Below are positions 1 through 64,000 of a DNA stretch of 64,000 nt, one piece after another. This DNA is from Halopseudomonas sabulinigri (GTDB lineage Bacteria; Pseudomonadota; Gammaproteobacteria; Pseudomonadales; Pseudomonadaceae): NCBI GenBank assembly GCA_011053055.1, contig DRHT01000001.1:1-64000 (forward strand), given 5' to 3'. The notes under the pieces were generated by a model. That model ran no database searches, was not told the DNA's origin, and worked only from the letters and a program-made list of their open reading frames with translations. How positions within the stretch are numbered: the first letter of the stretch is position 1; every line of letters starts with the position of its first letter. Made by a program: the position numbers and the translations under genes.

Positions 1-2559
<2,559 letters not shown>

Positions 2560-2560
<1 letters not shown>

Positions 2561-3498
2561 TAGCGTTTCTCCGCGATACGCAGCATGGCGCTACGCGACC
2601 GAGGATTAGCAGCCACTTCGGCGGCAGACGGCTTAATCGCCTTACCAACCAAATTGACTGAAACAGGAATATCGATATCGCGGATAGGCAGGTCACGGGG
2701 CAGCGGCGCGCCTTTGGCTTCGCGGCGCATGAACTGCTTCACCATGCGATCTTCCAGCGAGTGAAAGCTGATCACCACCAAACGCCCGCCGGGAGCTAAC
2801 GATTCAACTGCCGCACGCAAACCGTCTGCCAGGTCTTCCAGTTCGCGGTTAATGAAAATACGAATACCCTGAAATGCTCTGGTGGACGGATTCTTGCCCT
2901 TCTCCCACGCCGGATTCGCTTCCTTAATCACCTCGGCCAGATCGGCTGTGCGAGTAAAGGGTTGCTGCGCGCGGCGCGTAACCACGGCTCGCGCCATGCG
3001 CTTGGAAAAACGCTCCTCGCCGTACTCTTTAAGCACGGTGGCGATGTCTGCCTCAGCGGCGCTATTGACCCAATCGGCAGCGCTCTGACCCATGCCGGGG
3101 TTCATGCGCATATCCAACGGGCCATCATTCATGAAGCTGAAACCGCGCTCAGGATCGTCTAGCTGGGGTGAAGAAACCCCAAGATCTAACAGGATGCCAT
3201 CAACCTTGCCGTGCAAACCCCGGTCCTTGAGCTCTTGCGCCATGTCAGCAAATGAACGCTGCACAACGACAAAGCGGCCGTCTATGGCCGCCAGCTCGTT
3301 ACCCGTCCGGATGGCTTCCGGATCTTTATCGAAGGCGATCAAGCGGCCTCCCGGCGCTAACCCCGACAAGAGCGCGCGACTATGGCCGCCGCGTCCGAAG
3401 GTGCCGTCGACATACAAACCATCTGGCTTAATAGCCAGACCTTCCAGCGCTTCATTCAGCAGTACGCTGACATGTTGGTAATCGGCGTGCGCGGTCAT
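2560..3498 (-). CDS. rsmH: 16S rRNA (cytosine-1402-N4)-methyltransferase RsmH
   Basis: RsmH (MraW) methylates N4 of C1402 in 16S rRNA using S-adenosylmethionine; RsmI, encoded at 4679-5533, adds the 2'-O-methyl to the same nucleotide. The 312-residue protein begins with [13 protein letters not shown] and carries the SAM-binding glycine-rich segment [12 protein letters not shown] near residue 30. Conserved [14 protein letters not shown] and [10 protein letters not shown] blocks follow. The start overlaps the mraZ stop as ATGA. Confidence 0.98.
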
Positions 3499-3950
3499 AG
3501 GCTTAAGGAATGCAGTTCCACCGGTAACTCACCGGCGTCCTGCGATTCTTCCAAGTAGGCGCTGGTGGTGGCCGTCCAGGCCTCTTCACTCCAGAGCTCG
3601 AATTTATTGATTTGCCCAACCAGCATGACTTTTTTATCCAGCCCGGCGTGATCGCGCAGCAACGGTGGGATGACGAAGCGGCCGTTGCTGTCCAGCTCCA
3701 GATCATTGGCATTACCAATCAACAGGCGCTGCAGGCGTTTAACCGCAGGATTCATGTTCGGCGCTGAGCGCAACTGCGCTTCAACCGCTTCCCATTCCTG
3801 CAAGGGGTAGATCCACAAGCAACGCTCTTCGAGGGCGATGGTCGCCACCAACTGACCGCCACAGGACTCCATCAAGCGATCGCGATAGCGCGCAGGCATC
3901 GCGAGTCGCCCTTTGGCGTCCAGATTGATGGCGTTGGATCCTCGAAACAC
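3495..3950 (-). CDS. mraZ: Transcriptional regulator MraZ (GTG start)
   Basis: MraZ is an AbrB-fold DNA-binding protein with two SpoVT-like repeats that controls its own division/wall operon. The frame stays open upstream, but I place the start at the GTG at 3948-3950. It gives the usual N-terminus ([20 protein letters not shown]) and a standard 151-residue length, and it has a strong purine ribosome-binding site (GGGGAAGG) 8 nt upstream. The two half-repeats are visible as [13 protein letters not shown] and [13 protein letters not shown]. Three binding boxes lie 49-74 nt upstream. It is the first gene of the rsmH-ftsL-ftsI-murE unit. Confidence 0.96.
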
Positions 3951-3998
3951 GCTTTCTACCTTCCCCGTTAATGAGCTGGCGCTTAACGCCAATTTTTC

Positions 3999-4024
3999 CC
4001 ACTTTTATCCACTTCGTACCACTT
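3999..4024 (-). promoter_or_regulatory. Three MraZ-binding boxes
   Basis: On the minus strand the hexamer AAGTGG occurs three times at exactly 10-bp spacing (plus-strand CCACTT at 3999-4004, 4009-4014 and 4019-4024). Known MraZ operators are G-rich TGGG-type repeats at 10-bp intervals just before mraZ. Here they cover the start-site region immediately downstream of the promoter, which fits autorepression. Confidence 0.85.
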
Positions 4025-4030
4025 TGGCAC

Positions 4031-4059
4031 ACTATAGAAACGCACTGACACAGCGTCAA
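4031..4059 (-). promoter_or_regulatory. Sigma-70 promoter of the mraZ division/wall operon
   Basis: A near-consensus promoter is visible on the minus strand: -35 TTGACG (4054-4059), a 17-bp spacer and -10 TATAGT (4031-4036). Transcription would start around 4024, inside the MraZ boxes, about 75 nt before the GTG start. Confidence 0.85.
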
Positions 4060-4257
4060 GCAGACAAATGAGGGAAAAAGCCTTGCAGAGCAGGGGTTTA
4101 GCACTAAAAAAGGGAGGATTACCTAGAATCAAAGTAAAGCAAGGAGGGCAAAGCGGAGACAAAGCAAACAGATCCCCTCACAACTTAAAGTGAATTATGA
4201 AGAGTAAGATTCTTTTGATCTAAAAGAGAAGGGAGTCACAACAAGAAGAAGAAAAAA

Positions 4258-4615
4258 TAAGAGTTGGCCTGTAAGCCGGGTTCTGTCGAGAACAGTCATT
4301 CCTCTGGGATCGCCATCACTGACAACCTCTAGCAACCTACCCGAATCCAGTGCGGGCCACACCGATGGATTCCTATTTGGTCTTGCTCCGAGTGGGGTTT
4401 ACCACGCCACAGACTGTTACCAGCTGCGCGGTGCGCTCTTACCGCACCTTTTCACCCTTACCGGCGCTTGCGCGCTTAGGCGGTCTGCTCTCTGCTGCAC
4501 TTTCCGTAGGCTCACGCCTCCCAGGCGTTACCTGGCACTCTGCCCTATGGAGCCCGGACTTTCCTCCCTGCCAGCGCCTTGCGGTGCCGACACAGCGACT
4601 GTCCAGCCAACTCTT
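4258..4615 (-). ncRNA. rnpB: RNase P RNA (bacterial type A)
   Basis: This is the catalytic RNA of RNase P, which matures tRNA 5' ends. The 5' end AAGAGTTGGC pairs with the 3' end GGCCAACTCTT to form helix P1. Inside are the conserved GAGGAAAGTCCGGGCTCC block after P3, the ACAGAA segment near the 3' end, and a GGTAAACCCC-type cruciform region. Length of about 358 nt fits type A RNAs. A T-rich stretch (TTATTTTTTC) follows the P1 3' strand and may act in termination. It lies between rsmI and mraZ, as in Pseudomonas. Ends are set from the P1 pairing and may be off by a few nucleotides. Confidence 0.95.
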
Positions 4616-4622
4616 GGCGGCA

Positions 4623-4651
4623 AGGTTAGTCGCCTTCGCCACACAGAGCAA
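4623..4651 (-). promoter_or_regulatory. Candidate rnpB promoter
   Basis: Minus strand: -35-like TTGCTC (4646-4651), a 17-bp spacer and -10-like TAACCT (4623-4628), with a GC-rich discriminator ahead of the rnpB 5' end 7-8 nt later. The hexamers are weak, but the spacing and the predicted start agree with the RNA end. Confidence 0.45.
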
Positions 4652-4678
4652 GTAGAAAAGACGACGACAAAGCGTGGG

Positions 4679-5533
4679 TCAGCTGGATTCTTCGCCACGT
4701 TGCAGTGCCAACTGGTACAAGTGATTTTTACGACCACCCGTTATTTGCGCCGCTAGGCGGGCTGCTTGCTTGACCGGCAACTCCTGCAGCAACGCATCCA
4801 ACACTCGCATTGCCTCGGCCGAAACCTCATCGGACACTGGCGCAGCCGCACCCTCAACCACCAACACACATTCACCGCGCTGCTGGTTACTATCACCCCG
4901 CACCCAGTCAGCAAGCTCTGCCACGGGCGCAGAGCGCAAAGTCTCAAAGGTTTTTGTCAGCTCGCGGGCTAAGACCACGCGTCGTTCAGGCCCGAGAATC
5001 TCACGCATATCATCCAGACACTCCAGCAAGCGATGCGGCGCCTCATAGACCATCCAGGTGCGCTGCTCTGCTGCAAGCCCTTCCAAACGTTGACGACGAC
5101 CGTGCGACTTGGCTGGCAAAAAACCTTCAAAGGCGAAACGGTCTGACGGCAAGCCTGCGGCGCACAGCGCAGCAATCAAGGCACAGGCACCCGGCAGAGG
5201 CGAAACCCGCACGCCCGCTTCGCGCGCTTGACGCACCAGGTGATAGCCAGGGTCAGAAATCAACGGCGTGCCAGCATCCGAGATCAGCGCTAGATCGTCG
5301 CCGGCCAGCAATCGAGCCACCAAACGTTCACCTTTGCCACGCTCGTTATGGTCGTGGCATGCGGTCATCGGCGTACCAATACCAAAGTGCTGCATCAGTC
5401 TGGCGCTGTGCCGCGTATCTTCGGCGGCAATCAAAGCGACAGAGCGTAATACCTCCAGCGCGCGTGGCGTAATGTCCTGCAGGTTACCTATTGGCGTGGC
5501 AACCACAAAGAGCGTGCCGGTAGTGATCGTCAT
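4679..5533 (-). CDS. rsmI: 16S rRNA (cytidine-1402-2'-O)-methyltransferase RsmI
   Basis: RsmI is a SAM-dependent tetrapyrrole-methylase-fold enzyme that 2'-O-methylates C1402 of 16S rRNA, partner of RsmH. The open frame extends upstream, but the ATG at 5531-5533 gives the family N-terminus ([18 protein letters not shown]) and has GGGAG at 5-6 nt. The result is 284 residues, a normal length. Typical blocks [27 protein letters not shown] and FEGFLPAKS are present. The gene diverges from lpoA and reads towards rnpB. Confidence 0.97.
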
Positions 5534-5561
5534 ATAAGCTCCCGATAGTAATCTGTGACGC

Positions 5562-5625
5562 ATTGTACAGGAGAGATGCGCACCACAGCGATTGCCTGGA
5601 GATTGGCAGGGGCCTTGGTTACAAT
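5562..5625. promoter_or_regulatory. Divergent -10 elements between rsmI and lpoA
   Basis: Two TACAAT hexamers face outward: one on the minus strand (5562-5567) reading to rsmI and one on the plus strand (5620-5625) reading to lpoA. Both sit in the same GCATTGTA/TACAATGC context, forming an inverted pair. Neither has a convincing -35, so this is a candidate only. Confidence 0.4.
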
Positions 5626-5688
5626 GCAGGTACTGTTTATCTCAAGGGGAGCGCTGTCGCTGCGACCCACCGCGTAAGGACACTCCGC

Positions 5689-7508
5689 ATGCCCCGCAAT
5701 CTACGCCTGCCCGTACTCGCCATTGCTCTTTCCTGGCTAGTGGTCGGCTGCTCCTCCCAGCCCACACAACTGGACGATCTGCCGAGAACACCGCAGGCCT
5801 CCGTCGACCAACTGTTAAAAGATGCAGAGGGCGAATCCGGACCGCAAGCAGAGTTGCTGCGCCTTTATGCAGCTCAAGCAGCCATGCAATCTGGCGACGC
5901 GGAGCGCACCCAGCTTATTTTGCAACGCATCCCTCAGAGCAAGCTGCCCAGCGATCAACAGATTCGTTTCAGCGAACTGCAAGCGCAAAGTGCACTGGCC
6001 ATCGGCGATAACGCCGGCGCTCAGCGCGCCATCCAACACCCCTCGCTGCAACAGCTCGACAGCCGCCCACTAGACGAACAACTGCGCGTCCAACAGCTGC
6101 GTGCCGATATCTACGATGCCAACGAAAAACCAGTCGAGGCCGCCCAAGAGCGGATGTTCATCGACAGCCTGCTACCCGCCAACGCCCAAGCCAGCAACCA
6201 GCAAGCCATCTGGGACAGCTTGGCCAAAGCGAGCACCACTGACTTGCAGGCGGCATCGAACAAAGCGACTGGCGAATTTGCCGGCTGGGTACAACTGGCT
6301 TTGATCAATCGCCAAAACAGCAACCTTGATCTGCAAATTCAAGCCCTGCAGGCATGGCGCGAGACTTATCCAACTCACCCAGCCAACAGCAAATTACCAA
6401 AAGCAATGGAGCAGTTGCAGGAGCTGCAAGCCAGCCGCCCAACCCATATTGGTTTATTACTACCGTTCAGCGGCCCGCTGGCCAATGTTGCACAGGCGCT
6501 GCGCGACGGCTTCTTGGCCGCCCAATACCAGGCGCAGAGTCAGGGTATAGAGCAGCCACAAGTTACGCTGTACGACAGCACTCAATATGTTGACGCATTG
6601 CAGGCACTGAACCAGGCCAAATCAGAAGGCGTTCAATGGATCATAGGCCCGCTGGAGAAAGACAAAGTCGCTTATCTTGCCGCCCTTCCCAACTTGCCGC
6701 TGCCGGTGCTCTCGCTAAATTACAGCGAGCAACAAGGCAACAACGCGCTGACGTTCTATCAGTTTGGTTTAGCACCAGAAGACGAGGCACGCTCCGCCGC
6801 TATGCGCGCCTGGGAAGATGGCCGTCGCCGTATGGCTACGCTGTCCACCAATGACGATTGGAGCCAGCGCGCCAATCATGCCTTCAAGCAACAATGGGAA
6901 GCACTCGGTGGTGAGCTGATTGGACAAGAAATTGTCGACCAGCCCGCTACTGTTGCGAACCAAATGGGCGAGCTGCTGAAGATTCGTCAAAGCGAGCGCC
7001 GCGCCAATACGATTCAAGACATTCTCGGCAACGTAAAAGCCCTACCCACTCCACGCCAGGATCTGGACGCGTTGTTCCTGGCAGCGACCCCACTACAAGC
7101 CAGACAGATAAAACCCACACTGGCATTCCAGTACGCAGCAGCGCTGCCCGTTTATGCGACATCGCATTCTTATCAAGTAGACCCAAGCGGCTCCCAGAAC
7201 ACCGACTTGGATGGCTTGCTGGTCGCGGAAACGCCTTGGCTACTTGAGCAGGACGATCCTCTGTACCAGAGCGTCACCGCCAGCTGGCCGCAAGCGGCGG
7301 GGCCGCTTGGCCGGCTCTATGCGATGGGTATAGACGCCCAACGCATTTTCAGTCGGCTGCCGCAAATGCGACAGTACCCTGACACCCGCATAGAGGGCGC
7401 CACCGGTCTGCTGTCGCTAACCCAAGGCGGCCGCATTCAGCGTGACCTGGCCTGGGGCCAGATTGAAGACGGCTTGCTCAAGCCTGCAGTCATCGATAAC
7501 GATTTCTG

Positions 7509-7509
<1 letters not shown>
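5689..7509 (+). CDS. lpoA: Penicillin-binding protein activator LpoA (outer-membrane lipoprotein)
   Basis: LpoA-family lipoproteins reach from the outer membrane through the peptidoglycan to stimulate class A PBPs. The frame is open from 5563, but the ATG at 5689 has TAAGGA 8 nt upstream and yields a classic lipoprotein signal (PVLAIALSWLVVGC, lipobox VVGC). The 606-residue product has an N-terminal helical TPR-like half (to about 245) and a C-terminal periplasmic-binding-protein-like half starting at THIGLLLPFSGPLANVAQAL. The stop overlaps the yraN start by one base (TGATG), so it heads the operon lpoA-yraN-gmhA-dolP. Confidence 0.95.
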
Positions 7510-9051
<1,542 letters not shown>

Positions 9052-9066
9052 TAAATGCCAAGCAAT

Positions 9067-9105
9067 AAAAAAGCGCCACATTCAGATTGAATGTGGCGCT
9101 TTTTT
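9067..9105. terminator. Bidirectional Rho-independent terminator between dolP and sspB
   Basis: A perfect 18-bp stem (AAAAAAGCGCCACATTCA with its complement) and a GAT loop are flanked by A- and T-runs. It serves both the plus-strand lpoA operon and the convergent minus-strand sspAB genes. Confidence 0.93.
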
Positions 9106-9144
9106 ATACACTAAGCTCTGTCAGAAATAACTAGCTGAGCAGCG

Positions 9145-9555
9145 CTATTTGACTACCTTAAGTGATGGACGACCACCCTCAGGTTTGCCAGGCGCTTTAG
9201 CGGAGGGACTTGAACCTTCGCTCGGTGGCGGCACCACAGGCTCCACTTCAAACACCATGCCTTGGCCATTTTCACGAGCATAAATCGCCATGACTGCCCC
9301 CGCCGGAACCCACACCTGCTGTGCAACACCACCGAAACGACCGTCAAAACAGATACGGTCATTATCCATATCTAATTGACGAACCGCGCTCGGCGACAAA
9401 TTGAGAACGATTTGCCCGTCTTCTACAAATCCCACAGGCACTGCGGTCTCGGGAAAATCAGCATTCACCAATAGATATGGCGTGCACTGATTATCCAGAA
9501 TCCAATCATACAGCGCTCGAATCAGGTAGGGACGACTGGAATTCATCTCCGTCAT
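9145..9555 (-). CDS. sspB: ClpXP protease specificity-enhancing factor SspB
   Basis: SspB is the adaptor that delivers ssrA-tagged and other substrates to ClpXP. The 136-residue protein has the substrate-binding domain (RPYLIRALYDWILDN at the start, about 1-105), a flexible linker rich in Pro, Ser and Gly, and the C-terminal ClpX-docking tail GGRPSLKVVK. I keep the ATG at 9553-9555 because GAGGAG lies 6 nt upstream; an in-frame ATG at 9544-9546 is the alternative. It lies 29 nt downstream of sspA, as in related genomes. Confidence 0.96.
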   Translation of the reverse strand: MTEMNSSRPYLIRALYDWILDNQCTPYLLVNADFPETAVPVGFVEDGQIVLNLSPSAVRQLDMDNDRICFDGRFGGVAQQVWVPAGAVMAIYARENGQGMVFEVEPVVPPPSEGSSPSAKAPGKPEGGRPSLKVVK

Positions 9556-9584
9556 GCCTTACTCCTCTAGTTGCGTCGAATGAG

Positions 9585-10214
9585 TTACTGCATTTCCTTC
9601 TCGGCAGAAGAGAGACTGGCAATGAAACCCTCGCGCTTGAACACCCGGTCCATGTAGTCCTGTAATGGCTTAGCCTGCTTGGGCAACTCGACACCCAACT
9701 CAGGCAAACGCCAAAGTATAGGAGCTATGCAGCAGTCCACCAGACTGAACTCGTCACTCATAAAGAACGGCATTTCAGCAAATACTGGAGCAACCCCAGT
9801 CAGACTTTCACGCAACTCTTTTCGCGCCTTGGTGACCGCAGTAGGCGCACTTTTGGCATCAGCAATGATATCGACCAACCGGCACCAGTCGCGCTGCACT
9901 CGATACATCAGCAAGCGGCTATTGGCACGCGCTACTGGGTAGACCGGCAGCAGTGGAGGATGCGGAAAACGCTCATCCAGATACTCCATCATGATATTTG
10001 GCTCATACAGCACCAGATCACGATCAAGCAACGTGGGAACACTGTTGTAAGGGTTGGTTTCAGCCAGCTCTTGGGGGTGATTGTCAGGCTCTACATCAAC
10101 CACATCGACGGTTACACCCTTCTCTGCCAGTACTATACGTACCCGATGACAGTAGTGGTCACGTGGATCGGAGAAAAAAGCCATCGAGGAACGCTTGTTG
10201 GCGGTAACGCCCAT
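9585..10214 (-). CDS. sspA: Stringent starvation protein A (RNA polymerase-associated GST-like protein)
   Basis: SspA is a glutathione-S-transferase-fold protein without transferase activity that binds RNA polymerase and alters transcription in stress and stationary phase. The 209-residue product has a thioredoxin-like N-domain (about 11-90, with [18 protein letters not shown]) and a helical C-domain (about 95-205, with [15 protein letters not shown]). The conserved surface segment [11 protein letters not shown]-type (here [15 protein letters not shown]) is present. A shorter start at MAFFSD is possible but MGVTANKR matches the Pseudomonas style. Confidence 0.95.
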
Positions 10215-10311
10215 AAATCAACCCTCATCCTTTAGCGGACTGCGGCAAGCACACTAAATGCAGCATGAAACACAAGAAAACGCGAGCTTCTGCCCACGCA
10301 AACGAAACGGC

Positions 10312-10317
10312 ATTATA
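10312..10317 (-). promoter_or_regulatory. Candidate -10 element for sspAB
   Basis: A consensus TATAAT lies on the minus strand about 97 nt before the sspA ATG. The matching -35 position falls in the GC-rich pet terminator stem and is not recognisable, so either an activator is needed or the element is chance. Confidence 0.4.
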
Positions 10318-10329
10318 CCCTAGAAACAA

Positions 10330-10353
10330 GTGCGCGCCCCAAAGGGCGCGCAC
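10330..10353 (-). terminator. Terminator of the petABC operon
   Basis: The 10-bp GC-rich stem GTGCGCGCCC/GGGCGCGCAC lies 24 nt after the petC stop. On the minus strand it is followed by the modest T-rich stretch TTGTTTC. Confidence 0.65.
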
Positions 10354-10376
10354 CAATCATCAGCAAATACCGGCGA

Positions 10377-11165
10377 TCAGTGAATGTCGCGCCAGTATTC
10401 ACGTTTAAGCAGGTAAGCAAACACAAACAAGAAAGCCAGATACAGCAGAACGTAGACACCAATACGCTGACGCTCTAGCTTGACCGGGTCTGCCGAGTAG
10501 GCCAGAAAGGTCACCAGGTTACGCACTGTGGTATCGAACTCTTCTTCGCTCTGGGTTCCGGTGTCAGGCACGATAGTCAGCACGTCGCACTGCTCATCCT
10601 GCATGATATCGCCAGTCAAGGTATCACGCTTGACCTTGCCATCATGATCTTTCACCGGCATAGCCTTGCAACCCACCACCTGACGACCCTGCAGCTCAGC
10701 CATCACGTTGGGCATACCGACATTGGCGAACACCTTATTATTGACACCAAGCGGACGCTCGGGATCTTCATAGAACGTTCGCAAGTAGGTATATAACCAA
10801 TCAGTACCCCGCACACGAGCCACCAAGGTTAAGTCCGGCGGCGCAGCACCGAACCAGGTCTTGGCATCATCATGACGCATACCGTTCTTCATGTGCTCAC
10901 CGATCAGCGTACCTTCGGTGAAAACGAGATTGTCGAGCATCAACTGATCGGGAATGCCTAAATCATTCGCTACGCGCTCGTAACGCTGATACTCGGCCGA
11001 ATGGCAGCCCATGCAGTAGTTAGCAAAAGTGCGCGCACCATCCTGCAATGCAGCTTTGTCTGCCAGGTCGACATTCGCTTCATCCAGCGCTACGCCGTGA
11101 CCACCAGCAGCCATAGAGACCGCTGGCACCAGCGCAAAAAACAGAGCAATTAATTGTTTTTTCAT
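10377..11165 (-). CDS. petC: Ubiquinol-cytochrome c reductase, cytochrome c1 subunit
   Basis: Cytochrome c1 takes electrons from the Rieske protein and passes them to soluble cytochrome c in complex III. The ATG at 11163-11165 overlaps the petB stop by one base and starts a normal Sec signal peptide (KKQLIALFFALVPAVSMAA). The longer open frame upstream is petB in another frame. The 262-residue protein has the haem c motif CMGCH, the axial-Met region NVGMPNVM, and one C-terminal membrane anchor (VLLYLAFLFVFAYLL). It is the last gene of petABC. Confidence 0.97.
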   Translation of the reverse strand: MKKQLIALFFALVPAVSMAAGGHGVALDEANVDLADKAALQDGARTFANYCMGCHSAEYQRYERVANDLGIPDQLMLDNLVFTEGTLIGEHMKNGMRHDDAKTWFGAAPPDLTLVARVRGTDWLYTYLRTFYEDPERPLGVNNKVFANVGMPNVMAELQGRQVVGCKAMPVKDHDGKVKRDTLTGDIMQDEQCDVLTIVPDTGTQSEEEFDTTVRNLVTFLAYSADPVKLERQRIGVYVLLYLAFLFVFAYLLKREYWRDIH

Positions 11166-12391
11166 CAGCCAGTAACCCTTTCCGGAACCGGTTTGGTCTT
11201 CTCCATGCTCGTGTAGAACGGCATCAGGATGAAGAACGCGAAATACAGAACGGTGCAAACTTGCGACAGCGTAGTCAGTGCGGGAGTGGACGGTATCGCG
11301 CCCAAGATCCCAAGAATCACGAAGACCACACAGAACAAGAACAGCGCAAGCTTACTCATCCAGCCCTTATAACGGATTGAACGCACCGGACTACGGTCCA
11401 GCCAAGGCAGCACGAAGAGCACCGCGATAGCGCCGCCCATGGCGACAACACCAGGGAAGGCAGAGCCAGCAATCGAGGGCACCGCACGCAGAATCGCGTA
11501 GAAAGGTGTGAAGTACCAGACTGGCGCAATATGGTCAGGCGTCTTCAACTGGTTGGCAATTTCGAAGTTCGGCTTCTCAAGGAAATAACCGCCCATTTCC
11601 GGGAAGAAGAATACGATGCCGCAGAAGATAAACAGGAAGACCACCACACCCACAATATCTTTCACTGTGTAGTAGGGATGGAAAGCGATGCCGTCGAGCG
11701 GCTTGCCGTTCTCGTCCTTGAATTTCTTGATATCGACGCCGTCAGGGTTGTTTGAGCCCACTTCGTGCAGCGCGATGATGTGCAACACCACCAAGCCCAG
11801 CAACACAATCGGCAGAGCGATGACGTGCAACGCGAAGAAACGGTTGAGCGTGATACCCGAGATCAGGAAGTCACCGCGCACCCACTGGGCCAAATCAGGA
11901 CCAATAAAGGGAATCGCGCCGAACAACGAGATAATGACTTGCGCACCCCAGTATGACATCTGCCCCCAAGGCAACAGGTAACCCATGAAGGCTTCACCCA
12001 TCAGCACCAGGTAGATCATCATACCAAACAGCCAAATCAGCTCACGAGGCTTCTGATAAGAGCCATACATCAAGCCGCGCAGCATGTGCATGTAAATGAC
12101 GACGAAAAAGGCTGAAGCACCGGTTGAGTGCAGATAACGCAGCAGCCAGCCATACTCGACATCGCGCATAATGTATTCGACAGAGGCAAAGGCGCCATCA
12201 GCCGAAGGCTCATAACTCATGGTCAGCCAGATACCGGTAATCAGCTGGTTAACCAGCACCAGCATGGCCAGCGAGCCAAAGAAGTAGAAAAAGTTGAAGT
12301 TTTTGGGAGCGTAATATTTGGTCAGGTGATCTTCCACCACCTGATTGACCGACATCCGCTCATTAACCCACTGCATCAATTTATTCATCAA
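11165..12391 (-). CDS. petB: Ubiquinol-cytochrome c reductase, cytochrome b subunit
   Basis: This is the eight-helix membrane core of complex III with quinol oxidation and reduction sites. The 408-residue protein shows the two histidine pairs that bind haems bL and bH: RYLHSTGASAFFVVIYMHML on helix B and FFALHVIALPIVLLGLVVLH on helix D. The Qo-site tetrad usually written PEWY reads PVWY (in APVWYFTPFYAILRAVP). To my knowledge this variant also occurs in other gamma- and betaproteobacteria, so it is a lineage feature. It overlaps petA by 4 nt and petC by 1 nt. Confidence 0.98.
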   Translation of the reverse strand: MMNKLMQWVNERMSVNQVVEDHLTKYYAPKNFNFFYFFGSLAMLVLVNQLITGIWLTMSYEPSADGAFASVEYIMRDVEYGWLLRYLHSTGASAFFVVIYMHMLRGLMYGSYQKPRELIWLFGMMIYLVLMGEAFMGYLLPWGQMSYWGAQVIISLFGAIPFIGPDLAQWVRGDFLISGITLNRFFALHVIALPIVLLGLVVLHIIALHEVGSNNPDGVDIKKFKDENGKPLDGIAFHPYYTVKDIVGVVVFLFIFCGIVFFFPEMGGYFLEKPNFEIANQLKTPDHIAPVWYFTPFYAILRAVPSIAGSAFPGVVAMGGAIAVLFVLPWLDRSPVRSIRYKGWMSKLALFLFCVVFVILGILGAIPSTPALTTLSQVCTVLYFAFFILMPFYTSMEKTKPVPERVTG

Positions 12392-12981
12392 GCGCTCTCC
12401 TGATCCACGCCGATCACGACAATGTCATCAGTCTCGTAGTTATAAGGAGGCACTGGCAGGTTCAGCGGTGCAGGCTGCCCCTTGAATACGCGCCCGGACA
12501 TATCGTAATGGGAACCATGACATGGGCAGAAGTAACCACCCTTCCAGTCTGCGCCCATTTCAGCAGAGGCAACTTCCGGCTTAAACAGCGGAGAACAGCC
12601 CAAGTGAGTACAAACACCCATGACAATCAGCAGCTCAGGCTTGATAGCCCGCGTCTTGCCGTCGACATAATCAGGCTGACTGGAGGCTTCGGATTGCGGA
12701 TCGGCCACCTCTGAGTCGGTGTCATCCAGCAAAGCCAGCGCTTCGGGCGTGCGGTGTGAAACAAATACCGGCTGGCCGCGCCACTCAACAACAATCTGCT
12801 GACCCAGCTCAACTTTACTAACATTCACCTTCACCGGCGCACCAGCCGCTTTGGCTCTAGCGCTCGGGAACCAAGATCCCACAAAGGGGACTGCTACCCC
12901 TGCTGCTCCGGCGGCACCTACCACACTCGTAGCGGCCACCAGGAAGCGACGCCGGCCATTGTTTACGCCGTCATTACTCAT
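12388..12981 (-). CDS. petA: Ubiquinol-cytochrome c reductase, Rieske iron-sulfur subunit
   Basis: This subunit carries the [2Fe-2S] cluster that moves electrons from quinol to cytochrome c1. The ATG at 12979-12981 has GGGAG 8 nt upstream and gives 197 residues; an ATG five codons earlier is less likely. A twin-arginine signal-anchor is present (GRRRFLVAATSVVG), as expected for Tat-inserted Rieske proteins. Cluster ligands lie in CTHLGC and CPCHGSHYD. It is the first gene of petABC. A candidate promoter upstream (TTGTCA-17-TACCAT, within 13000-13110) is only tentative. Confidence 0.97.
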   Translation of the reverse strand: MSNDGVNNGRRRFLVAATSVVGAAGAAGVAVPFVGSWFPSARAKAAGAPVKVNVSKVELGQQIVVEWRGQPVFVSHRTPEALALLDDTDSEVADPQSEASSQPDYVDGKTRAIKPELLIVMGVCTHLGCSPLFKPEVASAEMGADWKGGYFCPCHGSHYDMSGRVFKGQPAPLNLPVPPYNYETDDIVVIGVDQESA

Positions 12982-13191
12982 CCAGTCGTCTCCCATCAGC
13001 TAAATTCAGACCTTTTCCAAGGCCTTTTTTAAGTTTTATACAGCTTGCACAAAATGAAACCGATGGTAATGAAAAACCCCTTTTTTGACAAGGTGATATC
13101 CACTTCCAAAGCAGGTAGACACTATACCGAATACAAAGCCTTCTAACCGCTAAAGACAGCATAGTTCATTGCGGCACCTTGCCGCAGACAC

Positions 13192-13226
13192 AAAAACGCC
13201 CGGCACCTCCAGAGGAGGGCCGGGCG
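13192..13226 (-). terminator. Terminator of the rplM-rpsI operon
   Basis: The stem CGCCCGGCACCTCC pairs with GGAGGGCCGGGCG around an AGA loop and is followed on the minus strand by TTTTT (13192-13196). It lies 20 nt after the rpsI stop. Confidence 0.88.
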
Positions 13227-13245
13227 CTTGGAGCGCCAAAAATAA

Positions 13246-13638
13246 TTAACGCTTGGAGTACTGAGGACGCTTACGCGCTTTACGCAGACCCACTTTCTTA
13301 CGCTCAACTTCACGTGCATCGCGAGTAACGAAGCCAGCTTTACGCAGCTCGGCACGCAATGTTTCGTCATATTGCATCAGAGCACGGGTGATACCGTGAC
13401 GGATGGCACCGGCTTGACCAGAGATACCACCACCGCTGACGGTGACGTACACGTCAAACTTCGAAGTGTTCTCGGTCAGCTCAAGTGGCTGACGAACAAT
13501 CATGCGAGCTGTTTCACGACCAAAAAACACGTCGATGCTGCGATTGTTGATAGAGATGTTGCCAGAACCCGGACGCAGGAATACGCGAGCGGTGGCGGTT
13601 TTACGACGGCCAGTGCCGTAGTTCTGTGTCGCCGACAT
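13246..13638 (-). CDS. rpsI: 30S ribosomal protein S9
   Basis: S9 (uS9) binds the 3' major domain of 16S rRNA, and its basic C-terminal tail reaches the P-site tRNA. The 130-residue protein has the family start [19 protein letters not shown], the central [21 protein letters not shown], and the basic tail ending RKRPQYSKR. It is 12 nt downstream of rplM in the standard operon. Confidence 0.99.
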
Positions 13639-13650
13639 AGTGAACTCCTG

Positions 13651-14079
13651 TTAGATCTTCAGTTCTTGGGGTTGTTGTGCAGTATGCGGATGAGCAGATC
13701 CTTTGTAGACCTTCATCTTGCGATACATGGCACGACCCAGAGGGTTCTTCGGCAACATACCTTTTACGGCACTCTCAATAACACGCTCAGGAGCACGCTG
13801 GATCAGCTTCTCGAAGTTGATCGACTTGATGCCGCCCGGAAAACCGGAGTGGCTGTAGTAGATCTTATCTTGAGCCTTATTACCGGTTACGTGCACTTTC
13901 TCTGCATTGATAACGACAATGTAATCGCCAGTATCAACGTGCGGAGTGTATTCGGGCTTGTGCTTTCCGCGCAGACGTGTAGCAATCTCGGTAGCGAGAC
14001 GACCCAGGGTCAGACCACTGGCATCTACTACATACCAATCACGTTTTACGGTTTCAGTTTTTGCGCTGAAGGTTTTCAT
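13651..14079 (-). CDS. rplM: 50S ribosomal protein L13
   Basis: L13 (uL13) is an early-assembly protein of the large subunit. The 142-residue product has the typical [20 protein letters not shown] start, the [12 protein letters not shown] segment, and the [18 protein letters not shown] block. It is the first gene of rplM-rpsI, behind a strong promoter 43 nt upstream of the start. Confidence 0.99.
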
Positions 14080-14121
14080 TAATCCTAGCCTCAGAGGCCG
14101 CTCTAAATAAGAAGACGGCGA

Positions 14122-14150
14122 ATCTTACAGAATGAAATGTGTTTTTACAA
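14122..14150 (-). promoter_or_regulatory. rplM-rpsI promoter
   Basis: Minus strand: -35 TTGTAA (14145-14150), exactly 17 bp, -10 TAAGAT (14122-14127). The GC-rich discriminator TCGCCG after it is typical of growth-rate and ppGpp-controlled ribosomal promoters. A second possible promoter (TTGTAT-16-CATAAT) lies further upstream near 14270. Confidence 0.75.
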
Positions 14151-14346
14151 GACAACAAAGCCTAGAACAGACACTCAGTGGGGGCTGCGTGGGTCTGGGT
14201 GGCATCTGCGCTGTAACAACAACAACGACAGGCTAGGCATCCTGTCGAAAGTGGCGGGCATTATGTCAAGACGTTGAAAAAATACAACCTTTATTTGAAT
14301 TCGTGGTCAATAATGAGCCCACATTTCGGCAACCAAGGAGCACGCC

Positions 14347-15387
14347 ATGCAATATCGCCCCCTCGGCCGCAGCAACCTGAAAGTAAGCGCTTTATGCCTC
14401 GGCACTATGACCTGGGGTGAACAGAACTCGCAAGCGGAAGCGTTCGCCCAGATCGACCGTGCGCGTGATGCCGGCGTCAACTTTATTGACACCGCTGAGA
14501 TGTATCCCGTGCCACCCAAGGCTGAAACCTACAGCGCCACCGAAACTATCATTGGTAATTTCTTTCAACAGCGCGGCGAACGTGAAAAGTGGATTCTCGC
14601 CAGCAAGATTGCCGGCCCCGGCAACGGCATGAGTTACTTGCGTGACGGGCGCACTCGATTTACCCAACAACACATCGACAGCGCTATCGACGGCAGTCTC
14701 CAGCGCCTGCAAACCGACTACATTGATCTTTATCAACTGCACTGGCCTGACCGCAGGACCAATTTTTTTGGCCAGCTAGGCTACCAACACAACCCGGATG
14801 ATGAGCTAACACCCTTCGAAGACACCCTCGAAGCATTGGACAAGCAAGTCAAAGCCGGCAAGATCAGACATATCGGCCTGTCAAACGAAACACCCTGGGG
14901 CGTAAGCCGCTTCCTGCAGCTGGCCGAGGAGCGCGGCTGGCCGCGCATGGCATCGATCCAGAACCCCTACAACTTGCTGAACCGCACCTATGAGATTGGC
15001 TTGGCAGAAATGTCGCTGCGTGAGCAGTGCGGCCTGCTGGCGTACTCACCACTGGCATTTGGCGCGCTGACCGGCAAGTATCTAAATGGTCTCAAGCCGG
15101 AAAAGGGACGCCTCACACTGTTCAGCCGCTTTAACCGCTACAGCAATCCGCAGGCAGAACGAGCCTGTGCACGTTATGTTCAGCTGGCGCGCGATCACGG
15201 ACTAGATCCCGCACAGATGGCACTCGCTTTCGTGACCAGGCAGCCTTTTGTTACCAGCAACATTATCGGCGCCACCAACATGGATCAGCTCAACCGAAAC
15301 TTGAGCAGCGTCAATATGGGACTGACCGACAGCGTGCTGCAGGCAATTGCCGAAATCCATCAAAGCCAGCCAAACCCCGCTCCCTAA
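14347..15387 (+). CDS. tas: Tas-like NADP(H)-dependent aldo/keto reductase
   Basis: This is an aldo/keto reductase of the Tas/YajO type, a TIM-barrel oxidoreductase using NADPH. The 346-residue protein matches E. coli Tas along its length: LGTMTWGEQNS near the start, VNFIDTAEMYPVPP with the catalytic Asp and Tyr, ASKIAGPGN with the Lys, and DYIDLYQLHWPDR with the His. The natural substrate is unknown; E. coli tas was found through suppression of starvation phenotypes. CAAGGAG lies 5-6 nt before the ATG. It stands alone, diverging from rplM. Confidence 0.92.
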   Translation: MQYRPLGRSNLKVSALCLGTMTWGEQNSQAEAFAQIDRARDAGVNFIDTAEMYPVPPKAETYSATETIIGNFFQQRGEREKWILASKIAGPGNGMSYLRDGRTRFTQQHIDSAIDGSLQRLQTDYIDLYQLHWPDRRTNFFGQLGYQHNPDDELTPFEDTLEALDKQVKAGKIRHIGLSNETPWGVSRFLQLAEERGWPRMASIQNPYNLLNRTYEIGLAEMSLREQCGLLAYSPLAFGALTGKYLNGLKPEKGRLTLFSRFNRYSNPQAERACARYVQLARDHGLDPAQMALAFVTRQPFVTSNIIGATNMDQLNRNLSSVNMGLTDSVLQAIAEIHQSQPNPAP

Positions 15388-15525
15388 ACTTCTTCGACCG
15401 TCACTGCGTGGCCGCAAACAAGCCGCCACGCAGACTTGACCGCATTGGGCAGACAAGCGAAACTCCCGGGCAAAATACGCCATTTCAGCCATCGTTGGCC
15501 GATTCAGCACAATAAGATAATCACT

Positions 15526-16539
15526 ATGCTTGCCCGCCCTTCTACTCTGCCGCCGCTTCAACAGGTCGCTGTTCTTGCGACGGACTGCACGATTGCCTCC
15601 ACTGTCATGCAAGCCAAAGACTTCTTTTATATGGCCAGTCTTAACGATGGTCGCCAGCGAGGTCTTGGCCTAAAACCCAGTTTTAGCACCCTGATCGTTG
15701 CCGCTGACGACCAACCGGCCACCAGTTTCAGCCAAGATGTGTTTCCGACTCAGGCGTGTATCGATCAAGTGGAACCACAACTGATCATCCTGCCCGCGTT
15801 CTGGGGTGAGTTCGACGAATTACTAAAGCGCTACCCGGCCGTGCTGCCCTGGCTACGCAAATCACACGCCCGCGGCGCCGTCATCGGCGCCGTCGCCAAT
15901 GGTGCCTATTGGGCTGCCGCAGCCGGCTTGCTGGACGACCGCGAAGCCACGACTTACTGGCGCTACCACGACGACTTTAGCCAGCGCTTCCCCCGCGTTG
16001 TCTTGCAGCGTGACAAGCACCTAACCGACGCAGGGCAAGTACTCTGCGCTGCCGGGATCAGTTCAGGGCGCGACCTTTTTGTACATTTGGCAGACAGGCT
16101 ATGCGGGCCAGGCGTCGCCCAGACGGTGGCGCGGGACGTATTTTACGAAGTGCAGCGCAGCTATACGCCGGGTGTAATCGGGTTTGGCGGACAGAAGATG
16201 CATCAGGATCTGGCAATTTTGCAGATCCAGCAATGGCTTGAAAGCCACTTTGCTGAGAAGTTTCGCTTTGAAGATGTAGCCAGCCGGCACGGCATGAGTA
16301 TTCGCAATTTTATGCGCCGCTTTCAGCAGGCCACCGGAGACAAGCCGCTGCAGTACTTGCAACGACTACGTATTGAAATGGCTAAAAACCTGCTTAGCAC
16401 CAGCCGCCTTAGCATCAAAACCATCAGCTACGACATCGGCTATGACGACGCCAGCTTCTTTGCCAGGCTGTTTCGTCAGCACACCGACCAGTCACCCAAT
16501 CAATACCGCCGGCAATACCAGCGCCAACCAGCCGACTAA
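15526..16539 (+). CDS. GlxA-type transcriptional regulator (DJ-1/PfpI-like domain plus AraC HTH)
   Basis: This regulator has a DJ-1/PfpI-like amidotransferase-fold sensory domain (about 15-190) and a C-terminal AraC/XylS DNA-binding domain with two helix-turn-helix motifs (about 240-330, with FRFEDVASRHGMSIRNFMRRFQ and IKTISYDIGYDDASFFARLF). The sensory domain is probably a ligand-binding relic; no catalytic Cys is evident at the nucleophile elbow (GAVIGAVANGAYW). The ATG at 15526 gives 337 residues; longer starts upstream run into untypical sequence. Regulated genes cannot be told from the sequence; the nearest upstream gene is the Tas-like reductase. Confidence 0.88.
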   Translation: MLARPSTLPPLQQVAVLATDCTIASTVMQAKDFFYMASLNDGRQRGLGLKPSFSTLIVAADDQPATSFSQDVFPTQACIDQVEPQLIILPAFWGEFDELLKRYPAVLPWLRKSHARGAVIGAVANGAYWAAAAGLLDDREATTYWRYHDDFSQRFPRVVLQRDKHLTDAGQVLCAAGISSGRDLFVHLADRLCGPGVAQTVARDVFYEVQRSYTPGVIGFGGQKMHQDLAILQIQQWLESHFAEKFRFEDVASRHGMSIRNFMRRFQQATGDKPLQYLQRLRIEMAKNLLSTSRLSIKTISYDIGYDDASFFARLFRQHTDQSPNQYRRQYQRQPAD

Positions 16540-17631
16540 TCAGGGCTTGTGGGCGCGTGCCAGGAACTCGTGGGACTGCATCTCGAGCAACCGACTTAAG
16601 GTACGCTGAAACTCGAACTCCAGTCGGCCACCGGTATACAGATCTTTTAACGCGACCTCGGCCGAAATGATCAACTTAACGTTTCGATCATAGAACTCAT
16701 CGACCAGATTAATGAAGCGTCGCGCCATGTCGTTTTTGCTGACATCCATCTGTTCAACGTTGGCAATGAGCACGGCGTGAAAAATACGCCCGAGCTCGAT
16801 GTAATCGTTCTGACTACGAGGCCCATCACAGAGCGCGCGAAACTCGAACCAGGCAACATCCTCACAGACTCGTACCGAGGGAATTACTCGGTTCTCGACC
16901 ATCAATTGCTCGGCCTCGACCACCTCATCCATGTCGGGCACCAGGCTATCAAAACTGCGCTGTAAGCTCGCGTTTGCCTCGCAGTCCAAAGGCCAGTGGT
17001 AAAGCTCTGCCTGTTCAAGGGCACGCAACCGGTAATCGACGCCATTATCGACATTGACCACCTCGGTTTGTGCGTTCAGCAAGGCAATCGCAGGCAGGAA
17101 GCGCGCACGCTGCAAACCATCTTTATAGAGGCCGTTTGGCACTATGTTGGAAGTCGCCACCAAGGTAACGCCTTGCGCAAACAGCTCCTCCATTAAGCTG
17201 CCGAGAATCATTGCATCCGTAATATCCGAGACAAAAAACTCATCGAAACAAATAACCCGCGCTTCTTCTGCAAATTGGGCTGCAACCAGTTTGAGCGGGT
17301 TTTTTTTACCTTTCAGGCCTCTCAGCTCTTGATGCACACGCTGCATAAAGCGATGAAAATGCGTCCGCATCTTGCGCTCGAACGGCAGGGCATCAAAAAA
17401 GGTATCGACCAGATAGGTCTTGCCACGACCCACACCACCCCAGAAGTAGAGCCCTTTTACCGGTTCCGGCTTCTTGCCACGCAGGCGCCCCAACAACCCG
17501 GGCTTAGATTGATCACTGGCAATCAGCTCATCAAACAGGCGCTGCAGATGGCGCACTGCCTTTTCCTGGGCTGGATCATGAAAAAAGTCCGGACGCTGAA
17601 GGTCCGCCTTGTATCGCTCAAGGGGAGACAT
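16540..17631 (-). CDS. zapE: Cell division ATPase ZapE (AFG1-like)
   Basis: ZapE is an AFG1-family P-loop ATPase that binds FtsZ and destabilises the Z ring under constriction stress. The 363-residue protein has Walker A GGVGRGKTYLVD near residue 67, Walker B VICFDEFFVSD near 130, and sensor motif LVATSNIVPNGLY. Length is normal. The start region carries a long leader hairpin (17641-17691). The stop codon directly abuts the AraC-type gene's stop on the other strand with no spacer. Confidence 0.95.
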   Translation of the reverse strand: MSPLERYKADLQRPDFFHDPAQEKAVRHLQRLFDELIASDQSKPGLLGRLRGKKPEPVKGLYFWGGVGRGKTYLVDTFFDALPFERKMRTHFHRFMQRVHQELRGLKGKKNPLKLVAAQFAEEARVICFDEFFVSDITDAMILGSLMEELFAQGVTLVATSNIVPNGLYKDGLQRARFLPAIALLNAQTEVVNVDNGVDYRLRALEQAELYHWPLDCEANASLQRSFDSLVPDMDEVVEAEQLMVENRVIPSVRVCEDVAWFEFRALCDGPRSQNDYIELGRIFHAVLIANVEQMDVSKNDMARRFINLVDEFYDRNVKLIISAEVALKDLYTGGRLEFEFQRTLSRLLEMQSHEFLARAHKP

Positions 17632-17640
17632 ACATTGTTA

Positions 17641-17691
17641 CCAAAGGGGTTACGACGGGTGCGATACTCTACCCGCACGTCACCCCCTTGG
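17641..17691 (-). other. Imperfect hairpin in the zapE leader
   Basis: Between the hydrolase stop and the zapE ATG, ACCCCCTTGG (17682-17691) can pair with CCAAAGGGGT (17641-17650), with further partial pairing inside. On the minus strand the foot of the stem ends about 9 nt before the zapE ATG and has no T-run, so it is not a simple terminator. A role in translation or RNA processing is possible. Confidence 0.4.
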
Positions 17692-17702
17692 CAATTAGCC
17701 TA

Positions 17703-18326
17703 CTAGCCTAGCGCCTGCTCAACTGCGGCCTTGAGCGGTACCAACTGGCCATGGAAGAAGTGCCCGGTATCAGCAAAGCGAACCACCGTTGAGTTAGCCT
17801 CATCGGCGAACGCGGCATACACAGCCTCCGGCGCCACCACATCATCCGCCTCCCCCATCATTACCTCCGCAGGTCCACGCAGAGGCTTCAGGTCGGCAAA
17901 GCGTTGCTTCTCGACTGAAGGGGCGACCAGCACCAAGCGCGCGGGCCATGTCGTCAAGGCACTGGCGGCCGCGGCCGCGACATAACCGCCGAAAGAAAAC
18001 CCCATCAGCCAAAGCTGTTCCATTTTTAGCTCTGTTTTCGCCCAGGCAATTACCGCCAGGCAGTCTTGCGCCTCGCCTAAGCCATAATCATGTTCGCCGG
18101 CGCTACTACCCACTCCGCGAAAGTTAAACCGCAGCGTGCTCGCACCCATGTCTCGCGCTGCGCGCATCAGCGTGTGCACCACCTTATTTTGCATGGTGCC
18201 ACCCTGCACTGGATTAGGATGACAAATGATCGCCACCAACCCAGCGCGCTCGCCACGCGTAATGACCGCTTCAAGTGGGCCGGCCGGCCCCCCGATAATG
18301 ACCTGCTCTTCGCCTGGACGGCTCAT
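17703..18326 (-). CDS. Alpha/beta hydrolase, COG2945-like
   Basis: This is a small 207-residue alpha/beta hydrolase of uncharacterised specificity. The oxyanion/His region ICHPNPVQGGTMQNKVV and the RFNFRGVGSSAGEHDYG block mark the COG2945 group. The nucleophile elbow is GFSFGG, the acid is likely Asp in GEADDVV, and the base is His in TGHFFHG, so the triad appears complete. GGAG lies 6 nt before the ATG. It lies 71 nt upstream of zapE on the same strand and may be co-transcribed. No substrate can be assigned. Confidence 0.85.
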   Translation of the reverse strand: MSRPGEEQVIIGGPAGPLEAVITRGERAGLVAIICHPNPVQGGTMQNKVVHTLMRAARDMGASTLRFNFRGVGSSAGEHDYGLGEAQDCLAVIAWAKTELKMEQLWLMGFSFGGYVAAAAASALTTWPARLVLVAPSVEKQRFADLKPLRGPAEVMMGEADDVVAPEAVYAAFADEANSTVVRFADTGHFFHGQLVPLKAAVEQALG

Positions 18327-18609
18327 GAGTATCTCCGTGACTACTGCTGCATGAATGGCGTCGCACTAGTGGAACTGCCCACACCGGCAGCACTCCAATA
18401 GGATATTCTGGCCTCTGCCTAGTATGACTGGCAAGGCAGCGATCCTTGGCAGACTCTATTCTGTTGTCACATGCTGGCGCGTTGCGCTGAATGTTAGACA
18501 GCAACATAGACACTAGCCTTGGCCATTAAATGTCGTTACCGTAAGATCATGCTCTGACAGCACCAGTGCGGTTGCCTGGCAGCACCAATCGAATGACGAG
18601 GGACCTAAG

Positions 18610-19068
18610 GTGGAAGCAAGCGAGAACCTGTGGATAGCAACAGCCATTGCCTTGGCAGTGGGAATCGTAGTCGGCATCGTACTGACGCAAATTTCGCGTC
18701 GCGTCGGTGGCGGCAACTCCTCTAGCTCCCAAGCCCAGCTCGAGAGCCTACAGCTGCGCTTTGAAGAGTATCAGCAAGAAGTCGCAGCGCATTTCAAGAC
18801 TACCGCCAACCTGGCTGGTCGCTTGAATCGTAGTTATCAGGATATTCAGGAGCACTTGACTCATGGCGCGATCGACCTAGCGCCTGATGATATGACTCGC
18901 CAACGTCTGCTTGCCGCATTGGAACAAGATGCGCCCGTCACTCCGGGTAGTCGCAAGCAAAACGAAGGCGCCTTTGACAGCCTTGAGCCACCGCGCGACT
19001 ACGCCCCAAAAGATGGCGGAGCGCCTGGCACTCTGTCGGAAAATTACGGCATCAAGCGCAAGCTTTGA
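18610..19068 (+). CDS. zapG: ZapG/YhcB family inner-membrane protein (DUF1043)
   Basis: ZapG (YhcB) is a small inner-membrane protein implicated in coordinating division, peptidoglycan and phospholipid synthesis in enterobacteria. The 152-residue product has one N-terminal membrane helix (about 8-27), a coiled-coil segment (about 40-85), and a disordered C-terminal tail with a conserved end (PRDYAPKDGGAPGTLSENYG). The start is a GTG with GAGGGA 6 nt upstream. Only 41 nt separate it from the following permease gene, so co-transcription with the lipid transporter is likely. Confidence 0.87.
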   Translation: MEASENLWIATAIALAVGIVVGIVLTQISRRVGGGNSSSSQAQLESLQLRFEEYQQEVAAHFKTTANLAGRLNRSYQDIQEHLTHGAIDLAPDDMTRQRLLAALEQDAPVTPGSRKQNEGAFDSLEPPRDYAPKDGGAPGTLSENYGIKRKL

Positions 19069-19109
19069 AGCCCCAGCCCGCACTCATCTGAGCGCGGGTA
19101 ACCCACCTA

Positions 19110-20258
19110 ATGTCATCCATGCCATCGCCCAACCCAGCGCTGCTTACCCTGCCAACAGACTCATCGGATCAACTGCATATTGCAGGTGACTGGACACTTA
19201 ACAACTACAGTGAGCTACGCAAGCTGATCGGCCGGGTGCCGCAACAGCAGCGCCAGAGTTTCACTCAAGTTGATATGAGCCAGCTAGCGCGACTCGATAC
19301 CGCCGGTGGGCAAATGCTAGCCGAACTGCTTGGGCCAGAGCAGTTGCAGCGGGTAAGCGAAAACGATCCTGATCTGGCGAACGAGCGTCGTACCCTACTG
19401 CAGCGCATTGCCAGCAGTTGTACCGACCAGCCTGAGAGCCTCGCAGCCGAGCCTATGCTAGTGATTGCTCTGCTAGAGCGCATTGGCGTATCTATGCTGG
19501 GCTTTTATGCGCACGTGCTTGAGCTGCTTGGCTTTATAGGTCTGACCCTGAGCGGCCTGGTCCGCAATCTACTGCGCCCGAGCAACTGGCGGATCACCGC
19601 CGTCGTCGCGCAGATTGAGCAAACCGCGTTCAACGCCATCCCTATAGTCGCGCTGCTTACCTTCATGGTGGGAGCAGTAATCGCGTTTTTGGGTGCCACC
19701 GTGCTGGAGTCCTTCGGCGCTAGCATTTATACAGTCGATTTGATTGCTTTCTCATTTCTGCGCGAATTCGGTGTGTTGCTGACCGCCATTCTTATGGCCG
19801 GTCGCACCGCGAGTGCGTTTACCGCACAGATTGGCTCAATGAAAGCCAACGAAGAAATCGATGCCATTCGCGCACTCGGGCTGAATCCGCTAGAGATACT
19901 TGTGCTACCACGGGTACTCGCGCTGCTGGTCGCTATGCCCGCCCTGACCTTTATAGCCATGGTGTCGGGTTTGTTCGGCGGCGCTATGGTTTGTGCATTG
20001 TCGCTGGATATCTCACCGACCATGTTCGTCAGCATGCTGCAGCAAAACGTAGAAGTTAAACACTTCTTGCTGGGTATCGCTAAAGCACCTGTCTTTGCCT
20101 TCCTGATCGCTGTGATCGGCTGCCTGGAAGGTTTCAAGGTCAGCGGCAGCGCTGAATCGGTCGGCGAGCACACCACCTCTAGTGTGGTGCAATGCATTTT
20201 CGTGGTGATTCTGGTCGATGCACTGGCGGCGTTGTTCTATATGGAGATGGGCTGGTGA
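19110..20258 (+). CDS. MlaE-type permease with N-terminal STAS domain (MCE lipid transporter)
   Basis: This is the membrane subunit of an MCE-type ABC lipid transporter. The 382-residue protein is longer than classical MlaE (about 260) because it has an N-terminal STAS-like domain (about 15-105) of the kind that is a separate protein, MlaB, in the Mla system. The C-terminal permease domain (about 120-382) has the family signature FLREFGVLLTAILMAGRTAS and ALGLNPLEILVLPRVLALL. Its stop overlaps the ATPase gene's GTG start as GTGA. It is a second, non-Mla MCE system of the kind seen in other Pseudomonas genomes. Confidence 0.93.
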   Translation: MSSMPSPNPALLTLPTDSSDQLHIAGDWTLNNYSELRKLIGRVPQQQRQSFTQVDMSQLARLDTAGGQMLAELLGPEQLQRVSENDPDLANERRTLLQRIASSCTDQPESLAAEPMLVIALLERIGVSMLGFYAHVLELLGFIGLTLSGLVRNLLRPSNWRITAVVAQIEQTAFNAIPIVALLTFMVGAVIAFLGATVLESFGASIYTVDLIAFSFLREFGVLLTAILMAGRTASAFTAQIGSMKANEEIDAIRALGLNPLEILVLPRVLALLVAMPALTFIAMVSGLFGGAMVCALSLDISPTMFVSMLQQNVEVKHFLLGIAKAPVFAFLIAVIGCLEGFKVSGSAESVGEHTTSSVVQCIFVVILVDALAALFYMEMGW

Positions 20259-21061
20259 GCGAAACTCCCGACAACCAACAGCCGCTGGTATCCGTGCGTG
20301 GGCTGGTCAACCGTTTTGGCAGCCAAACCATTCACGACAAGCTGGATTTGGATATCTATCCGCGTGAAATTATCGGCGTCGTGGGCGGCTCAGGTACCGG
20401 CAAGTCAGTCTTGCTGCGCTCCATTGTCGGCTTGCGGCGGCCCAATGCTGGCTCCGTAAAAGTGTTCGGCAAGGACCTGCAAAGCTTGTCGCCAGAAGAG
20501 CGCACTGAACAGGAGCGACGCTTTGGCGTCTTGTTTCAGGCAGGCGCGCTTTTTTCCTCCATGACGGTGCTGGAAAACATCGCTCTGCCGCTGATTGAAC
20601 ATGCAGGCCTGAGCCGCGTAGATGCCGAGCATCTGGCGCGTATGAAGGTAGCACTTACCGGCCTGCCACCTGAAGCGGGCGATAAATATCCATCAATGCT
20701 GTCCGGTGGCATGGTGAAGCGCGCCGCTCTCGCTCGGGCCTTGGCGCTGGATCCCGACATATTATTTCTCGACGAACCCACCGCCGGCCTCGACCCTATA
20801 GGCGCAGCTGCCTTCGATCAGTTAATTAAAACCCTGCGTGACGCCCTCGGCCTCAGCGTGTTTTTGGTCACCCATGACCTCGACACCCTCTACGCCATTT
20901 GTGACCGGGTTGCGGTACTATCGGAAAAACGCGTATTAGTGGCCGATAGCCTGCAGCGAGTCAGCGAGACAGACAACGCCTGGATTCAGGAATACTTTCA
21001 TGGCCCCAGAGGCCGTGCCGCAGCGGCAAGTAAAAACGCCCTTACCCCGGAGTCCAACTAG
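20255..21061 (+). CDS. MlaF-type ABC transporter ATPase (MCE lipid transporter)
   Basis: This is the ATPase subunit that powers the adjacent permease. The frame is open from 20192, but I choose the GTG at 20255, which overlaps the permease stop (GTGA) and gives 268 residues with a normal N-terminus. Motifs: Walker A GGSGTGKSVLL, Q-loop FGVLFQAGALFS, signature LSGGMVKRAALARAL, Walker B DILFLDEPTAGLDP and H-loop VTHDLDTL. The LSGGM signature and MlaF-like insertion mark the MCE-associated subgroup rather than a generic importer. Confidence 0.94.
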   Translation: MSETPDNQQPLVSVRGLVNRFGSQTIHDKLDLDIYPREIIGVVGGSGTGKSVLLRSIVGLRRPNAGSVKVFGKDLQSLSPEERTEQERRFGVLFQAGALFSSMTVLENIALPLIEHAGLSRVDAEHLARMKVALTGLPPEAGDKYPSMLSGGMVKRAALARALALDPDILFLDEPTAGLDPIGAAAFDQLIKTLRDALGLSVFLVTHDLDTLYAICDRVAVLSEKRVLVADSLQRVSETDNAWIQEYFHGPRGRAAAASKNALTPESN

Positions 21062-21064
21062 ATC

Positions 21065-22003
21065 ATGGAAACCCGCGCCCATCACGTGCTGATCGGTTTA
21101 TTCACAGTGCTATCTGCACTGGCGGCCATCAGTTTTGCCATCTGGATGAGTAGCTCCAGCGCCAGCAGTGAGTACCGTTACTACACCGTGCTATTCAAAC
21201 AGGCGGTCACCGGGCTTTCACGCGGGAGCGCAGTGCAATTCAGCGGCATCCGCATCGGTGACATTACCGAGCTAACGCTCGATAAGCAGGACCCACGCAA
21301 GGTGCGTGCGCGCATTCGCATCGACCCCAGCGTGCCCATCACGGAAAGCACTGTTGCCGGCCTGTCATTTACCGGCATTACCGGGAACTCGGTGCTCGAG
21401 CTCAGTCACAAAAATCCCAACAGCCCACCATTGCAAGGCAAAGACGGCGAAGACCCCATCATCTACGCCAAGCCATCGCCTCTTTCCAGCCTGCTGGAAA
21501 ACGGCGAAGACCTAATGACTAACATAAACCAACTGATCGTTAGTGCGCGCGATATCCTGTCCGAAGAGAACGTTGACCACCTCAGCAAAACGCTGGAAGG
21601 GTTACATCAGGCCACCGACAGCATCAGCAATCCGAATGGCAACCTGCAGCAGCTACTGGTCGAACTGACCGAGACCAGCCGTGCTGCCAAGAGCGCGCTG
21701 GAGCAAAGTAATCAACTAATTGCTAACGCCGACCGCTTGGTCAGCAACCAAGGCGCACAGACACTCGACAGCGCTCGAGACGCCATGGCCTCGGTAGCGA
21801 AATCCAGCGATACGTTAGAAAATATATTGACCGACAATCAGGCCGCTTTTTCGAGTGGCATGCAGGGCTTGGGGCAACTTGATCCAGCGATCAATGAGCT
21901 GCGATCCACTCTTGCTGAGCTGCGCCTGCTGACTCGCCGACTGCAAGATGATCCTGCCCGTTTCTTGCTGGGCCGTGAAAACAAACAGGAGTTTCAACCA
22001 TGA
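21065..22003 (+). CDS. MCE-domain protein (MlaD-type), membrane-anchored
   Basis: This is the periplasmic MCE subunit, expected to form a hexameric ring on the permease and bind lipid. The 312-residue protein has an N-terminal membrane helix (about 8-28), one MCE domain (about 38-120: YYTVLFKQAVTGLSRGSAVQ, FSGIRIGDITEL, FTGITGNSVLEL), and a long C-terminal helical region (about 140-300) that could extend toward the outer membrane as a needle or collar. It starts 3 nt after the ATPase stop and overlaps the lipoprotein gene by 4 nt. Confidence 0.93.
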   Translation: METRAHHVLIGLFTVLSALAAISFAIWMSSSSASSEYRYYTVLFKQAVTGLSRGSAVQFSGIRIGDITELTLDKQDPRKVRARIRIDPSVPITESTVAGLSFTGITGNSVLELSHKNPNSPPLQGKDGEDPIIYAKPSPLSSLLENGEDLMTNINQLIVSARDILSEENVDHLSKTLEGLHQATDSISNPNGNLQQLLVELTETSRAAKSALEQSNQLIANADRLVSNQGAQTLDSARDAMASVAKSSDTLENILTDNQAAFSSGMQGLGQLDPAINELRSTLAELRLLTRRLQDDPARFLLGRENKQEFQP

Positions 22004-22641
22004 TCCAGCGTCGCACTCTGCAATTGGGCGCCGGCATGCTGATGCTGAGCCTCGCCAGCGCCTGCTCGGTTCTGCCTGAGGCAGAACCCATTACCTTTTA
22101 CAACTTACCTAGCCCGCAACTGACACAAAACCAAGCACAGCCGCTGCCGTTATCACTGCGCATCACCACGCCAGATGCCAGTTATGCACTGCAAGCACCG
22201 CGCATCATGGTTAGCCCCGATGAGAACACCATTAATAGCTACCAAGGCGCGCGCTGGACCGACCCCAATCCAGCGCTGCTGCGTGAACACCTAATCCAGG
22301 CATTCCAGCAAGACGGTAGCTTCCGCACAGTCACCAATGAAAACCAGGCGCTAGAAACCGACGTGCATCTGTATAGCGACCTGCGCCAGTACCAGACCAT
22401 CTATCGCGCCGGCACGCCGCAGATTACCGTCACCCTGGATGCCAAGCTGGTAGACCCGGTCACGCGGCGTGTCATCGCAGCCAAGCATTTCCAGCTGGAG
22501 CAGGCTATCGACGACCCACAGGTACCCGCGGTAGTGAAAGGTATGGGGGCTGCGTCAGATCAATTAGCACGTGAGCTGATCAGCTGGAGCCGCAGTTCGT
22601 TAGCCGATATGGCCGCTGTGCGCGTTCAGCAACCTGACTGA
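22000..22641 (+). CDS. ABC-type transport auxiliary lipoprotein (PqiC-like)
   Basis: This 213-residue lipoprotein of the ABC-transport-auxiliary family (PqiC/LptE-like fold) probably serves as the outer-membrane partner of the MCE system. The N-terminal signal ends in a lipobox (SLASAC), followed by the family block EPITFYNLPSP and later APRIMVSPDENTINSYQGARW. It overlaps the MCE gene by 4 nt (ATGA) and ends the operon. Family membership is secure from pattern and context; the physical role is inferred from PqiC. Confidence 0.88.
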   Translation: MIQRRTLQLGAGMLMLSLASACSVLPEAEPITFYNLPSPQLTQNQAQPLPLSLRITTPDASYALQAPRIMVSPDENTINSYQGARWTDPNPALLREHLIQAFQQDGSFRTVTNENQALETDVHLYSDLRQYQTIYRAGTPQITVTLDAKLVDPVTRRVIAAKHFQLEQAIDDPQVPAVVKGMGAASDQLARELISWSRSSLADMAAVRVQQPD

Positions 22642-22712
22642 GCAGCCGCTCGGTCAGTACGCCTGAATCGATTTCAAGACTAAACCGAACCGCAGGCACC
22701 GCAATCAGGTGC

Positions 22713-23519
22713 CTAGCGCGTTGGACGCGGTACGCCGCGCTCCCTAAACAGCACAGTCGTGCGCACGGTTACATCGCTCTGAAACGCCTTTTCGTAGTTA
22801 ACGTCCAGCACGTAGGCCTTGGCCCGCAGTCGGATCGACAGGCGCTCGGCTATCTGTACTTCCTCAATGGCAAAAGTCACCGGCTTCTTCAAGTAAGCAT
22901 AACGACTGGTGACGATCACCTGCCGCGCTATGTCCTGGGCCTGTTGAATGTCGGCATCCAGAGCCAGGTGAAAATCCGTCACCACCATCATATCCATCGC
23001 GCCGAGGTTACCCGAGGAAACGATATCGGTGATGAAGCGGGAGTTGGGAATGGTGACAATGTTGTCATCCAGGGTGCGCAGACGCACGGTGCGCAGGGTG
23101 ATCGCCATGATCTCGCCGTACACGCCATCAAAAGAGACGCGGTCGCCCACCTGAAAAGGTCGATCGAATAGCAGAATCAAACCGGATATCAGCGATGCTG
23201 CCACGTCCTTCAGGGCAAACCCGATTGCCACAGCGGCAGAGCCACCAATCGCGATCAGGAACTCATGCGGTGGGCGCAGCACGCCTACCACCAGTACCAC
23301 TGCACCGATAATGTAGAGCACAAAACTCAGCAAGGTAGTGAGCTGCATAATGGCGAAGCGGCGTGATGGAAAACGCGTCATCACCCGGCCCATCATGGTG
23401 CGTATAAACCAGTTGATCAGCCACAGGACAAAGACGCAGAAAAACAGCAGAAACAGCGTTCCCGCGTTGAACATGTTTACAAAGGTCGTTAGCTGATCGC
23501 CTAAATTGTCATCATTCAT
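22713..23519 (-). CDS. Small-conductance mechanosensitive channel (MscS family)
   Basis: This is a minimal MscS-type pore of 268 residues. It has three membrane helices: TM1 about 18-42, TM2 about 60-82, and pore-lining TM3 about 86-118 with the Gly/Ala packing pattern IGGSAAVAIGFALKDVAASL. The beta domain follows at about 120-175 (RPFQVGDRVSF, DNIVTIPNSRF) and then an alpha/beta C-domain. It lacks any long periplasmic extension of its own. Its ATG lies inside the end of the large ATPase gene (8-nt overlap), implying coupled translation and probably a joint complex. The C-terminus is short compared with E. coli MscS (286). Confidence 0.92.
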   Translation of the reverse strand: MNDDNLGDQLTTFVNMFNAGTLFLLFFCVFVLWLINWFIRTMMGRVMTRFPSRRFAIMQLTTLLSFVLYIIGAVVLVVGVLRPPHEFLIAIGGSAAVAIGFALKDVAASLISGLILLFDRPFQVGDRVSFDGVYGEIMAITLRTVRLRTLDDNIVTIPNSRFITDIVSSGNLGAMDMMVVTDFHLALDADIQQAQDIARQVIVTSRYAYLKKPVTFAIEEVQIAERLSIRLRAKAYVLDVNYEKAFQSDVTVRTTVLFRERGVPRPTR

Positions 23520-26304
23520 GCAGCAGGTTCTTCCTGGCCAGTAGCCTCATGATGGTGGGATACCAGAGCGGTGCAATGCGATAGCGCTTATTCTCAGAGC
23601 GTAAAATAAAGCCAGTGTCAGAGGCCGTTTTCAGCGCCGTACGCACTACCCTTTCTGGCAGCGCCGTAACCGCTACCAATTCATCGCTGGTCATGTTCTC
23701 GTGAATCATCACCGCGGCATAAACAAAATGCAGATCATTATCCAGTTTCTCCAACGAGCTACCCGACACCTCATCAGGCAACCCAACCACAACGGTTTTG
23801 CCTTCCAAATGGATAGATTGCAGCCACAAACGCAGCGCTAGCATCGGATTACCCATACAGGCATCCCATAGCAGGCTGAAGTACAACTGCTCCGCGTTAC
23901 GAATGCTGCCCGCTTCAGGCCCGCGCGTGGCCAGCAGGATATCGTCGTAACGGATCTTGTAGCCGCTGAGGTGGTTGCGCGACAGAATCAGCGAACGCAC
24001 TTCATTCTGCGACCAGGGGCGCACTGTTCTTACATTGCGGAATTGGTAGTCCCGACCATAAATATTACTTAGATAGGCCCAACTCTGGTTATTAATTGCA
24101 ACTAGCCAAAAAACGTTCTCGATGCGGGTGTTAACCAGGCTCAACAGCGCCTCCCAACCACTAAGGCCACCCACCTGCCGCAAAAACAGATTTTGTGCAT
24201 TGTCCAGAATCAGCAAGGTGGGCCGGCGCTCTGCATCGGTACGTACCAGCGCCGACGGTCCGGCCGTCAGATCGGTCTGCAAGGCTTCGCCCACCAGGCT
24301 CAGCACCGTTTCTGCCGTACAGGTTTTACCCGGCACTTCAAGCAGATGCACTAAGACCTCTGCTTGTTCTTCGGCAACTTCCTGCTTCAGCCGATAAAGT
24401 ACCGCTGATTTCCCGCCGCCGCGCGGCCCGGTCAACAGCAGCGCGTTCTCACTGGACTTATCACCCAACCAATGGTCCAGCCCCTTGCGCACGCTGGTAT
24501 AGAGGCCGGAATCAATAAACGGAACCTGATCATGGCCGTGCTCCAGAAACCAGTGTTCGTAAGCATCCAATGCCGCCGCGTCCGAAATAGGCTCCGGCTG
24601 CCCAGCCTCAGCCGCAGCAGCGCGCAACTTGAAGCTGCGCGCGAACAACTTGCGATACCAATCGTAGTCAAACAGCGCCTTGTGCAGAAATCCGCCCAAT
24701 AGCGCCAACAGCAGAGGCGGCGCCGCGATAGGCGCCACCAGCAGGAAGGTACGCTCGCTCAATAAGCGCTCAATCGTGTGGTCACAACGCGCGGGCAGCA
24801 CGGATTTCAGCGAGTCAATAAAGTCCTGTCTGCGGCTACGCAGCAGTATGCCCAAGGCCAACAAGAACCCCAGCAAGCTCAGCAGGTGGCAGATGCCCAA
24901 TAGCTTGGAAGGACCGACTCCCAGCTTGATAAAATCTTCAATCAGCAGCGGCACCACTGCCACCGCAGCGGCGACGCGGGCACGCCGTTTTACCTGAATT
25001 AATTGCTCCTGACTCAGGTAGCTCCCCGCCTGCAACGCAATGCGCTGCAACAGCCATTCCCCTGCAATGCAGATCAACCCATACAGGATAAACAAACGTG
25101 CCAGAGGGATCAGCGAGTTCAACAACGCCAGATGGTAATGCGTGAAAACCATCTGCAGCAGCTGCAGACCAAGCAGACCGACGACCCAGGGCAGTAGCAG
25201 TGGCAGGCTAGCTGTAATTCTGCTGATCTGGGAGGCCAAACGCCGTTTACGGCTCCAGCGTGCAAATCGGCTTTGCACGCGAGCTGCCGGCGCCTGTGTT
25301 TTACGCGCGAGAGCAGCCAGCAATGGGAAAGTCAGTAACCCCAGCAGGTACTCCAACCCTTTGGCCCAGGCTGAAATATGGCCCTGATCCGCACTGGTGT
25401 GTTGATAGCTCAAACCCGTGTCGCTGAATAGCCACTCCAGACGAGTGCCGAATGCGCGTCCCTCCTCAGCCAGCAGATGCTCGGTGTCCTCCGTATCTAA
25501 CTGATTAAAAACCGCGGCGTGCTTTTTCCATAACCAACCACGCACATCATTGAGCGCATTGCGCTGCACCAGCACGTCGTGTTGCGCGAGTTCGTAATAG
25601 TCGCGACTGAGTTTTTGAAGCTCTCCCGGCAGGCCATCAATAACGGTATCTTCTGGGACTTCAGCCAAGGGTTCTATGTCATAGGCATTACGCCATAGCG
25701 CCAGTAACTCGGCGACACGTCCGGGGCTGACCTCCCGGTGCAACGCGGACAACTGTGCAAAAAAACCGCGGCGTAATTCACTAAGCTGCGCTTGTACTTT
25801 CTCCGCCGCAGCGAGGTTCGCCGAAGCAGCGGCCGTGTTGCCGTCTTGCGTCGCTGCGCGCAACGCCTCAATTTGTGCCATCAGTCGCTGGCGTGAACTC
25901 CATACGCGCGGCAACGCATCGCGAGTAGCAACGGGCTGATCCAGCCAAACCGCTTCCTGTCGATGCAAGCGTTGCAGCGCTCGGGTCAGATTTTGACGCG
26001 AAGCCTGATACTTTTCCTCGAGAGAGGGGCAGTCGATCTCATCAGGCCAATGCCATTGTTCATCCAAGCTGGTGCCTGAGAGCGTCACTTCGTCAAACTG
26101 CAGGTCGGCGGGAAATTGGTCGCTATAGATGGCATCAAAAGTGCTGCGTCGCGTGTTCACCACCGCCAGCTCACGCTCCAGAGAGCGCAGCAAGGTAGTC
26201 TCATCGCGACAATCGGTAAAGTCGGCAGCGGCGGCTTTGGCCTCTGCGAACAACGACGTAAAGCAGCATACTGTGAGAATGCAGAGGATTCGTGTAAACG
26301 CCAT
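23512..26304 (-). CDS. Large membrane protein with periplasmic helical domain and cytoplasmic P-loop ATPase, coupled to MscS
   Basis: I do not recognise a named family for this 930-residue protein. Visible parts: a signal-like hydrophobic start (about 1-24); a soluble, probably periplasmic, helical region (about 30-310) with a Gln/Ala/Leu coiled coil around 135-195; a membrane bundle (helices near 314-333, 365-390, 396-420, 466-489 and 519-543); and a cytoplasmic ATPase with Walker A GPRGGGKS at 626-633, Walker B LLILDN at 697-702 and a sensor-like WLVAINNQSW near 733-742. A winged-helix-like tail spans about 860-925. The periplasmic-plus-membrane arrangement recalls the non-pore part of MscK/MscM channels. 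It overlaps the MscS gene by 8 nt, and its promoter region carries a palindrome. Working idea: an ATP-dependent gate or regulator of the channel; this is inference. Confidence 0.8.
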   Translation of the reverse strand: MAFTRILCILTVCCFTSLFAEAKAAAADFTDCRDETTLLRSLERELAVVNTRRSTFDAIYSDQFPADLQFDEVTLSGTSLDEQWHWPDEIDCPSLEEKYQASRQNLTRALQRLHRQEAVWLDQPVATRDALPRVWSSRQRLMAQIEALRAATQDGNTAAASANLAAAEKVQAQLSELRRGFFAQLSALHREVSPGRVAELLALWRNAYDIEPLAEVPEDTVIDGLPGELQKLSRDYYELAQHDVLVQRNALNDVRGWLWKKHAAVFNQLDTEDTEHLLAEEGRAFGTRLEWLFSDTGLSYQHTSADQGHISAWAKGLEYLLGLLTFPLLAALARKTQAPAARVQSRFARWSRKRRLASQISRITASLPLLLPWVVGLLGLQLLQMVFTHYHLALLNSLIPLARLFILYGLICIAGEWLLQRIALQAGSYLSQEQLIQVKRRARVAAAVAVVPLLIEDFIKLGVGPSKLLGICHLLSLLGFLLALGILLRSRRQDFIDSLKSVLPARCDHTIERLLSERTFLLVAPIAAPPLLLALLGGFLHKALFDYDWYRKLFARSFKLRAAAAEAGQPEPISDAAALDAYEHWFLEHGHDQVPFIDSGLYTSVRKGLDHWLGDKSSENALLLTGPRGGGKSAVLYRLKQEVAEEQAEVLVHLLEVPGKTCTAETVLSLVGEALQTDLTAGPSALVRTDAERRPTLLILDNAQNLFLRQVGGLSGWEALLSLVNTRIENVFWLVAINNQSWAYLSNIYGRDYQFRNVRTVRPWSQNEVRSLILSRNHLSGYKIRYDDILLATRGPEAGSIRNAEQLYFSLLWDACMGNPMLALRLWLQSIHLEGKTVVVGLPDEVSGSSLEKLDNDLHFVYAAVMIHENMTSDELVAVTALPERVVRTALKTASDTGFILRSENKRYRIAPLWYPTIMRLLARKNLLHE

Positions 26305-26430
26305 ATCGCCCCTGATATGAGTTGGCCGCGCAGCTCCGATAGCTGATTATTCCGACCGTGATGATCCCTCTTCCTGATACAGCGCCGGCCGCATGACCAA
26401 GCGCTTCAGGTTATTCCTGACCCGAGCGAA

Positions 26431-26474
26431 ATTATAGCTGCACCAGCAGCGAATGCGGATGTATTTACATCCGC
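26431..26474 (-). promoter_or_regulatory. Promoter of the ATPase-MscS pair with a 20-bp palindromic operator
   Basis: Minus strand: a consensus -10 TATAAT at 26431-26436, about 127 nt before the ATG. The -35 position (about 26454-26459) has no good hexamer but falls in the inverted repeat GCGGATGTATTTACATCCGC (26455-26474), two perfect 9-bp arms around TT. A site at the -35 suggests control by a dimeric regulator. A possible 15-codon leader ORF lies at 26347-26394, of uncertain meaning. Confidence 0.55.
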
Positions 26475-26497
26475 TTAGTCGACGCGCGGCGGATCAA

Positions 26498-26869
26498 TTA
26501 GAGATTAGCGGCCAGCCCCCTGTGAGAAAAGCTGTCTTTGCTCAGTAGCACATCCGCTCGGTGCACCTGCGCCGGATACGCCAGGATCGCATTCATCCGC
26601 TCCAGGTCCCGAAACATATCACCGCCACCACCCACAACATGTGCTTGGCGCCCCGCTAAATCGGGAAAGGCTTCAAAGATGGCAAAAGTTGAGAGTGCCA
26701 GACGCACGGCAAACCAAGGCCCGGTAGCGGGCTCAGATTCCACGCAGGCGCGAATATCACACAGCATTTGCAGCAGCAGCGCTTCAATATGAATATAAAA
26801 GGCCTTACGGCCCTCCTCGCCTTGCTCTCCCAATACCTGCGCTAACCAATCGCCTACAGCTTGACGTTG
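26498..26869 (-). pseudogene. Decayed gene with antibiotic-biosynthesis-monooxygenase-like C-terminal part
   Basis: The frame is open for about 124 codons between an in-frame stop at 26870-26872 and its end at 26498, but it has no ATG; the only early start candidate is a TTG at 26831-26833. The middle stretch EPATGPWFAVRLALSTFAIF and AFPDLAGRQAHVVGG resemble the ABM-fold monooxygenase pattern (WFAVRFGPSTFGIFDAFPDE-like, from memory). The part before it (DWLAQVLGEQGEEGRKAFYI, then HIEALLLQMLCD) does not fit that family and vaguely recalls the C-terminal helices of a TetR regulator. This looks like a remnant or fusion of two broken genes rather than an intact one. Confidence 0.45.
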
Positions 26870-26985
26870 TTAAGCACTCCCAGAAAAACCACTACCCATA
26901 GAGCTGCTCGTGGAGACCGCCGAGCGTTTGAGTTCGAGGGTAAGATCCGGAATGTTCGGGTGGATTTAAAATAGGGCCACAAATC

Positions 26986-27021
26986 AATAAAAAACCCAGC
27001 AACTTCGCTGGGTTTTTTATT
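26986..27021. terminator. Bidirectional terminator downstream of the TonB receptor
   Basis: A perfect stem AATAAAAAACCCAGC with its complement around the loop AACTTC, flanked by A- and T-runs, lies about 70 nt after the receptor stop. The stretch 26873-26985 before it holds no gene I can support. Confidence 0.9.
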
Positions 27022-27092
27022 GGCTTTTAGTTATTGCAGGGCTAGCTGAAGATACCGCAGCTCAGGCCGATCATTATTGATGATCGCCCTGC

Positions 27093-29207
27093 TTACCAGC
27101 TATAGCTCAGTTTCGCCGTGAGCTCGCGGCCCGGATTATAGTAATCCGCAGTACCGCAGCCAACCACATGCTGCTCGTCAAACAGGTTGTTTACGTTAAC
27201 GGCCAGGTCAGTGCCTTTGACGATTTGATAGTTGAAGGCCGCATCAAACAATGTGGTCGCATCACTCTTGGCACTGTTCACAGCGTCAAAGTAATAGGCG
27301 CCGATATAGCGAGCACCAAGACCAAAGCTCATACGCTCGCTTGGCAAGGTGTAGTAGCTCCACAGTGAAGCGGAATGCTTCGGAGCCGTATCAAACTCAT
27401 TCCCGGTGATGACGGTTCCGTATACCTCACCGCGAACAACTTCCGACTCCATATAGGAATAGCCCCCAATTAAGCTGATATTGTCAGTCAATTCAGCTTT
27501 GGCTTCCATATCAAGCCCGCGTACTCGTGATTCACCAATGGTTTCCTGCGAGATGAACCCACTCGGCTGCACGACAGAGATAGAAACATCATCTTGGGTA
27601 AGATCATAAACCGCTACCGAGAACAGCGCATTCATACCGGCAGGCGCATATTTCGCACCCACTTCATACTGTTTGCCGCGCTCCGGTGTGACCCCGATCG
27701 ACGGTGGCGCAACGGATTCCACCATGCTGACATAGGTGGAAATTTCGTCATTGACCATGTAGGTCAGCGCACCGCGGAAAGAGGTTTCCGAGAAATCATC
27801 AGCGGCTTTTACCCCAGTGATATCGGTACTGGAGAGATCCATTGCATCGTTTCGCACACCTGCGGTAACGATAAAACGGTTAAACGAGACGTTCTGCTGC
27901 AAGAACACCGATCTAGTGGTGTAATCCTGCTTGTTGCCACTGTAAACGTTCAGGCTGGTCGGAGCACCGCTATAGACCGGGTTAGCGAGATCAATGGGGT
28001 CGGCAGCGCCGTAAAATGAGCTGTCTTCGGTTGCAGCATCACGGTACTCGACACCCAATAGCGTACTACTGTCGACGTGCTCAAATCGGGCATCGTATTG
28101 CAGCATCAGGTTGCCGATAAGCTCCTCGGCTTCGCTATCGGTACCGAAATAGGCGCGATCTGTACCTAGCGTAGCAGCGTTATCTGCCAGATAGATGTAG
28201 CCAAAATTGTCGGTCAGCTCGCTGTAACGCAAGTTGCTGCGCAGAACCAAACCATTATCGAAATCGTGGGTGACGTTGCCGGTAATACTGGTGCGTTCGA
28301 CGTCCTGATAGTTGAAGTCGGGCTCGCCAAAGAAGTCAGTGCGGTCATACTCTTCGCCGACCGGATAACCACCACTGTTGGGGGTGCTATCACGGTTCAA
28401 GTAATCAAGAATAACGGTAGCCGATGTATAGTTTGTTGGCTCCCAAGTCAGACCTGCCATCACGAACTCGTTGTCATCGCGGGAATAGTCGTATTCGCGA
28501 TCACTGTCCTGGATCTTGCCGGTAAGGCGGTAGGCAACTGTCTCGTCCTCGTTCAGCGCATCACCCACATCAATGCCTGCTTCCTTATGGTCAAAGGAGC
28601 CGTAGGTTATATAGCCTTCACCAAACCGCTCGAACCTCGGCTGCTTGCTAACGAAGTTTACCGAGCCGCCAGGATCAGCTGGGCCAAATAGCGTGGAGTT
28701 AGCGCCGCGCAGTACTTCAATACGCTCATACGCGTAAGGCTCTTCGCGAACGCCGCGCATTGAGCCCAAGGTCAACCCATCACGGTAGGTAGTCGCCTGA
28801 AACCCACGAATTTTGAAATAATCGTTACGGTCATCGGTGCCGTAAAAGTCGGTAATGACGCCAGGGGTATATTGCAGCGCCTCTTCGGTTGTACTCACGC
28901 TCCGTTGCTCCATCTCCTTTTCAGTAATGACTGAAACCGAAGCAGGCGTGTCGAGAATGCTGGTCGCAACTTTGCCGCCTACCCAGAGCTCCTGAGCAAC
29001 CACCGAGCTAGCATCATCATCCGCAGCAGCCTGAGCGTTGACGATCACGGGCGCTAGGCGGTACGCCTCTTGGTCATCTGTATTGCGTGCCTCTTGGGCG
29101 GTTGCGCTCAACGAAGCAGCAACCAAGGGTGCACAATACAAGAAAGCGGTCGTGGTGAGTTGCCAGGGTTTACGTGCCTTGAGAAGCCCGGATTTACTAT
29201 CAGTCAT
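27093..29207 (-). CDS. TonB-dependent siderophore receptor (FhuA/FoxA-like)
   Basis: This is an outer-membrane beta-barrel importer for a ferric siderophore, energised by TonB-ExbBD. The 704-residue protein has a signal peptide (to about 38), a TonB-box-like region (YRLAPVIVNA, about 49-58), a plug domain (about 80-185, with TPASVSVITEKEMEQRSVST and RIEVLRGANSTLFGPADPGG), and a 22-strand-type barrel ending with aromatic Trp (ELTAKLSYSW). The sequence VVGCGTADYYNPGRE near the end resembles hydroxamate receptors, but the ligand cannot be fixed. AAGGAG lies 8 nt before the ATG and a Fur box about 110 nt upstream. No transport or regulator partners are adjacent. Confidence 0.92.
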   Translation of the reverse strand: MTDSKSGLLKARKPWQLTTTAFLYCAPLVAASLSATAQEARNTDDQEAYRLAPVIVNAQAAADDDASSVVAQELWVGGKVATSILDTPASVSVITEKEMEQRSVSTTEEALQYTPGVITDFYGTDDRNDYFKIRGFQATTYRDGLTLGSMRGVREEPYAYERIEVLRGANSTLFGPADPGGSVNFVSKQPRFERFGEGYITYGSFDHKEAGIDVGDALNEDETVAYRLTGKIQDSDREYDYSRDDNEFVMAGLTWEPTNYTSATVILDYLNRDSTPNSGGYPVGEEYDRTDFFGEPDFNYQDVERTSITGNVTHDFDNGLVLRSNLRYSELTDNFGYIYLADNAATLGTDRAYFGTDSEAEELIGNLMLQYDARFEHVDSSTLLGVEYRDAATEDSSFYGAADPIDLANPVYSGAPTSLNVYSGNKQDYTTRSVFLQQNVSFNRFIVTAGVRNDAMDLSSTDITGVKAADDFSETSFRGALTYMVNDEISTYVSMVESVAPPSIGVTPERGKQYEVGAKYAPAGMNALFSVAVYDLTQDDVSISVVQPSGFISQETIGESRVRGLDMEAKAELTDNISLIGGYSYMESEVVRGEVYGTVITGNEFDTAPKHSASLWSYYTLPSERMSFGLGARYIGAYYFDAVNSAKSDATTLFDAAFNYQIVKGTDLAVNVNNLFDEQHVVGCGTADYYNPGRELTAKLSYSW

Positions 29208-29297
29208 ACTCTTGCTCCTTAGTGGTTCAGCACCGTCAGCCCCCCTCGCCTTATAGTTTTTTTGACGAGGTTGGCGTGCCGCCTTGCGAAGCGAGAC

Positions 29298-29334
29298 ATA
29301 TTAACAACAGAAAACAATAACGCTAATCATTTTT
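29298..29334 (-). promoter_or_regulatory. Fur box over the receptor promoter
   Basis: The 19-mer AATAACGCTAATCATTTTT (29316-29334) matches the Fur consensus GATAATGATAATCATTATC at 14 of 19 positions. A -10-like TAATAT lies on the minus strand at 29298-29303, putting the -35 inside the Fur box, as expected for iron-repressed transcription. Confidence 0.78.
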
Positions 29335-29572
29335 ATTTACAAAATAAAGACATCCCATCCTAATCCAATCAAAAAATCAGTGCGGGTCACTAGCTTACGG
29401 GGTTTAACTCTGCTTCCACTCCCGGATTTAAGCGCTCGGGTGATGATACAAATCTGTCTCAGACCTAAAGCAAAGCGAGGGGCCGTAGACTGGCCGAGCT
29501 AGTTTTCGAGGTTGGCTATGCAAGCGCTAGCCAGCTCAATCGTGAGTAAGCGCGTTTTTTCGACTCAATAAA
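29335..29572. other. Intergenic stretch without a recognisable gene
   Basis: Between the Fur box and the guaA terminator I see no coding frame, RNA gene or repeat. It is locally AT-rich near 29335-29375 and contains no clear promoter apart from the receptor's. Confidence 0.5.
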
Positions 29573-29604
29573 AAAGCCGCTATGGGTTACCCCGTAGCGG
29601 CTTT
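29573..29604 (-). terminator. Terminator after guaA
   Basis: The stem AAAGCCGCTA/TAGCGGCTTT, with additional internal GGGT/ACCC-type pairing, is followed on the minus strand by a T-run. It ends 16 nt from the guaA stop. Confidence 0.88.
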
Positions 29605-29620
29605 ATCAGCGCAACTGCGC

Positions 29621-31201
29621 TCACTCCCACTCAATGGTCGCTGGCGGCTTGCTGGAGATATCGTAGGTTACCCGCGATACGCCGCTGATCTCATTGATGA
29701 TGCGGTTGGAGACCAGTTCCAGGAAGTCGTAGGGCAGATGCGCCCAACGTGCCGTCATGAAGTCGATGGTTTCTACCGCACGCAGGGCAATCACCCACTC
29801 ATAACGACGGCCATCACCGACCACGCCCACCGACTTGACCGGCAGGAAGACCGCAAAAGCCTGGCTGGTCTTCTGGTACAGATCGGCACGATGCAGCTCT
29901 TCGATGAAGATGTAGTCTGCGCGACGCAGAATCTCTGCGTACTCCTTGCGTACTTCCGCCAGAATCCGCACACCCAGCCCTGGGCCAGGGAAAGGGTGGC
30001 GGTAGACCATGTCGTAGGGCAGGCCGAGCGCCAGGCCGATCTTACGCACTTCATCCTTGAACAGCTCACGCAGCGGTTCAACCAATTCGAACTGCATATC
30101 GTCCGGCAATCCGCCGACGTTATGGTGCGACTTGATCACGTGCGCCTTACCGGTTTTAGCACCGGCCGATTCGATCACGTCTGGATAGATGGTGCCCTGC
30201 GCCAAGAACTTGATGCCCTGTAGCTTGGTAGCCTCTTCATCGAAAACTTCGATGAATGTCCGCCCGATGATCTTGCGCTTCTCTTCCGGGTCAGTGATGC
30301 CCAGCAGACGCGAGAGGAATTTGTCTTCGGCATCGGCGCGCACCACTTTAACGCCCATATTCTCGGCAAACATGGCCATAACCTGCTCACCTTCATGCAG
30401 ACGCAGCAAACCATTATCGACAAACACACACGTCAGCTGATCGCCGATGGCTTCATGCAGCAACGCAGCAACCACGGATGAGTCCACACCGCCAGACAGG
30501 CCAAGCAGCACCTTGGCGTCGCCAACCTGCGCGCGCACGGTAGCAATAGCGTCGTCGACGATATTGGAAGGCGTCCACAGTGCTTCACAACCGCACAGCT
30601 CCAGAATGAAGCGCGACATAATACGCAAGCCCTGCTTGGTATGCGTCACTTCAGGATGGAACTGTACACCGTAGAAATGACGACTTTCGTCGCCCATGGC
30701 GGCAATCGGGCAACTTGGTGTGCTGGCCAGAATATGGAAACCTTCCGGCAGGCTAATCACCTTGTCGCCGTGGCTCATCCATACATCAAGAGCAAAGGTG
30801 CCGGCATCGCTGACAGCATCTTCGATGCCTTTGAGGAATTCGCCCTGGGAGACCAGATCAACGCGGGCATAACCGAACTCATGCTTGTCGGAACCCTGCA
30901 CCTTGCCGCCCAGCTGCTCAGCCATGGTCTGCATGCCATAGCAAATGCCCAGTACCGGTACGCCCAGCTCGAACACCACCTGAGGTGCGCGCGGCGAGCC
31001 TGCTTGTGGCACAGACTCAGGGCCACCGGCCAGAATGATGCCCTTGGGCGCGAACTCGCGGATTTCAGCCTCGCTCATATCCCAGGCGCGAATCTCACAG
31101 TAAACGCCAATTTCACGCACGCGACGCGCGATCAATTGAGTGTACTGGGAGCCGAAATCAAGAATCAGAATGCGGTGAGCGTGAATATCGTGGGAAGCCA
31201 T
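29621..31201 (-). CDS. guaA: GMP synthase (glutamine-hydrolysing)
   Basis: GuaA converts XMP to GMP using glutamine and ATP. The 526-residue protein has a class I glutamine amidotransferase domain (about 8-205) with catalytic Cys in GICYGMQ and His/Glu in [10 protein letters not shown], an ATP pyrophosphatase domain with P-loop [10 protein letters not shown] near residue 235, and the dimerisation domain ending [10 protein letters not shown]. It is downstream of guaB, separated by a hairpin terminator. Confidence 0.99.
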
Positions 31202-31237
31202 ATCTGTCTCTAGCCTGAGCTGAAAGGGAAATCAAAA

Positions 31238-31268
31238 CTACAGACCCTGCATGGTGCAGGGTCTGTAG
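31238..31268 (-). terminator. Hairpin terminator/attenuator between guaB and guaA
   Basis: A perfect 14-bp stem (CTACAGACCCTGCA and complement, loop TGG) is followed on the minus strand by TTTTGATTT. It lies 17 nt after the guaB stop and 36 nt before the guaA start, so guaA would be expressed by read-through. Confidence 0.85.
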
Positions 31269-31285
31269 CGTCGCATAAGTACGAA

Positions 31286-32819
<1,534 letters not shown>

Positions 32820-32880
32820 TTACAATGATGCTTCAATACGAATTTACTTTGCAGCCACCCCCCACTCGCAGCGAATGCAC

Positions 32881-32886
32881 TAGAAT
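32881..32886 (+). promoter_or_regulatory. -10-like element immediately before xseA
   Basis: TAGAAT ends 6 nt before the xseA ATG, so a transcript from it would start at or within a base or two of the start codon. No -35 is recognisable and there is no Shine-Dalgarno sequence. Confidence 0.4.
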
Positions 32887-32892
32887 GCCCGC

Positions 32893-34269
32893 ATGAATGA
32901 TGATGCCCTGTTTAAACAACTTGGCGCCGAGCGAGACGTGCTCAGCGTCAGCCAGCTCAACGCCCGCGCCCGCCAGCTGCTGGAGGACGTTTTTCCGCGC
33001 ATCTGGGTAGAAGGCGAACTCTCGAATTTGGCCCGCCCCTCCTCTGGGCACTTGTACTTCACCCTGAAGGACGATCGCGCGCAGATTCGCTGCGCGCTAT
33101 TTCGCCAGCATGCAGCACGTTTGAAGGTTGCCATGAAGGACGGCCTGCAAGTGCGCGCGCGTGGTCGTGTCAGCCTGTACGAAGGCCGTGGCGACTATCA
33201 ACTGATTGTCGACAGCATCGAGCCTGCCGGTGATGGCGCTCTGCGTCAGGCCTTTGAGGCACTGAAAGCTAAACTGCAAGCGGAAGGCTTGTTCGAGCAG
33301 AGTTTGAAACGTCCTCTGCCTGCGCACCCGCAGCGCATCGGGATTATCACCTCGCCTAGTGGTGCCGCGGTACGCGATATCATCAGTGTGTTTCAACGTC
33401 GCGCACCCTTTATTGAACTGGTTATTGCGCCTTCAGCAGTGCAAGGGCGCGAAGCCGCACCGCAGTTGGTGCGCGCTTTGCAGCAGGCCGATCGGGCCGG
33501 CTTCGATGCATTGATCATCAGCCGGGGCGGCGGCTCGCTGGAAGACCTTTGGCCTTTTAATGAAGAAATGGTGGCGCGCGCCATTGCTGACTGCCAAACA
33601 CCCATCATTAGCGCGGTCGGCCACGAAACTGATATTTCCATCAGCGACTTTGTTGCTGATGTTCGCGCCCCGACCCCTTCCGCCGCAGCGGAGTTGCTCA
33701 GCCCAGATACCCAGGCACTGCTACGCCAAGTAGAACAGCTTGAACGCCGCTTACTGCAACGCCTGCGCGAACGCCTTGGGCGCGCCAAGCTGCAATTGGA
33801 TAACCTGCGCCAACGTCTGCGCCATCCGGGCGAGCGCCTGGCCCAGCAAGCACAGCGACTGGACGAGCTGGAAATGCGCCTGCGACGCGCCTTTAACCAG
33901 CAGCTTGCACAGCGGCAACAACATATGACGCACCTGCGCACCCGCCTGCAAACCCAACACCCCGGCCGCCGCCTAAGCCAGCTCCGCGAGCAACTGCAAC
34001 AACTTGATGTGCGCTTACCCCGTGCGATGCAGGGCCAGCTTAAGCAGCAGCGTCAACAGCTGGAACAGTTTGCCCAGACCCTGCATCTGGTCAGTCCGCT
34101 GGCAACCCTGGGGCGTGGCTACAGCATTTTGCTGGACGACCAGGGCAAACCAGTACGCAGCGCCACCAATGCCAGCGCCGGGCAGCGTCTAAAAGCGCGT
34201 CTGCACGATGGCGAGCTGACCGTGCGCGTCGAGGCTGAAAAACCCTACACCCTCTCGTTATTGGACTGA
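32893..34269 (+). CDS. xseA: Exodeoxyribonuclease VII large subunit
   Basis: XseA with XseB degrades single-stranded DNA in both directions. The 458-residue protein has an N-terminal OB-fold (about 12-105: LSVSQLNARARQLLEDVFPR, VWVEGELSNLARPSSGHLYF-like), the catalytic core (about 125-320, with ISRGGGSLEDLWPFNEE and ISAVGHETDISISDFVADVR), a coiled-coil region rich in Gln/Arg/Leu (about 270-400), and the C-terminal GRGYSIL segment. The ATG at 32893 has no ribosome-binding site. It is followed 5 nt later by the M23 gene. Confidence 0.97.
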   Translation: MNDDALFKQLGAERDVLSVSQLNARARQLLEDVFPRIWVEGELSNLARPSSGHLYFTLKDDRAQIRCALFRQHAARLKVAMKDGLQVRARGRVSLYEGRGDYQLIVDSIEPAGDGALRQAFEALKAKLQAEGLFEQSLKRPLPAHPQRIGIITSPSGAAVRDIISVFQRRAPFIELVIAPSAVQGREAAPQLVRALQQADRAGFDALIISRGGGSLEDLWPFNEEMVARAIADCQTPIISAVGHETDISISDFVADVRAPTPSAAAELLSPDTQALLRQVEQLERRLLQRLRERLGRAKLQLDNLRQRLRHPGERLAQQAQRLDELEMRLRRAFNQQLAQRQQHMTHLRTRLQTQHPGRRLSQLREQLQQLDVRLPRAMQGQLKQQRQQLEQFAQTLHLVSPLATLGRGYSILLDDQGKPVRSATNASAGQRLKARLHDGELTVRVEAEKPYTLSLLD

Positions 34270-34274
34270 TCCAC

Positions 34275-35105
34275 ATGCTACGCAATCTGCTAATCGGTGC
34301 ATTGCTCGGCTTATGCAGCCTCTCTCTGCACGCCGAAGGCTTTATCACTCGTCTGCTGAATCACCCTGTGCCGGGCGGTGTGGCGGTTGTAGGCTTGCCC
34401 GAACAGGCAACAGCGCCGCGCGCGGAGTATCAGGGCAAACCTGTACTGATCATTCGCGAAGAGCAGCAGCGCTGGATCGCCATTGTCGGCATTGACCTGA
34501 AAACTGCGCCCGGCCAGCAGCGCCTGCAAGTCGACGGCGGCCAGCAGGTCACATTCGACGTGCACGGCAAAAAGTACGAGGAGCAACACATCACCCTGCG
34601 CAATAAGAGCCAGGTGAACCCAGCACCCGCGCAGCTCCAACGCATTCAACGCGAGCTCGATGCGCAACTGGCGGCCTACGCACAATTCAGCAGTCGCCAG
34701 CCCAGCAACCTGCTGCTAGATCGCCCGGTACCCGGCTCCCTGTCGAGCGCCTTTGGCCTGCGTCGCTTTTTCAATGGCGAAGAGCGCAACGCGCATTCGG
34801 GGCTGGATTTTGCAGCCGCTACAGGCACGCCGATCAAGGCACCCGCGGCTGGTAAAGTGATTCTCACCGGCAACTACTTTTTCAACGGCAACACGGTATT
34901 TGTCGATCATGGGCAAGGGTTGATCAGCATGTTCTGTCACCTGTCACACATCGACGTCAGCGTGGGCGATGAGGTGGAGCGCGGTGGCCTACTGGGCAAG
35001 GTGGGCTCCACTGGTCGTGCCACCGGGCCGCACCTGCACTGGAATGTGAGCTTAAACGGCAATCGGGTTGACCCGGCGATCTTCATCGGCGCCTTCAAGC
35101 CTTAA
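34275..35105 (+). CDS. Periplasmic M23-family peptidase (LytM domain)
   Basis: This is a predicted periplasmic peptidoglycan endopeptidase. The 276-residue protein has a signal peptide (about 1-20), an N-terminal beta domain (about 25-110), a short helical linker, and a LytM/M23 domain (about 150-270). The zinc ligands appear intact: HSGLDFA (His and Asp) and HLHW (second His of HxH), with the FGLRRFFNGE loop before them. It therefore looks catalytically competent, unlike EnvC/NlpD-type activators. It is 5 nt after xseA, probably co-transcribed. Confidence 0.9.
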   Translation: MLRNLLIGALLGLCSLSLHAEGFITRLLNHPVPGGVAVVGLPEQATAPRAEYQGKPVLIIREEQQRWIAIVGIDLKTAPGQQRLQVDGGQQVTFDVHGKKYEEQHITLRNKSQVNPAPAQLQRIQRELDAQLAAYAQFSSRQPSNLLLDRPVPGSLSSAFGLRRFFNGEERNAHSGLDFAAATGTPIKAPAAGKVILTGNYFFNGNTVFVDHGQGLISMFCHLSHIDVSVGDEVERGGLLGKVGSTGRATGPHLHWNVSLNGNRVDPAIFIGAFKP

Positions 35106-35215
35106 AAGCGATACCCGTGTTTTGCGCAAAACCAACGCAGATAACGGTCCTAAAGCAATAATAAATGCGCAAACAACACAACGCGCGCACATTTCTGCCA
35201 AACTTTCATTGGCTG

Positions 35216-35244
35216 TTGAAATACCCATTCGCAGTGATTACCTT
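35216..35244 (+). promoter_or_regulatory. Candidate leuA promoter
   Basis: -35 TTGAAA (35216-35221), 17-bp spacer, -10 TACCTT (35239-35244). The start would be about 65 nt before the leuA ATG, leaving a leader with one hairpin. Confidence 0.5.
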
Positions 35245-35274
35245 TACTGCAACAAACACCTAAATTAGCCACCC

Positions 35275-35295
35275 CCAGCCTTCACGAGAGGCTGG
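35275..35295 (+). other. Stem-loop in the leuA leader
   Basis: CCAGCCT (35275-35281) pairs with AGGCTGG (35289-35295) around a 7-nt loop, 20 nt before the leuA ATG. No T-run follows and I see no leucine-rich leader peptide, so classical attenuation is not supported. Confidence 0.4.
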
Positions 35296-35315
35296 TGCAG
35301 CAGGGAAACCAAACC

Positions 35316-36986
35316 ATGAGCATGCTCAGCGATCCATCCAGCAAATACCGCGCATTCAAGGCCATCGACATTCCGGACCGTCAGTGGCCGTCCAAAACCA
35401 TCACAGAAGTACCCCTGTGGTGTAGCTCGGATCTGCGCGACGGTAACCAGTCGCTGATTGAACCCATGGATCCGGTACGCAAGCTGCGCTTTTTCAAAAC
35501 GCTTGTCGCCATTGGCCTCAAGCAGATTGAGGTGGCTTTTCCTTCTGCGTCGCAAACCGATTTCGATTTTGTCCGCAGTCTGATTGAAGACGGCCATATC
35601 CCGGATGACGTAACTATTCAGGTACTCACCCAGGCGCGCGCTGACCTGATCGAGCGCACCTTTGAATCAGTGCGCGGCGCCAAAAAAGCAATCATCCACG
35701 TTTACAACGCCACGGCGCCAAGCTTCCGCCGTATTGTCTTCAAACAGGACAAGCAGGGCGTCACCGATATTGCCGTAAACGCTGCCAAACTGATCAAGCA
35801 GCTGGCCGCCAAACAGCCGGATACGCAGTGGACCTTTCAGTACTCACCGGAGATTTTCACCTCCACCGAGCTGGACTTTGCCATTGAGGTTTGTGATGCC
35901 GTGCTGGATGTATGGCAACCCACCCCCGATAACAAAGCCATTCTGAACCTGCCGGCCACCGTTGAGGTATCGACCCCCAACATTTACGCCGACCAGATCG
36001 AATGGTTCTGCCGCCATATCAGCCGTCGCGACAGCGTATTGATCAGCCTGCACACCCATAACGATCGGGGCACCGGCGTGGCCGCAACTGAATTGGGCCT
36101 GCTGGCGGGTGCTGACCGAGTAGAGGGCTGCTTGTTTGGCAATGGCGAGCGTACCGGCAATGTCGATCTGGTCAATCTGGCGCTGAATCTCTACACCCAA
36201 GGCATTCATCCCGGCTTGGACTTCTCCGATATCGATTCTGTGCGCAAGGTCGTTGAAGAGTGCAACCAGCTGCCGGTGCACCCGCGCCATCCTTATGTCG
36301 GCGATCTGGTTCACACCGCCTTCTCCGGCTCGCATCAGGACGCCATTCGCAAAGGTTTTGCCGTGCAACAGCAAACAGGCGTATGGGAAGTACCTTATCT
36401 GCCAATCGACCCAGCCGATATTGGCCGTAGCTACGAAGCAGTTATTCGCGTCAACAGCCAGTCGGGCAAGGGCGGCATCGCCTACCTGCTGGAGCAGGAG
36501 TACGGCATCAGCCTGCCACGCCGCATGCAAATCGAGTTCAGCCAGGTGGTACAAGGCGAGACAGACCGGCTTGGCCTTGAACTGAGCGCCGCACAGATTC
36601 ATGGGTTACTGGAGCGCGAGTATGTGCAGGCGACTAGCCCTTATGCGCTGATCCGTCATCGCCTGCAGGAAGAAAATGGCACCAGCGCGGTCGATGTGGA
36701 AGTACTCAACAAAGGCGACACGCTGCATTGGCGCGGGCTGGGTAAAGGACCGCTGGAAGCGCTGGTAGCAGGCCTGCCGGTCAAGGTGGAAATCATGGAT
36801 TACCATGAGCACGCGATTGGCTCAGGTAGCAATGCCAAGGCTGCCGCCTACATCGAGATTCGCCTCGACAATGGCCGGCCGCTGCACGGTATCGGCATTG
36901 ACGAAAACCTGACCACAGCCAGTTTCCGCGCACTGTTCAGCGCATTAAACCGCGCGCTGCGCCAGGCAGATACCAAGGCGGCGTAA
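35316..36986 (+). CDS. leuA: 2-isopropylmalate synthase (long LeuA type)
   Basis: LeuA condenses acetyl-CoA with 2-oxoisovalerate, the first step of leucine synthesis. The 556-residue form (from ATG 35316; AGGG about 10 nt upstream) belongs to the longer LeuA subgroup found in Pseudomonas. Motifs: [18 protein letters not shown] with catalytic/metal residues, [20 protein letters not shown] with HxH metal ligands, and [19 protein letters not shown]. The C-terminal regulatory domain (about 425-550) provides leucine feedback. It stands alone. Confidence 0.98.
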
Positions 36987-37039
36987 TCGGCGCTTACCTG
37001 CTGTGCATTAAGCGGCGCGGTTAGCTTCTCAACGATGAG

Positions 37040-37420
37040 TTAGGGCTTGGCGGCTAACTGCTGCCAATGCCCCCTACCCCACAGACACATTGCCTCTAGT
37101 ACCGGTTGCAAGCTCGCGCCGTGCTCGGTAATGCGGTATTCCACCCTCGGCGGCACTTCAGCAAACACCGTTCGGGTGATCACTTCGTTGCGCTCTAGCT
37201 CACGCAACTGCTGCGTTAACATCTTCTCATTTATATCCGGAATTAAGCGCTTCAGCTCGGAAAAACGCTGCGGTCCCTGGATGATGTGGTACGCGATCAC
37301 CGACTTCCACTTACCGCCGATCACCTCCAAGGTGACCTCGATAGGCGTGCTATAGACCTTATCGCCCTGCACCAAGCGTTTACCCTCAGCCATCTTGGCC
37401 TGCTGTTCACTGATTGCCAT
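37040..37420 (-). CDS. HxlR-family transcriptional regulator
   Basis: This 126-residue winged-helix regulator of the HxlR/MarR-like type often senses aldehydes, quinones or disulfide stress. The HxlR pattern is clear: VIGGKWKSVIAYHI, GPQRFSELKRLIPDINEKML, LRELERNEVITRTVFAEVPP and VEYRITEHGASLQPVLEAM. No cysteine is present in the N-terminal part, but one sits in AMCLWG near residue 111. It diverges from the Old Yellow Enzyme gene across a 140-bp region with an inverted repeat, so it probably controls that gene. Confidence 0.92.
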   Translation of the reverse strand: MAISEQQAKMAEGKRLVQGDKVYSTPIEVTLEVIGGKWKSVIAYHIIQGPQRFSELKRLIPDINEKMLTQQLRELERNEVITRTVFAEVPPRVEYRITEHGASLQPVLEAMCLWGRGHWQQLAAKP

Positions 37421-37443
37421 TTAAGCTCCAAAAAACAAACCAT

Positions 37444-37461
37444 ACTTACATAAAAGTAAGT
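37444..37461. promoter_or_regulatory. Candidate HxlR operator
   Basis: The inverted repeat ACTTAC-N6-GTAAGT lies between the divergent hxlR-type and Old Yellow Enzyme genes, 22 nt before the -35 of the latter and near the regulator's own start. Spacing and symmetry fit a winged-helix dimer. Confidence 0.5.
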
Positions 37462-37482
37462 GACTTCCGAAATCGTACGTAC

Positions 37483-37510
37483 TTGTTAAAAGGAATGCTA
37501 CCCCCATAAT
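37483..37510 (+). promoter_or_regulatory. Candidate promoter of the Old Yellow Enzyme gene
   Basis: -35 TTGTTA (37483-37488), 16-bp spacer, -10 CATAAT (37505-37510), about 50 nt before the ATG. Confidence 0.5.
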
Positions 37511-37560
37511 AGCTGTATTGCGGGATCGGACCGATACCACGACTAGGAGCATCAACCACC

Positions 37561-38667
37561 ATGAGTACACCACTATTACTACAGCCTGCCAAAATTGGCA
37601 GCTTAGACGTTCCAAACCGTATCGTGATGGCGCCGCTGACCCGTCAGCGCAGCAAGCAACCCGGCAACGTGCCCTATGCATTGAATGCTGAGTATTACCG
37701 CCAACGCGCGGGTGCGGGACTCATCATCAGCGAAGGCACCCAGATCACTCCAGAAGGTCAGGGTTACGCCTGGACTCCAGGCATTCACAGCGAGCAACAG
37801 ATTGAGGGCTGGCAGCAGGCTACCCAAGCCGTTCACGATGCTGGCGGACGCATTTTCGCCCAGCTGTGGCATGTAGGCCGAATCTCTCACACCTTGGTTC
37901 AGCCAAATGGAAAAGCACCCCTGGCCCCGTCCGCGATTCAAGCCAAGGCCGAAGTTTATGTGCAAGAGCCAGACGGCAGTCACCACAAAGCTGCAGTCTC
38001 AATGCCCCGCGCATTGGAAACCGCCGAGCTTGCCACAGTGGTCAAAGACTATGCACAGGCAACGTCCAACGCCATCAAAGCCGGTTTTGATGGCGTTGAA
38101 GTCCACTCTGCTAACGGTTACCTGCTTGATCAGTTCCTTTGCTCCGACAGCAACCAGCGAACAGATGCCTACGGTGGCAGTATTGAGAACCGCGCGCGAT
38201 TGGTACTCGAAGTGGTGGATGCGACTATCAAGGCGATGGGGGATGCTGGCAGGGTCGGCGTGCGCTTCTCTCCGCTAGGCACCTTCAACGGTGTAGATGA
38301 CGCCAATCCATTGGAAACCTTCAGCTACCTGCTAGGTGAGTTGAACAGCCGCAAACTGGCCTACGTGCATATCAACAAGCCGGATTGGGCTGGTGGCAGC
38401 TATGAGGGCTTTGAGGAGCTACTGCAGGCGCTGCGCGAGGTCTATCAGGGCGATATCATTCTTGCCGGCGGCTTGAATGCAGAAAGTGCTGAAGAGACTA
38501 TCCAGTCTGGCTTGGCACAGTTCACTGCCTTCGGTCGCCCTTTTATCGCCAACCCCGACCTTGTCGAGCGTATTCGACAGAGCGCCGAGTGGAACAAGCT
38601 GAATCCGAACACGATCTACGGCGGCGCTGAGGAAGGCTATACCGACTACCCAACCTTGGCCGGCTGA
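37561..38667 (+). CDS. Old Yellow Enzyme-family FMN oxidoreductase (NemA-like)
   Basis: This FMN-dependent ene-reductase reduces activated alkenes, quinones or nitro compounds with NAD(P)H. The 368-residue TIM barrel has the start LLLQPAKIGSLDVPNRIVMAPLTR, the substrate-binding HSANGYLLDQFL (His and Asn of the classical pair), and DAYGGSIENRARL. The catalytic Tyr probably lies in the loop around QEPDGSHHKAAV or YVHINKPDW; I cannot place it exactly. AGGAG lies 11 nt before the ATG. HxlR-OYE divergent pairs are common detoxification modules. Confidence 0.93.
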   Translation: MSTPLLLQPAKIGSLDVPNRIVMAPLTRQRSKQPGNVPYALNAEYYRQRAGAGLIISEGTQITPEGQGYAWTPGIHSEQQIEGWQQATQAVHDAGGRIFAQLWHVGRISHTLVQPNGKAPLAPSAIQAKAEVYVQEPDGSHHKAAVSMPRALETAELATVVKDYAQATSNAIKAGFDGVEVHSANGYLLDQFLCSDSNQRTDAYGGSIENRARLVLEVVDATIKAMGDAGRVGVRFSPLGTFNGVDDANPLETFSYLLGELNSRKLAYVHINKPDWAGGSYEGFEELLQALREVYQGDIILAGGLNAESAEETIQSGLAQFTAFGRPFIANPDLVERIRQSAEWNKLNPNTIYGGAEEGYTDYPTLAG

Positions 38668-38694
38668 GGCTATAGAGCCCCCGTAAGCAGCTAA

Positions 38695-38724
38695 AAAAAA
38701 GCCAGCAGAGATGCTGGCTTTTTT
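38695..38724. terminator. Bidirectional terminator between the OYE gene and der
   Basis: AAAAAAGCCAGCA pairs perfectly with TGCTGGCTTTTTT around GAGA, serving both converging genes. Confidence 0.92.
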
Positions 38725-38739
38725 GCGGAAAAAGCAGAA

Positions 38740-40173
38740 TCAGCGACGATCCTTGCTCTTCTTCTTGGCTTTCTTATTGTGGCTCATCAAGCGGCGCTTC
38801 TTGTTGACCTGACGGTCGGTCAACTTATTCTTAAGATCCGCGTAGGGGTTTTCACCGCTCTTATACTCTACTCGAATAGGCGTACCTGCCAGCTTAAGCA
38901 CCTTGCGATAGGTATTTTCCAGGTAGCGCGTATAAGAGCGCGGTACGGCATCTACCTGGTTGCCATGCACGATGATGATCGGCGGATTCGAGCCACCCAA
39001 GTGGGCATAACGCAACTTTATGCGGCGACCTCTGGACATGGGCGGCTGATGCTCGGTGACCGCATCTTCCAAAATCTCGGTCATACGACGCGTAGGGACC
39101 TTGGTCATGGCGCTTTCAAAGGCTTTATCTACAGACTTGTAGAGCAGACCCACGCCGCTACCGTGCAAGGCAGAGATGAAGTGCAGATCAGCAAATTGAG
39201 CAAAAATGAGGCGACGTTGCAGTTCGGTTTTCACGAACTCCTTCTCCTCATTCTCCATGCCGTCCCACTTGTTCACCGCGATCACCAGCGCACGGCCCGC
39301 CTCAAGTACAAAGCCAAGCAGATGCAAATCCTGCTCAACAATCCCATCTCGCGCATCGACTACGAAGATCACTACGTTGGCATCTTGAATCGCCTGCAGA
39401 GTCTTGATAACCGAGAATTTTTCGATCGCCTCATACACCTTACCGCGGCGGCGCACACCTGCAGTATCAATCAACGTATAAGGTTTTTCGTAGCGTTCAT
39501 AAGGGATATAGATACTGTCCCTAGTCGTGCCAGCCTGATCGAATACCACAACCCGGTCTTCGCCCAGCATGCGATTGACCAGAGTTGACTTGCCCACATT
39601 AGGACGACCGATCACAGCGATTTTTGTACCAATAGCTTCAACGATCAACGGTACGCCGTTCTCATCGGTCGCTACCTTGTCCCAGTTCTCGTCGTTGAGT
39701 ACGGCGTCCAGCATCGGATTAATGTTGCGTCCGTGCGAAGCGGCGATACCGATCGGCGCTCCCAAACCCAGCTTGGAGAACTCACCTAGAATCGAATCCG
39801 GGTCGGCACCATCAATTTTATTGGCAATCAGATAGGTGTGCTTATTACGCTTGCGCAAATGCGCTGCAATCAGCTCATCACCTGCAGTACGACCCGCACG
39901 CGAATCCACCAGGAAGAGTACCGCATCGGCCTCTTCGATGGCCTGCAGCGACTGACCGGCCATGATCATATCAAGGCCTTCTTCTTCACCGGTGATACCA
40001 CCGGTGTCTACCACAATGTAGGGTTTTCCCTGCCACACGGCTTCGCCGTACTGGCGGTCGCGGGTCAGGCCCGATACGTCGGCAACAATGGCGTCACGAC
40101 TTTTGGTCAGACGATTGAACAACGTGGATTTGCCGACATTCGGCCGCCCCACGAGGGCGATAACAGGAACCAT
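38740..40173 (-). CDS. der: Ribosome biogenesis GTPase Der (EngA)
   Basis: Der is an essential GTPase for 50S subunit assembly with two tandem G domains. The ATG at 40171-40173 has GGAG 5 nt upstream and gives 477 residues; five more codons upstream are possible but less likely. G1 motifs GRPNVGKST occur near residues 8 and 184; NKID and NKWD mark the G4 motifs. A KH-like domain (about 360-445) follows, then a Lys/Arg-rich tail ([14 protein letters not shown]). It is the last gene of the bamB cluster but is separated from bamB by a strong terminator. Confidence 0.97.
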
Positions 40174-40200
40174 GATCACTCCGCGCACGCCTGGCGTGCC

Positions 40201-40241
40201 AAAAAAAAAAACGGCCGCTGCGCAATCGAGCGCAGCGGCCG
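40201..40241 (-). terminator. Strong terminator after bamB
   Basis: The 12-bp GC stem CGGCCGCTGCGC with its complement and an AATCGA loop is followed on the minus strand by 11 consecutive T residues. It lies between the bamB stop and the der start. Confidence 0.95.
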
Positions 40242-40263
40242 AAGAAGTATAACTTGTTTCGGT

Positions 40264-41409
40264 TTACTGCAGCTTATAAGCCGCCAGATCACCGCTGTTG
40301 CCGAAAACATACAAGGTGTCACCGAGGGCAATCGGCTGCGCACGCAGCCCATCGCCATCAACCTTAATGCGTCCAACCATGCGCCCATCGGTTTGCGCCA
40401 ACAGGTGCAGATAACCTTCAAAATCGCCCACCGCAACGTAGCTACTGATAGTCACCGGCGCTGTCAGCTGGCGACGTGCCAGACTGTCGTTGCTCCACAA
40501 CTCAGTAGCGCTGCCGTCATCAAAAGCATCGACGGTACCGTTGGCCTCACTAACGTAAACACTGCCAAAACCAACGCCAGGGGCTACATAGGTAGAAGCA
40601 GGGTGTTGCCACAATGGGCGCCCGGACTGTGTATCCAGCACCGCCAGATTGCCCTGAAAAGAGCCCACATACAGCTTATCGTCTGCCAGCACCAGCTGGC
40701 CGTCGATATCGACCATACGCTCCAGCTCAGAACGACCTTGCGGCTGAGCGATGCGCTGCTCCCACATAGGCACGCCGCTGTCCGCCGCTAGCGCAACCAC
40801 TTTGCCACTCGCCAGGCCAGCAAATACCTGGCGCAAATTAACTATTGGTGTGCTGTGACCGCGCACTGTCAGCACCGGCAGGCTGGCTTCGTAAATCCAG
40901 CGCTGCTCGCCGCTGCTGATATCCAGCGCGACCAGTTTGTCGTCCTGGGTCTGCACCACAACCACATCACCGTTGGTTTGCGGCGGAGCCAGCACTTCAC
41001 TGGTGACCGTCTTGCGCCACTCTTCAGTGCCGTCTGCGTCCGACAAGACGATAACTTGACCGTCAAGCGTACCGACTATCACACGACCGCCACCAGCGCC
41101 TACGGCACCGGAAAGGGGCTCATCTAACTTGACCTGCCATTTGACTGAACCGTCTTCACGGTCCAACGCGACAACGCGACCTTTGGAATCAGCTGCGTAG
41201 AGAGTCAGGCCATCCATCGCCGGCGTCAGGTTATTGAACAAACTGCCCTGGCCGTTGCCGATGTTGCGCTTCCAAACCCGATCAAGCTTCACTTCAGCAT
41301 CAAACTTTTGCAGCTCTGCCGGCGGCAACTCTTTCTTGCTATTGCTGCCACAGCCAGCAACCACCAACGCGGCCAGAGCAACGGCAAGATAACGAGACGT
41401 ACGCTTCAC
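40264..41409 (-). CDS. bamB: Outer membrane assembly lipoprotein BamB
   Basis: BamB is the beta-propeller lipoprotein of the BAM complex that inserts outer-membrane proteins. The 381-residue product starts with a GTG overlapping the yfgM stop by one base (TAGTG) and carries a lipobox (ALVVAGC). Repeated PQQ-like propeller blades follow (for example DSKGRVVALDREDGSVKWQ and LDTQSGRPLWQHP). Part of the hisS-yfgM-bamB run. Confidence 0.97.
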   Translation of the reverse strand: MKRTSRYLAVALAALVVAGCGSNSKKELPPAELQKFDAEVKLDRVWKRNIGNGQGSLFNNLTPAMDGLTLYAADSKGRVVALDREDGSVKWQVKLDEPLSGAVGAGGGRVIVGTLDGQVIVLSDADGTEEWRKTVTSEVLAPPQTNGDVVVVQTQDDKLVALDISSGEQRWIYEASLPVLTVRGHSTPIVNLRQVFAGLASGKVVALAADSGVPMWEQRIAQPQGRSELERMVDIDGQLVLADDKLYVGSFQGNLAVLDTQSGRPLWQHPASTYVAPGVGFGSVYVSEANGTVDAFDDGSATELWSNDSLARRQLTAPVTISSYVAVGDFEGYLHLLAQTDGRMVGRIKVDGDGLRAQPIALGDTLYVFGNSGDLAAYKLQ

Positions 41410-42053
41410 TAGACTTCCTCCGCCAGATCATCAAGCTTCAATTGCAACTGCGGCCGCGCCGAGGCGTCCTCCAGTGCTTCTTGCGCAGCCTTGTAGGCTT
41501 CATGCGCTTCGTTGCCACGATCCAGACTCAACAGCAGGTCACCGCGAATCTCTTCACGGCTTGCACGCAATTCAGCACCTTCAATGGGCGCAGAAAACAG
41601 CTCGAGCGCTTCTTCCGCGCGCTGTTCTTGTGCCAGCACTCGGGCTAAACGTTGGCGGGCGACTTCCTGCAAAGTCGTGTTCTTGCTGCCATCGATGACT
41701 TCACGCAGGCTCTGCTCAGCCACTGGGAAATCCTTAGCCTCAACCGCCAGACGAGCTTGCATCAGAGCAGCGAAATCGGCGTAGCGAGTATTCGCATATT
41801 CATCACGCAATTGCGCCGCCAATTCGGCCGCGCGAGCGCGGGAGGCCTCAGAATCACTCGCCAGTACCGATTCCAGCATCGATTGATACAGGGTGGAGGC
41901 GTTGCGCGCCTGAGTGTCCTGATAGTTGTTCCAGGCGTGCCAGCCGAACACACCGGCCAGAGCGATGGCGACACCGGTCAGCAAGGGGACGCCATGCTGG
42001 CGCCACATTTCCTTGATCTTCTCTACCTGTTCATCTTCTGTCTCGTAAGCCAC
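41409..42053 (-). CDS. yfgM: YfgM-type inner-membrane TPR protein (SecYEG-associated)
   Basis: YfgM is an inner-membrane protein with periplasmic TPRs that associates with the SecYEG-PpiD chaperone group. The 214-residue product has a charged cytoplasmic start (YETEDEQVEKIKEMWRQHG), one membrane helix (about 20-40), and a periplasmic helical-repeat domain. It overlaps bamB by one base and follows hisS by 40 nt. Confidence 0.94.
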   Translation of the reverse strand: MAYETEDEQVEKIKEMWRQHGVPLLTGVAIALAGVFGWHAWNNYQDTQARNASTLYQSMLESVLASDSEASRARAAELAAQLRDEYANTRYADFAALMQARLAVEAKDFPVAEQSLREVIDGSKNTTLQEVARQRLARVLAQEQRAEEALELFSAPIEGAELRASREEIRGDLLLSLDRGNEAHEAYKAAQEALEDASARPQLQLKLDDLAEEV

Positions 42054-42093
42054 CCTTCACTCCTTAGCCTTCAACAAGCGATACGATTGTCGC

Positions 42094-43371
42094 TCAAATA
42101 ATCTGTGCAAGCCGAGCTGGCAAGTCCTGCCAGCTCAGATTTTCCTGTTCTTCTTCCGTGCGCAGTGGCTTAAGGCCGATCTGCTGTTGCGCCACTTCAT
42201 TTTCACCCAACACCAATGCATAAAGCGCGGTCGATTTATCCGCCTTCTTGAATTGGCTCTTGAAGCTGCCACCACCGGCGTGTACTACCAAACGCAGCCC
42301 TGGCAAAGCATCACGTACTTGCTCCGCCAACTGCAGTCCGGCGATCACCGCAGCGTCGCCTAGAGTGACGAGATAGACATCAACCTGACGGGCCAGTTCA
42401 GCCGGCACTTTGCCTAGCGTTTCAATCAATAACAGCAGTCGTTCCAGACCCATGGCAAAGCCAACTGCGGGCGCAGGCTTGCCACCCAACTGCTCAACCA
42501 AACCATCGTAACGACCACCAGCGCAAACCGTGCCCTGCGAACCGAGTTTGTCGGTTACCCATTCGAACACCGTCAGCCCGTAGTAGTCCAGCCCACGCAC
42601 TAATCGAGGGTTGATCTCATAGGGAATGCCAACCGCATCCAACAAGCTACGCAATTCGGCAAAGTGCGCTTTAGCATCTTCGTTCAGGTAGTCCGCTAGC
42701 TTGGGTGCATCAACCAGCAGCGCTTGAGTCTCCAAATTCTTACTATCGAGGATGCGCAGCGGGTTGCTACCGAGACGGCGCTGGCTGTCTTCATCAAGTT
42801 GATCAAAACGGGCATTCAGATACGTCACCAGATCATCTCGATAGCGCGCGCGATCAGCTGACGTCCCCAAGCTATTCAATTCTAATTTGACAGCATCACT
42901 GATACCCAAGCGCTGCCAAAGGCGCCATGACAGTGCAATCAGTTCGGCATCAATATCTGGACCTGTCAGGTTAAACGTTTCCACACCGACCTGCTGGAAC
43001 TGACGATAACGACCTTTCTGGGGCCGTTCATGCCGGAACATTGGGCCGGTATACCACACCTTTTGCCCAACACCACTGCCGAGTAAACCGTGCTGCAACA
43101 TGGCGCGCACGCAGCCAGCTGTACCTTCAGGGCGCAAAGTGAGCGAATCACCATTGCGGTCGTCAAAGGTGTACATTTCCTTCTCGACGATATCAGTCAC
43201 TTCGCCTATCGAGCGTTTAAACAGCTCGGTTGGCTCTACAATCGGTAGCCGAATTTGCTGATAGCCATAGCTGGCGAGCAGCTCCGCCGTCGTACGTTCC
43301 AGATACTGCCAGAGTGCGCTGTCGGCCGGCAGAACATCGTTCATGCCGCGCACGGCTTGCAGGGTTTTCAA
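42094..43371 (-). CDS. hisS: Histidyl-tRNA synthetase
   Basis: HisS is a class II aminoacyl-tRNA synthetase charging tRNA-His. The 425-residue protein has motif 1 around [17 protein letters not shown], motif 2 [18 protein letters not shown], the histidine-specific [15 protein letters not shown], motif 3 [15 protein letters not shown], and an anticodon-binding domain (about 330-425). Start and length are normal. It is 24 nt after ispG. Confidence 0.99.
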
Positions 43372-43395
43372 AGCGTATTTCCTTTCATTGCCGCA

Positions 43396-44508
43396 TCAGC
43401 CGCGGACGATAGTATTGGCGTCCAGCGCTTGCTTTGCAGCAATCTTGTCGCGAATCATTTTTTCCAAGCGATCGACCAATTCAAGGTTATCGACCTTTTG
43501 GTCTGGCTTACCATCCTGATAAATCAAGTTGTTCGGCGATCCGCCGGTCAGACCTATATCTGCCTCTTTGGCTTCGCCCGGTCCATTGACCACACAACCG
43601 ATCACCGCCACATCGAGCGGAGTCACGACATCTTCCAGCCGGCTTTCCAGCTCGTTCATGGTTTTGATTACATCAAAGTTCTGGCGCGAGCAGCTGGGGC
43701 AGGCAATAAAGTTGATACCGCGCGAGCGCAGGTGCAGAGACTTGAGGATATCGAAGCCAACTTTAATCTCTTCGACTGGATCAGCCGCCAACGAGATGCG
43801 GATGGTATCACCAATCCCTTCGGCCAAGAGCATGCCCAAACCAACCGCAGATTTAACCGTACCCGAGCGCAAGCCACCGGCCTCGGTGATGCCAAGGTGA
43901 AGCGGTTGTTCGATCTGCTGTGCCAGTAGACGGTAAGCACCCACAGCCATAAATACGTCTGACGCCTTGACGCTGACTTTAAAGTCTTGAAAGCCCAGGT
44001 GATCCAGATGCTCAACGTGGCGCAGGGCCGATTCCACCAGAGCTGCGGGGGTGGGCTCGCCATACTTTTTCTGCAGGTCTTTTTCGAGCGAACCTGCGTT
44101 TACTCCGATGCGAATCGGAATACCGTTGTGCCGCGCCGCGTCAACTACCGCTCGGACGCGATCTTCACGGCCAATATTGCCGGGGTTGATGCGCAGGCAA
44201 TCCACACCCAAATCAGCGACCCGCAATGCAATCTTGTAATCAAAGTGAATATCAGCCACCAGCGCCATACTGGTTAGCTTGCGAATCTCACCAAAGGCTT
44301 CGGCCGCTTCCATGCTGGGGATCGACACTCGCACGATATCGGCGCCAGCTGCCTCCAGGCGCTGAATCTGCCCAACGGTAGCAGCGACATCACAGGTTTC
44401 AGTGTTGGTCATGCTTTGCACGGAAATCGGTGCATCGCCGCCTACCAGAATCGAACCTACCTTGATCTGACGGGAGATACGGCGCTTAACCGGCGAATGA
44501 TGTTGCAT
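43396..44508 (-). CDS. ispG: 4-hydroxy-3-methylbut-2-enyl-diphosphate synthase IspG
   Basis: IspG is the [4Fe-4S] enzyme of the MEP isoprenoid pathway that converts MEcPP to HMBPP. The 370-residue protein keeps all cluster ligands at the E. coli positions: C270 and C273 (ACPSCSRQ), C305 and E312 (GCVVNGPGE). The N-terminal TIM barrel includes [14 protein letters not shown]. It needs a Fe-S assembly system, which matters given the reduced isc locus nearby. Confidence 0.98.
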
Positions 44509-44522
44509 AGCGGAATAACCTC

Positions 44523-45500
44523 TTACTGACCCAGGCGCAGGCGTGCGACGCCGGACTGGCTCTGTTGCGGCAAATTTATCTGCTCACCGCGGTAGCTGAT
44601 GGTCTGCACGGCACTGCGATCACCAATCACCAGGTCGATAGCACCTTCGTGACTGAGATTAATCGACTGGCCTGCTTGCATTAGGCCGCTGTGCAACAAC
44701 GTGCCGTTGAGCGCTTTCACCTGTACCCAGCAATTGGCGGTAAAGCTCATATTCAAAGTGGCTCCGGCAACCGATTGCTCAGCAGGCGGGGCTGTTTCAG
44801 CGCCTGCTGTGTTAGTAACCGCCGGAGAAGGAGCAACTGCTGGCGACGTTGATACCGCGGGCGCTGCAGTTTCAGCTGCAGATACAGATTCATCGATCTG
44901 CGTTTGAGCATCGGCCGTACCCTCGACGCCATCGCTCAAACCCAGCTCTTCATCCGACAGTGTCTCGGCTTGCTCGGCAATGGCAGCAGGCAACGTCAGA
45001 GCGTCTACTTCGACCTCATCCAGCAGGCCATCATCAGCACCGGCCTCGTCGGTCGGCGCATTCACAGACTCTCGATTGCTACTGTCATACCACCACACCA
45101 CTGAAGCAATAACAGCAAGCAGTACCAGCAGGCTCGCCCAGCGCATCAAACCATTGCCAGTGCGACGTGGTTGAGCAACGCGACTGATGCCGCTGACCGA
45201 ACGCTCGCGCACCTCAATACCACGAAAACGATCAAACTCTAATGCCAACCGGTTGGGGTCGAGCCCGACCAAACGGGCATAGCTGCGAATATACCCACGC
45301 GCAAAGGTATCACCCGGCAAACGCTCGTAGAGGCCGTTCTCGATTCCCTCAACGGCGGCAACCGATATCTTCAGATTCTGAGCAATTTCAAGCTGGGACA
45401 TCTTGCGCTCAACGCGCGCGGCCCGCAGCGTTTCGCCTGGATTACTCGTGCGCTGCTGTTCGGCCATGGTTGCCGTTGCATCATGACGTTCGGAACTCAT
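44523..45500 (-). CDS. rodZ: Cytoskeletal adaptor RodZ
   Basis: RodZ links MreB to the elongation machinery. The 325-residue protein has an N-terminal Cro-like helix-turn-helix (about 18-80: [39 protein letters not shown]), a basic stretch, one membrane helix (about 121-142), a long Ala/Pro/Thr-rich periplasmic linker (about 150-245), and a C-terminal beta domain (about 248-325, with [13 protein letters not shown]). Two in-frame starts exist (first and twelfth codon); the first is used here. It lies 2 nt after pilF. Confidence 0.96.
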
Positions 45501-45502
45501 AA

Positions 45503-46252
45503 TTATTCAGACTCCATAAGCGCTTTCGCTTCAGGACTTGCAGGGTAGAGTCGCTTGAGCTGCAGGGCATAACTGGCCGCGCGGCTGTGATCGTCAAAAC
45601 GTTTGGCTAGCTGGATGCCCAGCCCTAAGCTGGCGGCATTCTGGCCAGACATCTCAGCAAAGGCGCGGTAATGCTTCCACGCCGGAACATAATCCTGTGC
45701 ATCGAATTCCAGCTGCGACAACTCAAACAAAGCTCGTGGCTGGCGGCTGTTCAAGCGGAGCGAGCGCTCAAAGCTTTCACGCGCTTCGGTAATAGCACCC
45801 ATACGCTGGTGGGTAATACCCAAATTCTCAAAAACCCGAGATCGCTCACTATAAAGCGTGTCTTCGGAAGCTTTTTGGAAGTAACCAAGCGCTTCCGGAT
45901 AACGTTCCCGATCTAGCAGGAAAGCGCCATAGTTGTTCAGAATTCGCGCATCATTTGGCTCAGCGCTAAGCGCAGCGCGGAAATGCTCTTCCGCCGTTTC
46001 GTACTCGCCCTCGTACTGAAACACCAGTGCCAATGCGATATTCGCCGACGCTGACTTGGGGTCAATTGCCAAGGCTTCACTGAGTGGCTTCTTCGCGCGC
46101 TCGGTCTCGCCCTTCTGCAAATAGCCCAGCCCAAGCTGAATATAGGAATCACGCGCCTGGATCGGGTCAACCTTACGGGCAGTGTCTCCGGTGGTAACGC
46201 AGCCGCTCAACAACAGGCTAAGCGTTAACATCAGAGCTGCAGACTTACTCAT
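45503..46252 (-). CDS. pilF: Type IV pilus pilotin lipoprotein PilF
   Basis: PilF (PilW) is the outer-membrane TPR lipoprotein that localises the PilQ secretin in type IV pilus assembly. The 249-residue product has a lipobox (LSLLLSGC) and about six TPRs (for example SYIQLGLGYLQKGETERAKK and ARILNNYGAFLLDRERYPEA). The location between rlmN and rodZ is the standard one for this gene. Confidence 0.95.
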   Translation of the reverse strand: MSKSAALMLTLSLLLSGCVTTGDTARKVDPIQARDSYIQLGLGYLQKGETERAKKPLSEALAIDPKSASANIALALVFQYEGEYETAEEHFRAALSAEPNDARILNNYGAFLLDRERYPEALGYFQKASEDTLYSERSRVFENLGITHQRMGAITEARESFERSLRLNSRQPRALFELSQLEFDAQDYVPAWKHYRAFAEMSGQNAASLGLGIQLAKRFDDHSRAASYALQLKRLYPASPEAKALMESE

Positions 46253-46278
46253 GCGGTCATCCTTCCTGGCTGGAACTA

Positions 46279-47430
46279 TTAGGGATTGCTGTCGCGCAGC
46301 GGCAGAACGACTTCGGCCTCCACGGCCAGCTGACGTACTGCTATGTAACGCTCACTGCGGCGAGTACGATCCATCACCTGCCCGACTAGCTGGCCGCAAG
46401 CGGCGTCGATATCCTCGCCCCGCGGAGTCCGTACGGTGACGTTATAACCAGCCTGATGCAACATATCCTGAAAACGGCGAATGGCATTATTACTAGGCCG
46501 TTCGTAACCAGAGTGTGGGAAGGGATTGAAAGGAATCAAGTTGATCTTGCAGGGAATATCGCGCAACAACTCAATCATTTCAGCCGCGTGCTCCGGCAGA
46601 TCGTTAACGTCCTTGAGCATCGTGTACTCAATCGTTAGCGAACGCTTCTCGCCCAGCCCTGAGATGTATTTTTTGCAGGCGGGCAACAACACTTCCAGCG
46701 GGTACTTCTTGTTCAATGGCACCAACTGGCTACGCAGCGCGTTGTTCGGCGCGTGTAAAGAGAGCGCCAGTGCGACATCGGTAACTTCACCCAGCTTTTC
46801 AATCATTGGCACTACGCCCGAGGTAGACAACGTCACCTTGCGCTTGGATATGCCATACCCCAGGTCATCCATCATCAACAGCATTGAGTCGACGACGTTA
46901 TCAAAATTCAGTAACGGCTCACCCATGCCCATCATCACCACGTTGGTCACCGCGCGATCCATCGTGCCGGGCACTGAGCCGAACGACTTGTTGGCGATCC
47001 AGACCTGACCGATGATTTCGGCCACGCTCAGATCACTGTTGAAGCCTTGTTTGCCGGTCGAGCAGAAGCTGCAATCCAGCGCACAGCCCGCTTGGGAAGA
47101 CACACACAGAGTGCCCCGCCCGTTCTGCGGAATGTACACAGTCTCTACGCAACTGCCCGAGGCAACCCGCACCACCCACTTGCGTGTGCCGTCGCGGGAT
47201 ATATCTTCACTGACCACTTCAGGACCACGAATCTCAGCGCAGACCTTGAGCTTTTCGCGCAGGACCTTACTGACATTGGTCATCTCATCGAAGTTGTCGA
47301 CACCATAGTGATGAATCCACTTCATGATCTGGCCGGCGCGAAAACGCTTCTCTCCCAATTGCTCGAAGAAAGCTTCCAGTTTCTGCTGTGTCAAACCCAG
47401 CAGATTGGTCTTGCTGGTTGCATTGGTCAT
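46279..47430 (-). CDS. rlmN: 23S rRNA/tRNA adenine C2-methyltransferase RlmN
   Basis: RlmN is a radical-SAM enzyme that methylates C2 of A2503 in 23S rRNA and A37 of some tRNAs. The 383-residue protein has the radical-SAM cluster motif [14 protein letters not shown], the SAM-binding [12 protein letters not shown], and two catalytic Cys regions ([10 protein letters not shown] and AACGQL). I prefer the ATG at 47428-47430; an in-frame GTG three codons earlier (47437-47439) is an alternative, and neither has a strong ribosome site. It requires a [4Fe-4S] cluster. Confidence 0.97.
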
Positions 47431-47468
47431 GGCGATCACATCACTTGGTTAAACAGGTGAGAATAAGC

Positions 47469-47900
47469 TTAGCGGGTACGCGCGCACAGCTCGGTTTCAG
47501 CGAAGAAATAGCCGATTTCGCGAGCAGCAGAATCAGCAGAGTCAGAGCCGTGTACTGCGTTGGCATCGATAGACTCGGCGAAGTCAGCGCGGATAGTACC
47601 GGCAGCAGCTTCCTTAGGGTTAGTGGCGCCCATCAGGTCACGATTCTTCAGTATCGCGCCTTCACCTTCAAGCACCTGAACAACAACTGGGCCAGAGATC
47701 ATGAAGCCGACCAGATCCTTGAAGAAAGGACGCGCTTTATGCTCAGCGTAAAAGCCTTCAGCATCGGACTGAGACAGCTGAACCATCTTGGCTGCAACGA
47801 CGCTCAGATTAGCCTGCTCGAAGCGGCTGATGATCTGACCAACAACGTTCTTGGCGACGGCATCGGGCTTGATGATAGACAGGGTGCGTTCAACGGCCAT
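47469..47900 (-). CDS. ndk: Nucleoside diphosphate kinase
   Basis: Ndk equilibrates the gamma-phosphate among (d)NTPs through a phosphohistidine. The 143-residue protein starts [20 protein letters not shown] and has catalytic His in [12 protein letters not shown]. Length is normal. In Pseudomonas relatives the isc genes end just upstream (iscX-ndk); here the upstream neighbour on the strand is iscS, 116 nt away, with a palindrome around a -10 element between. Confidence 0.99.
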
Positions 47901-47945
47901 GTAACTCTCCAGACAGTGTTTTTGAATTGAAATGATAAAAGATGG

Positions 47946-47972
47946 TTAACCTGCGGATTATACGCAGGTTAA
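47946..47972 (-). promoter_or_regulatory. Perfect inverted repeat around the ndk -10 element
   Basis: TTAACCTGCG-N7-CGCAGGTTAA is a perfect 10-bp inverted repeat whose centre, on the minus strand, carries TATAAT (inside GCGTATAATCCGC). A weak -35 (TTATCT) lies 18 bp upstream. The hairpin could also end iscS transcription, since a T-rich stretch follows (ATCTTTTATC). Promoter, operator and terminator roles may overlap. Confidence 0.55.
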
Positions 47973-48016
47973 AGACAAATAGATAACCACGGAACAGATC
48001 CCGACTGGCGGCGAAC

Positions 48017-49171
48017 TCAGCCCGCGGAACGCAGCCGATTTACTACTTGGCAGATGACCTCAGCAGCGCGCACTACATCCTCCTCGGAGGTGAAACGGCC
48101 AAGCGACAGGCGTATGGAGCCGTGTGCCAGCTCATCGCTTAGTCCTATGGCACGTAGCACGTAAGATGGCTCAACTGCGGCAGAGGTACAGGCAGAACCA
48201 CTGGAGAGCGCAAGATCCTTGAGCGCGAGCAACAGCAATTCGCCGTCCACTCCCGAAAACGCCAAATTCAGGTTGTGCGGCACCCGCGCCTTAGCAGAAC
48301 CATTAAGCAGCACACCGTCCAGCCCACCCAGCCCGGCCATCAAAGTATCGCGTAAAGCCTTGATACTTGCCGTCTCAGACTTGATCAACTCACCAGCCAG
48401 TTCGAACGCCTCACCCATACCGACAATTTGATGGGTCGGCAAGGTGCCGGAGCGCATGCCGCGCTCATGACCACCGCCGTGGATCTGCGCATCCAACCGT
48501 AGCGGCAATCCGCGCCTTACAAAAAGCGCGCCCACGCCTTTGGGGCCATAGGTTTTGTGTGCGCTGAACGACATCAAATCGACGGGCAACGCCTTCAAGT
48601 CAATCTTCAGCTTACCGGTCGACTGCGCAGCATCTACGTGAAACAGAATATTGCGCGCATGCGCTACATCGCCAAGCGCGGCAATATCGTTAACTGTGCC
48701 AATCTCATTGTTAACGTGCATCAGCGATACCAGAACCGTATCGTCACGCAATGCTGCCTGCAGCTGATCTGGCGTGATTACGCCTTCCGCGCCTGGCTGC
48801 AGGTAAGTTACCTCGAAGCCTTCGCGCTCTAGTTGCTGGCAGCTGTCGAGCACTGCCTTGTGTTCAATTTTTGAGGTAATGATGTGCCGCCCGCGTCCGG
48901 CAAGGGCATGAGCAACGCCCTTGATGGCCAGGTTATCGGACTCGGTGGCGCCTGAAGTCCAGACAATTTCCCGAGGATCGGCACCCACAAGGTCAGATAC
49001 CTGCCGGCGCGCCAACTCTACCGCCTCCTCGGCCTTCCAACCGTACACGTGCGAGCGCGACGCAGGATTGGCAAAGTTGCCGTCCAGCGTCAGGCAAGCC
49101 ATCATTTTCTCTGCCACTTTGGGATCGACGGGCGTGGTGGCCGCGTAATCGAGATAGATAGGTTGCCTCAT
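48017..49171 (-). CDS. iscS: Cysteine desulfurase IscS, lacking the usual C-terminal tail
   Basis: IscS is a PLP enzyme that takes sulfur from cysteine for Fe-S clusters, tRNA thiolation and other thio-cofactors. The 384-residue protein aligns with E. coli IscS without gaps up to the end: PLP lysine K206 in SFSAHKTYG and active-site C328 in [14 protein letters not shown]. It stops about 20 residues earlier than the 404-residue E. coli protein, and that missing tail is the part known to contact IscU. The sequence after the stop does not encode the tail in another frame. Its neighbours iscR and iscU-A-hscBA-fdx are absent here. The gene sits 9 nt after cysE in a trmJ-cysE-iscS run. Confidence 0.95.
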
Positions 49172-49180
49172 GTGATCACC

Positions 49181-49999
49181 TCAGCGTGCAGTGGAGTCGT
49201 TATTGCTGGCACTGGCAGCCAGCTCAGATTCATCCTTCAACAGGTCGAAACCCTCGCCACCGATGGCCGGCAAGTCTTTAGCGCAATAATCGCTCCCCAA
49301 CTCACTCAACGCAGCGCATATACCCTGCAGCCGACTGTCCACTGCCTGCATATGATCGAGCATTTGACCAATCGCACGCGCCACTGGATCTGGCATGTCA
49401 CGGCTAACGCCATACGCATCAAAACCCAGTTTTTCGGCCATGGCTTGACGCTTGGCCTCCTGCTGTTGATCCGCAGACTGCTCTGTATCCTTAAGAATGA
49501 TTCGACCGGGGATCCCGACCGCCGTCGCACCCGCGGGCACAGCCTTGGTAACCACAGCATTGGAACCGATTTTGGCACCAGCACCGACCGTAAACGGACC
49601 AAGGACTTTGGCTCCGGCACCGACCACCACACCGTCTTCCAGCGTGGGATGGCGTTTACCATGATCCCAGCTAGTGCCGCCGAGCGTGACACCCTGATAC
49701 AGGGTAACGTCATCGCCAATTTCTGCGGTTTCCCCGATCACCACACCAAAACCGTGGTCGATAAAAAAGCGTCGCCCCAGTTTAGCGCCTGGGTGAATCT
49801 CGATACCGGTCAGCCAACGCGCCAGGTGCGACACGATACGCGCCAGCAGAAATGCATTACGCACCCACAAACCGTGCGACAAACGATGCATCCAGACCGC
49901 ATGCAAGCCTGGATAGCAGGTCAGTACTTCCAGCGTGTTGCGCGCAGCAGGGTCACGATGGAAAACACTGGCTACATCTTCTTTCATGCGTTCAAACAT
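49181..49999 (-). CDS. cysE: Serine O-acetyltransferase
   Basis: CysE makes O-acetylserine from serine and acetyl-CoA, the first step in cysteine synthesis. The 272-residue protein has the N-terminal helical domain and the left-handed beta-helix with hexapeptide repeats, including [39 protein letters not shown] and [19 protein letters not shown]. Its product feeds cysteine, the substrate of the adjacent desulfurase. Two nt separate it from trmJ. Confidence 0.97.
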
Positions 50000-50001
50000 G
50001 C

Positions 50002-50781
50002 TTAACGTCTCCGCGCACCGGAGCCTATAGCTCCGATGGCCTTCTGGGTTTCGGTCAGGATACCGCGCAGGATGTTCACTTCCATCCGATTAACCTGAAT
50101 GCGTCCGTACAAACGGCGCAAGCGCGGCATCAACTGTCTTGGTTTTTGAGGGTCAAGGAAGCCGATTTCAACCAGCACCCGCTCAAGATGCTGAAAATAT
50201 TGTTCAAGCTCACCCGCCGTTGCCGGCGTTTCGTTGGGCAGTGCGGTGGTTTCAACCTTGCGCATCTTGGTCGGTGCGCCCGCGCGCTGCAGTGACTGCA
50301 TACGTAACTCGTATGCCAACACTTGCACTGCGGCACCCAAATTGAGTGAGCTAAAGTCTGGCATCGAGGGAATATGCACATGATATTGGCAGCGCTGCAG
50401 CTCTTCACTGGTTAGCCCTGCATCCTCGCGACCAAACACTATCGCAACTTGCCCGCCTTCCACTGTGTCCAAGCAATTCAGCACCTCGTCCGCTGCTTCG
50501 CGCGGATCTAGCACCGGCCAAGGAATGCGACGATCACGCGCACTGGTGCCCAGCACCAATACACAGTCCGCAATAGCCTCTTCCAGCGTTTCGACGATAC
50601 GCGCGCCTTGCAACACGTCTTCAGCACCGGCAGCGCGAGCGTTGGCTTGCTGATCAGGGAAGCGCACTGGATCGACCAGCACCAACTCATGCAAACCCAT
50701 ATTTTTCATCGCGCGCGCTGCGCCGCCGATGTTTCCAGGATGACTGGTGTTGACCAACACCACACGCACATTATTCAACAC
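50002..50781 (-). CDS. trmJ: tRNA (cytidine/uridine-2'-O)-methyltransferase TrmJ
   Basis: TrmJ is a SPOUT methyltransferase that 2'-O-methylates position 32 of tRNAs. The 259-residue protein shows the SPOUT knot motifs: [37 protein letters not shown] and [20 protein letters not shown]. The start is a GTG (50779-50781) with AAGG 7 nt upstream. It diverges from suhB and heads trmJ-cysE-iscS. Confidence 0.96.
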
Positions 50782-50850
50782 TGCAGCACCTTTCCGAGCC
50801 TGAATGAACCCTGCATATTACAAAAGCTATAAGGCGATAGCCACGATGCA

Positions 50851-50879
50851 TTCATGTTCCACGGGTTATCTGCTACAAT
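50851..50879 (+). promoter_or_regulatory. Candidate suhB promoter (extended -10)
   Basis: -10 TACAAT (50874-50879) is preceded by TGC, making an extended -10; a weak -35 TTCATG (50851-50856) lies 17 bp upstream. The start would be about 30 nt before the ATG. Confidence 0.55.
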
Positions 50880-50916
50880 TTCCGGCTTTTCATCTTCCCG
50901 ACAGAGATACATCCTT

Positions 50917-51732
50917 ATGCAGCCCATGCTGAACATCGCCCTCCGCGCCGCACGCAGCGCCGGAGAAATGATTTACCGTTCCATGGAACGTATCGATGTG
51001 CTCACCGTCGACGAGAAGGATGCTCGCGATTACGTCACCGAAATTGACCGCACTGCGGAGCAAACCATCATTGCTCAGCTGCGCAAGGCGTATCCGGATC
51101 ACAGCATCCAAGCCGAAGAATCTGGCTTCCAGCCGGGGCAAGGCGATGGCGCCGACACGGTGTGGATCATCGATCCGTTGGACGGCACCACTAACTTCAT
51201 CCACGGCATACCGCATTTTGCGATCAGCATCGCCTGCCGCGTAAAGGGCCGGACTGAGCACGCAGTGGTATTTGACCCCATCCGTCAGGAAGAATTTACC
51301 GCTAGCCGTGGCCGTGGCGCCGCGTTGAATGGTCGTCGCTTGCGCGTCAGCAATCGCAAGTCATTGGACGGCGCTCTACTCGGTACCGGTTTCCCATTCC
51401 GCGATAACCAAATCGACTCACTGGACAACTACCTCGGCATGTTCCGCAGCCTGGTTGGCCAGACAGCAGGTATCCGCCGTGCAGGCGCTGCCAGCTTAGA
51501 TTTGGCCTACGTCGCCGCTGGCCGTTTTGACGCCTTCTGGGAGTTCGGCCTGGCTGAGTGGGATATGGCTGCAGGCGCACTACTGATTCAGGAAGCTGGC
51601 GGTCTGGTGAGCGATTTCACTGGCGGACACCAGTTCCTCGACAAGGGCCACATAGTCGCGGGCAACCCCAAGTGCTTCAAAGCCGTACTGACCGCCATTC
51701 AGCCGCACCTGACTCCAGGCATGAAACTCTAA
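50917..51732 (+). CDS. suhB: Inositol-1-monophosphatase SuhB
   Basis: SuhB is a Mg-dependent phosphatase of the inositol monophosphatase fold that also acts as an rRNA antitermination/assembly factor and virulence regulator in related bacteria. The ATG at 50917 gives the standard 271 residues (MQPMLNIALRAARSAGEMIY); upstream extension is unlikely. Motifs: EESGF-type acidic site, WIIDPLDGTTNFIHGIPHFA, and WDMAAGALLIQEAGG. It stands alone between divergent promoters and a terminator. Confidence 0.98.
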   Translation: MQPMLNIALRAARSAGEMIYRSMERIDVLTVDEKDARDYVTEIDRTAEQTIIAQLRKAYPDHSIQAEESGFQPGQGDGADTVWIIDPLDGTTNFIHGIPHFAISIACRVKGRTEHAVVFDPIRQEEFTASRGRGAALNGRRLRVSNRKSLDGALLGTGFPFRDNQIDSLDNYLGMFRSLVGQTAGIRRAGAASLDLAYVAAGRFDAFWEFGLAEWDMAAGALLIQEAGGLVSDFTGGHQFLDKGHIVAGNPKCFKAVLTAIQPHLTPGMKL

Positions 51733-51792
51733 GGGGTTCATGCCGAGCCTTAAGCTGCAAACGGCAAGCTGGTCCTGCAGGACTTGAATATT

Positions 51793-51826
51793 AAGGCCCC
51801 TACCAGAATTGGTATGGGCCTTTTTT
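51793..51826 (+). terminator. suhB terminator
   Basis: AAGGCCC-CTACCA pairs with TGGTAT-GGGCCTT around a GAAT loop and is followed by T6. Confidence 0.88.
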
Positions 51827-51884
51827 GTGGATGGGATTTAGCGCTGGCGTAGAAAGGTCCGAATCGCTGTGCTGCGGACTATAA

Positions 51885-51917
51885 AAAACCCCATGCCGAG
51901 GCCCGGCATGGGGTTTT
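51885..51917. terminator. Terminator of the secDF operon (bidirectional)
   Basis: AAAACCCCATGCCG pairs with its complement around a 5-nt loop. The minus-strand side ends in TTTTTT, 49 nt after the secF stop. Confidence 0.9.
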
Positions 51918-51965
51918 ACTTATAGCTTGAGGCTTGGCGCTCGAAGCAGCACCAGGAAGCTAGCG

Positions 51966-52880
51966 CTATGGCCTATCGTCTACCGCTTCTTCAATTTGCG
52001 GTGGAATCAGGTCATCACGAGTGAGCCTCATGGTCACCAACAGGCCGCTAGCGATGTAGATGGAGGAGTAGGTACCCACTCCCACACCAATCAGCAGCGC
52101 AGTAGCAAAGCCGTGGATATTCTCACCACCGAACCAGAACAGCGCCAACAGTACTAAAACAGTTGAGAAAGACGTAGCCAAGGTACGACCCAACGTCTGC
52201 GTCGTAGACAGGTTAATGATGTCAGTCAGCTCCGTCTGACGCATCAAGCGCATATTTTCTCGCACCCGGTCAAACACCACGATGGTGTCGTTTAGCGAGT
52301 AGCCGATCACCGCGAGTAGCGCCGCCAACACCGTCAGATCAAATGACAGCCCGAACAGTGAGAATATGCCAAGCGTGAAGATGACGTCGTGAAACAGCGC
52401 AGCGATAGCCGACACGGCGAACTTCATCTGGAAGCGCAGCGATACATAAAGAAGAATGCCGCCTAACGCCAACAGCATGCCCAAGCCGCCCTTGTCACGT
52501 AACTCTTCACCTACTTGTGGGCCGATAAACTCGACGCGCTTGACCAGCACTTCGTTGCCGTCCTGGCGCTTGACCAGTTCAGCGATTTCGCTACCCAGAT
52601 CAGGGTTGTCGCTTGGCAGACGGATCAGCACATCGGTAGATGCACCAAAGTTCTGCACCACGGCATCATCCCAGCCATTTTCACGCAGTACGTCGCGAAT
52701 CTGTTCCAGATCAGCAGCCTGACTGTAATTCAGCTCTACTAAGGCACCCCCGGTAAAATCCAGCCCGAGGTTGAGCTGCTTTACGACAAGGCTACCGATA
52801 GACGCCAGCATCAACACGATGGCGACACCAAAGAACACCTTGCGCAGGCCGAGGAAATTAATAGTTTTAATGTTAGTCAT
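51966..52880 (-). CDS. secF: Protein translocase subunit SecF
   Basis: SecF is an RND-fold membrane protein that, with SecD, uses the proton gradient to assist Sec export. The 304-residue protein has six membrane helices and the typical LGLDFTGGALVELNYSQ, the helix region LAALLAVIGYSLNDTIVVFDRVREN, and the final membrane block before a short acidic tail. It lies 10 nt after secD. Confidence 0.98.
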   Translation of the reverse strand: MTNIKTINFLGLRKVFFGVAIVLMLASIGSLVVKQLNLGLDFTGGALVELNYSQAADLEQIRDVLRENGWDDAVVQNFGASTDVLIRLPSDNPDLGSEIAELVKRQDGNEVLVKRVEFIGPQVGEELRDKGGLGMLLALGGILLYVSLRFQMKFAVSAIAALFHDVIFTLGIFSLFGLSFDLTVLAALLAVIGYSLNDTIVVFDRVRENMRLMRQTELTDIINLSTTQTLGRTLATSFSTVLVLLALFWFGGENIHGFATALLIGVGVGTYSSIYIASGLLVTMRLTRDDLIPPQIEEAVDDRP

Positions 52881-52890
52881 GGGTTAATCC

Positions 52891-54762
52891 TCACAGCCAC
52901 AGCTTCTTGATGTCGCGTCCACCGACGGACAGGTTAACCATGGCACGAGTGACCATGATGGCACTGAACATCGAGGTCAGAATCCCCAGCGACAGTGTAA
53001 CGGCGAAGCCTTTGATCGGGCCCGAGCCCATAGCAAAGAGAATGACACCCACCAACAGTGTGGTCAGGTTACCGTCGATAATGGCCGAAAACGCCTTATC
53101 AAAACCTTCATGTACGGCGCGCTGCGGCGTCATACCGTTAACCACTTCCTCCTTGATACGCGAGAAAATCAGTACGTTTGCGTCCACCGCCATACCCAAG
53201 GTCAGCACGATACCGGCAATACCCGGCAAGGTCAGCGTGGCACCCATAAACGACATCAGCGCCATCAACAGCACCAGGTTGAATGTCAGCGCAACGCTGG
53301 CAAACACACCGAATGCACGATAAACCACGACCATGAACAGCAACACCAAAACGAAACCAACCTGGGTCGCAGTGACACCTTTCGCGATATTCTCAGCACC
53401 AAGACTTGGCCCAATGGTGCGCTCCTCCACGAAGTGCATGGGGGCAGCCAAGCCACCGGCACGCAGCAGCAGCGCAAGCTCAGAGGCCTCCGCAGGCGAA
53501 TCCAGGCCCGTAATACGGAACTGATTACCCAGCGCGCTCTGGATGGTCGCCAGGCTGATGATGGATTTTTCTTCCAAGAACGCCGGAATCTCGACCTCTT
53601 GCTCAACACCATCTACTTCCTTGGTGACAGTCCGACTGATCTGCCGTTGCTCGATGAAGAGCACTGCCATGCCACGCCCGATATTGCTGCGCGTAGCACG
53701 GTTCATCAGCTCGCCGCCGTGGCTGTCGAGCTTAATGTTGACCTGTGGTCGGCCATTCTCATCGTAGTTGGACTGGGCATCAGTAACCTGGTCACCCGTG
53801 ATAATGAGCGCGCGCTCAACCTGCGCTGGCGGACGGCCACCGCTACCGCGGTATTCGAAGGTTTCGGTAGTGGCCGCTGCAGCGTCAGGCTCAGCAGCCA
53901 GCCGGAACTCAAGGTTGGCCGTCTTGCCCAACACGCGCTTGGCTTCAGCGGTATCTTGCACACCCGGCAGCTCAACCACGATGCGATTGGCGCCTTGGCG
54001 CTGAACCAATGGTTCGGCCACACCCAGTTCGTTGACGCGATTGCGGACCGTTGTCAGGTTCTGCTTGACCGCATATTCGCGAATCGCCGCAATTTCTGAC
54101 TCGGTCAATGCCAGCTGCAATACCTGTTGCTCACCCTGCTCTACCGAATTCACCGCGAACTGAGTGTAGGTTTTGTTGATCAAACGTCGCGCAACAGAAA
54201 GCTGCTCTTCATCGGCAAAACCAAACTGCAGCGTAGTGCCCTGAGTCGGCAGGCTGCGATAACGCAGGCCTTCGGTACGCATCAGGCCCCGTACTTCGCT
54301 CTGATAGACGTTAACCCGCGTCTCCAGTGCCTTGTCCATATCAACTTGCAGCAAGAAGTGCACGCCGCCAGACAGATCAAGACCCAATGTCATGGGGCCA
54401 GCACCGATATTGGTCAGCCACTCAGGTGTGGTTGGCGCCAAATTTTGCGCTACGACGTAATCACGGCCCAACGCATCGCGCACCACATCCTGCGCTTGTA
54501 GCTGATCAGAGCGGTTGACCAAGCGCACCAGACCAGAACGGCCGTTGCTGCCTAGCTCACTGCCTTTGGTCTGCAGGTCGGCGGTAGCCAACGCTCGCTC
54601 GATGAGATCAAGGTCGGACTGTTCGATGGTTTGCGTGGAACTGGCGCCAGAAATCTGAATAGCCGGGTCGTCCGGGTACAGGTTTGGCGTGGCATAGATC
54701 AGGCCAAGCGCGAGCACGACCACGATCAGCAAATACTTCCAGAGGGGGTAACGGTTGAGCAT
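52891..54762 (-). CDS. secD: Protein translocase subunit SecD
   Basis: SecD is the large partner of SecF. The 623-residue protein has an N-terminal membrane helix (about 8-26), a long periplasmic domain (about 27-450) with LGLDLSGGVHFLLQVDMDKA, and five C-terminal helices including TLPGIAGIVLTLGMAVDANV and LIFSRIKEE. Gene order queA-tgt-yajC-secD-secF is conserved. Confidence 0.98.
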   Translation of the reverse strand: MLNRYPLWKYLLIVVVLALGLIYATPNLYPDDPAIQISGASSTQTIEQSDLDLIERALATADLQTKGSELGSNGRSGLVRLVNRSDQLQAQDVVRDALGRDYVVAQNLAPTTPEWLTNIGAGPMTLGLDLSGGVHFLLQVDMDKALETRVNVYQSEVRGLMRTEGLRYRSLPTQGTTLQFGFADEEQLSVARRLINKTYTQFAVNSVEQGEQQVLQLALTESEIAAIREYAVKQNLTTVRNRVNELGVAEPLVQRQGANRIVVELPGVQDTAEAKRVLGKTANLEFRLAAEPDAAAATTETFEYRGSGGRPPAQVERALIITGDQVTDAQSNYDENGRPQVNIKLDSHGGELMNRATRSNIGRGMAVLFIEQRQISRTVTKEVDGVEQEVEIPAFLEEKSIISLATIQSALGNQFRITGLDSPAEASELALLLRAGGLAAPMHFVEERTIGPSLGAENIAKGVTATQVGFVLVLLFMVVVYRAFGVFASVALTFNLVLLMALMSFMGATLTLPGIAGIVLTLGMAVDANVLIFSRIKEEVVNGMTPQRAVHEGFDKAFSAIIDGNLTTLLVGVILFAMGSGPIKGFAVTLSLGILTSMFSAIMVTRAMVNLSVGGRDIKKLWL

Positions 54763-54825
54763 ATCAGGGCCTGATAGCAGTCCGGGCGCTTTAGCGGCGC
54801 CCGGAACAGAGTTCTACATGAAGGA

Positions 54826-55161
54826 TTAGATGGCTTTCAGTGTGCCCTTGGGCAGCACGGCGACGATCGCGCCTTTCTGAAACTTCAGCTCCTGGCTCTC
54901 AGTCACTTCCAACACAACAAACTCATCAGTCACTTTCTTGACCTTGCCAAGAATGCCGCCGCCGGTGACAACTTCGTCGCCGCTAGACAAGTTCGCCAGC
55001 AAGTTCTTATGTGCCTTGGCGCGCTTGGACTGTGGACGCCAGATCATCAGATAGAAAATAACGACAAAACCGACCAGAAAAATCCATTCAAAACCAGCAC
55101 CCATGGGCGCGGCTGCACCGCCAGCTGATTGCGCCATAGCGGAAGGAATGAAAAAGCTCAT
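54826..55161 (-). CDS. yajC: Sec translocon accessory subunit YajC
   Basis: YajC is a small single-span inner-membrane protein that co-purifies with SecDF. The 111-residue product has one helix (about 24-43, FEWIFLVGFVVIFYLMIW) followed by RPQSKRAKAHKNLLANLSSG, the family signature, and a C-terminal beta domain. Length is typical. Confidence 0.97.
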   Translation of the reverse strand: MSFFIPSAMAQSAGGAAAPMGAGFEWIFLVGFVVIFYLMIWRPQSKRAKAHKNLLANLSSGDEVVTGGGILGKVKKVTDEFVVLEVTESQELKFQKGAIVAVLPKGTLKAI

Positions 55162-55220
55162 GTGAAACTCCTGTTATTAAACTGTAAGAAAATCGGTTAT
55201 GGGGGCGATCTGAGCGTTAA

Positions 55221-57394
<2,174 letters not shown>

Positions 57395-57490
57395 GCAGGG
57401 TGCGGTTCCGGAGCAGTTTCAAAGGGGGCATATAATAGCGGAAAACATGCTTCATCGCGATCAACAACAACATCGATTGTCATTTGAGCA

Positions 57491-57520
57491 TTGACCAATG
57501 CGCCAACAGCTTCGTATACT
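57491..57520 (+). promoter_or_regulatory. tRNA-Leu promoter
   Basis: -35 TTGACC (57491-57496), 18-bp spacer, -10 TATACT (57515-57520), then a GC-rich discriminator CCGCGCC typical of stable-RNA promoters. Transcription would begin about 20 nt before the mature tRNA. Confidence 0.8.
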
Positions 57521-57546
57521 CCGCGCCGGCTTGCTTAAAGCGCAAA

Positions 57547-57633
57547 GCCTCGATGGCGGAATTGGTAGACGCGGCGGATTCAAAATCCGTTTCTGGTGAC
57601 AGAGTGGGAGTTCGATTCTCCCTCGAGGCACCA
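57547..57633 (+). tRNA. tRNA-Leu (anticodon CAA)
   Basis: An 87-nt tRNA with encoded CCA. The acceptor arms GCCTCGA/TCGAGGC pair fully; the anticodon loop TTCAAAA gives CAA, which reads UUG; the long variable arm (TTTCTGGTGACAGAG region) is class II as expected for leucine; the T-loop is TTCGATT. It follows queA divergently. Confidence 0.97.
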
Positions 57634-57672
57634 TTTGATTTGATCAGATGGTGGTAGCAAGGCCCTAAAATG

Positions 57673-57695
57673 ACCAGCCCTGAGCTGGTTTTTTT
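57673..57695 (+). terminator. Terminator after tRNA-Leu
   Basis: A short stem ACCAGC/GCTGGT with CCTGA loop is followed by a run of seven T residues. Confidence 0.8.
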
Positions 57696-57715
57696 GTGCC
57701 TGACACAAACCCAAC

Positions 57716-59656
57716 TCAGCGCAACTGCAGGCCACCCCCTGCCCGATGTAGCTCCCGCAAACGCTCAGCCAATAGGCTAATATTGTGCTTCCCCGCCTCA
57801 ATTTCATCACGTCGTTCAGCATCCAGCAAAGCCAGTAACTGCTCGTCCAAACTACCTGCCATATCCAGCAAGCCTTGCCGGCGCTCACTGCTGCGTTGCT
57901 GCAATTGCTGCCACTCATCTGCCTGCGGCAGCCCGTAACCTACGGTAAGCAACTCCGCCGGACGGCTAAGGTAGCCGCTCTCAGCCAACAGTTGCCGCAT
58001 TAGCTGCTCCGTTTGGTTCAACTCTGCATGCCCGGTGTCGCGCAGAGCCAGATAACGCTCTTTCAACTCCTGACGTACCAACAACAGCTGACGGCGCTGC
58101 GCCGCCTGCTCCAACAGAAGCAACGCGGCAGTCGTGCGCTGATCACCCATGTTCAGCCAGTTGGTTCGCTGCTGTGCTCCCAGCGCCAGCCAATCTTCTA
58201 CGCGCTCGGACGGCACCTTCAGATGTGCTCGGACCACATCGAACATCACCTGATAACGCTCGCGAAAGGAATCAAAAAAGTAGCCGCGTCGCATGGCCCA
58301 GTCGCGATCAGACAGTACGCTATCATCCGCCAGCCCGCGACCTTCAAGCAGCGCCAGCAGCCCTGTTGGGGTAATGCTTTCGAGGTTTCTCAAAGCCGTA
58401 TTTGCTGTGCCGCTGCGCAGCAGCTTCAGCGTCTCTACTGCGCAATTATTATTGATGAAGTAGTAGGTACCGTCATAACTCCAATGCAGTTGTGCCGCTT
58501 GCTGTAACAAGCCTTCGCGCTCCTGCGCATTGAGTTGCAGCGGAATCGAGCTGAGACTGCGCAACTCTAGTTTGGTGTATTCGTCTACCACCTGAGTCAG
58601 CGGCAGAATGAACAGGCGCGACGGGTAATTACCGGTCAAGCCATCCCAGCTCGACAGCTGCACATCTTCCACAAAGGCGCGAAACGACAGCACCAGGTGC
58701 TGATCCACATCCAACATGCAATCTGGCCCGCGCGGGCGGCCCGGTGCGCAGACAACCAAGCGCAGCATGCTGTGCCCCCAGCGGCTAGCCCAGGCTTCGT
58801 TCGGCTCGGCCAAGAGGTAGTGCACGGCATAGACGCGCTCAGGATCTATCCGACCCAGCGCTTGCTGGGATGGATCCAGGCTGGCATTCAAATACGGGTA
58901 ACTGCCAGAGCAGGCCTGCACATCTGCCGGCGCCCAGGAAAAGTGCTGGCGAAAGTAGGCAAAAAGGGCCGGACGGCGACAGCCGTATTGCGGATCGAGC
59001 AGGAAGTACTCGAGGTTGACCGCTACGAATTCGGCGGGGCTGGCCAATTCATAGGAATCAGGACTGCGATCACGCTGATGGTTCGTGACTTCACGTGCGC
59101 CCCGCTCGCCCATCTGCTCGGGCCAGCCAGCCAAATCCAGCAGGCGGGGATCGTCGCTAAGGGTGAACTGCCGCTCCGCTTGACCACGACAGCGCGCGGG
59201 TAAGCCGATCAAGCCGAGGCTTTGTTGCTGTGACTGGCAATCCTGCAATAGCTGGTACTGCTCGCGGGAAACATAGCGACCACGATCATAGAGGTGAGCC
59301 AGCTCATGCACCAGCGTGGCTAGCAGCAGCTTGCGGCTTGCCTTCTGTGCGCCCTCAGAATCCACCGCCGTCAGTGCGGCGAGCCGATCATAGTTGAGCA
59401 ACACAGCACCAGTGGCGCTGGCCCGACCGACCACCTCGGTGTCCAGCGCGGTACTCCAGCGCACCGGCACAGCGCTATCCAGCCTACTGACCAGCACCGG
59501 GGGCAGGCTGCGCCTTGCTTCTACCAGCAGCGCTTGGCTAGCGCTGCGCTGCAACTCGCTCAACCCCGCGGGCTGCAGCACCAGGCGCAATTCTGCCTGC
59601 GCCGGAAGACACAACAGCAATAACCAAATCAGCAGCCCACGTTCAAACCAGCTCAA
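57716..59656 (-). CDS. Secreted DUF4105 protein with an additional HExxH metalloprotease-like domain
   Basis: This is an uncharacterised envelope protein of 646 residues. It starts with a signal peptide (LLIWLLLLCLPAQA). The N-terminal part has HELAH at 117-121, a zincin motif, with a possible third ligand Glu209 (SPAEFVAVNLEYF). The DUF4105 (Lnb-type) domain follows (about 265-480), with candidate papain-like residues His295 (SRWGHSMLRL) and Cys405 (NNNCAVETLKLL). The C-terminal part (about 490-646) is charged and helical. The start is a TTG overlapping the DUF2388 stop (TTGA), so translation is coupled. Protease or amidase activity toward envelope components is plausible but inferred. Confidence 0.85.
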   Translation of the reverse strand: MSWFERGLLIWLLLLCLPAQAELRLVLQPAGLSELQRSASQALLVEARRSLPPVLVSRLDSAVPVRWSTALDTEVVGRASATGAVLLNYDRLAALTAVDSEGAQKASRKLLLATLVHELAHLYDRGRYVSREQYQLLQDCQSQQQSLGLIGLPARCRGQAERQFTLSDDPRLLDLAGWPEQMGERGAREVTNHQRDRSPDSYELASPAEFVAVNLEYFLLDPQYGCRRPALFAYFRQHFSWAPADVQACSGSYPYLNASLDPSQQALGRIDPERVYAVHYLLAEPNEAWASRWGHSMLRLVVCAPGRPRGPDCMLDVDQHLVLSFRAFVEDVQLSSWDGLTGNYPSRLFILPLTQVVDEYTKLELRSLSSIPLQLNAQEREGLLQQAAQLHWSYDGTYYFINNNCAVETLKLLRSGTANTALRNLESITPTGLLALLEGRGLADDSVLSDRDWAMRRGYFFDSFRERYQVMFDVVRAHLKVPSERVEDWLALGAQQRTNWLNMGDQRTTAALLLLEQAAQRRQLLLVRQELKERYLALRDTGHAELNQTEQLMRQLLAESGYLSRPAELLTVGYGLPQADEWQQLQQRSSERRQGLLDMAGSLDEQLLALLDAERRDEIEAGKHNISLLAERLRELHRAGGGLQLR

Positions 59657-59967
59657 CGGGCGAGAATGGCCTCAGCGAGCTGCACATCACTGGCATTCAG
59701 TGCGGGCTGTTGCTGACGGATATGGGCAAGTGCCGCCTCCAGACGTACGCCACGGATGCTGCCACCGCTGGCAACAAAGCTGGCTGCATCGTCCTGCGCC
59801 TGCAGCAACACCTTATCGTTACCGCCGGAGCTCACGTCGCTGGTGCCTTCTACGCTATTGGCCAGAGAAGCGCCGATGGTATCGGTGGTAGCGACAAAAC
59901 TACTGGCCGAGGCCAGACCGGAGAAAGCAAACACGCCGATGGCGGCGAGCAAAGAAAGACGTTTCAT
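59653..59967 (-). CDS. DUF2388 family small secreted protein
   Basis: This 104-residue periplasmic protein belongs to the DUF2388 family, known mainly from Pseudomonas and of unknown function. The ATG at 59965-59967 has GAGGAG about 7 nt upstream and starts a signal peptide (LLAAIGVFAFSGLASA). The mature part has the family pattern SSFVATTDTIGASL and DDAASFVASGGSIRGVRLEA. Its stop overlaps the TTG start of the DUF4105 gene, so the two are probably co-expressed. Confidence 0.85.
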   Translation of the reverse strand: MKRLSLLAAIGVFAFSGLASASSFVATTDTIGASLANSVEGTSDVSSGGNDKVLLQAQDDAASFVASGGSIRGVRLEAALAHIRQQQPALNASDVQLAEAILAR

Positions 59968-60098
59968 GGCAGTACTCCTCAAACACACGGAAATGACGCC
60001 TCGCTACGCAAGAGTCTCGCGACCGCAAAGCCTGTACACCTGATCAATAATAGCTGTTTTAAAGGCTGCATACCTGCATCTGATAGCACAGACGCCAA

Positions 60099-60815
60099 TC
60101 AACCCATCGTCAATTGATGGCCGACCATACCAAGCACAAAGCCCAACACCGCTCCCATCGGTGGCGCCCAGTGCTTTTCCAGCCGGGCCTGCGGGGCGAT
60201 GTCCTGAAATACTGAGTAGCAAATTCCGCCGGCGGCAAACAACATAACCGTTGCCACTACCGAGGGGTAGGCTGAAAGCCAGCTGTAACCGAGCACACCG
60301 AAGATAGGCCCGAGCAGCGCCATGGCAGCAAATATCAAGGCTATACGGCGCGCCCGGTAATGCGTTGCGGCGCGCAGTTCGCGACAGGCGTTAAAACCTT
60401 CTGGCAAGTTCTGTAGCGTCATCAAACACGCCAAGAGCACACCACTGCTTTCACCCACAGCAAAAGCTGCACCTAGCGCCAAAGACTCAGGCAGAAAGTC
60501 CGACAGCATGGCCGCTAGCTGGCCAGCTGGTGTATTGATTTTGTCCAGCAGGATATCCAACGCCATGAAAGCCGCGCCGCCCACCACAAAGCAGAGGGCG
60601 GCCAACCACGGGGACAATGGTGCGATACCCTCGGGCACCAACACCAGCGCGACTGCTGAGAGTAAGGCGCCGCCGCCAAAGGCAATGATGCCGTGGCGAT
60701 ACTCGTCTCTCAGCCAATTGGGACGCAGCTGATCAACACCGGCGAGCAAAGCCCCCAGCGGCATCGCCATACCCGCCATCAAGGTCAGAATGATGACTAG
60801 ATAAAACTCCTGCAT
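60099..60815 (-). CDS. ZIP-family divalent metal transporter
   Basis: This is a predicted inner-membrane metal importer of the ZIP (ZupT-like) family. The 238-residue protein has about seven or eight membrane helices; the metal-site motifs are DFLPESLALGAAFAVGES on TM4 and MTLQNLPEGFNACRE on TM5, with the xNxPEG core intact. I use the ATG at 60813-60815, with GGAG 6 nt upstream. No His-rich loop is present. The metal (Zn, Fe, Mn) cannot be told from sequence, and no Zur or Fur site was seen upstream. Confidence 0.87.
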   Translation of the reverse strand: MQEFYLVIILTLMAGMAMPLGALLAGVDQLRPNWLRDEYRHGIIAFGGGALLSAVALVLVPEGIAPLSPWLAALCFVVGGAAFMALDILLDKINTPAGQLAAMLSDFLPESLALGAAFAVGESSGVLLACLMTLQNLPEGFNACRELRAATHYRARRIALIFAAMALLGPIFGVLGYSWLSAYPSVVATVMLFAAGGICYSVFQDIAPQARLEKHWAPPMGAVLGFVLGMVGHQLTMG

Positions 60816-60871
60816 ACCCATCTCCGTTGTAGCCGCACCACACCACACATGACTGCATAGAACACAGACAC

Positions 60872-60898
60872 AAAAAAGCCCTGCACAAGCAGGGCTTT
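60872..60898 (-). terminator. trxB terminator
   Basis: AAAGCCCTGC pairs with GCAGGGCTTT around ACAA, with T6 on the minus strand, 26 nt after the trxB stop. Confidence 0.9.
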
Positions 60899-60924
60899 AT
60901 AACACTCAAGCGTCGATGCGCTGC

Positions 60925-61953
<1,029 letters not shown>

Positions 61954-61978
61954 TCACTCTGGGAAATCGATTCGGTTT

Positions 61979-62578
61979 TTAGAGCTTGGCTGCATGCTCA
62001 GCCATGTAGCTGGCGACCCCTTCGGGGCTTTCCTGCATGCCTTTTTGGCCTTTGCGCCACCCAGCGGGACACACCTCGCCGTGCTCTTCGGTAAACTGCA
62101 GCGCTTCAATCAAACGAATCATTTCGTCGACTTCACGCCCCAACGACAAATTATTCACCACCTGATGCTGCACTACACCGGCGCGATCAATTAGAAAAGA
62201 CGCGCGCAAGGCGACACCGTCTTCATGCTCCACGCCATAGGCCTGAGTGATCTCATGTTTGACGTCGGCTACCATGGTAAAGCCGACCGGGCCAATACCG
62301 CCCTTCTCCACCGGCGTATTACGCCAAGCGTAATGGGTGTACTGCGAATCAACCGAGATGCCGACGACCTCTGCACCCAACGCGCGGAACTTGTCCATGC
62401 GATTATCGTGGGCAATGATTTCCGACGGGCAGACGAAGGTAAAGTCCAGCGGCCAGAAAAACACCACAACATATTTGCCACGCAATGAAGAGAACGCAAA
62501 ATCCTCTACAATACTGCCGTCGGCCAATACCGCAGGGGCGGTAAAATCAGGCGCCGTGCGGTTCACAAGTACACTCAT
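61979..62578 (-). CDS. Typical 2-Cys peroxiredoxin (AhpC/TSA family)
   Basis: This thiol peroxidase reduces H2O2 and organic peroxides, recycled by thioredoxin. The 199-residue protein has peroxidatic C50 in DFTFVCPSE, the resolving Cys in EVCPAGW near 170, and Arg in the active-site region (RASFLIDRAG). The C-terminal extension with AEHAAKL lacks an obvious YF motif, which may make it less prone to overoxidation. GGAGG lies 6-7 nt before the ATG. Confidence 0.95.
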   Translation of the reverse strand: MSVLVNRTAPDFTAPAVLADGSIVEDFAFSSLRGKYVVVFFWPLDFTFVCPSEIIAHDNRMDKFRALGAEVVGISVDSQYTHYAWRNTPVEKGGIGPVGFTMVADVKHEITQAYGVEHEDGVALRASFLIDRAGVVQHQVVNNLSLGREVDEMIRLIEALQFTEEHGEVCPAGWRKGQKGMQESPEGVASYMAEHAAKL

Positions 62579-62676
62579 CGCGACCCTCCCGAGTCATCTT
62601 TAGAGGCGCAGCTTAAGGCGTCCTCAGGTATGTGGAAATTGCAAAGACTGTATGAGCCAAATAGTTTACCCCTATA

Positions 62677-62690
62677 GGCTTGGCCAAGCC
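62677..62690. other. 14-bp perfect palindrome before cysZ
   Basis: GGCTTGGCCAAGCC lies in the divergent region between the peroxiredoxin gene and cysZ, 26 nt before the cysZ ATG. It could be a regulator site; there is no further support. Confidence 0.35.
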
Positions 62691-62716
62691 CCTTTTTCAT
62701 CCAGGAATCCAGCACC

Positions 62717-63460
62717 ATGAAGAATACATTCGACGTCTTGCGCGGCCCCGACTATCTCAAGGAAGGTTGGCGCACAATCAAGCAGCCAGGGCTGCGGCGT
62801 TTCGTGATTATTCCACTGACCCTTAATCTAATCGTATTCACTGCTTTGATCAGCTGGGGCATTCAGCAGTTTGACTTAATGATGGCGCAGCTGATGCCGC
62901 AGCTGCCGGACTGGGCCAGTTTTATCGAGTGGCTGCTATGGCCGTTGTTTGCACTAGTCGTTTTGCTGGTGCTGTTTTTTGGCTTTAGCGTGGTTGCCAA
63001 TATCATCGCCTCACCGTTTTACGGATTCCTCGCCGAGAAGGTCGCAGAGCAGGAACGCGGCGAAGTCAGCCCGCCCACCAGCTACCGCGATATTCTCCTG
63101 GTGGTGCCCCAAAGCGTTGGCCGCGAATTACGCAAGTTGCTCTATTATTTGCCGCGGGTGGGCATACTGCTGCTTCTGACGCTGGTGCCCATGGTAAACC
63201 TGGTGACGTCACCCCTACTGCTGCTGTTTGGCGTATGGATGATGGCCGTGCAATATATCGATTATCAGGCCGACAACGAGAAAGTCAGTTTTATCGACAT
63301 GCTGCGCTGGATGCGCGGACGCCGCGGTATTTCCCTTGGCTTTGGGCTACCGGTTTATGTCGGCATGCTGATTCCGCTGGTGAACTTGCTGGTTATGCCT
63401 GCAGCCGTCGCTGGCTCTACCTTGCTGTGGGTCCGTGAGCGGCGCATACAGCCATCATAA
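62717..63460 (+). CDS. cysZ: Sulfate transporter CysZ
   Basis: CysZ is an inner-membrane sulfate permease feeding cysteine synthesis. The 247-residue protein has four to six membrane segments and the family features: FDVLRGPDYLKEGWRTIKQPGL-like start (quoted in part), NIIASPFYGFLAEKVAEQ, and PLLLLFGVWMMAVQYIDY. A weak promoter-like pair (TTGCAA at 62639-62644, TAGTTT at 62662-62667, 17-bp spacer) lies upstream. No other sulfate-assimilation gene is adjacent. Confidence 0.94.
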   Translation: MKNTFDVLRGPDYLKEGWRTIKQPGLRRFVIIPLTLNLIVFTALISWGIQQFDLMMAQLMPQLPDWASFIEWLLWPLFALVVLLVLFFGFSVVANIIASPFYGFLAEKVAEQERGEVSPPTSYRDILLVVPQSVGRELRKLLYYLPRVGILLLLTLVPMVNLVTSPLLLLFGVWMMAVQYIDYQADNEKVSFIDMLRWMRGRRGISLGFGLPVYVGMLIPLVNLLVMPAAVAGSTLLWVRERRIQPS

Positions 63461-63462
63461 AA

Positions 63463-63491
63463 ATGTAATCAAGCTGTCACAGCGGCATCAT
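63463..63491 (+). promoter_or_regulatory. PHO box (PhoB-binding site) before the glycosyltransferase
   Basis: ATGTAATCAAGCTGTCAC (63463-63480) matches the 18-bp PHO box (two CTGTCAT-type heptamers 4 bp apart) at 13 of 17 informative positions. A third, weaker heptamer GCATCAT follows at the same 11-bp period (63485-63491). Spacing to the gene fits PhoB activation. Confidence 0.7.
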
Positions 63492-63513
63492 GACCCGACA
63501 CCATACTCGGGTC
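63492..63513 (+). other. Hairpin directly before the glycosyltransferase start
   Basis: GACCCGA (63492-63498) and TCGGGTC (63507-63513) form a perfect 7-bp stem with an 8-nt loop, ending at the base before the ATG at 63514. It could cover the ribosome entry site or be a second operator. Confidence 0.45.
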
Positions 63514-64000
63514 ATGAATATAGCCCAGCCCCCCAGCCAGTGCTTCGCGCTGGTTACCGAAACCTATCCGCCGCAGATCAACGGGGTCAGCAACACGCTG
63601 GGCAAACTCTGCCAAGGATTGCTGGGCCGTAACCATCAGATACAGCTGATAAGGCCCGCTCTACCAGGTGAAAAACCTGGCTCAAAGCAATCAGGCAACC
63701 TACTGGAGCGCTGCGTGCGCGGCCTGCCGATTCCTGGCTATCCAGGCTTGCAATGGGGCTTGCCGGCACAGCGAAAACTCAAACGTTTATGGAACCGGCA
63801 ACGTCCAGATGCTGTTTATCTGGCAACCGAAGGGCCATTGGGTTGGTCTGCTCTGCGCTTGGCGCGCCGGATGAAAATCCCGGTCATCAGCGGCTTCCAC
63901 ACCAACTTCCAGCAATACAGCAACCACTTTCATCTGGGCCTGCTGCACGAGCCGGCCATGCGTTACCTGCGCTGGTTTCATAACCAAACACTGCTAACCT
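63514..64000 (+). CDS. Group 1 glycosyltransferase (GT4-like), N-terminal part (runs off the window)
   Basis: This is a GT-B fold glycosyltransferase, probably transferring a sugar to a lipid or envelope acceptor. The visible 162 codons show the family start CFALVTETYPPQINGVSNTL, with the NGVSNT loop of the GT4 donor/acceptor cleft, and later EGPLGWSALRLARRMKIPVI and SGFHTNFQQYSNHF. An in-frame ATG at 63490 would add 8 codons, but the PHO box predicts a transcript start near or after it, favouring 63514. PhoB-controlled relatives in marine bacteria make glycolipids that replace phospholipids; that role is an inference here. Confidence 0.88.
   Translation, partial: MNIAQPPSQCFALVTETYPPQINGVSNTLGKLCQGLLGRNHQIQLIRPALPGEKPGSKQSGNLLERCVRGLPIPGYPGLQWGLPAQRKLKRLWNRQRPDAVYLATEGPLGWSALRLARRMKIPVISGFHTNFQQYSNHFHLGLLHEPAMRYLRWFHNQTLLT

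Follow-up and report, generated by a model that had tools for sequence, protein, structure and literature searches.

Most likely a supplier of sulfur for tRNA modification: an IscS without tail and without IscU in Halopseudomonas

In the genome of Halopseudomonas sabulinigri we found a cysteine desulfurase gene, iscS, that stands at its locus without the other genes of the ISC pathway and whose product lacks the C-terminal helix that binds IscU. Across the sampled bacteria an IscS without its tail is paired with the absence of IscU, and IscS therefore now most likely supplies sulfur for tRNA modification, with another system building the iron-sulfur clusters. The reading we prefer, at a probability of about 0.75, is that this orphan IscS has left the ISC pathway and serves TusA-type acceptors, and that SUF builds the clusters. 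The switch from ISC to SUF in Halopseudomonas has been published previously (Lo Sciuto et al. 2024, PMC11559095). The SUF-only genomes of that account resemble the present one in encoding SufABCDSET without ISC, here with iscR in front; the retained IscS and its tail lie outside the section of that account consulted and are the subject added here. As far as we searched, the link between the tail of IscS and IscU is a new addition to the published switch, since no paper on it was found by title or beginning of the abstract in a search with thin coverage of subscription journals.

The iscS locus

The window, i.e. the whole stretch of 64,000 nucleotides that was analysed, carries iscS and its neighbours as follows.

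50002..50781, minus strand: trmJ, flanking gene
49181..49999, minus strand: cysE (serine O-acetyltransferase), the gene immediately upstream of iscS
49172..49180, minus strand: cysE-iscS junction of 9 nt, the site of iscR in the ISC-bearing relative L061
48017..49171, minus strand: iscS, cysteine desulfurase of 384 aa without the C-terminal IscU-binding helix
48017..48025, minus strand: 3' end of iscS, residues 383-384 and stop; E. coli-type IscS continues to residue 404
47901..48016, minus strand: iscS-ndk gap of 116 nt, the site of iscU-iscA-hscB-hscA in L061
47469..47900, minus strand: ndk, flanking gene, named from sequence alone in the first-pass annotation
46279..47439, minus strand: rlmN, flanking gene, named likewise

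The iscS product aligned without gaps to residues 1-382 of E. coli IscS (chain 1p3w_B, 404 aa), so that about 20 C-terminal residues are missing, and it ends where the last helix and the tail of the E. coli protein start. The catalytic residues H104, Q183, K206 and C328 are all present and, together with the fold-length alignment, identify a type I (IscS-type) desulfurase; the helix 379-391 and the tail to about residue 404 that characterize the IscS of an ISC system are absent. Of the two NCBIfam equivalog models for IscS, the product passed the cut-off of NF010611 (612.8 vs 548) and stayed below that of TIGR02006 (602.6 vs 643.2). The first-pass annotation of this DNA had described an IscS of 384 residues with K206 and C328 kept and the tail missing, in agreement with the alignment, and distances of 9 nt from cysE and 116 nt to ndk, both of which we confirmed. 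It had further stated that iscR and the isc genes normally fill these junctions, and this is the order seen in L061, an ISC-bearing relative from the same order (trmJ-cysE-iscR-iscS-iscU-iscA-hscB-hscA-ndk-rlmN-pilF). Neither hscA nor hscB was found at the iscS junction.

The comparison across the genus that the annotation had proposed showed the same anatomy throughout. IscS is 383-384 aa long in 20/20 genus loci, the gap between cysE and iscS is -1 to 11 nt in 22/22, and the gap between iscS and ndk is 112-181 nt in 21/22, the remaining locus (L017) stopping before ndk; in these gap counts the iscS starts of L020 and L242 were extrapolated from the alignment. L021, a MAG with an interrupted iscS frame, was excluded. 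The closest named loci (77-78% identity) are labelled 'Gammaproteobacteria bacterium' and 'Pseudomonas sp.'. As iscS lies directly behind cysE, it is probably co-transcribed with the serine acetyltransferase gene and no longer follows iscR, and this position suggests that the supply has been joined to cysteine synthesis.

Iron-sulfur cluster assembly in the genome and the genus

No match to NifU_N/IscU was found in the genome (99.54% complete, 66 contigs), and HscB was found in 0/37 genus genomes, single-contig ones among them; the E. coli control was positive in both searches. The genome also holds no second full-length IscS, the two other matches (28% and 32% identity) covering part of the query and one of them lying inside sufS. 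These searches uphold the claim that the ISC locus is reduced to iscS and, for IscU, HscB and IscS, rule out the relocation that the annotation had asked to be checked. That a full isc operon stands elsewhere in the genome, or that the short frame is an error, is hence next to impossible. The draft state of the assembly would leave some room for it, but the genome is nearly complete without an IscU match, HscB is missing from the single-contig genus genomes as well, and the same IscS end in 20/20 genus loci rules out a sequencing error.

The annotation had treated the loss as a feature of this genome. The state itself is real but not peculiar to this genome, since 0/20 listed genus genomes have IscU. 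In the family sample IscU is present in 164/198 genomes and absent in 34, and all 20 IscU-less genomes among the matches listed (of these 34) belong to this genus; one further genome of the family sample without an IscU match, G135, stands outside the genus list. At the level of the order, a PF01592 match was obtained in 202/391 sampled genomes, and 189/391 had no NifU_N match.

The SUF-type system that the annotation had expected elsewhere was found on contig C50 as a complete iscR-sufB-C-D-S-A-T-E cluster. iscR, the loss of which had been implied, is thus present and stands before suf. The presence of sufB, sufC, sufD, sufS and sufE, along with sufA and sufT, in one cluster corresponds to an E. 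coli-type SUF system; sufA was named by sequence reading and position, with no NCBIfam match at 1e-30, and SufE scored below the cut-offs of both the SufE model (133.7 of 160) and the CsdE model (128 of 136.4). All ten genus loci read (C50 and loci of nine other genomes) have the cluster in the same order. SufB/SufD domains occur in 35/37 genus genomes and in 33/33 good ones, the two genomes without them being 75% and 79% complete.

Coupling of the tail with IscU

We compared IscS and IscU in 160 genomes of the order, each with an IscS. Sixty-five have both the tail and an isc-type IscU, and 95 are without isc-type IscU. All 65 isc-type-IscU genomes carry a tailed IscS aligned to residue 403-404, whereas in 94 of the 95 others IscS measures 379-394 aa; the remaining genome, G315, has a full-length IscS (404 aa) whose tail has diverged. 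The sample, queried with a 404-aa Pseudomonas IscS, consisted of 80 genomes without a PF01592 match and 80 taken as having one. The former were the part examined for IscS (80/187) of a pool of 187 genomes derived from numbering gaps in the match list (189 tallied). Two of the latter (G026 and G035) lay outside the PF01592 survey; iscU was later seen beside their iscS, in G026 within a full isc locus.

Within the second 80 genomes 65 were tailed and 15 tailless. Of the 15, eight carry a long NifU-like frame (254-368 aa) and a second NifS-like desulfurase, the other seven gave weak matches (E 1e-7 to 1e-21), and iscU was not seen next to iscS in any of the 15; we scored them as being without isc-type IscU, a call made after the tails were known. 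NifU-like frames of 254-368 aa were seen in G457, G304, G373, G272, G377, G449, G316, G463 and G529, and the second desulfurase in all of these except G529. The weak match of G238 goes back to an iscU truncated where the contig stops. Another weak match (E 7.8e-21) comes from G401. At this locus (L334, 1926-3457) a tailed iscS is directly followed by an iscU that is short and diverged, at 56% identity over 102 residues, and iscA, hscB and hscA were not found in the 7.5 kb read, up to ndk. G401 was retained as IscU-bearing among the 65, and its isc locus may be decaying. The 404-aa IscS of G315 (L184, 4428-5642) occurs with no IscU match; its genus mate G270 has IscU, and G315 may have lost IscU recently. 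In G243 (L185, 2986-4176) an IscS of 394 aa has a short tail remnant.

Counted by locus, iscU is present in 54/54 tailed loci examined. Among 80 named loci, many of them from Pseudomonas, 74 have tail and iscU, six have neither and none is mixed; in one of the six tailless loci (L307) the contig stops 160 nt past iscS. Both states occur within each of nine families (f1, f14, f16, f22, f26, f34, f36, f37 and f41). The proposal of the first-pass annotation that gene loss and tail loss go together is therefore borne out in the 160 genomes and the 80 named loci, and an annotation rule is suggested by which an IscS ending near residue 384 predicts that isc-type IscU is missing. The coupling matches what is described for E. 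coli, where IscS without residues 376-404 shows a lack of IscU binding according to the text of PMC2854127 and where Table 3 of the same paper gives the binding as 'Low' for IscS without residues 374-404.

Residues of the partner faces

The following positions of iscS were compared with residues of described function.

49016..49039, minus strand: codons 45-52, TusA-binding face with W45, E49 and E52 (D52 in E. coli), kept; roles from PMC2854127
48554..48556, minus strand: K206, PLP lysine; role from PMC8300815
48224..48247, minus strand: codons 309-316, helix a8, IscU contact, with E309D, S312L and M315L in 20/20 genus sequences; PMC2854127
48188..48190, minus strand: C328, persulfide cysteine; role from PMC8300815
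48173..48175, minus strand: V333 (L333 in 50/50 tailed IscS); residue comparison and PMC2854127 Table 3

Many partners meet at the hub protein IscS, the faces of which have been mapped in E. coli (PMC2854127), and with this map of residue roles we compared 20 genus sequences to 50 tailed IscS. The three a8 changes and L333V are found in 20/20 genus sequences, and E309, S312, M315 and L333 are invariant in 50/50 tailed ones; F89 and K221 are also changed in 20/20 genus sequences and R223 in at least 18. Of the 170 columns invariant among tailed IscS, IscU-contact columns are changed in 5/13 cases in the genus as compared to 6/157 others (Fisher p 0.0004; all p values given here are raw, come from ten tests and relate to rows that share ancestry), and in 6/13 cases in the wider tailless group (p 0.0007). 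On the frataxin/IscX face the genus shows no excess (1/9, p 0.46), while the wider tailless group does (5/9, p 0.0007), and the ThiI face is not clearly kept, with counts of 2/8 (F89 and R223; p 0.09) and 3/8 (p 0.04), respectively. The TusA face has 0/3 columns changed in the genus and in the wider tailless group alike. W45, E49, D65, R220 and R237 are kept in 20/20 genus sequences; at position 52, E is found in 20/20 of them and in 50/50 tailed ones.

Compared to E. coli IscS (PDB 1p3w, 3lvj-3lvm), the enzyme thus shares the catalytic residues, the TusA-site residues (D52 as E) and a gap-free alignment over 1-382, but it has 384 instead of 404 residues, a changed IscU face, changes at some residues of the ferredoxin/frataxin groove and no IscU found in its genome. 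In E. coli, L333A brings the IscU-dependent s2C down to 20%, with mnm5s2U at 110% and s4U at 100% (PMC2854127 Table 3). The tail changes L386R and M389R left IscU binding of E. coli IscS intact (PMC2854127), and I314E/M315E left ferredoxin binding intact (PMC3750173). As these replacements are tolerated in E. coli, an individual substitution on this face carries little weight as evidence. Lineages without IscU serve as natural experiments that separate residues needed for ISC only from residues held by the remaining clients.

Sulfur acceptors and proposed function

TusA-family domains were found in 37/37 genus genomes. The present genome encodes two, one above the NCBIfam TusA cut-off (107.3 vs 78) and the other below it (51.3), and the residues of IscS that contact TusA (W45, E49, D52 as E, and D65) are retained in 20/20 genus sequences. 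The suggestion of the first-pass annotation that IscS could serve tRNA thiolation is consistent with the kept TusA-site residues, from which the tRNA role would follow. ThiI gave a strong match in 31/37 genus genomes and a weak one or none in six, three of which are 99-100% complete; the retention of IscS can therefore not be put down to ThiI in general. The three are G022, G010 and G188, and R220 and R237 are kept in the 20 genus IscS, those of G022 and G010 included.

We had predicted that frataxin (CyaY) would be lost along with its binding groove, and this prediction failed, with CyaY retained in 29/37 genus genomes and in 26/33 good ones. The CyaY encoded by G020 scores above the cut-off of NCBIfam (61.1 vs 53.25). 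In the genome studied here the gene lies on contig C42 (L322:5486-5788) beside lysA-like and dapF-like genes, which were named by eye. According to a survey of 2742 genomes from 2015, every prokaryote with CyaY also had IscU (PMC4440780), and the genus, in which CyaY is kept and IscU was not found, appears to depart from this rule. Binding and inhibition of SufSE have been reported for E. coli CyaY (PMC11446229), and by analogy such binding could explain why CyaY has been retained. If the result stands, the genus would be a place to examine frataxin action without IscU.

On our preferred reading, IscS is a predicted active type I cysteine desulfurase that would move cysteine sulfur onto C328, from where it would be passed to TusA, for the thiolation of wobble uridine and for other TusA-dependent processes, and perhaps also to ThiI in genomes that have it. 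Iron-sulfur clusters would be built by iscR-sufBCDSATE, which brings SufS-SufE of its own. Once IscU and HscB were missing as partners, the IscU face and the C-terminal helix would have been released from selection, the tail would have disappeared and the rest of IscS would drift faster. E. coli IscS prefers IscU over TusA (PMC11302665), which by analogy might mean that an IscS without IscU is free for TusA. More tentatively, and with rather more doubt than belief, we propose that the IscS tail of Gammaproteobacteria strictly reports the presence of IscU, that after loss of IscU the enzyme decays face by face to a TusA core, and that frataxin survives by moving to SufSE. If true, bacteria with frataxin and without IscU exist.

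That the tailless IscS still assembles clusters by feeding SUF (SufE, SufA or SufBCD), or apo-proteins directly, is improbable in our view; such a role has been proposed for Mycobacterium tuberculosis, where IscS also stands alone. The M. tuberculosis protein, which we take to be PDB 4isy and the structure description of which reportedly notes the IscU-binding extension as missing, is distant from the present one and belongs to another phylum (chain 4isy_A, 251 bits vs 556 for E. coli). It is similar in being the single isc-type gene beside a suf operon, and in the absence of other ISC parts it reportedly interacts with Fe-S proteins and assembles clusters in them (PMC8300815). A role in assembly would also be in line with the place of iscS in many relatives, where it is part of the suf cluster or adjoins it. 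The iscR-iscS-suf clusters of other Pseudomonadales are similar to the state described here in combining a tailless IscS with suf and no isc-type IscU, but there iscS and iscR are next to sufB, whereas in this genus iscS is with cysE, away from suf, and iscR stands before sufB elsewhere. This place beside cysE speaks against an assembly role, as do the dedicated SufS and SufE of the genome and the retained TusA-site residues. Further, E. coli SufBCD without SufS-SufE failed to rescue IscU-depleted P. aeruginosa (PMC11559095), a strain that presumably still has its own IscS.

Origin of the tailless state

The function proposed above would remain the same if the tail had not been lost in the genus but an older tailless, SUF-linked IscS had been inherited (or acquired), the tailed IscS of the other Pseudomonadaceae having come with the isc operon. 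Such a history is a serious possibility, which we place somewhat short of even odds. In the IscS tree, from which the tail columns were omitted, the genus is placed among tailless IscS of other families and apart from Pseudomonas, and the tailless IscS fall on one side of a branch (support 92/96) that is found in 95% of bootstrap trees; in this placement tree (77 sequences and two PDB rows) tailed and tailless were labelled by aligned length, with G315 counted as tailed. Another tree comprised 126/164 distinct sequences and two PDB rows, with 38 near-duplicates left out. Keeping the family as one clade lowers the log-likelihood by 44 units, but at p-AU 0.056 such a clade is not rejected, and without partner-surface columns and long rows the cost falls to 21 units (p-AU 0.134). 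Long tailless branches, together with the faster change seen in a Pantoea IscS (below), could draw such rows together. The older history gains from the iscR-iscS-suf arrangement at the same trmJ site in many relatives and from the Halopseudomonas lineages being called basal in PMC11559095. It is opposed by the flanking genes of L242 and L247, named relatives taken for the genus, of which suhB, cysE, ndk and rlmN are 76-83% identical to those of Pseudomonas; trmJ and iscS are 66% and 67% identical, respectively. Loss in this lineage, as proposed in the annotation, is thus one of two possible histories, and the IscS tree prefers a placement in the tailless group.

A separate case was found in Enterobacterales. 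Pantoea anthophila (L283, 5400-8609) has the order trmJ-iscR-iscS-pepB with no isc gene at this locus between iscS and pepB, and its IscS of 386 aa, which has a long branch, is placed with Enterobacterales (support 100/98) in a tree of 44 sequences, 21 named ones and E. coli (39 of those in the reduced-column tree). This IscS has a mean identity of 80.0% to five sisters, as compared to 92.2% among the sisters, and no such gap exists for the flanking suhB (86.0 to sisters, 84.3 among them), trmJ (84.0 and 80.7) and iscR (87.1 and 87.7). Low identity of IscS beside normal suhB, trmJ and iscR points to a tail that was probably lost, with IscS change sped up, in place. The tailless Pantoea IscS passes TIGR02006 (662.5), and its a8 and L333 residues inspected are intact; it departs from five Enterobacterales relatives and from E. 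coli at F89, R112, R225 and E227. In the literature searched we found no paper on Pantoea with isc operon, iscU and SUF. Judged by these residues, the pattern in Pantoea versus that in the genus hints at an order of decay of the IscS faces, which, if the face-by-face decay proposed above is true, would be the tail and basic groove first (Pantoea) and helix a8 and L333 later (this genus).

Two further arrangements were observed among tailless loci. In L168, L182 and L183 (f15) and in L151, L152 and L156 (f33) a tailless iscS adjoins an iscA-like gene with no iscU beside it. In L187, L188 and L190 (f25) and in L287 (Marinomonas rhizomae) the run of suf genes closes with sufA-sufT-sufE, immediately followed by a tailless iscS and then ndk, and in these four loci suf occupies the isc site.
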